Of a DNA stretch of 64,000 nt, positions 1 to 64,000 are shown piece by piece. Each line of letters begins with the position of its first letter. Position 1 is the first letter of the stretch. Position numbers and translations under genes: made by a program. The notes below the pieces were generated by a model. It was not told the origin of the DNA. It did not search any database and was given only the letters and a program-made list of their open reading frames with translations. Source of the DNA: Sphaerolaimus hirsutus (lineage: Eukaryota > Nematoda > Chromadorea > Monhysterida > Sphaerolaimidae); contig OZ038454.1 of assembly GCA_964036195.1 (NCBI GenBank), forward strand, positions 7,006,001 to 7,070,000. Direction: 5' to 3'.

Positions 1-614
1 ACAAATACCGCAGTTTGTGATCTGTACAAGTCAGAACACACGTTAAAACTGATGATTGAGTGATGTTAGGGAAGGGTTTATGTGTATATACAGTTATATA
101 TGCCTAAAACACATATACATCTATGTAATTGCTTGATTTTTCTACGTCTGAGTATGCGGAACTTCTGAAAATTTGCTGCGAAATAATAGACCCCCCCCCT
201 CGAATAAACCCCCCCCCCCTCGATTAACCCCCCCTCAAATTTTGCTGGCGAAATAATAAACCCCCTGGGGGTATTTCGAGGTAATACGGTAAATACATAC
301 TATTTACATATTTTTACCAACTACACCCGCATAAATATAACTTCTGGCGACATAAAAAAAATTCACAATTCAGTATTATGACATTGGACGCTCGAGAAAA
401 TGGCGCCAAACGCCAGTGGCGCCATTAAAGGGTGCCGACGCCATGGGACCATTCCACTACTAGCCGATACTGAATACTCAGTATCGATACTTGTACTTGT
501 CACTCAATCCCAGCACGGCAGTGAGAACAATCCAACTTCTGCATATCATTTGTTATTTCGAAAAGTCCTGCTGAGCTGAGGCCATGAGCCATTTATTTTC
601 TCTCGAATTTGGAA
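1..614. other. Downstream flank of the K2P gene, no gene seen
   Basis: No coding exon is visible. Positions 180-295 hold a C-rich fragment of the dispersed TACCGTATT/CCTCGAA repeat family, ending in GAGGTAATACGG. Positions 395-460 hold a short GGCGCC-rich fragment ending in the CCATTCCA signature of the TAGTGATGG element family. Confidence 0.6.
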
Positions 615-3600
615 TCACTTAATTGTCGCTTTGGCGACGGCACTGGACCTCCTGGAAGTGTCGCGGCTGAGGTTGGGGCTGGCGCTGTGCGGCGCGACGG
701 CTGGGGCAGTCCCAGACCCTGTAGAAGACCCTGTCAAGTGTAAAAGACCCTGTAAAATGTCATGTGTCATGTAAAAGACCCTGCAAAATGTCATGTAGAA
801 GACTGTAAAAGTATCCGAATCTTTTTGGAATCCGAAAGTATCCAAATCTCATGTGTTTGTATCCAAATCCAAAAATTTGAAAACAAAACATGAGATTGAG
901 ATAGAATAAGAGTTGGATACACATAAATAACAGTTTACAGGCTCTTTCACGTGATATTTGACACTTTACATGTTCTTTTACATAACACCTGACATTTTAC
1001 AGGCTCTTTCACACTTCACAGGTTCTTTTACAGGGTTCCGAGACTGGCACCAGGCCGTTGTTTGCGTCGCTGCCCCGGCAGCTGCCTGGAGGGGGCGGGC
1101 GCGGGCGGCAGCGCGGCGGGGTCGCGTTGCAATGGCGCCATCTGCGCGCCCGCCGCTTGTCCGTGACTGCCCGCGGCGCTCTTGAGCCCGTCGCAAGAGA
1201 TCGAACTCGACATCTGCATATTTATGGAATGGGTATTTTACTGTATTTAGTTTCTGTTTTAGTTTTCTGCAGCGATTTCGAATTTGGAAAACTCGAAAAT
1301 CAGCTTTGAATGCATTTGAGTTCACCAGAGAGAGGTGTCTGTCAAGTTGTCAACTACCGTTGATGGAGATAAAATGGTGCAGGCTACAGTGCACTTCGTG
1401 TATGTTTTCTTCGGTGAAAACTGAAGAGTACTTTCAAATATGTTTTCTCATTGTTTTTCTCTCTCTAAATTTCTGTACTCAGGTGATGAGTAATTTGAAA
1501 TTTATTTATGTTTACATAAAACAGTTCTGTACTTCTAATAACTCTGCCATACTTAAATATATTTCCAGTCTCGTTTTCTCTGAATGAATGGCCGCCCACG
1601 CACTAGTTTCGGCGTCACGTGTCGCAGAGCGATCTCCCGATGCACTCGCGTAAATTTTATTGTTCAACATTGCTGCAAGTGTATTTTTGATACGAAGAAG
1701 CCGACACGCGAAGCCGACATCTGAGTTGACACAAGTGTCAACTACTGTGCGGGCCGCCAATCATGCTTTAAATGGCATCAATTTCGCAACCAATTGACCG
1801 TATTATTTCTAATAGAACGACAGACATCCAATAGAACGGCACCCCCAATAGGACGGCAGGTTTTGGCACTGTTGCACTCCTGAGAAAACAATCAAACGGC
1901 GCCTCCAATAGAACGGCAGGTAAAAAGGTTGACGAAAAAATCGAACGGCGCTCTTCTATTAGAAGAAATGCGGTAGTATGTAATGCGCTCACCTGGTTGC
2001 CACCGTCACCGGGGCCGCGGCTGGGGCTGGAGCTGTGCTGCTGCGTGGACTTGTGCGACGCGAGCCTGGCGAAGCGCTGCCACTCGCCCTTGTACAGGTT
2101 CAGCAGCGTCTTGGGGTCGCGGCCTGCGGGGTGACAACTTGGCACATTCGATGCTATGCAGAGTGGCTGAAAGTACTGAACCGTTTTCAAGGGATATGTG
2201 AATGTAAATAGTGATGGAATGGCGCCATGGCGCTGGCGCCATTTGAGGGCGCCAAAGGGCGCCGCGCCATGGCGCCATTGGCGCTTGGCGCCCTTTTTCT
2301 GTGGCGCCCTTGGCGCCTGGCGCCCACATTCTGAAAGGCGCCATGGCGCCCTTGGCGCTTGGCGCCATTTTTCCGTGGCGCCCTTGGCGCCTGGCGCCCT
2401 GCTTTTAAAGGGCGCCAAAAAGGCGCCAGCAGGGTTTCAATGTGAGTGCTGTAAAAATGGAAAAAAAGATGAAAAACGCATTCATGGATGATCTGAATTC
2501 GCCAGAAATATAGACGAAGTGGTGTGAGTGGGTATAAATCTTTTGTGCAACGGTTCATCAGACGAGAATGATGGAACGTTGAACTTGCAAAATCGTAAAT
2601 CAACGGCTTCAATTCGTTGCAATTCCGTTTTTTTGTCCATTTCGAGGAAACATTGATCGGAAAAGTCAATTTGAAGTGAATGGATTGTTGTCAAATGACA
2701 ATATAAATTGTGTTTGAATTGTCATGTGAGTTTTACTCGAATTTTTTTGTTACTAGTGTTGTCTTTGTTCATTACACCCTGGAGAACGCAAATTAAGTAG
2801 TGAATGCATGTACTAGGGTGCTGTAGAAACACTTTTAGCACACGCAGGGTGTTGTATGCACTTATTTATCCTGGCGCCCTTGGCGCCTGGCGCCCTATAT
2901 TTCAAATGGCGCCATGGCGCCCTTGGCGCTTGGCGCCCTCTTTCCGTGGTCCCCTTGGCGCCAGGCGCCCGCTTTCCGAATGGCGCCATGGCGCCCTTGG
3001 CGCCTGGCGCCCTTTTTCTGTGGCGCCCTTGGCGCTTGGCGCCCACTTTCTGAATGGCGCCATGGCGCCATTGGCGCCTGGCGCCCTTTTTTCTGGCGCT
3101 TTTCCATCACTAAATGTAAAGCTTTTTGTACGCCCACTGACTGAAGTAACACGAAAACATAATATTACGTTTTCACAGGACAATTGTTTTTGAAGTATTT
3201 TTTACTCAAGACGGAATTCCGATATTCCTCGCGCATGTGAAATGAAAGTATTTTTTACCCAAATTTTTTTTTGTAATTTTTATACTTATACCGTATTTCT
3301 TCCAATAGAAGGGCGGGTCTGCAATAGAAGGGCGTCTCCAATAGAAGATACACTTTTTCGACTAATTTTTGGGCCAAGAAATAAATAGAAGGGCGGTCTC
3401 CAATAGAAGGTACACGAAGTCCTGTAATTGTGCGAAATGTATGAAAAAATTTAAAATATCAGCGGACACTGTACTTTAGTGGCTTTTGTCCATCCATTTG
3501 GTGCTATTTTAACATCAAACGTTGAATGAACTCTATAAATCATCATTCTATGAACTGTCTCTGACATAACACTTTGGAAAACCTTGGCAGAACGTGAACA

Positions 3601-6600
3601 AAATTCGCTGAAAAAATGGCGAAAAAATTAGAAGGGCAGTCTCCAATAGAAGGGCGGGTAAAAAAAATGACGAAAAAATAGCACCCTTCTATTAGAAGAA
3701 ATACGGTACCTACATTTAAAAGGGGGCATTTTCACAAAACATCCATCTTGCGGCACCCTCCTGAAGCCCCCTCAAATGGCGGCCGCGCCATTGTGCCATT
3801 CCATCACTCACTAATTAAAGTGCAAACTAACTGTGCTGTTGGTGCTGGTGCTGGAATCCCATCTTTATCATCACTGCGAAATCCTCTTGCAATAGGTTTA
3901 TTGTGTCAGTGGATGCCATCATGTAATTGATTGTGGTTTGTTGTATTTCTTCAGTCATCTGCCGAGTAAAACGGTAAGCTAAGACAGCATTCAAACGTTT
4001 GTTTGTGATGTGATGACAAAAATATCGAGTTTTGAACAGCTTTTGGTCATGAAATATGGAAGTATGTCATGAAATTTGATTTGCGTGATGCCTAGATGTT
4101 GATAAGCTACATTACCCAATTAATGAGGCTGCAAATACCCCTTATTCACTCTGGCAACAAAAAATGTGATCTAATGTACATCATTACACCATCTATAAAA
4201 TTTGATGTTTGTCCCAGGTATTGAGGCCAATCAAATCATGTCGATAGAGTATGCACACAACAAATTATGAACAGCTAATTTCAGTAAGCCATAATGGCAT
4301 TCATGGCATGATGGCATGATGAATTAGGTAACCAATTTTTAGTTTACTGGCAGAAACCTCAAATGCCATTCAAAGTGGATTTATCAGTTGACCAACTGTC
4401 ACTGGTTGTAAACTAGTGTGCGCAGCACCAATATGCAACCTTTCACGGAATTATGACTACCTAGTCTAACCGGAATCATGGTGACCAGCTGCGCGGCTGC
4501 GGTGGCCAGACGCTGTGCCTTGGGCAGCTGAACGGCAGTTTTGAAGTCGCTGGGGCACAGCTGGTCTTTGCATCCGATCATTTCACATTCTTCCCGTTCT
4601 GGTGACTGAATGGCAAAAAACAAATAGGTACGTTGATTTGCTGTTTGTGAAACAGCTTATGAACTCATTTTTTGAATATTTCATCCTACTGTACCTATGT
4701 TATAGCGTGGTTCAGGTAGACACACAAAGTTTGGCATTTCTGTGAGCAGATGTAGTCCTGCGTCACTGACAGCTGCAGCATGACGTCTATCATTTTTCAA
4801 CTCATGATGCCATGAAGATTTTCTCTTCACAATTTAAAACGGAATTTCCCTGGCCAATTATTTCGTCACTATATTTCATCTCACTCATTCAGTGAACTGA
4901 AACAGTTCGTCACATATTTATATAATCCGAAATGAAACACACCCGAAACGACTCGAGTATGGAGTCGAGGGTGTGCACGTGCGGCAGCGTGCAGCGCGCG
5001 TCGCTCAGCGCTGGCTGCGTGGGGTCGGGCGGCACGACGCACAGCGGGGTCGTGTCGCTGTTGCCTGCGGGTCACATTTTTTGCTCATTTGGCAAAGCGT
5101 CAATTGTCATGCAAAGTGTCAGCCAAAGTGTCAATTGTCATGCAAAGTTCAGTAATACAGTTTTTTGTTTGTTTTGATAGACATTTCACCTGACATTTTG
5201 CAGTTGAATTTACCCTTTACAGTGCTCGGGACTACCACATGCATGGCTACACACAAGCACTAAGCACCAATCCCCGCCCACCTAGTTCCAGATCTGGCTG
5301 GGCGGGCGGGCGGGGGGTGCCCCTGCGCCTGTGCTTGTCCCTCTGCTCGATCATGCTGATGGTGGCGGACACCATCTGGTCCACGTCGAGCTGGTCGATG
5401 CGCTCCTGCGGCACCTCCCACGTGTGCCCCACCGCTTCCACCAGGTCGCTCACGCGCAGCCTTTGGGGGAAGTGGTTGACAAATGACAACTTGGGGGCAG
5501 TCCCGAACCCTGTAAAGTGTAAATTAAGTGTCAATTGTCATGTAAAATGTCATGCAAAGTGTCAATTGTCATGAGAAATGTAAAGTCAAGTGTCAATCGA
5601 CATGCAAAGATCAGTAATAAAAACTTTTCTTTTTGTTTTGATTAACACTTTACATGACATTTAAAACACTTTACATGGCTTGGGACTGCCACAAATATTG
5701 TACACAGTACAGCACTTCTAGTGGTTTTGAGTCACACAACCCAACACGACCGACTTTTTGCCGCCGAACCAGACTCGGACGGACTTTGCGTTGCGCAGGG
5801 CCTTGCCCAGGTTGTGCAGCTGGCGCATGCGCACCGTGCCCAGCTCGATGGCCACCGTGGACAGGGCCACGCCCACGCACACGTACGCCATCATCACCGG
5901 GTAGTAGGACGCGCTGAGGGGAGAGAGGTCTGTTATGGCTGTGGGGGGGGTGCTTTTTGTTGCTGCAGTGTTTATATCTGGGGACGCATACCCCCTGAAC
6001 CGCATGCTGTTATGAAGTAACACTTCACGATAACATCATTGTTAATAAAATTAATATTGTACCAAAAATCGTTTCTCGAATGAACGCAATGTATAAAAAA
6101 AATTCTTCTTTCTTGAATATTTGTCTTTTTTGTGACATTGTGCATCATTTTCCTGCCCGCGCTTTATCGAATAAGACATACCTATTACCTCGAATTATCC
6201 CCCCTTTGAATTAATTCCCCTGGAATTAACCCCCCTCAAAATGGGCTGGGGAAATAATAACCCCCCCCCCGTCGAAATACCCCCCGAAATGATGTACATC
6301 CTGTATGCAATGTACATAATGTATTTATTACAACTAATTTGCATTGCAGCTACACTTATACGCTCATTTGTGTACAGACGTACATCTATAGCCCCAATAT
6401 CACCTAATTTCTCATGTTTATTACCGTTTTTGGGTATGAGAAAGCGTACTACCATATTACCTCGAAATACCCCCATGGGGATGTATTATTTCACCAGCAA
6501 ATTTTGAGGGGGGGTTAATTCGAGGGGGAGGGGGTTATTCCAGGGGGGTCTATTATTTCGCCGGAAATTTTACGATTTCCCATACTCAGACATAGAGAAA

Positions 6601-9600
6601 TACAACATTGTCAGAGACGGATGGGTGTTTTTAGGCATATACAAGTGTATATACACATAAACCCTTCCCTAACGTCACTCAGTCATCGGTTTTGTGGTGT
6701 CATCAGTCATGTGTTCTGCATAATACAGTTCACACATTTGTGGTATTTGTTGTGTACATTCTGTTTACACTGTATTTGGGGGGTATGTCGAGGAGGGGGG
6801 TTTATTATTTCCCCAGCCCATTTTGAGGGGGGGGGGGGGGTGAACTCGAGTGGGGGTTAATTCAATAGGGGGAGGTTAATTCAAGGGGGGTTAATTCAAG
6901 GGGGGGGTTAATTCGAGGTAATACTGTATTTACTATGAATTTAACAAAAATTTCTGACGAAATAATAACCTCCCCTCGAAATCCCCCCCCCCCCTCGAAT
7001 TAACCCTCCCCCTAAAATTTTGCTAGCGGAATAATAAACCGCCATGGGGGTATTTCGAGGTAATACGGTAAGTAATTATGTATGCATACATTGCAGTCCG
7101 CCGAGCATAAAATATAAAATACGCTATCCTCTGTTCAACTTAGCATGGTACAACACGACACACTGACGCACCTGGTGGGAACAAAGTCGCGGAAGTCGAG
7201 TGTCAGTGCGCTGAAACTCCAGTAGATACCAGTTAGCATTGACAGAAATCGGAAATATTTTTGATTCAAGAAATCGTTTATGGGAGCTTGTATTCAAATA
7301 TTTTTCCAATTTGCAAAAGACTGGTCAAAAAGGTCCATCCCAGCTTAAAAGCAAACAATTGAAGCGTTGCTGGATATGTCCATGCTGAATCCAGTAACAA
7401 TCAGAGGCTTTGCACCAACACACAAGTGCACAGAACTATTTTTGGATTTTTTTTCCACTTTTGTCAGTATTTTGGCCAGGGAAAAAGAACCTACTGTAAG
7501 TAAAAATATGCTTTCGCAACCCTGCAAAAATAAAACTTTTCAAAAAATGATTCTACTCCGCTAGGATGCAAACCCAAACAAAACCCCAAAAACCAAATTC
7601 CGTCAGTGCTAAGCTAATTGCACCATTGAACACGCTGCCGCCATGTATGCTCTTGTAGGCGAGCGCGCCCAGGGCCACGTGCAAGCCGAACACGAGCACG
7701 AACATGGTGGCCGGCATCTCCTTGTTCGCGTCCTCCTCCTGCTCCTCCTCGTCGAGCTCCTCGTCGCTGACACTCTCCTCGGCCAGTAGAAACAATCGGG
7801 GGGGGGGGGGTTTGGGGTGTAGGGTGAATCAGAGCCTTTTGTTTTGCGTTTGCCCTCTTTTTGTGGTGTGAGCTGATTTTGGTGACATTCAAATTTGTGG
7901 CAGGGCTGAAATTAATTTGATGTTTTCCTTAAAAAGTCCCATAAACCTTTTCACTAAAATTTCAATCAAATTTTGACCAAAAATGTCAACTAATTCAACC
8001 AAATAATATGCCACCATCGATTATTTCTATGCCTGCACCTCCCTACTGCTTGTGTGTTTTGTGTTCCTTCCCAGCCATGTGCACACAGCTGAATGCAGTT
8101 TCAGCCATCTGTATTTTTCAAATTAAATCGAATTGCTTAGGTATATGGCTTTGTCCTTCGGTATGCTCAGGGTCAGGGGACAGTCCCGCACTCAGTGTGA
8201 AGTGTGAAGGTAAGTGAAAAATGTCATGTAAAACGTCAGTCAAAGTAAAGGAAAAAGGTTTATTACAGAAATTTTGACAATTTGCAACTGACAAATAACA
8301 ATTGAGACATTTGACATGGTATTTGACACTTGATTTTACACTTCACAGGGGTCCGAACTCGGCAACGATAAATACGCCTTATGGACAATTTATGTACTTA
8401 GGTAGGTAAAATTGACTTTTAGAAGTTGGTGCCACACATGGACTTAACACATGTCTTACTTTCTTCTTACTGCCCACAGTTATGAACAGTTTGCTGCATA
8501 CAGAATGACGTTATTGACTTGCTTGAGATTTTTTGAGTCGTCACAATTGTGCCAAAACTTTGAAAAAACATAGAAAAAAATATGCGGCACCAATTCCAGG
8601 TGGCTTTTGTTAATGTTAAGAGCATTGCCGACGCAGGATGTCAGCCCCTAATAGTGATGAGCCCAGCCGCCTCTGTAGTCTAGTGGTTAGGGCACTCGTG
8701 TTCTATACGAGAGGTGCGGGTTCGATTCCCGCCTGAGGCAAGTGCAATTTTGCACTCTTTCTTAAACTTAACCCCAGCTCCACGCAACCGACCTGCAGGC
8801 GCGCTCCATGTGCGTGTGCGCCAGGATGACCAGCTGGCGGATGTACTGGCCCAAGTTGGCCAGCACGACCATGGTCAGCGGGATGCCGCACATGACGAAC
8901 AGCACGTAGAACAGCTTGCCCGCGTCCGTGGTCACGTTCAGCGCCCCGTAGCCTGAGGAAGGCGCAGAGTATAATTTGACTATTGTTTGGGTTTCTTCTT
9001 TGCCGTCATTGAACGTTGATTTCGGTAGTTGAACTGCTGTCTCTGCATTGCGTGGCACATGTCCAATAATTTTACGCTTTCATCTTTTTTGGGCAGTTAC
9101 CGTCATTCCTCGAAATACATCCAGGGTTTTTCAGAGTGTAAATTTTGAGGGGTGTTACCAGAGGGAGGGGTGTTCCAAGGGGGTGGTTGTTTTGCTGATT
9201 TTGAGGGGGGGGGGGGGGGGGTATTGCAAGGAAATACGGTTTATATGTTTTGCTATTGAAGACTTCAAACTGCATGCACACTGCCACGCAAATTGCAATA
9301 ACTTATGACTATTAGGTAACTGCCTACCACAGGCCATAAATGAAAGTTTTGAACGCTAGTCAATTTAGGACAGGGAATGTAGATTTGCTAGTTTACAAAA
9401 CAGACAACGTTTCCAAGATCATAGGTAATTAAATTCTGCAGAAAAAACTTTCCAGTTTCCTCTAGACAGACAAAAATCTATTGCACGCTGACACACCGAT
9501 GGTCGTGCAGGAGGCAAAAGCGTAGAGCCACGACTTGGCCAGCGTCCAACTGGGCGGGTTGACCAATGGGCGGACGCACCGCCGCACCACCTCGCCGCCC

Positions 9601-10189
9601 ACCGACTCCGCCCACCCTGCGACCAGCGACGCAAGCGCTACCAGCGGCAGTTACTGTTGTTTTTCAGGGGACACTCCCAGACCCTGTAAAAAGCCCTGTA
9701 AAATGTCAAATGTCCTCCATGGAAAATGCCCTGCAAAATGGCAAACGTACATTTGCCATTTTCCATGACTTTTGACACTTTGCATGACATTTGACATTTC
9801 ACAGGGCTTTTTACAGTTTCTGTTATTTGAAAAACTTCGAAACAAAAAAAATATGATTGCATAAAATGTAGTTATTTTACAGCGGAGGGCCTGCAATAGC
9901 CATGATTTAAATATTTTTTCAAAAATTTTTACCATCATAGGGCACAAAAATCTGCGCAGCAGCGTCGCACATCAGTACATCACGCACCCCTGTGGAAGCG
10001 CCGCGCGCGCACCACCGTCTGGACGCACAGCGCCGTCTGGTTGAGTGTAAGCTGGTGCGCCTGGCTCTGCTCCCGCTGCTCGACCAGCTTGAGCACGCTG
10101 CCGCCGAGCAGGGCGTACAGCGTGACGCACAGCACCAGCAGCGTGTTGACCACCAGCGGCTCGCGGCACAGCTGCCGCACGCTGCGCAT
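615..10189 (-). CDS. Two-pore-domain (K2P/TWK) potassium channel, about 12 exons
   Basis: Membrane channel expected to carry potassium leak current. Exons, 5' to 3': 9988-10189, 9497-9616, 8793-8952, 7624-7766, 7172-7210, 5755-5913, 5282-5460, 4943-5064, 4461-4527, 1993-2123, 1051-1180, 615-700. In order they encode M1 (VLCVTLYALLGG), a cap with an NQT glycosylation site, the first pore with filter TTIGYG, M2 (FYVLFVMCGIPLT), an acidic M2-M3 loop, M3 (MPATMFVLVFGLHVALGAL), the second pore, M4 (YYPVMMAYVCVGVALSTVAI) and a long low-complexity cytoplasmic tail ending SSAVAKATIK. The intron splitting the first Gly of GYG in phase 1 is a known K2P hallmark. The second pore reads TLDFRDFVPT instead of TTxGFGDFVP, and the junction into it (7624 to 7210) fails phase, so that boundary is unresolved. 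The alternative exon-2 start is 9637. Start ATG 10189 is the first Met before M1. The channel family is sure; the tail exons at 4461-4527 and 1051-1180 are less certain. Confidence 0.82.
701..1053 (-). mobile_element. Inverted-repeat MITE coinciding with the last K2P intron
   Basis: On the plus strand the element begins CTGGGGCAGTCCCAGACC and ends GAGACTGGCACCAG, which are imperfect inverted repeats. On the minus strand its ends supply GTGCCA as 5' splice site and GCCCCAG as 3' splice site. The intron 1050-701 is therefore the element minus three bases. No target duplication is visible. Confidence 0.6.
2209..3112. mobile_element. hAT-like MITE filled with GGCGCC palindromes
   Basis: Termini are TAGTGATGG and CCATCACTA, flanked by the exact 8-bp duplication AATGTAAA (2201-2208 and 3113-3120). 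The blocks 2218-2430 and 2870-3105 are tandem variants of CTTGGCGCCTGGCGCC. The non-repetitive middle (about 2431-2869) looks like a later insertion. Long open frames here in every register come from the repeat and are not genes. Confidence 0.85.
3113..4440. repeat. K2P intron with 'CAATAGAAGGGCG' repeats
   Basis: Positions 3290-3715 carry several copies of the word CAATAGAAGGGCG between CCGTATTTCTTCC and AGAAGAAATACGGTA termini. A related copy lies at 1795-1975. The remainder is AT-rich intron with no exon I can support. Confidence 0.5.
6187..7078. repeat. Cluster of TACCGTATTACCTCGAA repeats
   Basis: Runs of CCCCTCGAAATA / GGGGTTAATTCGAGG bounded by TTACCTCGAATTA and GAGGTAATACGGTA. At least two interleaved copies fill this K2P intron. 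The same family recurs at 180-295, 9110-9240, 13844-14164, 15500-15857, 30000-30180, 41504-42030 and 61340-61700. Confidence 0.6.
8669..8740 (+). tRNA. tRNA-Arg (anticodon TCT) or tRNA-derived SINE head
   Basis: This 72-bp stretch folds as a tRNA: acceptor GCCTCTG with CTGAGGC (one mismatch), a D arm with AGTGGTTAGG, anticodon stem CTCGT/ACGAG around loop GTTCTAT (anticodon TCT), and T arm GCGGG-TTCGATT-CCCGC. A-box and B-box promoter words are present. It lies inside a K2P intron, antisense to it. The D arm resembles Glu/Asp tRNAs more than usual Arg tRNAs, so a SINE-derived copy is possible. Confidence 0.5.
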
Positions 10190-10474
10190 CGCTGCTGCGC
10201 CGGGCGATGGTGCCGCCGCTTTTAGCTTAGCCGCAGGTTCATCACACACAAAAAGAATGTGAAATACCGTATATTCACGAAAAAGACTTCCCTCGAATAA
10301 CTCCCCCTCTGTTGGAAAGGTGGGAAAAAAATCCACCCCTCGAATAACTCCCCCCCCCCTCCGGGTGAAAAAGATCCTGTAAAATTTACAAAAACAATTA
10401 ATGAAAAGAATGTAGGCTATAGCAGAGACAGCAGATACAAAAAGTCTACACAGTGTGTACACACAATGACAATA

Positions 10475-11416
10475 CAGGGTGCGGCAATTTAGACGGACCC
10501 CATAAAGTTTTGAAAAATTCATCACTGGGTAGTCGGATTAACGTCAAATTTTAGGTCAACATTAACAACTGTTTAGGAAAGGAGCCCTGAGAATATGGCC
10601 GCGATAGCTCCACTCGTTCTCAAGTTATTAATGCAAACGCGTAATTGTCATTTTTCAACCGCCTAGCTTTGCGACCAATTACGCAAGCGCCCGCCGATTT
10701 CCTTATGGGCATAGCGAATTGGTGGCGGGCGTGCACGCATTTAGGCATGCAGCTGCGGGAAAAAAATCAGAAAAAAAACCTTTAAGCGGCGTTTACACTG
10801 CAAAATGTGCCGACAATTCGAAAAGTGAAAAAGTTCCATAAATCCAGAATAAAGTTCCATATCTGCGAGAAAAACAGGTCAGTATACTCACTAGTTAGTT
10901 GCACTCACATGCCAAATTTCAGATAAATCGGCCATTTTGTTCAAGAGTTATAAGCATTTTAAAAATTTCACGTTGTCGGTTCGCTTTTTTTGATCGAAAA
11001 AATCTTGTTGTCGGTTCGGTTTCTGTTGAACGAGGCTTTTCTGTCGGCACAGGCAAAATTTCTGTAAAATTTGTGCGTTGTCGTGACAAAAAGTCCATTG
11101 GCGACAAAAAAAATTTGTTGGCACAGCTCGCAGTGTAAACGCCGCTTAAAAAAAACAATCCGATGCCGATCCCGGCCCCGAGAAGTCAATCTCGTTTGAA
11201 CGATATCACAAGGTGGTTGAAAAGTGACAATTACGCGTTCGCATGAACTGGGCTAAAGTGGCTACACTTGAGAACGAGTGGAGCTATCGCAGCCATATTT
11301 TCAGGGCTCCTTTCCTATCTAGTTGTTAATGTTGACATACAATTTGACGTTAATCCGACTACCCAGTCACAAGTTATTCAAAACTTTATGGGGTCCGTCT
11401 AAATTGCCGCACCCTG
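10475..11416. mobile_element. Long-TIR DNA transposon, non-autonomous
   Basis: Begins CAGGGTGCGGCAATTTAGAC and ends with its complement. The terminal inverted repeats run about 200 bp (10475-10690 against 11215-11416), including a shared word for GAGAACGAGTGGAGCTATCG. TA flanks both ends, so a 2-bp TA target is likely. It has split a TACCGTAT-family element (10265-10380 and 11472-11562). It encodes no transposase. Confidence 0.75.
10782..11149. mobile_element. Inner TTTAAGCGGCGTTTACACTG palindromic MITE
   Basis: Inverted termini AAGCGGCGTTTACACTGC and GCAGTGTAAACGCCGCTT lie inside the element at 10475-11416. Its interior is also partly self-complementary. It resembles the 58284-58708 element (AGGCCGCGTTTACACGG termini). 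Confidence 0.65.
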
Positions 11417-12646
11417 TACAGTGTGATTTGACATAATGCATTCATACAATGAATTAAGTCCGAGTTCTCTGAGGAAAAAATATCTCCCCCTCCAATAACT
11501 CCTCCCTCAAAAACTTCTGACGAAATAATAACTCCCTGGTGTCTTATTGGAGGATATACGGAAATTTCTAGAAGCTAGGAAAAGGACTACATGTGGGAGT
11601 GAAAGAAACGCTGGGCGACTTGTATTTATAAAATCTGGTAGAAAAAAATGGCATTCACCGGGCCAAATAGCCAGAGGATGTTTGCCAAGTGGCAACATGC
11701 AAAGTCGGCGTTGAATGGACGAAATGGAACATAAGACATGCCATTAAATGCGAAATATCCGCGCCGCAGATCAAAGAAGTTTCACGCTGGCCACTAGCAA
11801 AGCGACGAATACGGTGGCCGATAACTATCGTTTCGCAACTAGCGTTCCATAAAATGGATGTTTTTCAGAAAATACATCAAATATAATATCGGAAAACCTC
11901 TCAAAAATAAAATAAATTAACGAAAAATGAGATATTTTTGTATTTTCTTATCATAAAATAAATATAATGAGTAAATCTCTCCGGAAAAACCAGGAGAAAA
12001 TATAAATAAATATGATTTTTTCTTCAGATTTAAAAAAATATAAATCTGAGATTGCTGGAACGCTATTCGCAAAGCGCCACGGTGCTAAAATACTTTGATA
12101 TCCGGGCCAGAGCCCACGACTGAGCGCATGCCATTTGTAGTTGGTATTATTTTTTATTTTTTTTTGGACACACAGCTGCAGCGCAGTGATACGCGTATCA
12201 TATCCATAACAACTGCCACACTTCCGCTGGGAGCAGATGAATGACCACACATTAAACTTAATTGTTTGAGCATGGTCAGGTGAAACATGTGCCACTTGTA
12301 CGGGTATTTACAGGAATTCAACTCACACGGAAATACATAAATACTAGCAAGTTTCTAAAGAACTGCACTTGCTTTCAAAGAAAGCAAGCATTTGACAGGA
12401 TCCTGAAAGTATCATTTACCCAGACAACCTTAGGTATTTATAACATCAGTAAAATACTTAAATGCAAAAAAACACAACGTGAAACCCAGAGATGGGGGCT
12501 GCCACTATTGGCATTACTTTTTCTGCAGGGACCAGAGACCCTAGTGGTAAGGAGCCCGTGCCATTATGCATCTAAACCGATTATGCATCTAGGCTCATCA
12601 TGCACCTAATTCTACCAATTATGCATCTAGACCGATTACTCACGAG

Positions 12647-14429
12647 TAGTGATGGAAAAGCGCCAGGAAAAATGGCGCCACGGCGCCATCTTAAAAAATG
12701 GCGCCGGGCGCCAAAATGGCGCCAACGATAAAAGTAACTTTTTTAGCACATGAAGCTTTTTTAGCTTTTTTAGAAGAGGAATATGTACCGTATTTCCTCC
12801 AAATACCCCTTGAATTAAGAGGTAAGAGCGAGCTCCAAAGGCGAGCTCAGACCAGAGTTGCGAAAGTGTATTTACACTTACCCGAAATACCCGGGTAAAT
12901 GGGTATTTATATTTACACTTACACTTACACTTTCATAAAATACCCATACACTTTTTTTACACTTTCCTGAGCAAAATACCCGGGTACAGAAAGTGTATTT
13001 TTTCTTTCAGATGGCCCTGTTTTATGCTTTTGAGAAAGCATAAAATAGGGTCATGTACAAAAAATAACTGCACAGTGCACACATGCAGTTATGCATTGAA
13101 TGTTGAAAATACGACAAATGTACAAACTAGCCTTTGATCTCCAATCTTTGATCAGTACTTATGGTATTCTACAGTTCATCATACTTTTGAAAGAAAGGAC
13201 AAGATCAATGGAAATTCACCAGCTGGACACAAAGTCAACTGGCTTTTGCATTGACATTTGCTGCATGTCCATTCTTGCATTTAAACAGTGTGTATCGCAT
13301 TGCTTTATCAGTAAAATATCAACACTGAAAAAGTGCCATTATTAGGGAACTTCATACCACTGCAGTAAATATTTGTTACAGTCTGAAATGTTTTAAAAAA
13401 TGCAGTAAAATGTGAAATAATGCATGAAAATGACAAATAAAGTGATCTAAAGGTGAAAACAGTGGTGTTTTTAAATGCTCAACAGTGAGAGCTCTTTCTA
13501 AAAAAATTTTTACACGTACACTTTTTTTACACTTTCCTAGGTATTTTTTAAATACCTTACACTTTTGGTATCCATACTCAAAATTTGGAAAGTGTATTTA
13601 CACTTACACTTACACTTTCCAAAAATACCGGTATTTTAACAACTCTGGCTCAGACCACAGGGGATATTTCGAAGGGGTATTGCAAATAACCCTTCGAAAT
13701 ACCCCCTGTTGTCTGAGCTAGCTGGGAAAAAAAATATCCCAAACTCATCGTCGACACTCCCGTCTGTAATAAGGTACATCATGTTTGGTATTTTATGAAC
13801 ATGATGTTTTAATGGCTGCCAATTTACATCGCAGCTATACCGTATTTCCTCGAAATACCCATAGGGGGTTTATTTTTCAGAGAGGGGGCAATTTCGGGGG
13901 GGAGGGGGGGGGGTATTCGAGAGGTGGTTGAATTATTTCCCCAGTAAATTTTCGAGAAAGAGGGTAGTAAAGATGGGCTTTTACCTACCAAAAATTGGTA
14001 ATAAAAGTGACAAAAGAGCATATATTTAGATGTATCAACGTAGATGGCTACACAAACTAGGTAGTCTATGTGTGGCTGTGGTGCATATTGGAACCGATTC
14101 GATTGCATTCGATTAATACATCGTAGGGGTTAATTCTAGAGGGTATTTCAAGGAAATGCGGTACATTGACTGCTTTGTGTAACGATCTACGATAAAATGT
14201 CCTATTTGGTCACATTTATTCGCGAAATTTTGGCGCCATGTCTGGCGCCATCCAAAACAATGGCGCCGGGCGCCAAATTGGCGCCAGCGAAAATGGCGCC
14301 ATTCGAAATAATGGCGCCAGGCGCCAGATGGCGCCATAGAAAAGGGCGCCAAGCGCCAATGGCGCCATGGCGCTGGCGCCCTTTGGCGCCATTAAAGGGC
14401 GCCAGCGCCATGGCGCCATTCCATCACTA
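12647..14429. mobile_element. Interrupted TAGTGATGG/GGCGCC hAT-like MITE
   Basis: Termini TAGTGATGG and CCATCACTA with the exact duplication CTCACGAG (12639-12646 and 14430-14437). The GGCGCC arms are 12660-12725 and 14230-14420. Between them lie TACCGTATTTCC-family sequence (12787-14164) and, inside that, a second hAT-like element (12853-13647). Confidence 0.8.
12853..13647. mobile_element. hAT-like MITE built on TTACACTTAC words
   Basis: Termini CAGAGTTG and CAACTCTG with the exact 8-bp duplication GCTCAGAC (12845-12852 and 13648-13655). Both inner ends carry repeated GTGTATTTACACTTAC words. It is the third level of a nest (GGCGCC element, then TACCGTATT element, then this one). Confidence 0.8.
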
Positions 14430-15499
14430 CTCACGAGTACTCATTTACTCACATACTTTTTTGAAAGTACAGAAAACGTATTTTAAGGGGACAGAAAATG
14501 TTATTTTGCCAGACAAAAAGTGCCAGACATAGGACATTTTAGGAGAGAAAAACACATCTTTGATGTATTTCAGGGTAAAAATTGCAAAAATACCGATTTT
14601 TACATTATTTTTGTGAGAAAAATACCACTTTTACATTTTCTGTGAGAAAAAACACCCATTTCTACGTTTTCCCTGCAAAAAATACTATATTTCACATTTT
14701 CTCTGGAAAAAATTATTTTACTCACCTTTTACACAGTGTAAAAGTAAGAATAAAATACTTAACGAGGACGGGTTAACGAGATCAAACTAATACCGCAATA
14801 TATTCACCATATTGTTATCAGTTTATCACTTCATTTACTCACCACAGTACTAATATTATACCCACATCACACACAAAAATATGGCGGCGGCACGTCGCAC
14901 ATACAAATGGTGCGGCAATTATGATTGCGCGTGAGCGAGCGCCGCATGCTAATCGCTAATCTACACGATCCACTTGCGGCAGCTCGGCTGGCACGCCCCC
15001 GCCGGGCACCAAATTCAATTAGAACTTGGTGCGTGTAAATCTCTCGCAAATCTCAAATTGTGATGAAACGAATGCCTTGCGTTTTGTCGCCGCCCGGAAG
15101 CCGATTGTAGCGATGGCATTTATGTTACTTGTTATTGATTTTCCTGGCAGCAGAAAATCAAGTTGTATTTTTCTATAGCTAATTCCTCCTGTAATTTGAT
15201 GCTGTAAAGAGCTCGCTGCATGGACAAAGATAAAAACTTGTCACCTGCGCATAGTTAAGCTTATTGAATTGACGACGATGTAGCATTTTGTATTTCATTT
15301 GTATTTATAGATTTGAAAAATAGATGCATTTGTGTTTGAAACGATAAATTCGACTCAAGGAATTGATCGAAGACATATTTTTAATATTTACAACGACTAC
15401 GCAGGGGCAACGAACGGAAATCGTAAACGGATACACAGCTGGGTGCAAGCACACGTAATTCACTTGTTCCCAAATGGAACGAAAAAATCAGACTAACCG

Positions 15500-15857
15500 T
15501 ATGACCTCGAATTATACCTCCCTTCAATTAACCCCCCCTCCCTCAAAATGGGCTGGGAAAATAATAACCCCCCGTTCGAAATACACCCCTGCAGTGATGT
15601 ACATCCTGTATGCAATGTACATGATGTATTTATAACTGCTAATTTGCATTGCAATTACACATAGACTGGTTTGTGTAGCTTTTATGTCCAAATATATACT
15701 GTTTGGACACATTTATTACCTGTTTTGGGTATGCAAATGCCTATTTTACTACGATCCTTGCGAAAATTTCTGACGAAATAATAAACCCCCCTCGAAATAA
15801 GCCCCCTCAAATTTTGCTGGCGATAAACCCCCATGGGGGTATTTCGAGGTAATACGG
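15500..15857. repeat. TACCGTATT-family element
   Basis: Bounded by CCGTATGACCTCGAATTA on the left and TTTCGAGGTAATACGG on the right, with C- and G-rich strings inside. It ends 13 bp before the PPIL2 stop codon, so it probably contributes the PPIL2 3' untranslated region. Confidence 0.6.
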
Positions 15858-15869
15858 TATATTATCACA

Positions 15870-18800
15870 TCACCAGGCGGAGAAATCAGTCAACTTAGCG
15901 GCGGGCCTGGCCGCGGCTCTGTTAACCTTCTTCTGCGGCGCGGCACTCTCTGCGGCGGCGGCGACCAGCGCGTCAGTGGACGCGGGCGGCGGGGGCAGGC
16001 CGCGCTGCAGGTTGCTGGCGCCCATGGCCGCCCCCGACCGCTTAATGTACTTGCCCACGCCGGACCTGCCGGTGGTGTGGTCAATGAAGACTGTGCTGCA
16101 CAGTTGCCACACAATGGCCTTATACACGCTAGTTTACCACGACAAAGTTTCGAAAACTCAAGTTGTTAACGCATTTGAGTTAACGGGAATGAGGTGTCTG
16201 TCAACTAAAGTTGATGGAGATTAAACAGGACTCGTTCTGGTAAACTCCAACGTGTTCAAACCGTCGAAACTTGTGATAATTCGGTAGTATACTAGTGTAG
16301 TGAGACTTTTGATCAAGACATGCAAATCTCTAACTGGAACGTGCCTTTGTACAGCGGGCTGCGCAGGGCTGGGGTCGCTGCCCTCGTTGGCGCGCCCTCC
16401 GCCGCCCGCCGCGCCAGCCGCCGCCTCGTCCGCTTTCCTCTTCCTGCACGCGCACGCCACTTTCAAATCTTTCACAGCAGAATTGCTCAAGTTTACATGG
16501 TGTCAATCCCAGACCCCGTAAAGTGTAAAGTAAACTGAAAAAAAGTGTAAAATGTCATGCAAAATGACAAATGTAAAGTGTCAAATGTCATGTACAGTGG
16601 CATGCTATGTGTCAATTGTCATGACAAATGTTGTGTCAATTGTCATGCAAAATTCAGTAATAAAATCTTTTATTTTAGTTGACATTTTACATGACATTTG
16701 ACACTTTATTTTACAGCTCAGTGTTTGGGAGCGTCCCATGGCGACACAGCCGCATCACTATCCCGCCCGCACCAACCTCAGCTTGACCCTATCCGCCTCC
16801 AACTGCTGCTCCGCCTGCTCGAAGGGGTCGACGAAGACCTGGGTGGCCATGACGAGCACCTGCTGCAGGGGGCGGTCGTCGTCGTCCACGGGCAGCCGCT
16901 CCACCGCCGTCAACGTCTCCATGCCGCCAACCAGCCGGCCGAAGATCGTGTGCTTCCGGTCCAGGTGAGTGCACTGGCGGAGAGTGATGAAACTGCGCGC
17001 GTTGGGGAGGGAGGTTTGGAGAGGGGTTCACAATCTGCGTTAAATAAAATGGTAAATATCAAATAGATTTAAATTTATACAATTGAAGCGTTGATTGGGG
17101 CATTTTTTTCTATAAAAAGCTATTCTAAAAAAAACTGTGACATTAATTACAAAAAATCAATTTTTTTAATGGATTTTTTTAAATCGAGACTTAAGAAAAT
17201 GTTTTTTTTTCCAACCCTACATAGCCAGCCCAAGTCAAATCGCAACAGTGAAATCGACTCACAACTGGCTGGTGTTGGTGGCGGTGCCGCTGTTGGCCAT
17301 GCTCAGCACGCCCCTGGAGCTGTGCGACAGCTGCGGCGCGAACTCGTCGGCGAAGGCCGCCCCGAAGGCAGACTCGCCCCCCGTGCCCGTGCCCGTGGGG
17401 TCGCCGCCCTGGATCTGCGATAGAAGGGGGACCGGTGCTGATTGAATCAACGGACAAACGCGGTGTACAGTAGCACGCCGGCACTGACTATAGCGTTCCG
17501 AAAATAATAGATTTCAGAAAATAATAAAATAGCAGAAAATCTCTGAAAATAAAACAAGATTTGTTTTTACTGGAAAACCGTGGAGAACATATAAATAAAT
17601 ATAAACTATATATATATTTTTATTTTCTATAATAAAATATGATAAAATCTCTGTCGAAACAAAGAGAATATGTAATAAATAAATATGAGATTCTTTATAT
17701 TTTTTATATTTGAAAAATATAAATCCCGGAAAGTTCTAGAACGCCCAGCGACCATGAAGTGCTTGATGAGTCTGTGGAAGGTGGTGTTGTTGTAGTAGCC
17801 CCTGTTGCACAGCTGGATGAAGTTGTCGCAGGCCATGGGCGCCAGGTCGCAGTGCAGCTCCAGGTTCAGCGGCCCGAAGTTGGTCACCATGCGCACGTAG
17901 CCCTTCTTCTTCACTCGCTCGTACCTGCGTCGTAACATGCTTGCAGCGCTGACAAACAGCTCACACACACCAGTTGCAGTTAACATCGCAAATGAATGTC
18001 AACTGAATGGCACGATTTTTTTGAAGCTCACACTTGACAGAAACAATGAAAGTTAAGTGTAGCGATATGAAATTGACGATGCTCTATAACATGGGAAGTT
18101 GTGAAATCACATAATTTACCAAAATTTAGTTGACACGAAGTTTGATGTCAGCTAGTGTGTGTTTACAAATCAACAGGCAGTTGAAAAAAATGCGCTGTGG
18201 TGCTTCGTTGACAGATTTATAGACCCGAAAATCAAGCAAAACGTGTTATGTGCGAGCATGCAGCCCAGAATTTTCCCATTATTCCCATTCCCAAAAAAAA
18301 TTATGTAATCACAGGAGGCCGAAATTTTTCTTCAGCCCACCCCAACGCCCAAAACGCGTTCACACGCAAAAAGGACCGACTTNNNNNNNNNNNNNNNNNN
18401 NNNNNNNNNNNNNNNNNNNNNNNNNNNNNNNNNNNNNNNNNNNNNNNNNNNNNNNNNNNNNNNNNNNNNNNNNNNNNNNNNNNNNNNNNNNNNNNNNNNN
18501 NNNNNNNNNNNNNNNNNNNNNNNNNNNNNNNNNNNNNNNNNNNNNNNNNNNNNNNNNNNNNNNNNNNNNNNNNNNNNNNNNNTGGGCAAAAATTTTAGGG
18601 GGGGGGCTGAGCCCCCCCCCGTTCGCCGGCCCCCGTAAACAAGCAGCCCCCCCCGCTCCAAAATCCTGGATACGTCCCTGATCACAGGATGCCGAAATTT
18701 GTGCGAATTTTTCAAAAATTTCCTTCAGCCCCAACGCCCAACGCCCAAAAACGCGTTCACGACGCAAAAAGGGTTCAGTGTACTTATTATTCTACAGTAA

Positions 18801-21800
18801 TCTGACAATGATGCGCGTCTGTTTGGTAGATGCGTGTCCGCCCGATGCATTTACATCCGCAGGCACCAAAAAGCCCACCCCTCGCACGCGCTAGTAAATC
18901 GGGACTCACGCAATCGATCTTTATAGCGAGCAATAGTTTGTCCATTGTGATGTAATACCTTTGTCATGCCGCCATGGCGAGTGGGGAATTTTGGGGCAAG
19001 TGTGGTGATAATCCGTGCAAATGAACTTCCAATTTTCTCATGCACCAGTTGCCATTGTGCCGCAACTGTATTTATCTAAATATCTTATAAATATGTAAAT
19101 ATTTACATCAATATTTTTTGTCGCCATGGCGTTGGTGCCAGTTGTGGCGCCATGGCGTGGTTGCCAGTTGCTATTAATGTATTGCAGTGATTTAAACGTC
19201 AAGGCGCCAATCACTTTTCACGCGCCAAAAAATACGTAGTTACAGCTGCAGCCAGTGAGCTACATGTGAGGGGTCTGCGCGGTGTCGATCAAAGGCGCTC
19301 TAATTCCATTAAGCCAGACATTTGACATAGTGGTATTGTCGCCATGCCATTGTTGCAAGTTGGATATTTATTGGCATTGCAACGGGTGCCACGCCATCAC
19401 AAATGTCCTAGTTGCAAATATATACAGACATAGAAAAATCCGTTTGCCAGTTGACACGTGTCTATGTCAAATGTCCGGCTTAACGGAATTAGATCGCCTT
19501 TGATCGACACCGCGCAGACCCCTCGCATGTGCAAACGTAAAACAGACAGAATGCTATAGGCCGCGGTAAATACCGTAGTCAACCCAAGCCAAGCGACGCC
19601 AGAATAATAACTCCACAACGTCGCAAAAAGGGCCGACTTCAAAGTGCGCTCGTCCCTGACGGCGGCCTTCTGCTGCGTGAGCGGCTGCATGACGGTGGAG
19701 GTGAGCCCGGCCGCCAGCCGCCCCGTGCTGAAGTGCGCCGCTGAGATCTCGTCCGCCTCCGGGCCCGCCTCTAAGTTGCCGGAGCTGCTCGCTGCTATTT
19801 CTGCCGTCAACTGCGCAGAGAACTATGGTTGGGACAAGTTGACTTTTCGATATAGAGATTCGATATTTTTTTTCTAAAAGCTCGATACCGAGATTCGATA
19901 TTTTTTTTCTAAAAGCTCGATATCGAGATTCGATTTTTTTTTCTAAAAGCTCGATATCGAGATTCGATATTTTTTAAACTCGATATAGATTCAGTAAATT
20001 TTAACATGTCTTGTGGGCTTCCAGGATGTTGACATTGTGCCCATTTTCGTTTATTTAGTCATGAATAGATCAAATTCGCGAATTGTAATTTTACAGTTCA
20101 CACCAAAATTAATGAAGAAATTCGAAAATAATTTTCAGCATTCTTTGTGTTTTCTTCTCGTGGTGTAATAAAAATTCGATTAAGTCCAACAAAATCTTAA
20201 AACATCGATTTTTTTGCAGCCATTATCCCTGGGTTACCCACGCCATCCACGCAGCAAAAAATATTCCGCACCACACAAACACGTACCTTATCAACCTTAT
20301 ACCCCTCAAGCGCCTTCAGTGTGTCCCTGGTTTCAGCGTTGGGGCGGCGCAGTGTACTAGCTGCGCTGCTGCTCGCACCTTCGCCCTGGCCGTCCTCGCT
20401 GGGCTTGTCTTTTTTCAACTTCATTTTTACATGGAAGAACGAGTCGATGTTGTACTTGTCCAGGTCGGTCGGGTCCTGTATGTGGCGCGAGTTGAAATTT
20501 AATAGTTTTCAATAGTTGACATTCAAGTTTACATACCGGTAAATGAGATACTTTACAAGCAACAGTTGCTTTGAGTTATTCAGGGCAATTGACATTTTGT
20601 ACTAAGTTCGAACCTGCCATACAAATTGTCAAGTATAATGCCCTGTAAAATGGCAAACGTTTGCCATTTTCCATCACTTTTGACACTTCGCATGACACTT
20701 GACATTTGACAGGCTCTAGAACTGCCCCCCACTCACCCACCTGCAATGTAATAATATCGTCCGCCGTAAACGGAGTATCATCCATCAAGTCCCTCCACAT
20801 GTCCGCCTTCACGTTCAACGTGTGCACGGCCTCGTGCGAGTACACGTTGCCCGTGGTGCGCACCGCCACGATGCGCGACGTGGGCGTGAACACCTTGTAG
20901 GTGACGGGGCAGTGCGGCAGGCCGGCCGCGTCCTTGGCGTACTTCAGGTGGATTAGGTCGGACGCGCGCAGGGGGGTGCCGCTCACCGGGTCCACGCCGT
21001 GCCTGCGCGCCATGGTGCACTTTTTGTGAATAAATACCGTATTTGCTCGAATAATTCCCATGGGGAATTATGTTTTCGGCAAAAATTTTTGATGATGGAA
21101 TATTTTGGAACTATTTTTGTTCGTTGTTTTTTTGAGAAAGGAATAATTCAAAGGGTGTAATTTTTTCAACAAAATTTTCAAGCAAATGTCAAGAGCCGAA
21201 TTTTGTGATTTTGTAACGATCTAATCTTCGATGCCGATGATAGAAACATTTCAAAGGACGCATGTTTGATACTACTGACACTAATGTCCTGGACATTTCA
21301 ATTAGGTAAGTGGTTGACGTTCATGTAGTAAGTTGTGTCCGCAACCGCACTGCTCGTGAGCTGGAGCCAAATGCAATGGAACGTAAGGCGCCCGGCGCCT
21401 TACTTACCTAAGCGCCTTACACCCCAAACAATACAAATCGGAATGAGCGGGCGTGGTCACCGACTTGTGCAGGAAAGGGACGATCTGCGTCAGTTCGAAC
21501 TGGGTGCCTTTGGGCGTGCACACGGGCGCGTCGAAGGGCACGAAGGACAGCGCGCAGTGCGAGAACGGCAGCCGCCGGAACTTGGCTCGCAGCAGGCGCG
21601 ATTCAGTGTCTGCGCGATCGTTTGCATACTCAATCGACAGGAATTGACAAAAAACGAGTTTGAGAATTTATAATCTCAAAAAAATTCTCAAAATAAAATA
21701 ATAAATCCTGAAAAATATAAATATTATACGGCATTATTACATTGTTAAAAATCCCAGAATATCTCTCAAATACAATTCAAATCTCACCGTAAAAATTACA

Positions 21801-21985
21801 ATAATATTTTATAATTTCTGTCGTCTAAACACAAATCACCAGATCTTTCAATGAAGGCACACTGCAACACAACCGAGTGTTTGCCAGAAACACGTACACG
21901 TACCGTCCTTGTGGCCGCCCCACTCGTACTTCCACTCGCTGGGAGTGATGTGCATCCGATCCTTCGAGTGCTGGTTCCGACCCAT
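15870..21985 (-). CDS. PPIL2: PPIL2, U-box/cyclophilin-type peptidyl-prolyl isomerase-like 2
   Basis: Nuclear protein with an N-terminal U-box (E3-ubiquitin-ligase-type) and a C-terminal cyclophilin domain; known homologues associate with the spliceosome. Ten exons: 21904-21985, 21465-21609, 20741-21002, 20287-20475, 19638-19810, 17753-17924, 17263-17414, 16777-16992, 16345-16443, 15870-16065. All phases agree, giving 561 residues (about 520 in vertebrates). The N-terminus [14 protein letters not shown] and the C-terminus LTDFSAW match the family ends. The U-box spans about residues 35-115 ([10 protein letters not shown] to [15 protein letters not shown]). The cyclophilin fold starts near residue 289 (KKKGYVR) with [12 protein letters not shown] and SMANSG motifs. 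The residue matching cyclophilin A Trp121 is His (CTHLDRKHT), so classical isomerase activity and cyclosporin binding are doubtful, as for other PPIL2 proteins. Intron 9 is GC-AG (AAAG|GCACGT). The assembly gap falls in intron 5. Confidence 0.95.
18383..18582. other. Assembly gap, 200 N
   Basis: A run of 200 unknown bases in PPIL2 intron 5, flanked by partly duplicated text (AACGCCCAAAACGCGTTCAC at 18345 and a near copy at 18735) and a G-run/C-run hairpin. A local repeat probably broke the assembly. Open frames crossing it are meaningless. Confidence 0.98.
19825..19990. repeat. GATATCGAGATTCGAT word repeat
   Basis: Four tandem variants of CTCGATATCGAGATTCGATATTTTTT in PPIL2 intron 4. Same word family as 28140-28351 and 34385-35290. 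Confidence 0.7.
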
Positions 21986-23535
21986 CGCTGCACCTTTCTA
22001 CGGCCTTCGGCTGAAAATCTGAAAACGATACTCATCATGTAGCGCAGAATGTCATCCACTGCACGCATGCAAAAATTGGAAGTGTTAAAATCCAGGGGAA
22101 TTTTTATAACCATAGCGTTTTTGCAACGACACGAGGGACTAGGGTTGGAAAAAAAACGTTTTTTTTAACTCGATGTTTTTTTTTAAAAAAAAACGTTTTT
22201 TTTTAAAAAAAAACGTTTTTTTTTAATAAAAAACGTTTTTTTTTAAAAGCTCCCAGATATAACCTTGTGTCAACATATATAGGTATATCAGACAGTGGCA
22301 ATACTCTGTGATGTTATATATGACCATATAATGTCTGTGGAGCCATGGGATAGCATTATAAGTGGTGATTTGTGTCAAAAATATCCGTTTTTTGTCGACA
22401 TATCGTTCGTATATTGCCTTATAGTCGAATGTTCGTGACTTCAGGTAAAGTTTGGCACGGAATAGTGATCAAACAAGGTTATAAAACGAGGTTGTTACTT
22501 TGGGAGTGAAGTTACACACTGTGGAGGTACATGGAAGCACATTACCTCAATATTATATACTACAGCAACATATGACGGCTTATTAACCCATGGTAGCATA
22601 TATAAATGGATACTTTGATACTAAAAATGCCACAAAACCAATGAAAACAACCACCAATGTCAATTTGTGTGTGAAATTGCGCGCTTGCACGCAAAAATTT
22701 TGCAAAATACCTAGTGCTTAGTACTAAAAATTTCGGTCGATGTTTTTTTTTAAAAAAAAACATTTCGGACGTCATGTTTTTTTTTAAAAAAAAACGTTTT
22801 TTTTTAATAAAAAACGTTTAAAAAAAAACATCGGCCAACCCTACGAGGGACCAAACGTTTATCGCATGAAAAGTTCATTAAAAACGGAATAAATACTAGT
22901 GGAATCGAGTGAATCGCGAACAACATTCATTTTAAACATTTCGATGCAGGACTTCACACAAACACATTATGTACATGAACTATGTAGAACTAAATGTGCA
23001 AACTGTTCTCTCGAAGACGCATAAGAAAAACTATAAAGCCAATGGGCACCATCACACGTGAAGACTTAGCATTCATTCATCAAATTGAATAAAATCAGCC
23101 GCAAAAAGTGTTCTGAAAAAAGCGACATGCATAAAACAAAGGTTGAGGCAAGGGAATCATCGTGCAACGCTCCAAAACGGCAGCAATATGTGATAAAAGT
23201 TGCATCAACGAATCCTGGGGGCACTCCCAGACACTGTAAAATGTTCTGTAAAATGTCAAATGTCATGCAAAATATCTAAGTCATGAAAACTGCCCTGTAA
23301 AACGTCAAATTGTCAAAAGTAATAGAAAATTCTTGTAACATTCGTTTGCGTTTTGCGGGGAATGTGACGTAACTTTAGACACTTTGCATGACACTTGACA
23401 TTTTTCAGGGCACTTTACACGTCCTTTCACACTTTGCACGACATTTCCCACTATCCAGGGCACTTTACACTGTGCGGTAGTGTCACCAGCTGTGCAATGC
23501 GGAGTGTAGGCAGCCACAGTGTATCCTTGGCAGCG
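21986..23535. other. Hem-PPIL2 intergenic region
   Basis: Holds the hAT-like element at 22140-22843 and, at 23215-23480, copies of the CCCTGTAAAATGTCAAATGTC repeat. The PPIL2 promoter must lie near its left end; no core element is recognisable. Confidence 0.6.
22140..22843. mobile_element. TAGGGTTGG hAT-like MITE with AAACGTTT ends
   Basis: Perfect termini TAGGGTTGG and CCAACCCTA, exact 8-bp duplication CGAGGGAC (22132-22139 and 22844-22851). Inner ends are runs of AAAAAAACGTTTTTTT. The unique core (22245-22735) is shared with both arms of 44851-46358. It carries the uninterrupted site ACTTCAGG (22438-22445) that is occupied in that paralogue. Confidence 0.88.
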
Positions 23536-26500
23536 TCACCTGTGCTGCGGGTGAGGGGCGTGGCCCATCTGGTCGAGCTTGTAGCAGTAGTGGTAGGAGG
23601 AGCGCAGCAGCGCGTAGGGGAAGCACGACTCCAGCAGGTCCACCGTCAGCCACGGGCACTCGGACACCACCTGCGCGCGAGGAGGGTTACATGTGCACCG
23701 GGTTTCCATGTGCACCGGCACAGAGCCATTACAGCGGTGCAAAATGTGGCCTCCTGGTAGCTCAGTCGGTTAGAGCATTCACATGCATAGTGAAAGGTCC
23801 CAGGTTCGAGTCCCGACCAGGGCGACTACATTTTGTAGTTTTTTTGTATGATAGAAACAATTTCATCCCATATTGGTTTCAATATATCTAAAAATAAGCA
23901 AGATACACATTTTCGCTCACCATATCCAGCAGCAAGTACACACTCTCCTTATTGTGCAGCAGCTCCCTATCAGGCTCGTGGCTCATGCGCAGCAGGGTAC
24001 TAGAAGCCAGGGCCAAAAACTCCTTGCATCTCTCGGCCACGTCGCCGCGCCCGTGCACGGTGAACATGGCGCCGGCCAAGGCGTTGATCGCCGTCGGGAT
24101 GCAGTGCGCGTTGTTCAGGTGCGCGCCGATGGTCGCCTTGTAGAAGGCCGTCTCGGAGCGGGCCAGCCGGGGCACGCACACTGCCAGCACTACTAAGAGG
24201 AGGCAGCACGTCTGCGGGGGGGGGGGGTTGTGGACACGAGAGCAGCCATGCCACTTTTTTGCTGTTGTCAAACTTGCGTCACTGGCCCGGATTCGGCAGG
24301 GGGCAGTCCCGCACCCCGTAAAGTGACAAATACTTTTTTTCTCCAATTGACATTTGGCATGACACGGCAATCTTCTTTACACTTTGCAGGGTGCGGGACT
24401 GCCCCTGGACTCAATTCAACCCCGCAAACAACTGGGCAAAGTGCCAACTCAGCGAGCATCCGCACCTGGTAGTCGTTCTCTGCGGCCTCGTCCCCCTTGG
24501 GCACCTGTGCGCGCAGGGCGGCCACCAGCGCCGGGTCGACGGGCACGCGTCCCCCCGCCGACGCGCACAGCTCCCACGCGTCCTGCGAGACAAAGTTGGG
24601 GGTATGGGGGGAGGTGCTATTGGTGTGAGACTGGTAGGGTTGGGAAAAGGTTTTTTTCCAAAATGACTGGTTTTTCAAAAATAGTTTTTTTTCGAATTGC
24701 ACCTTCCTTGAAATCACCTTGGAGGGGGATCGGAAAATTTTGCGCCTTTCGTCTGATGCATCCAATTAAACAATTTTGCTAGCTATTTTTAGAAGAAAAT
24801 CGGATTCATGGATTTTTGAAAAACCCGCTTGCCAACCCTAGCCACCACTGCATGCCACAGCATGCAAACGTTGAAATATCACTGTCTTCTGACGAAAATA
24901 TATTCACCTTTTCTTCTATGCTGTATCTGAATTCCTATTCCAAGGTAAAAACTTGAATTAGTTAATACTAAAGAAATAAATGTGTTTAAAATTATTATTT
25001 TTTTATTTAAGAGAAGCAAATGGTGCTGTTTATTGCCCATATCTCTATTTAACGGGTGTGAATATGAAACCAAAAACCAACAAATTAATTGACAAACGAC
25101 ACAAAGGTAAGGGGATTGTATACAACAATTATCTAACCTCCCAGCCGGGGCGGGTGGGCTGCGAGTGCACTGGGTTAAGGTTTAAAGGTAATAAACCCAA
25201 TGCTTACCCAATTCATGTCATCCAGATGGAAGTGTAATATTTACACAATAAATATTCAATTTTCATGACAAAAAGTTCAAAGTTTTTGTCGTTAGATTGG
25301 CCCCACACACGCTTGTTGACATCGACACCAAACGTCAACTGGTTCCAATCCCAATTCAAAGCTGGCGTTTGAACGACATTCATCGACTCGTCAGCAAGCT
25401 TTGAATCGGGATCGGCACCAGTTGACATTTGGTGTCGATGTCAACTAGCGTGTGGGGGCCCATTGGGGCCGCGCGAACTCCGTTTTAACAAAAACAAAGT
25501 GCACATTGCTCACACGGCAGTTCAGTCGCAGTGACCACTGTATTCACGCGTGCATCGGAAAATGTATTTATCGCAACGCAACGCACCAGCTGCTCGGGGC
25601 TGTCGTCGCTGAAGCTGTTCTTCAAGTCGTCGATCGAGTTCAGCAGGAAGGGCACGCGCTGCCGCATCACCTGCGATCGCAACGGCACTTCCAATACAAC
25701 ACATCGTTGTACAATACATTTCATTGACAGTGCCACAAAAATTTTAGTGCCATTTTAACGGGAAGCTTGTCAGAAAGTGATAGCAGCAAAGCAACCAGCG
25801 CCCCGGCCAGTGGACCCAGTAGAGTGCGGGAACACGACCCACCCCAAAACCCGCAAAAATTTTTAAAACGATACGCGACCAGAAATTTTTCGACCGGATA
25901 CCGGAACGAGAAAATTTTGAAATTCCCAACCCTAAGGGACAGTGCCTGGGAAAGGTGCTCACCGAGTGCATGGCTTCCCTGAGCAGCTTCTCGAAGCAGA
26001 GAATCTCGCCGATGATGATGAGTCGCTGCAGCAGGTTGTCCACCACGTCGACCCCCTTCTTGCCCTGGCCCCCGTCCGCGCTCGCTGAAAATCACAGTAA
26101 ATTTTTGAAATTTTCACTCCTTAAAGTAAAAAAAAAAATTTTGGCGATAAAATATCGGAAAACAATATTTATCAATGATAGCACCGGATATATTGAGTAA
26201 TTTTCAAAGTAAAAACGAATTTCTTAAATTCAGTTAAGTTGAGTTGCGTAAAAAAGCTTCTGGATTTCTTCAATATAAATACATTGATGTCATCGCTAAA
26301 ATTCACATACATTGCATTCAGCAATCCGATATTTTGAAAACGTATTTTCGATAATGCTATTTTCGAGAGGTAACATAAACATATTTACTCACTCACAACC
26401 CCAGCTACGTACACTTTAATAAAACACAATAGATTTGAACAACGCAACAAACCGGCGAACTGCCTGAATAGTTCCCTCATCTTGTCCGGCCTGTCAAAGC

Positions 26501-29500
26501 AAGCGCGCATCTGCGCCAGGGGCTCGGCGCCGGCGGCGACCACCTTCTTCAGCTCGCTCACCTGGCTGGCAACGTGCCAAACCAGCCGCTCACGCATCCT
26601 TGGCACACGCAGCGTATGTTTGCACGTTCAAGCAAATTAAAAGAATGCATCGGAAAACGCGACACCAACCTCTGGTGGAAACAAACAGACACTTTATATG
26701 GTATGGCGCTACATGCGCTGGTTTACTACGGAGATATATATACATATAAATTTCGAGAACTCAAAACAATTTTAACCAATTTGAGTTTACCGGAATAAGG
26801 TGACATTTAATTACAGGTGATAGAAACTAAAACTAAAAGCTTTCATACGGGTAAACTCAAATGCGTTCAAATCAGAAAAACGAGTTCTTGAACACTTGAA
26901 ACTACCGTGCGTGGGCACAATGTAACACAACCAGGGGCTTCGAATGGGGAGGGGTTGGGGGGGTTGGGGGGGTTACCCCCCCCCCAAACCGCCCAGCTAT
27001 CGTATCTATCCCGGAGGCCGCTCAGCTATCTATCTATCCCGGAGGCAACATTTTGGGCTACTACCCCCTAAACCTATTTGCCTATTTTCAGCTATTTTTA
27101 GTACTAAATGCCAGTGTATACCATTTTTGAGCTATTTTACACCTACTTTTAGCCATTTTCCCCCATCTTCTTCCTTCTATGCCCCGAAAAAGCCTATATA
27201 TCGGACCACCACAACCCCCCCCCCAAACCCCTCACCAGAAAAATTTTCAGCTATCTATCCCTCTGAGGAGCGATTTGCCATCTATCCAACCACTCAGAGG
27301 GTCGAAATTCAAGATACCCCTGAACACGTTCAGAAAACATTGAAAAACGTGGCTGCATTTTCCCCTATCAGCTATACAGCATATTCCCATTGACAACGCA
27401 AGTTCTCGTAGCAACGTACCACTTGATTCCGGCGGCGCCGAGCAGCTCGCACAGGGCGGTGAGTTCGGTGAGCGAGGACAGCTGGTCGGCGTGCAGGGCG
27501 GCAGAGCCGGCGGACGACTGCGACTCGTCGCCCGGCCCACCGCCCCCGCCCCCGGAGCCGCTCCACAGCCTAAGAGACACACGCACGGGTAGGGTTGAAA
27601 CGGGATTGACCTTTCGGGATCGGGTCCGCCGAAACCAGGAAATGTTCGGGATTCGGGATCGGTATCCCGTTTGAAACCGAAAAGTTTCGACTGTATTTTG
27701 AGTTTAAAAATTAAACAGTCAACTCCAATAAGTTTTAAGTAGAAAGAATCTTGTGAATCACAGATTTTGCAACTTAAAATGCGAATACCGAACTTCAACC
27801 CATCTAAGAATCTCATCTATTCTTCTTTAATCCACTATTCTACCACTTTCTAATCCCGGAGAAGAACCCAATGCAACAGGTGCACGTACGCGGGCGCGCT
27901 GAACAGCTTCAAGTGCGGCAGGAAGACGATGTGCGTGGTGGCGACGCGCCGCAGCAGCACCTCCAGGTACCACTTTGTGTACAGCGCCGTCACCGTGTCC
28001 TCGCCGTGGCAGTCCTGCGGCTGCGTCTGCTGCAGCAGCACGTTAGAGAAGATCCGGCCCACGTCCATTTGCACTGCGAAAGCGGACGGGGATTTGGAAA
28101 ACGCGTTTTATTGCCGACCTCAAAGTATGGGGGCGAGGGTAGGGTTGACTTTTCGATATCGATTTTCGATATTTTTCTGAAACTCGATATTCGATATCGA
28201 TGTGGACCCTCGATATTCGATTTTGATATGGACCCTCGATAAACAATAGGGAAAAACGGTCGATTTCCGATGTATGATATGAATAAATAGTCGATATTCG
28301 ATATCGATATGAAAAAGTCGATATTCGATATTTTACATAATCTCAACCCTAGACCAGGGCCAAGGGAAGGGTCGACTCACCATAGTTCTCGACCGTCTGG
28401 AGCACGGACATGTAGGTCTTGACCGAGTTGAGCAGCTCGCTCGGCTTGGCCACCTCCTGGCGCTCGTTGTCGCTGAGCACGGCCATGCCCACCACCGCCT
28501 TGTTGAACCTGTCGTTGGGAAGGGCACTGGGCACGGGGGAATACAGACACACGCACGTGTTGCAGCGAGATCAGGAGCCAAATACAATTAGAAAGTAAGG
28601 CGCTCGTAAGACGCCTTACTCGTTCGTCGCGTTCTTATTGAATCTGCGGCCTGGTGCCACTCCCAGACCTTGTGAAATGTCATGCGAAGTGTCAAAAGTT
28701 ATGTAGAATACACTGAAAAATGTCAAGCAGTCGGTAAAAATATCTAAAATTTTTTTGTCATTTTACAGGGCATTTTAAATGATGTTTCACACTTTTATGT
28801 GAAACACACACTGATATTGAATATTTTCAGGGCCTTTTCCATAACTTTGACATTTCACAAGGCATTTTACGACGCTCGTGACTGGCACCAGGTGTGCAGG
28901 TGTCCTCCCGTCCGACCCACTATAGCCCCAAAACTGACCTATTCTCCAAGTGCTGAGTGAGGTACTCCCTGGGCGCGAACACGTGCTCCCACACGACCAG
29001 CTGGCTGTAGTAGTTGATCGAGTAGCACAGCTCAGTCAGCGCAGTGTGCAGCTTGTCCAGCCTGAGACAAGTCACCGATTAACAGTGATGGATTGAGAGG
29101 GCACTGTGACGTGAGACAATTCACAGAGCACCACACCTGGGACTACTTGGAGGTTGACGCAAACACGAATACACATCATACAATGCAAAAATGTGCATGA
29201 ATACATACAACGAATTTGTGTATTTATATATCAACAAAAAATTGATTTGTAGAGAGCAACGGTATGTATTTTTCGTTTTAAAGTATATAATTTTTGTGAT
29301 GTTGAGTACCGTTTTTTCTTTCCTTTTTTCGTTTTTTTTTGACACCTTGCATGGAATTTGACATTTTACAGGGCTTTTTACAAAGTCTGGAAGTTGCCCC
29401 CGAACGCACATGTCCATGTCCTCCCGGTTGCGTCTGTAGGACTCGTCGCCGGGCATGTGCGCGCGGAAGTGCTGCGCCTGGCTCTGCTGCTGCTTCTTGG

Positions 29501-32500
29501 CCGACTTGGAGCGGGCGAGCGTGGCGCCGGTCTGCGCGCGCATCACTTGCGAGATCAGCGCGGGCACGTGCTTCGGCAGGGTCTGCGCGGTGGTGGTCTG
29601 TGACATGTGACGTGTGACGCGTGACAAAATGATCACACGTTCGGATTCGTTCACAAATTTAAAAAAGATTATTCCACCGGACACCAAGATCGTGATATTT
29701 AAAAAAATTTCAGTGTGGAATCAAATAAGGAAAATATAACAAAGAGCAAAACTTTTATTGTAAGCTCAAAAATCAGTTTTCCAATGAAAAAAATCAAATT
29801 GTTTTTTTTTGTTTTTTTTTTGGAAATCGGGTGTACAAAAAACGACAACAAAAATGGTCACCTTGTCGGCGAGGGCGATGTGATGGTCGCAGATGTTGGT
29901 GATGATGTTCTTCGCCTCCTTGGCCATCTCGTCCAGGAAGATGTTGCACATGGACAGGCTCTTCTCGCTGATGTGCGTCCGCTGTAAATACACGTTGATA
30001 CCGTATATCCTTGAATAATACCCTTTGAAATACACCCCTTGTTGACCAGGTGTTAAAAATTACTCCTTTCCTGCAAAACTCCCCCTCTGTGTAAATATTT
30101 TATATATGTTTCCACAACGTGTTTCCAGAATTTGAATGATTAAGAATACCCCCCCCCGTATATATTCAATAATTGGGAGCTTATTTGAAGAAAAAAGGTT
30201 TTTCATTTTAAACTGTGTGGACTAAGCATTTAAAGGACCCCCCCCCCCCCCAAGGACAGGGTAGAGAGGGAGGCAAGACGCCCGTTAACGCACCTCCTCT
30301 GGACACAGGGCGTGGAGGGCGTTGGCAAAGTGCGTGCACAGCTGCGGCAGGGCGCACACGTAGCGCGTCTGCGACGGCAGCTCCAGGCACCGCTGGAAAC
30401 ACTCCTCCACTTGCTTGCTGTAGAACCTGCACGCGGGGAGGGGTTGTAGAGTGCGTAAAGTGCCTCGGTTGGTTGGGGGCGGGGGTAGAGTGCATACACA
30501 ACAGGGGGTCTGACTGGGGGGAGGTAACGCACGCGAAGAGACTCAGGTCGGCGGTCTCCACCAGCAGCTCGTCCACGTAGTCAATCAGCTTCAAGTGGAA
30601 CACGGCAGCGTTCATGCCGTACGCGAACTTGCGGTTGTCTGAGAATAAAAATGTAGTAATGTAATGGCTGTACACTTTGCACAATACATGAGGTGGCAAT
30701 CAATTCATCCAATTACGGTACCCTGTCTGCAAAGTGTGCGGCAAACGCAGCAGTACGTACCCTTGAGGTGGCAGCGGGACTTCGCATTGGACATGTACGC
30801 CTGCAGTCGGCACCAGTCCAGACGCGCCCCACGGAAGTCTGGCGGCTGCGACTCGTCTGAAACGGGCAACCACTTCATTATCAGCACCAGTCAATTGTGG
30901 ATACATGGCTGTTTACGAATTTTCGATTTTTTCCAACCAGATCTTGGACTTTGGGATATTTTGGAGCACTTGAAGCAAATGTGGACGTGAGCACATTTTC
31001 ACTGTTTTTTTCTTCGATCAACATGCATCCAGCTAAAAAATTATCCACCAGTGCTACGCACTAGTGATGGAAAAGTGCGAGGGAAAATGGCCACGGGCGC
31101 CAGATAAAACGTCGCTCTTTGGCGCCATAAAACGGCGCCAGCGCCATGGCGCCAATCCATCCACAACAGACACCACCCACCGAAAGTATCCAAGGACAGC
31201 TGGGCGAGCGTGTTGCAGAATGCGGACAGAATGAGGTTCTCGTCCTCGGGCAGCTCCATATGAGCCATGTGCTCGGCCAGCACGACCGCGTCGTAGCCGC
31301 ACACGTACTGCACGTAGTACCTGAGAGAGGGGGACCGGGTGCACGTGTAGTGAAATGCGTGAAGGGGGAGACTAGTGGTGGAGGGGGTGAAACCCACAAG
31401 GGAGTGATTTTTACTCCTCACTCGGGTAGATTTATTGCAAATATTTACACATTGGGTTGATTTGGTGACTGTGATATTTGATAGTTGAGATTGTGGCGCT
31501 TTTGCAGCACAGTTTATTGGTGATGGATTTTCGTGAGCAATATGAAGATTTATTAGAATAGATGCTGCACTTCCACATCTTGCATTTCGTTATGTACCTA
31601 GTTGTGGCAAAAATACACTATGTTGCATTGTTGCAAATTGCACGATGCTGCATACATTGTCCTTTTATACACATACACATTTTATTAACGGTACCTGTCA
31701 TTTGGATTCAAAGGGACAACCCGATCTTATATCCGAATCAGAAACCCGCTAAAAAATCTTTAATCAATACCCGATACCCGACAGGAACTTTCTAGACCCG
31801 ATACCCGAACCGAAACCTTTGAAAAACCCAACCCCACTGGTGACTGACCGTTGTATGACGGGCACGTACTTGACGACGAGCGCGCGCAGCTCCTCCATGT
31901 AGAACAGCAGCTCGGGCAGCTGCCTGCGACGTGCATTTTTGTCTAGATTATTTGCGTAGCTACAATACACAAGTTGCGGCGGTGCCGCACCTGTCAGTGA
32001 CGTCGTCTAGGCTGGCGCGGTGTTTGCCGTGCGTGCCGCCGCGGCCCTGCGAGTGAACATGAGACTGACAACGGCGGGCGCACGAATTTTGTCGGCTTGA
32101 AACTATTTAAGGTGTCGAATATCGACAATATTGATATAATCTGTGGTATATTTTGATATATATGGGCGGACATCACACTTAGTATGTAAACCTACCATAA
32201 CTCATCTGAAAAATGAACCAAAAATTAAAATGTTTCCACCCATTATATTTCGTTTTTACTGTGGGATAGTTACTCACGAAATTTATCACAGGATTTTATC
32301 CGTTAAATTATGGTAGGATTTTGCACACACTTTGCGGTCTGAAGAGTTATAACAAACAAAACAGTGGGAAATCGGGAAGTGTTCGAAATTTAGCTTTTGG
32401 ATCGAGCCATTTCTAAATCCCTTTAGTCATTCTTCCCGCTCAGCACACTCATCATACATGACTTCAAGCGCAGCCAGTCACCCGCGTGGGCAAAGTGCCA

Positions 32501-35500
32501 AGAAACAACAAAATAACATAACCCACAGGCTGGTTGCCCACGGGCCAGGCGTCTGCGTGGCGCAGCAGCCAGAGCAGCTCGTCCCTGGCGAAGCTGAGCG
32601 CCATAAAGGCGAACAGGGCCTTGGGCCCCAGCAGCCCCGGCTGGTCGGCCAGCAGCAGGCACAGCTGCCGCAGCACGCTCCGCAGGTACTTGCGCCGCTC
32701 CCGGTGCCGCTGCCCGCTGAGGTGGTTGGGGTGGATAGTTTGGACCGTGCACTCGTAAATGTCGCAAAGGCGGAAATTTTGAGCACTGAGTTGAGCCCGG
32801 CAATGGCTCTTGGGTTGAAATATGGCGCTCGAAACGCGATTTTTCAAACTCGAGTTCGAGTTATAGCGCCCAAATTTTTCCAGTGAGCCGAGTCGGCCGA
32901 GTCTGTGAAATCGGATCGGGTACCTTTGTCTCGAGTCGGGCAAAAATCTCGACACACGAGTCGAGTGGAGTTCGAGCCATATTGCTCTCGTTCGCGCCAA
33001 TTTGTACCATCTTCAAAAAAAAATCGATGTCACTTGACCCTCCAATTTAAAACGCAATTAAAACCCCAGCACGTGCCTGGTGTGCAGCGCGGTGGCGTAG
33101 TATTCCTTGAGTTCTGCGATGCGCTTGTTATGCCCCTTGAGTTGCTCGAGAAGGGTCTGCAGGGTGCTGTGCACCATGAGCACCTCGTCCCTAGAAATGT
33201 GTTGCACGCTTGCAGCCACATCCAGATAATGTATCATATAAAAACATTGAAATGAAAGATTATTTGATTAAAAAAATATATATTGATATTTAGATGAATG
33301 ATACCCTTCCTCTCATCATCACAGTTCTTTAATTAATAGTGAATAATATTTCTTTAATTTTTTTCTGGGATAAATTCATGAATGAAAAACATGCAAAAAT
33401 TCCAGTGGCAAATACTTGAGTGCTTTTGCCTTAACTTTCAATCCAAAAAGCTAATTTTTCTACCATTTGCCCCATTCAAACGTCCTTTATTTTTAACTAA
33501 GAATGTTAAATGTATTAGAATGAGCTTGAAAATGAAATAAAATAAGTGGACTGTACAAAAGTGTACTAACCTAAACAGACGAACGCAGAGATTGGACTCG
33601 AGTGCGGCCTGCCACATCTGTGCAAACACGGGCTGGTTGAGCAGCGGCTGGCACACGCTCAGGCACACTGCGACCACACAAGAGTAGTGACTTTTCGGGT
33701 TCGGCACCCCCCCCCCCCCCTAGGGATGGAAAACGCGGGATGGATTGTTATTTTTCAACGACCCCTTTTTTATAAAAACGTTTTTTAATAAAACCTTTTT
33801 CAAAAGCTCCCAGATATGGTTATGGGTCCACATATAAAGCTACGTATACTAGACAACTGGCAGTACTTTGCGATGTTATATATGGCTCGAGTACTAAAAA
33901 TTTAGGCTGAGGTGTTTTTAAATAACGGTTTCGATTTTTATTAAATGTTTTTAAAACGCTGAAAAACCATTGGCCACCCTACCCTCCCCCCGACATACAG
34001 ACGAGTATGCGTTCTACAGCGTCCAGACTGAGGTACTCGCAGGGCATGGTGTCCGTCTGCGCCACGTAGAGCAGCTGCTGCGGCGCGGACACCAAGCTCA
34101 GCAGCTGCGCGTGCCGCATCTGCTCGGCGCTCAGGTTGCGCCTGGCGAACACGGGCGCCACGCTGCTCAGCGCGGCCGCCAGCACGCGGCTGTGCGGCGT
34201 GAAATCCTCGCCCAGCTGCCGCAGCGGCTGCTCGTAGTCCACGATCAGCTGGCCCAGACGGGGGAACGACGCGTCGCTGCGACACGAAAAAACAGGGATA
34301 TTTCAGATTTTGACCCTTCGGGGGTTGGATACATATATAGCTTAGCTAAAAAAAATTGGGTTGGGGGTGGGGTGGGGTTGCGAGTAGGGTTCAAACGATA
34401 TCACTTTTCGATATCGATATTCGATATTTTTTCAAAATTTTCGATATCGATATTCGATATTTTTTCAAAATTTTCGATATCGATATTTGATATTCGTTAG
34501 TTTTTCGAAATTTTCGATATCGATATTCGATACGATATGGACCCTCGATATCGATATTCGATATTCGATACTAAAAAATGGTCGATATTCGATATCGATA
34601 TTTCGATATTTTCGATATTCGATATTTAGCTTTTGGTATAGCAAGGCATATTTCAAGCAGCATGTTGTATTTTCATATGGTTGCAAACATGGTTGATTAT
34701 CTCTTTACTGAAAAGTACAATTGATTTTAACAAGGTTTACAATGGTCAGAATGAAAAAATCGAAGAAAAAACATGATGAATCAAATTGTATCAGACAAAC
34801 AAAAATTGGTAGATATAACAATTCATACTTATAACCCAATTGTTTAAGGGCATGTTGCAAAAAAGCAGCATATCAGCATTTTCTGGCTTCAAATATGAGG
34901 TAGGTAGTTCAGTAGGTATGTGGCCAAACCAAATACAAGAAATGTGGAGTAAGCACTCCAACAAAGATAACATTGAATACTTTACTTTTACTCATCAACT
35001 TAGATACTATAAGCAAATCAAATTAATCACAAATATCTCAAAACAAAAATAATAACTTAATTAAGGACATTATACAGGTTCGATATATCGAAAATATGGT
35101 CGATATTCGATATCGATATTCGATATTTTTTCAAAATTTTCGATATCGATAATCGATATTTGATATTTTTTCAAAATTTTCGATATCGATATTCGATATT
35201 TTTTCAAAATTTTCGATATCGATATTCGATATTAAAACATGGTCGATATCCGATATTCGATATTCGATACGATATATCGTTTGAACCCTAGTTGCGAGGA
35301 ACGGTTTTTTCAAGGTGTAGTAGGCAGAAAAGGGGGATATTATTTAAAAATAGGTGTAAATAGCAAAAAAATATATTTGAGCACGTATAGTATCAAATTA
35401 GCTGAAAAAAACCATAAGACGCATGAACGAGTTATTTTGAAGGTGAAAATGGGCAAAAATTAATGAAAATATGCGATTTTGAGTAAAAGTTGGGGCAAGA

Positions 35501-38500
35501 TTTCGCAAAAATCGCTCCGGATAGCTCAATAGCTGGGCGATTGGGGGAGGGGGGTTACAACCCATTTCCTGCCCCTGCAGCAAAGTGACAGCAACTTGGG
35601 TGGCAACGGCACAGACACAGATTCGCTTGAAACTTGACATACCCGTGCCCGGAGTGCATCTCGGCGGCCACGTTGTACAGCCCGAGCACGGCCTTGCGAT
35701 CCTCGACCCTGGACAAGACGACCAGCATGGACACGTAGTTGGCCACCAGCGACAGGTACAGCATGCACACGTCGTAGTTCAGTGTCTGCGCACGCGCGCA
35801 TGTAATGAACTGGGTAGCAGAAACGGACAGGCAGTAGTCAACTCACGGTTAGCGTTCCAAAGAGGTGGTGTTTTTCAGGGGGGAAAATCTAATATAATGT
35901 CCGTAAATCTCTCAACAATTAAATAAAATATTAAATATCTCAGAAAAACCTGGAGAAAATATAAATAAATATAATATTGATTCTCTCACAAAAAAAACTG
36001 GGGAAAATGGAAATATAAATGAGATATTTTCTAGGTTTTCTTCTCATAAAATAAGTATTAAATCTCAACGGGAAAAATACTGGACAACCAGGGGTCTCCA
36101 AGATTTTGGCCCTCGCGGGGGCTGGATAGATAGCAAATCGCTCCTCCCGAGGGATAGATAGCTTAAAAAAATTTCCGGGGGGTCTGGGGGAGGGCTTGGG
36201 GGGGCTCGCGGGGGCAAAATATATAGGCTTTTTCAGTGCATAGAAAGCCGAAAGGGGAAAAAATCGCTAGTAATTGGTTAAAAGTGGCTAAAAGTAGGTT
36301 TAAAGTGGCTAAAAGTAGGTTTAAAATGGCTAAAAACAGGCATATAACCATGCATATAGCCGGAGAGCACGATTTTAAGATGACAAACTATAAAAAGGTG
36401 CGAAAATTAGGGATTTTGAGCGAAAATTGGGGCAAAATTTCTCAAAAACCACTCCAGATAGATAGATAGCTGAGCGATTTGGGGGGGGGGGGGCAGGGAC
36501 GTAGCCAGGATTTTTGAGCGGGGGGCGGATTGTATACGGAGCCCGGCGAACGGGGGGGGGGGCGGCGCCCCCCCCCCCCCTAAAATTTTACCTCTGTTGT
36601 AGGGGAATGGCGCCATTGGCGCCAAAACAGCAGTATACGTCTGTATTTTACAGGCATATACAGCGACATGGACAGAAATTGAGTCCATTTTCACTGGCTT
36701 TTAGGCCGCGGAGACTGGTCAGCCAAAAAGATATGTTGTGAATAGGGTTGGAAAAAAATAGATTTTTTTTAACGACCCCGATTTTTTTTTTTTTAATCGA
36801 TTTTTTAAATAAAAATCGCTGGGGTCAAAATTAGCCCCATTTCTGTCTAAAATAGCCTCTGGGGGTAATAAAAGCCATATAAATTGATAGAGAGTGCACA
36901 CTTATGCTTTCTGTGCTAATATAAGTACTGTAGAGCTTTGGAAAAGCTTGAAAGTCAGTTATTTTTAAGTGTAAAAGTAATTAAATTGTTATATTTGTGG
37001 CGTGAATCACATTTCATCGACCATTTGCAATTTTGTTTGCAGAAATAGCATTTTCTTGCTCAGAACAAACTATAAATCATATTGGAAGTGAACATGGATG
37101 CATTTGCATAAATGTTTGATGTGACAACACAAAGCATAACTATGAATACTTCCTAAAATGATTTACAGCCTACCTTACACACTTAAAAGCACACATAACT
37201 GCGTACTACACCCCCAAATTGGTTGTAAAAGCAATGAAAAAAGTAACTGATGGATTGTTTGCATGAAAGTGCGCGCTTGCGCGCAAAATTTTTACATTTT
37301 ACCTAGTGCTCGAGTACCAAAATTTTTAGCCAGCGATACGGGTGCTGCGATTTTTTTTTTAAAAATCGAAATTTTTTATAAAAAAATCGCTTAAAAAAAA
37401 TCGCTTGCCAACCCTAGTTGTGAAGGGAGAATGCGCGCTTGCGCGCAAAAATTTTTCAAACTGTCGACAAAGTCGTCGTCTGAAAGCGCCATTTCTGGCA
37501 CATTTTTTGGTCCGGCCCGGGAAGGGGGGGCGGCCGCCCCCCCCCGCCCCCCCTGGCTACGTCCTTGGGTGGGGGGGGGGGGGGTCTTTGGGGGTAGTAG
37601 CCAAAAAATTTGCCTAGGGATAGATAGATAGCTGGCGGATTTGGGGGGCAGCACCCCTTCCAGCCCCCCCCAGGAGACCCCTGTGGACAACATAAAATAA
37701 ACATGTTTTTTTGTATTTTCTAATCCACAAGGCCACTCACAATGTCCAAGTGCATCTGGCACGCGTCGATGATGGTGAGCAGCTCGCATATGTTGTCCTT
37801 GAGCTCGAGCAGGTCGGAGAACGTGAAATAGTACAGCGACAGCGACTTGACCACGTCCTGTTTGATCGCTTGCACGCTGTTCAGCGAGCTCTGCGTATAC
37901 GGCACAGATAGACAAACTAAAAGTTCCCCAATGTGGGGTGAAAAAAACTTTTTGAGTGTGACCTGGTTTAAAACATGTTTTCAAAAAAAAGCAATATTTA
38001 AGCCTAGTTTTTAAGACATGTTTTCAATCAACGGTGTACCATCATAAACCTAGGTTAATAGCCTTCAGTTAACTTGTGAAACTAATACCTCTCCCCTTCC
38101 CAGTCCCATCTTATCAGAAGTCGCCCGATGAATCATCTTTCAGAGAATTTCTGGTACACAGAAACTCCAATAAAATTCGACCAAAGGCAACTCACGCCGC
38201 CGCAGCGCGCGTCCACAGCGGGAAACTTCTTGGCGATGATCTTGAGCGCACCCTCCAAGTTCTTGTCCGACAGGAAGGGAGGCTTTGATTTTGGGTCGGC
38301 GCATGCCTGGTAACGACAGGGAAAAAATTATGCAACAAACATTCACGCTGCGCAAAAACACTTTCATCTGCTGCAGTTTCTCAACATCATACTTACATCT
38401 TTAAGCATAAAATTATGGTCTGAAAAAGCAATTTGAAATCAGCTGATTGACATCACAACAAATATCTAATGAGCCACAAACTTTTTGGCATGTTTTTCAG

Positions 38501-38852
38501 GCGACAGGAGACTGCCAAGGTGATATTTCACATCAAACTGCGAAAGCAATCATTTTGTGCAAATGTAACAAACTGTAAAAACCAGTCACTTTTTTGAAAA
38601 ATATACTTGTGTCCGGCTTTGTTTATTGAAAAACACGCCAATAAGTTTGCGGCTCACGCGACATTCGATGTGTTAAAATGTATTAGTAACTGTTGGCACA
38701 CTGCCAAACTGAACTGCGCGTGCAGTGTCAAGTCAGTGGATTCTAGGACGCACCTTCTTTATGTTGTAAATGCGAGTGAGCATGCCCGCCGTGCGCTCGT
38801 TCAGGATGATCAGCTTCTCTGCCAACTTCTGTTGCATCGCGTTGAGCGACAT
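23536..38852 (-). CDS. Hem: Hem/NCKAP1 (Kette, GEX-3), WAVE regulatory complex subunit
   Basis: Helical scaffold subunit of the WAVE complex that couples Rac signalling to Arp2/3 actin assembly. It has no catalytic residues. Twenty-six exons: 38754-38852, 38196-38306, 37741-37890, 35643-35785, 33999-34276, 33571-33667, 33077-33190, 32527-32716, 31991-32046, 31849-31923, 31181-31320, 30761-30856, 30533-30638, 30294-30426, 29862-29981, 29410-29597, 28939-29061, 28381-28508, 27890-28073, 27420-27569, 26453-26598, 25963-26084, 25587-25670, 24466-24582, 23921-24211, 23536-23670. Every junction keeps phase, giving 1191 residues (vertebrate NCKAP1 is about 1128). Family landmarks: N-terminal [14 protein letters not shown], then [78 protein letters not shown], and C-terminal [20 protein letters not shown]. 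Intron 7 is GC-AG (CCAG|GCACGT). Extra length is in a Gly-rich insert in exon 20 and an Ala/Gln-rich part of exon 16. The short exon 9 (56 nt) replaces a poorly conserved loop. Confidence 0.97.
23752..23826 (+). pseudogene. Degenerate tRNA-like sequence
   Basis: Shows TGGTAGCTCAGTCGGTTAGA (A-box), an anticodon stem TTCAC/GTGAA and GGTTCGAGTCC (B-box). The T stem and part of the acceptor stem do not pair, so this is a tRNA fossil or SINE head just 5' of the last Hem exon. Confidence 0.45.
25297..25462. mobile_element. CACACACTAGTTGACAT-family palindromic MITE
   Basis: Inverted ends CACACACGCTTGTTGACATC and GATGTCAACTAGCGTGTG around a self-complementary GATCCCAATTCAAAGC core. Copies at 41117-41491, 52044-52266 and 59001-59264 share ends near a GGGCCCAC context. 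Confidence 0.65.
28140..28351. mobile_element. TAGGGTTGA element filled with CGATATCGA words
   Basis: Begins TAGGGTTGACTTTTCGATAT and ends TCTCAACCCTA in Hem intron 18. The flanking octamers are only partly alike (GGCGAGGG and GACCAGGG), so the duplication has decayed or the ends are misplaced. Confidence 0.6.
28651..28891. mobile_element. GTGCCAGTCCCAGACC-family MITE
   Basis: Perfect inverted ends CTGGTGCCA and TGGCACCAG in Hem intron 17, with the family's inner words CTTGTGAAATGTCATGCGAA and complements. Same family as the intron-sized element at 701-1053. Confidence 0.65.
34385..35290. mobile_element. TAGGGTTCAAAC hAT-like MITE with CGATATCG arms
   Basis: Termini TAGGGTTCAAACGATAT and ATCGTTTGAACCCTA, exact duplication GTTGCGAG (34377-34384 and 35291-35298). 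Both arms (34400-34630 and 35080-35285) repeat CGATATCGATATTCGATAT. The middle is ordinary AT-rich DNA. It lies in Hem intron 4. Confidence 0.88.
36089..37683. mobile_element. CAGGGGTCTCC hAT-like element, host of later insertions
   Basis: Termini CAGGGGTCTCC and GGAGACCCCTG, exact duplication TGGACAAC (36081-36088 and 37684-37691). Inside are GATAGATAG words at both ends, GACGTAGCCAGG-type sequence (36495-36590) and the complete TAGGGTTGG element 36743-37416. It lies in Hem intron 3. Confidence 0.85.
36743..37416. mobile_element. TAGGGTTGG hAT-like MITE, nested
   Basis: Termini TAGGGTTGG and CCAACCCTA, exact duplication GTTGTGAA (36735-36742 and 37417-37424). Ends contain AAAAATCGATTTTT words. 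It sits inside the 36089-37683 element, so it is younger. Confidence 0.87.
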
Positions 38853-39992
38853 CTTGGCTCTGACACCGGATTCTCATTCGGGAATACCCCTTATATGAAG
38901 TTAGCAGCTGGCCAAAACAGTTTTTGGATACACTGTTTGTATACCGCCGTTGACGATAACCAAACGGCGGGCATGCTAGCGTGTCGGTCACCATTAGCGC
39001 GACCACAAAAAGCATTCCGCGGCCATTATTGATGTTTCGGACACACATTCTGTGCTCTTTACTCTCGTTCGTACAGTACATAAGTGTATCCAAATACAAA
39101 CTTGATCGTGGGCCAACTTCACATATTGACCACCCTTTTTCTTTTTATGTTGAAAGCAAGATTTGGATAGAAAGGGAAAAAGTCGAACAACAGTTAAAAT
39201 ACCACATAGACACCAACGCAAAAAAAAATTAAATACCCCAACCGGTAAATAAAGAACACAGCATCGGGCGGGAAAGCGCTGTAGCACGGTCTAGCCTTTT
39301 TGAAACACATTTGATGACAAGACACGACATCGAAACAGCATGATGCAATGTTTTGTTTTGAAGGCAAATTGTCCTTCGCATGCACCGCAGTCGTATGTTT
39401 TTGGATTCATAAAACGATGAAAACACCAATTACACCCCGTAAATTTGTACATAAGTACCCACAGAGTGTGGACATAAGTCTCACATTGACAAGGGCCGTC
39501 GCAAACGACATCCTTTATAAAGCTTTGTAGCAGGTGAGTGAGTCAAGTGAGCCATGGTGCAGTTCAAACACTTTGCATCCAATGAGCCTACAGCATGGGA
39601 CTTGGCACGTTCCGAATGGAACGCGTCCAGGACTGCACCGATCTGACACTCACTTTTTGCACTTTTTGAATTCGTTGGCGTTAAATAATGGGAGACTTTC
39701 TTTTTGTGAATAAATACTATTTACAATAACGTTTGTCTGTTTGACGTGTGAGCCCACGCGCAACTTCACTGAAAAAGCGCAAGTGAAACACAGCCACTAG
39801 ATAGCAGCAATTTGGCAAGCAATTGTGATTTTTTAATAAATAAATGGCCAACACGCAACTCCAAAAAAACAGCATTCACTGATTTTAACACACCAAAAAT
39901 TCATTCTCGCTGTCTTCATTATAAACATTCCCATGTGTAAATCCGCGTTAATAACCATAATCGACACAACAACTGGAACAGTAGCACACGCG
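38853..39992. other. UTP3-Hem intergenic region
   Basis: About 1.1 kb of ordinary sequence with no coding exon and no clear repeat. It must hold the Hem promoter and 5' UTR (left end) and the UTP3 3' end (right end). No TATA or other element is convincing. Confidence 0.55.
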
Positions 39993-42900
39993 TCACTGCA
40001 GGGGGACGCTGCTGACCAGGGTGGACTTGATGCCGCGCCGCTCGCCCGTGTACTTGTGCAGCTCGCGGCGCACCTCGGGCACCTGCGAGTGGCTTCAGGT
40101 AGATATACACTGAAGAGGTTGAGGTCAAAACCACATAGGTTAGGTATACACATGCATACAGGGATGGGTTTACATGCGTAATGGGCTCAACCCAACACAT
40201 ACTCCCAGTTGACAAAAATCTCATTTGGAATGTGTGGCGTCGACTTTACAGAGTCACGTTTGAGCAACAAAGGTTACGTCAAACACTTCAAAAATACCTT
40301 TAGCATTTGTCACCATCATATTGTACTCGCAACTTTTTACCCTCAAAATACCCCCCCCCCCCCCAATGAACCTGAGTGCGCTTGCGATAGGCGGCCTTTG
40401 CGTAGCTGCGCTTGAGCTTGACGCGCGAGTGCCGCTGCTGCCGCCGCCCCTTGTGCGGCGCCGCGCTGCCGCGCGCTATCTGCGTTGCGAAACAGTATTT
40501 TCAGACCGGCGCGCGTATAGTCGGTGTTTTATGACGTCACTGGTAGGATGCGTGTGGTTGTAACCCCTTGTTGAGGGCCACTCTCAGCCCTTGTAACATG
40601 ACCGCCCTGTATCAAATGTCGAACTTCAGGAAAGTGTCAAAAGTCTCATGTACGATGCCCTGCGAAATGGCAAATGATCGGTAAAAAATAAAATTTTAAA
40701 TTTTACAAGACTTTCGGATCTTTGCATGATATTTGACATTTTTCAGGGTATATGAATGGCACCAAGGCGTATATGCTTGGCAGCACCGTTCCAGGCACGT
40801 TTCCACCCGCTGCTATAACCTGTTGGCTGATGGCCCTGCCGCCAGCGCCATCCGTTTCCGTCAACTGCAGCTGGCCGTCGTCAACTGCCTGCTCGTGTTC
40901 GCTATGCTGCACAGCCTGCTGGCCCAGCTGCCCACGCGGCTCCTGTGTGGGTGAGGCGAGCAGCAGCGACAACTGGTTCAAGTCCAATGTACGCTCGCTG
41001 GTGCGCTGGTGTAGGAGGAGGATGTCGTCTTTGTAGTGGTGTAGAACTGCTGCAGCACGAGGGACTAGCTGCAAGGGGTGGGGCAGTGAGGGTGGCCAAT
41101 GGCCAGAACAATGACGCCACACACACTGGATGTCAACTGCTTTGGTGTCAACTCGATTTTAGTTCAATTTAGCTCGCGGGACAATTTTCAAGTGCACGTG
41201 TGGCTAAGTCCAAGAGGAATTTATATTGTCATGTGAATTTGAACATGGTTTCTAAGTCCATAAATGAAAAATTTACGAAGAACCATCGGCCCAGTTGACA
41301 TCTGGATGTCAACTGGTCCAACAGATTTTCGTCAATTTTTAGTTTATGGGCTGCGAACCCATGTTCAAATGCGCATGGCAATATAAATTCCTTTTTGACT
41401 TGACCGCACGTGCACTTGAAAATTATCCTGCGACCTAAATTGAACTAAAATCGAGTTGACACCGAAACAGTTGACATCCAGTGTGTGTGGCACCAATATA
41501 CCGTATTTGATCGAATAATTTCACATGTTGAATAATTCCGACCTGTTAGACGCGTGAGTGAGAATAAAGTATTTACCCCTCAAATAATTCCACCCCTTTA
41601 GGTACATGACAGATCTTTTTGTGTCCAACCAGGGGTCTCCTAGGGGGGGGGGCTGGGGGGGCTGCCAAAAATTTTGGCAAAATTTTTGGCTATCTATCCC
41701 CAAAATCGGCCAGCTATCTACCTATCTGGAGCGATTTTTGAAAAAATTTGCCTAAATTTTCGCTCAAAATCGCTAAGCTCCAGCTATCTATCCCTCCGGA
41801 GGAGCGATTTGCTATCTATCCAGCCCCTGCGATGGCCAAAATCTTGGAGACCCCTGTGTCCAACATGAATAAAAGTGTTATTTTGTTAATAAAAGAATAT
41901 TTCATGAAACGAGATGATAAAAAACATGAAAATTTTGACGAAATAATAATTCCCCTCCCTCTTGAATAGCCCCCCCCCCCAAAAAAAAAGTCAGACGAAA
42001 AAGTACTTTCCCAGCGGAATTATTCGGTCAAACATAAAAGACGCACGCGTAGCAGGCGAGCGAGCGCGGCGGCGCAAGGTTGCAGCTGTGCGTGCGCCCC
42101 ATCCCGCAGCAGCCACTTGAAGTACTGCGAGTACATGCCGAACCTGCGGGGGGGGGGGGAGACACATACAGTACAGGACACAATGACCGCCCATTGGATA
42201 GCAGCGTATGCACAATGGGTGCACTCACGAGAGCAGGATGCGCAGGGCGGCGAGTGCCGCTTGCAGCGCTGCGGACAGGGGGGTGCCTGCGGCGCCGCAC
42301 TGCTCCAAGATAGGCCGCAGCCAGTCGCCGTACTGTTCAGCTTCGTCCTGACTCAAGTATTGACATTTATTCATGATATTCATGTACTAAATATTCCCGG
42401 ACTCTGTAAAATGTCAAATGGCATACAAAGTTTTAAAAGTCAAGTAAAATTCACTGCTGTCAAATGACAAACAAACTGTGAAAAATTCAAAGAAAATTTG
42501 ACACTTTGCAAGACATTTGATATTTTACTGCATCTGGGAGGTTTCACCAGATGTTGAGCAAGTCTGCGTTCTAAATGAATTTCGTGTTACATGGTCATGC
42601 TCACAGGGAGCACTGACCAGTAACGATGGGAAACCCTCTCGAAAAAAGTATTTAAATTTTTAAGTATTTTTTCCAAAAAGACTTTTCGAATTTTCGAATT
42701 TTTCTGAAAATAGTTTTCGAATCTTCGAATTTAGTTTTCGAATTTTCGAATCTTTTTCATTACTTTTTGAATTTTAGAATCTTTTTGTAACTTTGCGAAT
42801 TTTTTTGCATCAATTTATTGCATTTTCGAATTTTTTGTCTGACTTTTGAATACATCTTTATGTTTTACAGTCTTACCGCTGTTACCGCATAAGTATTTTG

Positions 42901-44135
42901 GTTCTGCGGCTTCGAAAAATCCATGTTAATATGACATTGTTAGTTAAGTTTCTGCAGTTTTTATACATTTTGAACAATCACCAATCACCGAATCTTTTGA
43001 AAAAAATATATTTTTATGTATTTTTTTCATCATGTGATTAAAAATTCGAAAAGTCCTAAAAAATTCAAAAATTCGAAAACGTTTTCGAATTTTCGAATCT
43101 TTTTTGCCATCGTTACTGACCAGCAAGTGTGAATGTGCATCAATGGCTGCCATTAGTTGCCCGTGTCGTTTTTGTGTGCCTTGAGCCGCTTCGGGCTGGG
43201 CGACAACTGGCTGCTCTCCATCTTGTTCCTTCTGCTGCGGCTCCACCGCACTGGGGGATTGCGCCTGAAACAACGGATTTAGACATAGGAAAACGATAAA
43301 CACAGCGCGTCGATTCCATTTGATTTTGTAATACAGAGAATCCAAAATCGCCAAAAAATGGATAAATTCCAAAACTCGTCAACAAAATAGTTGATGCGCA
43401 GCGGGTCACCAACCAATTGCAGGTCAGCCGTGTAGTCGGTGGGCTGTATTTGTCGGGCGAGCTGCGCCTGCAAACTGGTCGCTTCAGCCTCCTCCAGCTG
43501 CGCCGCCTCCTCGTCAGACTCGCCCAACTCTGCGGTTGGGGGGGGGGGTGTTTTGGGAGCGTTTTAGGCGTCATGCGCCCCCCTCCCATCCATTGTGTTT
43601 GAGCGAAATAAGTGGTCAGCGCGAAAAGGAGCGGAGCCAAAGAATGTAGTTTTAGAACATGGCTAAAGGGTTAAACAACCTGCGCGCTGGTCGCCCGTGT
43701 AATCGGCATCGTAGAAGTCTCGCCGCCGCTTGCCCCAGCCCACCGCCCCCTCTGCGACAAAAACAACTTGGCAGTTACGTGTTACGCTGCTATACAGTTT
43801 TCGCACGTAAATATTTACTTATTTCGTTATGTATCTAGACAAGTCAATATTTCAACCTCAGAATTATGTTATACTCAGAATTATTTTTGAAATAAAATAA
43901 AATTTCATTTTATCTTAAAGTGCCAAATTAAACTCGAGCACAAATGGCAGGTGTCCGAGCAAGCGAAAAACACAAAACACACTCCACATAGATTACCTTC
44001 AACAGACTCTTCTCCACCGGTGTCAGATTCGTCGGACCCCGATTCGTCACTGCCACTGTGGTATTGTTGCAAATCGTCCTGTTCCATTTCGTCCGCGCTG
44101 CTGTCAGACTCGGACGAAGCCACCGGTAGAACTTC
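39993..44135 (-). CDS. UTP3: UTP3/SAS10, small-subunit processome protein (5' exon missing)
   Basis: Nucleolar protein of the small-subunit processome, needed for 18S rRNA maturation. Nine exons found: 43997-44135, 43680-43751, 43414-43529, 43121-43264, 42229-42347, 42047-42143, 40820-41068, 40372-40479, 39993-40082. Phases agree throughout; 377 residues are recovered against about 480 in homologues, so an N-terminal exon upstream of 44135 was not found. In order: an acidic tract (EVLPVASSESDSSADEMEQ), the family motif WGKRRRDFYDADYTGD, the Sas10/C1D-type helical domain (QLMAAIDAHSHLLDEAEQYG onward, then FGMYSQYFKWLLRDGAHAQ), RAISQQIARG, and a basic Sas10 C-terminal domain (SRVKLKRSYAKAAYRKRTQ, then VPEVRRELHKYTGERRGIKS). 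The 5' splice site at 43120 lies inside the target duplication of a hAT-like insertion. Confidence 0.86.
41117..41491. mobile_element. CACACACTGGATGTCAACTG palindromic MITE
   Basis: Ends CACACACTGGATGTCAACTG and its complement, with long inverted arms (TTTAGTTCAATTTAG near 41160 and complement near 41440). It adjoins UTP3 exon 40820-41068 on its 5' side. Confidence 0.65.
41630..41856. mobile_element. CAGGGGTCTCC hAT-like MITE, short copy
   Basis: Termini CAGGGGTCTCC and GGAGACCCCTG, exact duplication TGTCCAAC (41622-41629 and 41857-41864). This 227-bp copy is the compact form of the 36089-37683 element, inserted in TACCGTATT-family sequence (41504-42030) in a UTP3 intron. Confidence 0.85.
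42621..43115. mobile_element. TAACGATGG hAT-like MITE at a UTP3 5' splice site
   Basis: Termini TAACGATGG and CCATCGTTA, exact duplication CTGACCAG (42613-42620 and 43116-43123). Arms repeat TTTTCGAATTTTCGAA. The right duplication spans the exon/intron junction of UTP3 exon 43121-43264. Confidence 0.88.
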
Positions 44136-44850
44136 CTGCAGTGCAAAACGGTGAGAAAAGATAATTCGGCCACTGCAGCAGCGGTTGCGCACGCTGAACC
44201 CGGGTCAATGAAGCCCAGCCGAGAAGGTATTTACTTGTACTCGAAAAAACGTAACGAGTGAATAAATGCTTAAACGCTTTTACGTAGAGTTTTTGATAGT
44301 AATTGAGAAATACTACCTTCAAAGTAATTGAGTACAAAAAGCGTTCTTTTTTACAGATTGACGAAATGTTTTGAGAAATTGAAAAATACCACCTTCAAAG
44401 TTTACCTGCGAACAAGGAGCTTAATATGCAAATGGGTATATGCAAAAACCTCACTTTACCCGTGATTTTGCCGTTTCAAAAACGGCTCCTTTTTATAAAA
44501 ATAATTTTGAAAAAAGCATGCAGGGTGGTGAGCCACGGCGGTGTCGGACCCGCGCAGCGGGCATGCATTTGCATAGAACTGAAGACCACAGGGACGGCAA
44601 CCGAATTGACACTCACCAATGTTTTTTTTTGAATATTCGTTATGGTTTATGTTCTATGAACTCCTGCAATAACTGATAATTACATTGTTTACATATACCC
44701 AGAAAATAGTTCCGGTTTCAAACTAGGGTTCAAACGGGACCGCGGTCCCGGTACATGGTTCCGCAAAAAGTCGAGACTGGAGCGGTCCCGACACCCCAGT
44801 CCCGGTCCGACCTCCCAGTCCCGGTACCGGAATTATATAGCGGTCCCGAC

Positions 44851-46358
44851 TAGGGTTGGAAAAAAAACGTTTTTTTTAACTCGATGTTTTTTTAAAAAAA
44901 ACAACATTTTTTTAAATAAAAAACGTTGTTTTTTTAAAGCTAATAGATATGACCTTGTGTCAACATATATAGGTATATCAGACAGTGGCAATACTCTGTG
45001 ATGTTATATATGACCATATAATGGCTGTTGAGCCATGGAATAGGATTATAAGTGGTGATTTGTGTCAAAAATATCCATTTTTTTGTCGATACGTTCGTAT
45101 ATCACCTTATAGTCAAATGTTCGTGACTTCAGGTAGGGTTCAAACGGGATCCCGATCCCGGATCCCGTGAAATTCCGGGATTTTGCAGTCCCGATCCCGA
45201 TCCCGAAAACTTTCAAATCCCGATCCCGATCCCGAGAATCTCCCAAGTCCGGGATCCCGATCCCGGAAAAAATAGTGGAAATTATAAAAAGTGAAAAAAT
45301 GACATTTTTTGCGTGCAAAAATGTGAACGCAAACCCCCAGCGTCCATTTTATGTCACTTTTCTGGCATCCAACAGTGTTTTGAGACCTTTATGAGCAACT
45401 GTGAATGCCAGAACAGTGACGAAAATCTCTATCCTACCCCAATCCCGATCCCGAAAAAATGCCAATCCCGATCCCGTGACCCCAATCCCGGCCAATCCCG
45501 ATCCCGATCCCGAAATCTCAAAATACCAATCCCAATCCCGATCCCGAAACCCCAATCCCGATCCCGATCCCGAAAAGTCAATCCCGTTTGAACCCTAACT
45601 TCAGGTAAAGTTTGGCACGGAATAGTGATGAAACAAGGTTATAAAAGTTACTTTGGTTGTTACTTTGGGAGTGAAGTTACACACTGTGGAGGTACATGGA
45701 AGCACATTACCTCAATATTATATACTACACCGACATATGACGGCTTATTAACCCATGCTAGCATATATAAATGGATACTTTGATACTAAAAATGCCACAA
45801 AACCAATGATAACAACCACCAATGTCAATTTGTGTGTGAAATTGCGCGCAAGCGCGCAATTTCACACACAAATTGACATTGGTGGTTGTTTTCATTGGTT
45901 TTGTGGCATTTTTAGTATCAAAGTATCCATTTATATATGCTACCATGGGTTAATAAGCCGTCATATGTTGCTGTAGTATATAATATTGAGGTAATGTGCT
46001 TCCATGTACCTCCACAGTGTGTAACTTCACTCCCAAAGTAACAACCTCGTTTTATAACCTTGTTTGATCACTATTCCATGCCAAACTTTACCTGAAGTCA
46101 CAAACATTCGACTATAAGGCGATATACGAATGATATGTCGACGAAAAATGGATATTTTTGACACAAATCACCACTTATAATGCTATCCCATGGCTCCACA
46201 GACATTATATGGTCAAATATAACATCACAGAGTATTGCCACTGTCTGATATACCTATATATGTTGACACAAGGTTATATCTGGGAGCTTTAAAAAAAAAC
46301 GTTTTTTATTTTAAAAAAACGTTTTTTTATATAAAAAAAACGTTTTTTTCCAACCCTA
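44851..46358. mobile_element. 1.5-kb palindrome of two TAGGGTTGG elements
   Basis: Left arm 44851-45849 and right arm 45852-46358 are inverted copies of the 22140-22843 element core, meeting at GCGCGCAAGCGCGC (about 45845). The left arm is longer because of the nested insertion 45134-45597. The outer ends are TAGGGTTGG and CCAACCCTA, with no matching flanking octamers. Confidence 0.82.
45134..45597. mobile_element. TAGGGTTCAAACGGG element built of ATCCCGATCCCG words
   Basis: Termini TAGGGTTCAAACGGGATC and complement, exact duplication ACTTCAGG (45126-45133 and 45598-45605). The empty site is seen in the paralogous element at 22438-22445, which directly shows transposition with an 8-bp duplication. 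Confidence 0.92.
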
Positions 46359-46380
46359 GTCATGCATCACAAGAAAAATG

Positions 46381-48553
46381 TCATTCGATCGATCCATGTC
46401 CGTTGGAAGCACAGTGTTCATTGGCGCTTCCTTCACAAGAGTCACTTTTGGCCAGCTGCCAAGCGGGCGGTCCTGCGGACAAATTTCACAGAGTTTTCAG
46501 AATCTTCAGGTGAAATCGAGTTTCCCGTAAAATTTAGATGGCACCGCGACTTGTGGTGAACCGTAACATGATGCGAAGTATCTGTACCTGGTGCCGGTAC
46601 CACATTCACATCAGCGGTTGAGTTGCGCATCAAGTTCGGGTCTGAGTTCGCGGCTTGGTTGCCCCCTCTCAAGTTCTCGTTGGCACAGTTCCCAGCTATC
46701 AGTGGCGCCGGCGCGAACTGGCTCCTGAAATAGAGCATTTATATGTGGGTGCAGTGCAGCATTTATATGTGGGTCTGTGCGAAAACTACTGACACGGAAC
46801 ACGGGGAAAAAGATATTTTGGGTTATACATGAAAATTTTTCTTGTTTGACTTTCTTTTTTAGTATCGAGGAAATGGTATTACCGTACTAATACATACGTA
46901 ATCACAAAAAAATGCCAGTTGAAGATACAATACATAAAAATTTGATGCCTGCATCACAAAGTATTTTCAACACCCTTTGGCACTTACTTCACAGAGGTAA
47001 ATCTAAATAAAATACCTGGAAACACTGGAAAAAACACAATACCTCCCTTAGTGATAGAGTCAATCACAATGGAAAAAAATAGCAGAGATAAGTCACCTGC
47101 CAAGCAGGAGTCCCTTCAGGACAGTCATGTCGTTGCTCATATCAGCCAGTTGTCTGTGCACCTTCCCGCCCTCCACGGGTGCCAGTCCATTCTGAAAAAT
47201 CAGGGGACACTCATATTTGTGAGGTTCAGATTCCTGCATTTTCCACCAGTCCAGGTGCCAGTCCCAGACCCTGTAAAATGCCCTGTAAAATTTCAAATGT
47301 CATGCGAAGTGCCAAAAGTCATGGTAAAATGGCAAACTTAAAATGGCATTTTACACGGTCTGGGACAGCCCCCAGCTATTACTCTCTCATGAAAACTAGA
47401 AAAAGTGCAAATTAGCCAAACAGTTGACCTGTTGCAGCGTGTCCGTCAACTGCTGTAGCGCGCGGTCGTGCTTGTCCGTGCGCTCGATCAGTCGCTCCAA
47501 GGCGTCCATGACGAACTGCAAACTGTCAGTCAACTGCTGCGCCCGCTGCTCTGCCAGTTGCCGTCGCTGCTCCTCCGCTGGCACGATGCCAAACAACCGG
47601 GGTAGGACCCACCGCTGCGATGAGCAAAGTTAGTGAGGAGAAAACGGTTTTTGAAAGGTACCAGTGCTTAACAAGATGTTTTTCAATTGTTCCTTTTTAA
47701 ATCCTTCTGGCATCAGGGTCTCTTTTCTAAATTAGTAGCGAGCAGGTCACTTGAACGAGCATCCCTTGAACACCTTTTTTACACTTTTATGACAATATAA
47801 ATAGTTTAAAAAAATATATATATTTATCCACTCCGGATCCACCAGCCATACAACCCCGTGGCTCAAAGGTCGGAAATCCACTAAAAACCCCAGCACAAAG
47901 GCAGTACGGCGGCAGAGACAAACCGTAGCGAGTTTGTACGCGGCATATGTAGCAGCTGCCAACAGCAACACAGCACTGGGCCCGCCGCCAGCGACCCAGC
48001 CGCCTGGACGCCCAGCCAGCTGCACCGGGCCGCTGTGCCCTGTAAGCAAACTCTGTCGACCCGACATGTTTGTCGGGCTGCCCGACTCGTTACACACAAC
48101 CAGTTCAGAAGAATCGGGCTGTCCGAACAAAGTGCGCAGCAAATTGAATTGGGTACCTGCAGCGGGGCCAGTTGGCACAGTGCCAGCGGCCCGCCGCCTC
48201 GCCTCTGCGATCTCCGCCGCAGTGAGACCTTTGCTCTTGAGAAAAGCATCCTGCTCTGTTTGCGGGGTCGACTGCACGCGGTCGCCGCACAGGAACCGCA
48301 CTGCCGTCACCACCTGGAAGAATGATTTAAAAGCCTAACAGACTGCGGTTGAATATGTCCTATCCGTCTAATTCATTGGGCAGCATTGCAGTCTAGAACC
48401 GGACGTAAAAAGGGCGGGGTCAATTCAATTCACACTCTGGCACATTGCCAACCCAGAGCACGCCCCACTTGCCAAATCTTGACGCAATTGCAGCTGTGTC
48501 GGCCCATCACCGTCGCTTCGAGACACTTCCAGTGAATTTTGGCCCTCTGCCAT
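46381..48553 (-). CDS. PEX14: PEX14, peroxisomal docking protein
   Basis: Peroxisomal membrane docking factor for the PEX5 import receptor. Exons: 48527-48553 (or 48434-48553), 48157-48313, 47924-48039, 47429-47614, 47097-47191, 46588-46724, 46381-46472. Phases agree, giving 269 or 300 residues (vertebrates about 377). Exon 2 carries the conserved PEX5/PEX19-binding helix bundle (TAVRFLCGDRVQ, then AFLKSKGLTAAEIAEA). Exon 3 carries a hydrophobic segment (AVLLLAAATYAAYKLA). Exon 4 is a Gln-rich coiled coil (QRRQLAEQRAQQLTDSLQ). Exons 5 and 6 carry LKGLLLGRSQFAPAP, and the last exon PAWQLAKSDS, equivalent to the LKGLLLNRRQF and PSWQIPVKS stretches of vertebrate PEX14. The end of exon 1 is ambiguous because two phase-0 donors exist. 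The 117-bp intron 48040-48156 has no stop and is a multiple of three, so retained forms would stay in frame. Confidence 0.86.
47252..47374. mobile_element. GTGCCAGTCCCAGACC-family MITE
   Basis: CAGGTGCCAGTCCCAGACC at the left and GGTCTGGGACAGCCCCCAG at the right, in PEX14 intron 4. Read on the plus strand it starts AG|GT and ends CAG, the family pattern that could serve as splice sites, but here it is only part of an intron. Confidence 0.65.
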
Positions 48554-49008
48554 ATTTACTTTTCTTTTTTTGAGAGACCCACAGTCGTATTGCGAAATCG
48601 GGTGGAGTACATCAGACTTTTCATGGAATCACTGCAAAAAATCGTCAGTGAGTATTGTAGTAGTCAAATAGCTCTACGGCGATGGCGTTATTTGAAGATT
48701 TTCATTTCTAAATGGCATAAGCTTGAGATTATGCAACGGATCTCTTTCTGCGGTGCCTTTGGTGACAGACACCATTTTTCTTGGATAGCGCGTGGCATTT
48801 TTTTCTGTGGCGCTCTTGCCCCTCAGCGCCAGATTTTAATGGCGCCATTACCACTGTCAGTTGCGAAATGATTCCTAGCAGAGGCACTGTTGTTCAAAAT
48901 TGAAAGTAAATAATAGCCTGTTTAAATAGATTTCAAATCTCCAAATCAGTTTGTCATTTCTTTTATAAAAATACAACAATGTTTGCCAAACAACTAATAT
49001 TTACATTT
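48554..49008. other. Region upstream of PEX14
   Basis: Must contain the PEX14 promoter. Positions 48765-48850 hold a decayed GGCGCC-type fragment. No exon is supported. Confidence 0.5.
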
Positions 49009-50024
49009 TTATTTTTTCTCATTCCACAATAGAAAAATCATCAAGATAATGACCATGAGCACCAGGTAATGAGTTATGATGAAAATGAGATTACTATGCA
49101 TGCAATATTTTCAAATATCGCCAAAACATAAATTTGCAATGGGAATTTTGTTGGAATAAGGGAATGAACAGAGTGACCATATGCAAAATATGTTATGCAA
49201 ATCAATATGTATAGTGTACTGTCAACAGCATACCAAGATGCACAATGTGTTGATACAATCAATCATGAAATAATTCAAATGATTTCACAAAAACATGTAT
49301 TTACAGAAACACAGGTATTTACTTTATAAAACATGCTACATGAAACTGATAACCTCAACATGGCAAGGGAGTAAATGCACATAAAAATAATAAGGTATTT
49401 AGATGTACCTATGTAAAATCAAAATGAATACCATAATTTGATAACACATCCTTTCTCCTTTGCCCCCAAATGATTTGAAACCATATCCATCATATTTTGT
49501 GTTGCATTTAGACTGAAGCACATTGTTTTAAAACTGTTGTATGCTACCAAATCATTAAGGCTGAAAACGTTTGAACAAAAAGTATACATTTAATTTGAAC
49601 AGAAAACATACCTACATGAACATGAACCTATTTTACATAAACACAGTACAGACATGCAGAATGTAAAGCTTGTGTCCTATATACCCATTTCACAGCTGAT
49701 TACTATACAACCACATGATCAATCAATGAAGCATTATGTTGTTATAAATAGACAGAGAAAAAGATTTGGATACATAGATTCAGATCATACCCACCAATGA
49801 CCTTCAAACAGCCGTATTTTTTCCGGGTATCGTGCTGGAGCTTTGCCTGTGAATTTTTGTGTCACATAAATAAATATAAAGGCACGTAAATTAATACAAT
49901 ACTTATTTACTTCACTGAAAAATTCCGTGGGGTGATATTTATCTTCTTGGGGCTTTTGGACAGGGGTGGGGGTTTTCGAGAAGCGGTTCACTTTTGAAAA
50001 GAGTCGCTGAAAACTTTGCATCAT
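49009..50024 (-). CDS. Possible small unidentified gene
   Basis: Not recognised. Three exons join in phase 0: 49911-50024 (starts MMQSFQRLFSKVNRFSK, a basic amphipathic start like a mitochondrial presequence, and ends before GTAAAT), 49802-49846 (AKLQHDTRKKYGCLK) and 49432-49512 (SKCNTKYDGYGFKSFGGKGE). A downstream frame ending at 49009 encodes a hydrophobic tail (HYLVLMVIILMIFLLWNEKK, then stop) but its splice phase does not fit. Base composition is more AT-rich than in the neighbouring genes. It may be a real short gene between PEX14 and the Fas2-like gene, or chance frames. Confidence 0.25.
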
Positions 50025-50160
50025 TTTACATCGGAACCTGTTTTAACACCTCTTTAAGAAAAGATGCGCCTTCGAACCATCGTTCTTAAAAACAGTTTTT
50101 TTCAAAATCACGCAGAAAAGGGCCATTCCGGGGTAAAGTGCATAAAACGCCCTTACTCAC

Positions 50161-53100
50161 TCACACCATGGGCGTTGTCTCGGCCGGGCCTTTGTCTTCC
50201 AGACGCGTTCTTCTGCGAGACACACGCATTTTTTTCAAAATAGATTCATAACTTTCAAATTTTGTTAGGTCCATGATTATCAGTTGTTGTTTTTGTCCAA
50301 AAATTGTATTTGAATGTTTAAGCAATACTTGAGAAACAACTCTGGCCCGAAACACAACATTACTTTTAGGCGGTGTTTCATTACTGGGACTCCCCCTCAG
50401 TGTCAATGGAAGACGCTCTACGCATGAATAAAACTTATTCAGCGTTCAATTCTCACTTCTCAACCATTTCCTACCAACACTCCACCCCACCCGTCAACTC
50501 CCACCGTCAACTCAATCACCCCACCTTCCATTATTGCCATCCTCCAAATCGGCTCTATTCTGCTGGGGCAACTGTTTCTTGCACCCATCACCATGCCCCG
50601 CAGCGGTCAACTGCCTGCCGCAGCAGTTGACGCACACACACATGGTGATGCCGCAGTCGTACACGAAGTACAGCACCAAGTCGACCAGTAGGAGGATGCA
50701 CAGGACGCACAGGATGCACACGAGGGCGAGGATGGCGGGGGAGATGGTCGCTGATTTGGTGCCAGTCCATTGGAGGGACTCTGGGAGGAGAAGGGTTTAC
50801 TGATACTATTTGAAGGTGGTCGCTCGGTTTACCGTATCCCAGCTGAATAAAAGAGCAATTTTTTTATTGTTTTCTAACTTCATTCTTTTTTCTAACACTA
50901 TTGCTGAATTTGGTGGACCATTATCAATTCATAAAAATTTGGTAGCACTCGTGATATACCATTCAGTCCGTTCAATATATCAATCTGCCACAATCTATAT
51001 CAAATAGACCACAATCTGCCTATGATTATCGATAATGTTTTCCAATTTGCCATGTTTCCAATTTTTACACATTTATAATTTGTAAAATTTACCTAACTTT
51101 AATTCAAACTTTAACTCCAAATTTAATGTGAAATCTAAAAAATTCAAAATTTGTCGACTGATGGACATTTTGTAATAAAACACTTCCACCCCATTCAATC
51201 AACCCCCCCCCCCCTCACCAGGCGTGTGCAGGGTCAGTTCGGCGGGCGGGCTGCGGCCGACCTCGTTGATGGCGACCAGATGCAGCACGTAGCCGCGGCC
51301 CGGCTCCAGCATGGTCAGGTGCGCGCTGTGCACGTGCGCCGGCAGCTCCTGCCACGACGCGCTCGTCCAGTCCAAGGCGGTCTGAGTGGGGGGTGTTTTT
51401 GAATCGTTGGACTGTCACTTCCGGTGTATTTTTGGAAAATTCACGTAGATATTGTCATTTTTTACATGGAATAAATTGGTAACGGAAAACAACAAAATTA
51501 AAATGTGTCTACGGCTACATCTCGAAAGCCTATTCAACATAAAGCGTGATTGAAATCGGTCCAAAAAATTCGAAAATTCAGAAGCATAAGGTAAATTCGA
51601 ATGCAAAAATTCGAAAATTTGTATAAAAAATTTAAACTAAATAGTGAAAATTCGAAACACCATTTAGAGATAAAAATTTAAACACTTTTTCCCCGAAATT
51701 TGCCATCGTTATTACATTTACAGCTAAAATACAACTTAAAATAAAAAGTAGAAAGGAAACGGCAAGTAGGGTTAAATAATACAATTTCCCTCTCAAATCA
51801 CCCCAAAAACCCTCTCCCCCAAAACAACCTTCTCCCCAGCGCCCAGCGGCAAGTGCGCGAGTTTGTACTGCGTGATGGGGGAGCCGCGCGCGTCCGGCGC
51901 CGTCCACGCCACCAGGCACACGTCGTTGCACCGGCCCGACGCCGACCCCGACCCGGATGGAGTCACGAAGGAAGGTCGTGATGGTGCTGAGGGTGCATGG
52001 TTTGTTGAGTATGTTTTCGAACGTTGAATCTCCGCAATAACGAGCCCACACACACTAGTTGTCAGCTGAAATCGCAAATAAATGTCAACTGAATGTCAAC
52101 TATTATAAATAACACACACATTTTTTAAAGCATTACACTTAACAGAAACAATGAAAATTAAGCATCACGATGTGAAATTAACTATCACATTGTGAAAGTT
52201 GAAATCACATTATTAACCAACATTTAGTTGATACCAATTTTGATGTCAACTAGTGTGTGTGGGCCCAAAATGGAGTTGCCACACCAAGCGACTTACTGTT
52301 TGATTTAAGTCGGACCCCTGAACTCAGCTCTTATGCTGCATACTTGTATGTCAATATGTTCGGACAAAAATTTACACTTGACACTTGCAATTGACACTAA
52401 ATTTACACTTACCTAGGTACTTATTTTTAAGTAACAAATTTCGACGGCTTTCGCCGCAGATTTCCAGTCCAATTCTAAAATCTCCCGCATCCACACGTTC
52501 GTCAACCTCCAGTCAACACATTCACAATCCACACAGGTAGGTAAGTATTCCCACAGACTCCGCCCCCTTTCAACCAACCAGTGGGCGCGGACGTGTTGTA
52601 GTAGAGTGGGGCGGACCAGAGCGACGTGCCTGCCTCGTTGGCGCCGGCCAGGGCTACCCGGTACTCGGTCAGCGGGCGCAACCCCCACAGCTCGTACAGA
52701 CCGCTGCCCGCTGCGAAAGAGGGAGACTGGTGATGGGGGAAAATGGTCGCTTTTGTGAGGGAAAATGGTAAATACGACATTACCATACCATTACCGTACC
52801 ACCGAGAATGACTCCCCGCAGAGGTTTCTTTTCGATTTTTTTTCGGCTGGGATGATTTTAAAGTCCAGTGGGGGGACTCATTCGAGGGAAATCGTAAGTA
52901 TGTATTAGCGTAACTTATTTATATCCCGCCACATTTTGCCCTCCCAGGGATTAGTCCCAAAGCGTGACATTTTTTTTATGTTGCATTCGACGTTTTTCAT
53001 TTCACTGCATTACATTTTTGAGAAATTTGTCTAACATTATTACCTAATAGGTATACTCCAGTTACTTTACACCCTGCACGCGTGGTTCCCCCTAGAAGCG

Positions 53101-56100
53101 TGCCAACGATTTCTTACGCATGCGATTTTGACAGAAAGTTGAAAAAAGTCATCTCTGTTATAACGCTATCCGTTAACTTATTCACAACAATGATCTTTTT
53201 CATATTTTATACAAAAATCGCTTGCTTTATCATCATTGGCACGCTTCCAACGTGAGACATAAATGAGTGCGAGGGCAGAGTATCATGTCCGCCGAGTACA
53301 CATTTTACATGAGATTTGACAAATTTATCTGACATTTTACGTTTTAGATGACATTTTACAGGGTGTGAGACCGGACCCTGCAGTGCTTATAATAAGCCAT
53401 TTGAGGACAAAATTTGTTGTTGAATCAGCCAATTTGCGTCCCCAGCTCGCAAATTCGCAAATTGAATTTGGTCTTCACTTATCCAGTAAATAAACGCACT
53501 TCAAGCGTAACTCAATAGTAAAAGAACATGAGACTTAAATGATGTTATCATAACAGAGCGAGAACAGTATGCAGTTGGCGGAACACTTAATTTATATTTT
53601 CCTCTAAAAATAACAGAACTGAAACTTCAAAATTACTGATTTATATTTTCCTCTAAAAATAACAGAACCGAAACTTCAAAATTACTGGTTAAATTTTTTT
53701 TTTCCCTAAAAAAGCATCTCATTTGCAAATCCCACACGACAGTTGAAATAATATTAAAATAACATCTGTCCAGTGTAAGGTATGCGTTCACAAAAACAGT
53801 TACAATGACGCGTACCGTTTCGTCACGAGAAAACGTGGCACACGACAGTTAGACACTCGCGCAAACTTGCCGATAGTATACCTACTTAGGTAGGTAGGTA
53901 TAACCCACCTAGTTTCATTATTAATCCATTCAAATGGTGTCCATGTCATTTGGGCCCATAGCCACTGGAAACCACCTGACCTGGTCATTGTACCACGGGC
54001 CCAAACATCCTGTGACGAAACGTCACCGGGCACATATTTATAGCTCCAGGCGATCACGCCACCATTGCCGACAATCGGTAAATAATTATTTTGCGAAACC
54101 ACGTGGTTGCATGTTGACTGGCGGCCGCGTGGCCAGAAACAAAACAAAGTTCCTGTACACTGTAGTTTACAAATGGAATTTTTTAAATTTAGTAGACTCT
54201 TAAATCAGCCTTGAACGCATTTGAGTTACCTGGAATGCGCTGTTTTCACTCTCTGTCAACTGTAGTTGACTAACATCTAATTCCAATGAATTCTAGTGCC
54301 ATTCAAAGTTCATTTCTGAGTTTACTAAATTTTGAGTTTACTGGCAGTAAACTAGTGTGCGCAGCGCCAAAGTGACGCAGCGTCCGCGTACTAGGCGTTC
54401 GCACTTCACGCGCATCAGATGGAAACAAAGCAGTGAGAGGAAGTTGGCGCGATAGAAAAAGTGAAGGCGGAGTGGCGCCATTCGAAAATGGCGCCAGGTG
54501 CCAGTCCCAGACCCTGTAAAAAGCCCTGTAAAATGTCAAATGTCATGCAAAGTGTCAAAAGTGATGGAAAATGCCCTGCAAAATGGCAACCGAGTTGACA
54601 TTTTACAGGGCTTTTTACTGGGTCTGGGAGTGCCCCCAGGTGCGAAGTCAAGAGCTAACGGTTCGCTGGTTTATCGCTGAATATCTGCACGCCATTCGAA
54701 AAGGTGCCAAAAATTTTCGTTGCTTTTCGAATGGGTGCACCCGCCTAATTGGTAAAAAGCAATAGCGCCGAGGGCGCCATATGAAACTGACATAAAAATG
54801 GCTGGGCGCCAGGCGCTACACCATCACCAGAACGCAAATGACAGGAAGTGAATAGACAGCAAAAAAAACTCGTTCGAAAGTTGATTTTTGCTGTGTAAAA
54901 TGGTTGCCTCGGGCTGGGTCATCAGCCGATTGTTTGTGTCCTAGAAAGCATGTAAATAAATTTCTTCCTACGTGCCTATTGCTGTTTTCGATTTTGCACA
55001 AAAACGGGACGTCTGCACTTTGGCAGTCAGCCAGCCGAGCCAACATGTCCACGCAGACAGACTGTTTGAGGCAATTTGTTCCTACACAGTTCTCAACCAA
55101 AACTTTGAAAACTCATATATACGCATTGAAAACGCATTGAAGGCAATTGAGTACACTGGAATGCGTTATTTCCGTTATTTTCAACTCGGAATTCCGTTCT
55201 TTTCAACTTTAGTTTACGATTTTTGAGTTTCCAGTTTTTGAGTTTTTGTTTTGGGGCCTTTCCGTCATAGTAAAGAATTGACATCGAAAAGGCCCCCAGA
55301 ATACAACAGAGATGTTGTTGTTTACATATTTATCATCATCACGTATTTATATATTTTAAAATCACGCGCAGTGCATGCAACTTGCGAGTTTGCAATTCAC
55401 ACGCGCTCAACGAAGAGTTTGGAATTATTTCGACGTATTTTCACTATTAAAATATCTGTCAATGCATCTTTTTACCTCCTTTCGTTCTGCAAAACGGCAG
55501 TATAATATGAATATATTTGCCTACATTGTCTAGAGACTCCTCCATGCCCCGCAACAAAGTTGTTAAACATTTTTTTTAAAGGTTTTCATTGATGCAAACG
55601 TGCGCAAAACTGGCATTGAATTTTGAACTTCATTATAGGCAAAAAAAAAATTAATTCTTGTCGACCTGGAAAGGGTTGTAAAATACAGTTTACCTAGATA
55701 TTTACTTCTAGGTCCCATGAAATTCACTTCTTCCGCTGTTTCCGTTGGGAACGCGTGTGCAATAAACAGTTGAATTACCTAAATATATCTGGGATCCGAT
55801 GCCACTTTCCTTTTTCAAAAACTCCAAGTAGGGTTTGGATGAGATTCCGTTTCGACATTCGACATAAAAACAAATTTCAAATGCACGAAATTTGTCTGAA
55901 CTCTGTTTTGAAAAACATCATTAACTATTATTTGGAGTGGATGCTAATTTTTTCCAAAAGTTCCTATGTCGATAGTGTACCTAAATACATAAATGATCGG
56001 TATTCGATATTCGGTAAACATCAAAAATTCCTGCGAACACTAACTGCTAAAAATACGCATGGTGTGTTCGTTTACAGACAGCAAAAAACTTTTATTTGAA

Positions 56101-59100
56101 TATTTGTTCACCCAAGTGTCAGTCTAAATTAAGGCAACTTCAAGTAAATTCGTTGCACAGGCCACAGAAAACTGTTGTCCGTTAAATAGTGAAGGATTTT
56201 TTTCTGTTCTAATTAGTGAATTGATAAACAGTCGGATTTCACTGTAATTTCATGTTCTGTGGAAAGACATTACAATATTCTTCAAATTGGGAAAAATTGA
56301 TAAGTCTATTTTACCGTGACCATTGAAATTTTCCAATGGTCATCATGCTATCAGTAAAAATTATTAAAATTAGATAATCGGTGGTGAAAATAGATCATCT
56401 AGCGACTGTTTCACTTTCGACTGTTTCAACTTCAAAAAAATTTCACTGTTCTAATTACCAATATACCTGGTCAAACAAGATTTAAAAAAAAACAATTCTC
56501 GCAGACGCAATTCCCATCGACACAAATCACTAAAACATCGACCTAAAATTTCGATCTAAATTTGAACATCCGAGAATGACGTCAACGGACCGAAAAGCGC
56601 CGTTGCTGTGCGACGAGACCGACGGCTTGGGGCTGGCGGCGGGCGCGCACTGGCGCGGCACCGACGCACTCCAGCCCACGGTTAGTGCGCTGGGGACTTA
56701 TTCAAATTGGCCACAAAAGTGGGCGGTGCATTGCGAGTGGCGAGATACTGACGCAACTGAATCACGCGGAAAAATTGACGTTTGATTTGGTACCGTGAAG
56801 CATCGTGAAGTCTCTTCACATTGACACCTCCTTATATACTGACCACCACGCAAAAGCAGCGGCCGGCCATTTGGCAGCGAATTTTGTCAGATTTCTCAAC
56901 TATGATCGCTACAACGTGGCTGTGTCGCTTTGCAGCCTTTAGCGAGCGTGTCGCGGGCGGGGCTGTCCCAGCACGGGGCCGGGGCGCAGTCGCAGTGGCT
57001 CGCCATCGACGGCCTCGTGTTCGACGTGACCCACTTCGCCGAGTTGCACCCAGGTCAGTGACAAACACAGCATCCAGTTAGAGCGTAGGGCGCACTTAAG
57101 GCGCCCTACACTGGAGTCAGGCGCTCTACCTATTAATTGAACCCAGCCCCAGGTACAAACACTACCCTTGCCTTGTCTTAGGCTCAGCGGAGATCATCTA
57201 CGAGTACGCCGGCACCGACGCGACCGACGCCTTCCACCAGGTGGGGCACTCCAAGCACGCCAGGGCGCTGCTGGCCCCGCTGCTCGTGGCCACGCTCAGA
57301 GAAGCTTGATTAAGGTGGCTGACACACGTGAAGTGTTTTTGACAGACATTGTTGCGTTTTTAAAGGGAATTGTATGGGAAATTACCCGAACTTATCAATT
57401 TCCTATTTTTGGAAGGTAAATTTCCTATTTTACCTCAGTAATTTTCAAGCTACTGCGCACTTTCCTGCAAGTATGTAGTAAATACAATATTCAATACAAA
57501 TGTGAAGCGACTGCAGTGTGTTGAAAGTGAATCTCAAGCTACAGTATTGTGACTTTTTAAAGTAATTGAAGTGACTTAAAATGTTATTGAAAATGTGATT
57601 TTGAATAGAGCTTTGTCGCCTAAATACATTAAGTTTGCATTGTATATATTCATTATTGCTTGGTGATATTATTTGATTTTATCATGTGCATATTATACAT
57701 ATTACAATTATCGGTCTGTTGCAGAATTACTGTTCCGAGTGAATTTTACAGCAAATTTACTCAAGCCAGTTGCGCATGACATTTTGCTTTGTATCTACTT
57801 ATAAGCTTTGGCAACTTGCTCGTATACTCCAGTAACTTTACACCCTGGACGCGTGGTTCCCGCTGGAAGCGTGCCAACAATTTTTTGTGCATGCCATTTT
57901 CATGAAAAGTTGAATAAAGTAATCGTTGTGATAATGTTAAAGGTTAACTTAATCACAACAATGATTTTTCATCGTTTGTACAAAGATCGCCTGCTTTATC
58001 ATCATTGGCACGCTTCCAACGTGAGGCATAAATGAGTGCGAGGGCAGAGTATCATGTCCGCCGAGTATATCTACATCACACATGGTGCGGGTATCGGAAT
58101 TGGCGCCTGTTCTAACTCGAAATGTTGTAAATATGCGAATAAATAACACCGTTAATATGCCATTGTCATTTGCACTCGATCTAACTGGCTATTCACCATT
58201 TCCCGCTTTTCACATTCCTGATCCCTTCTCCCGATAGAATTTCCACACACAAACAAAATTTTAATCCTATTTGCAACGTTTAGTTTAGGCCGCGTTTACA
58301 CGGATTTTTTGTGACGACTCGACAACATTAAAAAGTGCAATAAGTTGAGTAAAAAGATTCCATATTCATGAGAAGAAGTGGTCAACTATACATTCTCCTT
58401 AGGCGAATATGCATGTCAAATTGCAGAATCGTGCTTGAAGTTCAGGTGTTATAGACGTTTGGAAACATTTTGCTGTTGTCGGTAGCTGTCGGGAGACTGT
58501 CCGACAGCTTCCGACAACAGCAAAATGTTTTCAAACGTCTTTAATGCTTGAGCTGCAAGCACGATTCTGCAATTTGACATGCATTTCGCCTAAGGAGAAT
58601 GTATAGTTGACCACTTCTTCTCATGAATATGGAATTTTTTTACTCAACTTATTGGACTTTTTAATGTTGTCAAGTCGTCACAAAAAATCCGTGTAAACGC
58701 GGCCTAAAGAAAATAGAAACTGAAAACCAACCCCAATCCAGATCCACTTGTGTGTACTCCGCCTCCATTTCGGAAGTCTCCCTGTATTTAATCATGATTT
58801 GGTTCGGTTTGCTCGACTGCAAAGCGTCGCTGGCGGGCGTTTGGTCCAAACTCATATCGTCGCTGTAGTCGTTCACTTGCACTACGGCATAATTTGGCTC
58901 AGAGCCAACGAAGGCGATCGACGTCGGAGTGGGCGGAGTCACTGGAATATTTGGCACCGTTTGCACTTTTTGTCGAGTGATAATGAAAATTGCAAAGGCC
59001 CAACACACACCAGTTGACAATGACACCAAATGTCAACTGGTTCCGATCCCAATTCAAAGCTTGCTGACAAGGCGACGAACGATGTTCAAATGAAAAGTGT

Positions 59101-62100
59101 TGAATCGTGTTGCAAATGAAACTGTAATGTTGGTAAACTCAGACGGTATGTGCCATGTGCAAGGTCGGCGTGAAGTACAATAACGTGTAGTGTTACTCGT
59201 CGAAGCTTTGAATTGGGATCGGAACCAGTTGACATTTGGTTTCATTGTCAACTAGTGTGTGTAGGCAATTCAATTCATCGTAAATATGCACTCACCGATC
59301 TGCACGAGCGCCATGGAGCCGCTGGCGTTGCCCACCTTGTTGCTGGCGACGCACCTGTACTGGCCGAACTGCTCCGGGCCCAATTCGCCCAGCTGAAATA
59401 GTGCACACGAATGGTACCAAACCAAGATGCACGTGTCGAAAGGATATTCTCATTTGGAGCCAATATCATTGCAAGACCATTTTATATTTAGGTGTGAAAT
59501 CCACTGGACTGGGCGATGAAATCAGCCATAGTCCATTTCAATAAACCATCATTTTATTTATCTCTCATCACATAAAATTGTTCTCCCTAGAAATACTTGC
59601 ATGCGTTGTGCTTTTTTCCATGTGAATCCCCTGAATTTCATGTGAATGAACGACAAAACACTCAAATCTCCCCCCCCCCCAAAAAAACCCTCCCCCCAAC
59701 CCACAATCAACTGCGTATGCTGATCGCTCTCCCCACTCAACACTATACTAGTACTCGCATCCGCAAACACCTCAGTATCCAGGGGCCCCTTCCACTGCCA
59801 GGTGGGCGGGGGTACCGCCTCTGCAGAACAACTTAACTTGGCCCCCGTGCTGCCCAGTACGGCGCGGATTGGACCCACTGTTTGCGAGGTGATTACGGGG
59901 GCGCCTGGGGGGGGGGGTTGATGGGGTTGATGGGGGTTGTTTGAATTGGGGGCACTAAGGACCCCGTAAAGTGTCAAATGTCATGCAAATTGTCCAAGGT
60001 CATGAAAAATGCCCTGGAATATGGCAAAAGCGTTTGCCAATTTACAGGACATTTTACATGGCTTTTGACACTTTGCATGACATTTGACATTTTCCAGGGC
60101 ATTTTAGATGACTTTAGACGCTTTAAAAAGCACTGTAAAATACCATAAAGACGTTTGATGTCAGATAAATTGCCCAAATTTGTTGATCTTGTAAATATTA
60201 CATTTTACATGACATTTTACACTTTACACTCTACAGTGCGCGGGACTGCCACCAGGCACAAAAAATCATGTTCCCAAATAAAACAACGACAACAGAATTC
60301 CAATCCATCTGCACCCCCCCCCCCACGCACTCTCAATGTGCACCGTGAGGGTGGCGGTGTGGCTGCCGGCGTCGTTGTAGGCGCTGCACTGGTACTGGCC
60401 CCCGTCGGACGGCTGCACCTGCTTCATGTGCAGCGTCAGCTCGCCCCCCTCCGCCGACTGGTGCGCGTAGATACGGCCCGTCTAGGGGGGGGGGGGGGGT
60501 TGATTTGGATTGAATTGGTTTGAGGGGGCGTTTTGAAAAGTATTCCCCTCAGGTTCACCTTATCAGTATCATTATGTCTCCACACGTTTCCCTGCGCGGT
60601 CCAGTAAGCGTGCAGCTTGCCGTCGCCACTGTAGCCGCACTGGAGCGCCAACGAGCCCCCGCTCGGCACCGTCTGCACCGGCTCGGACACCAACGTCACC
60701 GACGGTTTCACTGAGTTGACGGGGTTTGCAGTGGATAATTGTGATTGGGTGGGAATTTAGCTAGTGGAGAAGTAAGAAACATTTTGGACGGGAGAAGTTT
60801 AAAGTTAAAAGTGAAATGAGAAGTGAGAATTGAAATGAGAAGTAAAATGAAATGTGAAATGAAATAAACTTCTCATTTCTTTCTCACTTCTCATTTTTTT
60901 CCAACTTCTTAAATTGCTTTTTACTTCTCCACTTGCGGAATTGACCCTCCCCCAGTCCACATTTCTTTTAATCTCGTTGTGCACACGCTTAATTCGCGTG
61001 CGAAATGAAGCAATTATGTGACGTAAATTATTATTACCGATGAGAGCAGCTGTTACTAAATGTAGAAAAGATATAAAACGCAAATCGCCAAGCAGAGAAG
61101 GACTCACTAAACACATCCAACTGAACAGCAGCGGTGTCTTTGGCGTACTTATTCAGCAGGACGCAAGTGTAGACGCCCTCGTCGAGCGGGTGCACGTGGC
61201 CGATGCGCAAGTGCCCGTTCTCGATGCCCTGCTCGTCCTTGCCCGACTCGGCCGCGCTCGGCGACAGCTCGTACTTGCCGCCGGAGGACAGACGGGCGCT
61301 CGCGTCCGTTGAGGAGCCCTGCGCCGAGCAAAGTAGATTGGTAGATACAGTAAATCCTCGAATAAGTCCCCCTCGAATAACTCCCCCCTTTTTTATATGT
61401 GGGAAAGAAGTCCATGTCCCTTAAAAGTATGCATTGTTTTGCAGTTGCTGCACACTAGCATTGATTTCATTGCATGAATTATGGGATTTCTTTCTGGCTT
61501 ACACGTTTATGCAGCCTATTTAACCCCATTCAGATGATATATTGATCACGCTTTTTACTCAAGTTTCCAACGAAAAAATACCCCCCCCCTCTCGAATAAC
61601 TCCCCCTCGCATAACTCCCCCTCGAATAAGTCCTCCCTCAAAAAATTCTGATGAAAAAATAGCTCCCCCGGGGACTTATTCGAGGATTCACGGTACACAA
61701 AAAGAGTGCAAATAGTGCACTGCGACCGGCGGGAATCGATCCCGTGACCCGTGTGTCTCGTATAGAACATCAATGCCCTAACCACTGGACACTGGACACT
61801 GACACTGCTGCAAAGGTCACACCGCCCTACAATTGAGTGCAGGGCACTTGACACAGGGCAAATAGCCAACCTTGTACCAGACGGCAGTGGGCTGGGGGAT
61901 GCCGCTGCCCGAGCACCACAGGTCGGCCGCGCTGCCCTCGTGCGCCACTGTGATCTCCCCGTCTTTGGAGGGCACAGTGATTTTGGGACGCTCTGCGATG
62001 TAAGTTATGTAAAAGTGACTCGTTTGTGTTGAAATTCAATTCTTGCAGTACAGCCTAGTGTTAGTTACCATTGAATCCGACGTATCACTGAATTCACGGG

Positions 62101-63488
62101 GGCGTGTGACATTTTCCATGGCATTTTACATGACTTTTGACACTTTGCATGACACTTGACATTTTACATGTATTATTACAGGGTCTCTAAGTGAACCCCA
62201 TTTATCCCATTTATCATCCAAATTCCGTAATGAGTAAATAGAACCAACTAAATCCGTAGACTTGTATGCTGGCCGTGTCGAATAGTCCAGTCTGTATTTG
62301 GTAGGCCCTGCATTCGTACAACCCGTTGTCCTCCGGTCCAAATGATGGAATAATCAGCGTCGATCCACCTGCGAACACAGTTAATTCAGGTGCCAATCCC
62401 AGACCCTGTAAAGTGCCCTGTAAAATGTCAAATGTCATGCAAAGTGTCAAAAGCCACGTAAAATGCACTGCAAAATGGCAACACGGTTGCCATTTTGCAG
62501 CGCATTTTACGTGACTTTTGACACTTTGCATGACATTTGACATTTTACAGGGTCTGGGAATGCACCCTGGATTTGCGTTCAAGTAGCCCGACAGATTCTG
62601 TCAAGTAGTATTCAAGGGAATTACAGTCTGTCCGATTCAACGCGGTTTTCCGCTAGAAAAAGAGAACACATTGGGCAGTGGTGATTTCGGACCCGACAAA
62701 CGGGCCATCGGGTTCAGGGGACAGTCCCAGACCCTGTAAAATTCCCTGAAAAATGTCAAATGTCATGCATAGTGTCAAAGTCATGCAAAATGTATGACAT
62801 TTGACACTTTACAAGGCATTTTACACGGTCTGGGACTGGCCCCAGGTATACCTCAATCACCGAAACCAATCACTCAAAGAACACACCTTTATCAAAGAAG
62901 TATCTGTGCTGCTTGCTCAGCGGCAACTCGTTTCTGTCGCGCACCCACTTGATGGTGGGCTTGGGCTTGCCGCGCACCACGCACTCGATCCGCGCCTCGC
63001 TGCCCATTTCTGGGTGCTGTTCCAGCCGGGTTTCGGATAGGACGATTTCTACGCGCTCTGAGAGGGGGGGGGGATGTTTGGAGGATTTTAGTGGTTGCTG
63101 TGACGTAGAAAAGGGAGAAATCACAAAAAAAGGGGAAATTGACAAAAATATGTACTGGGTCTGGCACCTAATCACGGTGAAATCCCCGCCAAATAAAATA
63201 TACAGACAAAACTAGCTGAAGATAATACACGAATAGCGATTTTTAAGGTGAGAATTGGCAAAAACTTCTAAAAATAAGCGATTTTTGAGCGAAAATTGGG
63301 GCTAACGTTCTCAAAAATCGCACCTAACCCGCTACCACCCTATCAAACCCCCAGCCCACAAACCGATGACTTGCAGAGTGACCGTGTCTTTTTTCTTGGT
63401 GCCTTTTCGCTGCGCCTCGCACGTGTAGTTGCCAGAGTGCTGCGGGCTGGCGGGCAGCAGGTACAGGATGTTGCCCGACGCTGACGGG
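50161..63488 (-). CDS. Fas2: Fasciclin-2/NCAM-like cell adhesion molecule, 5' partial
   Basis: Cell-surface adhesion protein of the NCAM/Fas2 family. Exons: 63364-63488, 62887-63057, 62249-62368, 61871-61992, 61108-61318, 60559-60710, 60331-60481, 59705-59904, 59296-59392, 58732-58965, 52579-52710, 51829-51986, 51219-51381, 50585-50780, 50161-50212. All phases agree; about 761 residues are in the window. Order: second half of Ig1 (SGNYTCEAQ), Ig2 (ARIECVVRGKPKPTIKWVR, NGLYECRAY), Ig3 (LWCSG, GVYTCVLLN), Ig4 (LALQCGY, GQYQCSAYN), Ig5 (KLSCSAE, GQYRCVASN), FN3-1 (NQIMIKYRET, LYELWGLRPLTEYRVALAG), FN3-2 (LVAWTAPD, YVLHLVAINEVG), one membrane segment (ALVCILCVLCILLLVDLVLY) and an NCAM-like juxtamembrane tail (CGITMCVCVNCCG). 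Domain borders use phase-1 introns, as usual for Ig/FN3 modules. The last exon (ending KGPAETTPMV) is the weakest call. Read-through at 50585 would give another short tail. The signal peptide and first half of Ig1 lie beyond the window. Confidence 0.92.
52044..52266. mobile_element. CACACACTAGTTGTCAGCTG palindromic MITE
   Basis: Ends ACACACTAGTTGTCAGC and TGTCAACTAGTGTGTGT in an intron of the Fas2-like gene. A related piece is at 17965-18165 in PPIL2 intron 5. Confidence 0.6.
53050..53300 (+). repeat. Interspersed repeat, copy A flanking the nested gene
   Basis: Shares CAGTTACTTTACACCCTG, CGCGTGGTTCC, AGCGTGCCAAC and TGAGTGCGAGGGCAGAGTAT, in the same order and orientation, with 57824-58072. 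Identity looks high but was not computed. Confidence 0.75.
54495..54639. mobile_element. GTGCCAGTCCCAGACC-family MITE, complete copy
   Basis: Left end CAGGTGCCAGTCCCAGACC, right end GGTCTGGGAGTGCCCCCAG, with inverted inner words CCCTGTAAAATGTC and GACATTTTACAGGG. It lies in the Fas2-like intron beside a GGCGCC-type fragment. Confidence 0.7.
56576..57309 (+). CDS. Cytochrome b5-like heme-binding domain protein, nested gene
   Basis: Small soluble protein of 116 residues with a cytochrome-b5 fold. Exons: 56576-56680, 56936-57053, 57182-57309; phases agree (0, then 1). The core reads WLAIDGLVFDVTHFAELHPG, then YAGTDATDAFHQVGHSKHAR. The two heme-ligand histidines are those of HPG and GHS. The usual HPGG turn is HPGS, with the G/S junction at an intron. 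There is no C-terminal membrane anchor, so it is unlike microsomal cytochrome b5; about 55 N-terminal residues precede the domain. It lies antisense inside the Fas2-like intron 52711-58731. The partner is unknown: electron carrier or heme-binding regulator. Start ATG 56576 is the first in frame and fits the splicing. Confidence 0.85.
57824..58072 (+). repeat. Interspersed repeat, copy B flanking the nested gene
   Basis: Direct-orientation copy of 53050-53300, ending TGTCCGCCGAGTA like copy A. The two copies bracket the cytochrome b5 gene within one intron. Confidence 0.75.
58284..58708. mobile_element. TTTAGGCCGCGTTTACACGG near-perfect palindrome
   Basis: Ends TTTAGGCCGCGTTTACACGG and complement; almost the whole 425 bp is inverted, including GTCGGGAGACTGTCCGAC-type words at the centre (about 58490-58510). 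It ends 24 bp from the 3' end of the Fas2-like exon 58732-58965 on its intron side. Confidence 0.8.
59001..59264. mobile_element. ACACACACCAGTTGACA palindromic MITE
   Basis: Inverted arms ACCAAATGTCAACTGGTTCC and complement with a shared GATCCCAATTCAAAGCTT core. It lies in the intron 58966-59295 of the Fas2-like gene. Confidence 0.65.
60765..60950. repeat. GAGAAGT/ACTTCTC inverted low-complexity repeat
   Basis: Left arm of AGTGAAATGAGAAGTGAGAA words, right arm of TTCTCACTTCTCATTT words, bounded by TGGAGAAGTAAG and TTACTTCTCCA. Another element built from one short word and its complement, in a Fas2-like intron. Confidence 0.6.
61721..61797 (-). pseudogene. tRNA-Arg-derived sequence, degenerate
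   Basis: The minus strand reads CCAGTGGTTAGGGCATTG, GTTCTATACGAGA and GGGATCGATTCCCGCCGG, clearly related to the 8669-8740 tRNA but with an extended, poorly paired middle. Probably a tRNA pseudogene or SINE remnant in a Fas2-like intron. Confidence 0.5.
62387..62569. mobile_element. GTGCCAGTCCCAGACC-family MITE, hairpin copy
   Basis: CAGGTGCCAATCCCAGACC at the left and GGTCTGGGAATGCACCCTG at the right. The arms are nearly perfect complements across the whole 183 bp. It starts 19 bp from the exon 62249-62368. Confidence 0.7.
62715..62845. mobile_element. GTGCCAGTCCCAGACC-family MITE, short copy
   Basis: CAGGGGACAGTCCCAGACC at the left and GGTCTGGGACTGGCCCCAG at the right, 131 bp, in the same intron as the copy at 62387-62569. 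It ends 42 bp from exon 62887-63057. Confidence 0.65.
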
Positions 63489-64000
63489 CTGTGATGTGCC
63501 CGATTTGCAGGTTTTTTAGGTTTTGGTAAAAAATTGAGGTTTTTGTAGAAAGGTGAGGTCTGAAAGAAACTTTTTGTGTTGATGAGCTAGTGGGGTGGAT
63601 AGGTATTTTTGGGTGAATATAGCCTACCTATATAATTCCGGCGGCCCTTTCCGAATCGGAATTAACGCATACACTATGGTTACAGTGGTATTTTACAAGA
63701 AAGTTCGGACGGAGAAGCAAAATTTTCAGTGTACCGTGGGTAGTGATGTAAAAAGCGCCAGGACTTTGACGCCAAGCGCCAAATGCGCCATGGCGCTTTT
63801 CCGACCCCCGGCGACAAGCGCCAACGGCGGCAGAGAAAAATTGCGCCAAGCCTTTTTGCTTTGGCGCTAGCGCCGAGCGCCAGTGCCAAGCATTTTGTTA
63901 CTGACGCCGAGTAAGAAGAGCGCCAAGCGCCAAAAGCACCGTGGCGCTTTTCATGGACATGGCGCCACAGCAATATAGAGCCAAACGCCAAAAGTGCCAT
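63489..64000. other. Fas2-like intron, right edge of window
   Basis: No exon. A TAGTGATGT-started GGCGCC/AGCGCCAAGCGCC element begins at about 63741 and runs off the window; its long frames are repeat artefacts. Confidence 0.6.

Follow-up and report, generated by a model that had tools for sequence, protein, structure and literature searches.

The pore of K2P channels is lined by four P loops contributed by two chains (PMC5376743, excerpt), and an alignment of 66 channels from vertebrates, insects, and nematodes is described as showing high conservation of both selectivity filters, SF1 and SF2 (PMC6377628, section 6, excerpt). The window analysed here, a stretch of 64 kb (C6:7006001-7070000), holds on its minus strand a K2P-like gene that keeps an ordinary first pore loop (P1) and has lost both filter glycines from the second (P2), which raises the question of whether the gene is damaged, misassembled, or unusually spliced, or whether it encodes a maintained channel variant with a second filter of another kind. 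A clade carrying Asp at the first P2 glycine would be a natural test of the required role of the second pore loop, and may show whether a K2P dimer trades K+ selectivity for other permeation or regulation, and which P2 residues are then constrained. A search of titles and abstract openings in the open-licence literature yielded no account of such a clade among the matches listed, which suggests, though weakly, that it has yet to be described.

Organization of the window gene

The gene could be modelled as the following set of minus-strand exons, in the order of transcription:

9988..10189, minus strand: exon 1, M1 (NTLLVLCVTLYALLGGSVLKLVEQRE); donor gtgcgt, phase 1
9497..9616, minus strand: exon 2, P1 pore helix up to TTI-G, where the exon ends; Ion_trans_2 match
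8793..8952, minus strand: exon 3, remainder of P1 (rest of the split G, then YG) and M2 with CGIPLT
7624..7766, minus strand: exon 4, acidic linker and M3, ending in GGSVFN-G, phase 1; donor gtgcaa
7230..7623, minus strand: insert of 394 bp within the P2 Gly codon, in the window gene only
7172..7229, minus strand: P2 exon as defined by homology, GT + IYWSFSALTLDFRDFVPT + AG
5755..5913, minus strand: exon 6, M4 (YYPVMMAYVCVGVALSTVAIELG...WFGGK)
5283..5460, minus strand: exon 7, cytoplasmic C-terminal stretch (LRVSDLVEAVGHTWEV...); more exons may follow

Exons 1-6 follow the order M1-P1-M2-M3-P2-M4 (by homology, with TM segments taken from alignment), while the junction between exons 6 and 7 was inferred with phase as its sole basis. 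The likeness to K2P channels (KCNK/TWK, PF07885) extends to P1, which, as the earlier note had read, keeps TTIGYG, and to M2, whose CGIPLT in exon 3 contains the GIP motif described for K2Ps (PMC6377628, section 6, excerpt). The P1 intron lies inside the first filter Gly codon, in phase 1, a position that it shares with many paralogues of the genome. The protein, a chain joined by hand across the 394-bp insert, matches PDB chains of KCNK2, 3, 9, 10, 4, 6, 13, 5, and 1, the best match being KCNK2/TREK-1 (5.5e-14). The P1 half (exons 2 and 3) matches Ion_trans_2 (PF07885) with 51 bits, and the P2 half, at 19.5 bits, falls short of the Pfam cut-off (22.5).

The difference from other K2Ps lies in P2, where the window gene has TLDFRD, one residue shorter, in place of the K+-type filter T-x-G-F/L-G-D. 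Minus-strand positions 7227-7172 do read IYWSFSALTLDFRDFVPT, as first reported; both filter glycines are replaced, by Asp (GAC) and Arg (CGC), with one residue fewer than in TTxGFGD, and a phmmer alignment with the P2 of TREK-1 likewise leaves one residue absent and places D and R where TREK-1 has the two glycines. ACCAG is followed by a phase-2 donor that matches the M4 exon (5913) in phase, again in agreement with the original reading. No replacement for this exon emerged: a pattern search of the 64 kb window for an unsplit TTxGFG-type K2P filter returned only an unrelated TSGGLG, none of the 2054 one-internal-exon GT/GC-AG paths from donors 7660-7550 was canonical (best 9.6 bits, scored with a small P2 profile), and half-filter searches for an alternative P2 exon gave weak, chance-like pieces only.

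Paralogues with Asp in the second filter

The genome (348 Mb, 762 contigs) was searched at the protein level, yielding 68 matches that included five main exons of the window gene and its P2 exon; together with the PDB chains, it constitutes the eukaryotic sequence covered here. The query included the window's own P2, and it is from this query that the three closest paralogues came. In all three, M3 and P2 lie in one uninterrupted exon that reads NG[IV]YHSFSALTLDF[RK][DN]FVP. Eight further loci also carry Asp on the first P2 glycine, bringing the number, with the window gene, to at least 12:

L043, C6:515 kb: M3-P2 single exon GGTTLNGIYHSFSALTLDFRNFVP
L044, C6:4.88 Mb: M3-P2 single exon GGSTLNGVYHSFSALTLDFKDFVP
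L045, C7:13.6 Mb: M3-P2 single exon GGSTLNGIYHSFSALTLDFRDFVP
L046: P2 filter TCDFEDV
L047: P2 filter TTDFLGM
L048: P2 filter TSDLGNV
L050: P2 filter TSDMNDI
L072: P2 filter TTDIVNI
L073 and L074: P2 filter TTDIGSA
L049, C3:1814301-1816300: P2 filter AVDFSAI; P2 of normal length

Six of the eight further loci (L047, L048, L050, L072-L074) were picked mainly through P1 or M4 matches, and their P2 was read afterwards; L046 and L049 gave weak matches over the M3-P2 stretch as well. Decay of P2 had been favoured at first, on the basis of a GC3 drop in the P2 codons and M3 tail, a donor lacking the +5 G, and the broken filter, and was dropped once the paralogues were found. The same or a similar motif recurs far from the window and on contigs other than its own, which leaves gene decay, one of the explanations first proposed, without support as the cause of DFR. 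Since at least ten sister genes of the same genome carry the Asp change, the window gene is best understood as a maintained channel variant rather than as the product of gene damage or of misread sequence, and the suggestion of a non-conducting or altered second pore gains support from an altered P2 that is conserved and common to a clade of paralogues.

Within this clade, the second glycine position is varied (R, K, E, L, G, N, V), the P2 pore helix aligns one residue short, and four columns are invariant in an alignment of 11 members (M3 Gly, pore-helix Phe, filter Thr, and the Asp itself). The clade profile retrieved five sequences from the PDB chains up to E 1, all of them K+ channels and all with E of at least 0.36 (TOK, TASK2, KCNK6); profile A1 places the D on the first G of the TASK2 P2, but with E 0.5.

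Of the other K2P-like loci, 36 had a P2 that could be read wholly or partly, and every one of these retains the first P2 glycine (34/34, plus L081 and L082). These canonical loci stem mainly from a Pfam search with 129 matches, a source biased towards canonical filters, and P2 was read at part of them. Within the 34, L071 shows only the first glycine, an intron interrupts L032 and L035 with both parts found, and L027/L028, L052/L053, and L054-L057 are near-copies. Outside the P2 count stand loci with P1 alone read (L002, L003, L004, L008, L016, L025, L031), other channel types as judged by eye (L009, L012, L019, L021-L024, L026, L060, L066-L068), and duplicates of counted loci (L017, L020, L033, L034, L036-L038, L062). 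Paralogues with a canonical P2 in the same genome include L034, L033, and L058.

Further K2P exons lie on the plus strand at C6:7101538-7115299, about 31-45 kb past the window end, with L031 known by its P1 and L032 by a canonical P2 split within the first glycine. At C13:23.94-23.99 Mb, about 46 kb hold at least four K2P P2 exons (L054-L057) that are nearly identical and read GLG.

Phylogeny of the M3-P2-M4 region

A tree of M3-P2-M4 was built with the filter columns removed from 26 rows (the 12 Asp loci and 14 hand-chosen canonical ones), each checked against the DNA; eight rows cover less than half of the columns. Eleven Asp loci, including the window gene, form one clade (support 97/91), which had also been recovered at 100/96 in a first version of the tree where L072 lacked M4 and the L042 row was joined. 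The window gene, L043, L044, and L045 form an inner clade (98/98). The remaining Asp locus, L049, falls outside and groups with the canonical L033 (88/79), the pair being drawn beside the Asp clade (83/74). Because of this pairing, the Asp of L049 is possibly a second, independent Gly-to-Asp change; alternatively, Asp may have arisen once, with L033 having reverted.

Constraint on the second pore loop

Among the window gene, L043, L044, and L045, the P2 core is the most conserved part compared, with 15 of 19 positions invariant, against 25/42 in P1-M2 (where the L044 row is L051, located 20 kb away and treated as one gene with it), 21/49 in M4, and 6/25 in M3. The excess is significant for P2 core against M3 (Fisher, p 0.0006) and against M4 (p 0.014). 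TM3 is weakly conserved in K2Ps (PMC6377628, section 6, excerpt), so that M4 offers the fairer comparison. Among L043-L045, dN is 0.075-0.076 in P2, 0.37-0.49 in M3, and 0.21-0.31 in M4; in pairs that involve the window gene, dN in P2 (0.19-0.26) is below that in M3 (0.41-0.55) and barely below that in M4 (0.22-0.35), dS being saturated or very high for most pairs compared. We take this pattern to reflect purifying selection that maintains the non-canonical filter, rather than decay.

Third positions had seemed to point the other way, as 5 of 17 window P2 codons end in A or T, against 17 of 300 (p 0.0036). Several of the codons in question (AGT, GCA, TTT, GTT) are however common to the paralogues, and the dip in the window gene is therefore no evidence of decay. 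Many P2 codons of the closest paralogues end in A or T, in contrast to the GC-rich third positions of the window gene outside P2, and the composition of this gene or region is unusual.

Possible consequences for the pore

The explanation that we favour, as somewhat the most probable judging from sequence, places the window gene in a maintained K2P-like clade whose second filter is not TxGFGD, and whose members have changed selectivity or gating or act as subunits that alter a partner. P2 in these genes carries a fixed Asp on the first filter glycine, varies at the second, and has a pore helix that aligns with one residue fewer; P1 in the window gene is still GYG. The protein would be full length and would dimerize as other K2Ps do, giving a dimer pore with a pair each of TIGYG and TxDFx loops, in which a fourfold K+ filter should not form. 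A P2 loop with Asp at the first position, and usually a residue other than glycine at the second, should not offer the carbonyl ladder of a K+ filter, and it is for this reason that changed selectivity or gating (a cation leak, for example), or a regulatory subunit that modifies its partner, would be expected.

A changed P2 need not silence a K2P, since exchanging one residue of the second P loop in TREK-1 (I267T) makes the channel leak Na+ (PMC5376743, excerpt). The clade differs from TREK-1 I267T and from UNC-58 in that its P2 filter is replaced. UNC-58 is a C. elegans K2P in which a pore change brings Na+ permeability, and in both cases only one residue is substituted and the glycines of P2 are retained. 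Na+ and Ca2+ channel filters (TLESW, TLDDW) have an acidic residue right after T-x in the P loop, a likeness to the T-x-D of the clade that is suggestive only. A more specific version, in which a hybrid pore of two GYG and two Asp loops would pass, or be gated by, Na+ or Ca2+ instead of acting as a K+ leak, at least 11 such genes having radiated in one animal, is conceivable but doubtful.

The alternative that survives best, and which is held only tentatively, is that the clade consists of non-conducting K2P-like subunits, located in the membrane or ER, which pair with, trap, or gate conducting K2Ps. Asp together with Arg or Lys in a filter is expected to abolish K+ coordination. P1 is GYG at eight of the 12 Asp loci as read (window, L043, L045/L078, L046, L048, L049, L073/L076, L074/L077), and at the other four the second P1 glycine is lost as well (GYS in L047, GYT in L050, GFA in L072/L075, and GYN in L051, which is probably the P1 of L044), leaving room for non-conducting members of the clade; loss of this glycine fits new selectivity as well as loss of conduction. 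Silent K2Ps do exist, among them TASK5 and the mammalian KCNK7, a natural K2P without measurable current (PMC5428834, excerpt). KCNK7 is, however, a single vertebrate gene, in contrast to the present multigene clade with Asp in place of the first glycine. One of its filters reads GLE, with the first glycine intact. What speaks against a silent clade is that one would not expect a pore kept for folding alone to show the strongest conservation in the protein, as it does among the four closest genes.

The 394-bp insert and the fate of the window copy

The window gene differs from its three closest paralogues by the insert, which interrupts the P2 Gly codon (AATG, then 394 bp, then GTATC) with no further length change there; the other eight Asp loci are also uninterrupted at this site. 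Near its two ends lie the arms of an imperfect inverted repeat:

7593..7612: inverted-repeat arm, 20 nt, imperfect (80%), near one end of the insert
7233..7252: inverted-repeat arm, 20 nt, imperfect (80%), near the opposite end

A MITE-like DNA transposon would have terminal inverted repeats, a target-site duplication, and many copies. TGGT flanks the insert on both sides, as judged by eye. A genome search that skipped simple repeats and very common words found the insert in one place only, and a tandem duplication of the P2 exon within it was rejected, the match being 8 bases long (p 0.095). As the arms are only 80% complementary and no recognisable copy exists elsewhere, the insert is not obviously young.

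Its removal by splicing would be unusual, and the earlier note's suggestion of odd splicing may hold, relating to a gene-specific insert rather than to the origin of DFR. A U2 intron would have GT...AG ends and leave the frame intact. Exact excision would use ends GT...TG and join AATG to GTATCTAC, with an AG 19 nt further on. That AG, at 7212-7211, lies inside the homology-defined P2 exon; its use would keep 7172-7210 only, and joining it directly to the phase-1 M3 exon (end 7624) leads out of phase, as had been noted, 7210 not being among the frame-keeping single acceptors. The further claim that no AG restores phase did not hold: from the M3 donor, GTGCAA, in which the G commonly found at +5 is missing, there is one single AG acceptor, just ahead of 7286, that keeps IYWSF in an open frame and adds 19 residues in front of GIYWSF. 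Other frame-keeping paths from this donor comprise five P2-skipping acceptors and fifteen microexon combinations, and some later donors in the exon 4 read-through reach 7286 in phase with more added residues.

The 7286 acceptor is weak (pyrimidine fraction 0.37, A at -3) against the homologous P1-intron acceptors of the genome, drawn from an automatic list of 23 of which five were judged false or unspliced by eye; the contexts of the TG at 7230 and the AG at 7211 have a pyrimidine fraction of 0.58 and C at -3. An A at -3 is also found at L014 and L076 among the remaining 18 acceptors, and 7286 is kept as a possible site for that reason. In human genes, TG-AG tandem acceptors are described up to 28 nt apart, with TG acceptors only as alternatives near an AG and never as sole acceptors (PMC2374985, excerpt). 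The arrangement hints, weakly, that the insert is excised as an intron peculiar to this gene, the simplest route being GT...TG ends next to the AG that follows after 19 nt.

These features also bear on the possibility that the window copy alone is dead, its P2 exon broken by the insert, making it a young pseudogene of a working clade. An insert with inverted-repeat arms that is missing from the paralogues, whose exact excision by any AG is impossible and whose nearby AG at 7211 loses the frame, would be in keeping with such a history, as would the drop in third-position GC in the P2 codons. The remaining six modelled exons, however, contain neither stop nor frameshift, and the exons other than P2 have GC at third positions of 0.90-1.00, which speaks for a gene that is still in use. 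With the single-copy insert and its diverged arms giving no clear sign of youth, and the GC3 dip discounted by the codons shared with paralogues, death of the window copy appears rather unlikely, but it is the main alternative to excision of the insert as an intron.

Much less probable is restoration of the filter by A-to-I RNA editing, through GAY to GGY at the first position and AGR, AAR, GAR, AGY, or AAY to GGN at the second. A single change would turn each Asp codon into Gly, which holds for any Asp, and at the second position Gly is already present at 3 of 12 loci and 6 of the 9 others are convertible (AGG, AAG, AGA, GAA, AGC, AAT). The codons CGC of the window, CTG of L047, and GTT of L072 cannot, however, be converted to Gly, and no inverted complement of the P2 exon rose above 100 random segments at any of 11 loci (11/11, L049 left out). 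Finally, an assembly or sequencing error at 7150-7250, which had also been put forward as the cause of DFR, is negligible, as no point in its favour was found there and three further loci, each read on its own, show the same motif, these loci and the window lying on contigs of about 29-30 Mb.

Other features of the window

A tRNA-Arg(TCT) is called on the plus strand at 8669-8740, opposite to the K2P gene and inside the intron that separates its exons 3 and 4. Positions 18383-18582 consist of 200 N, which probably mark a scaffold gap. At 16758-17998, on the minus strand, lie exons resembling a cyclophilin-type peptidyl-prolyl isomerase, which we take to be PPIL2-like.
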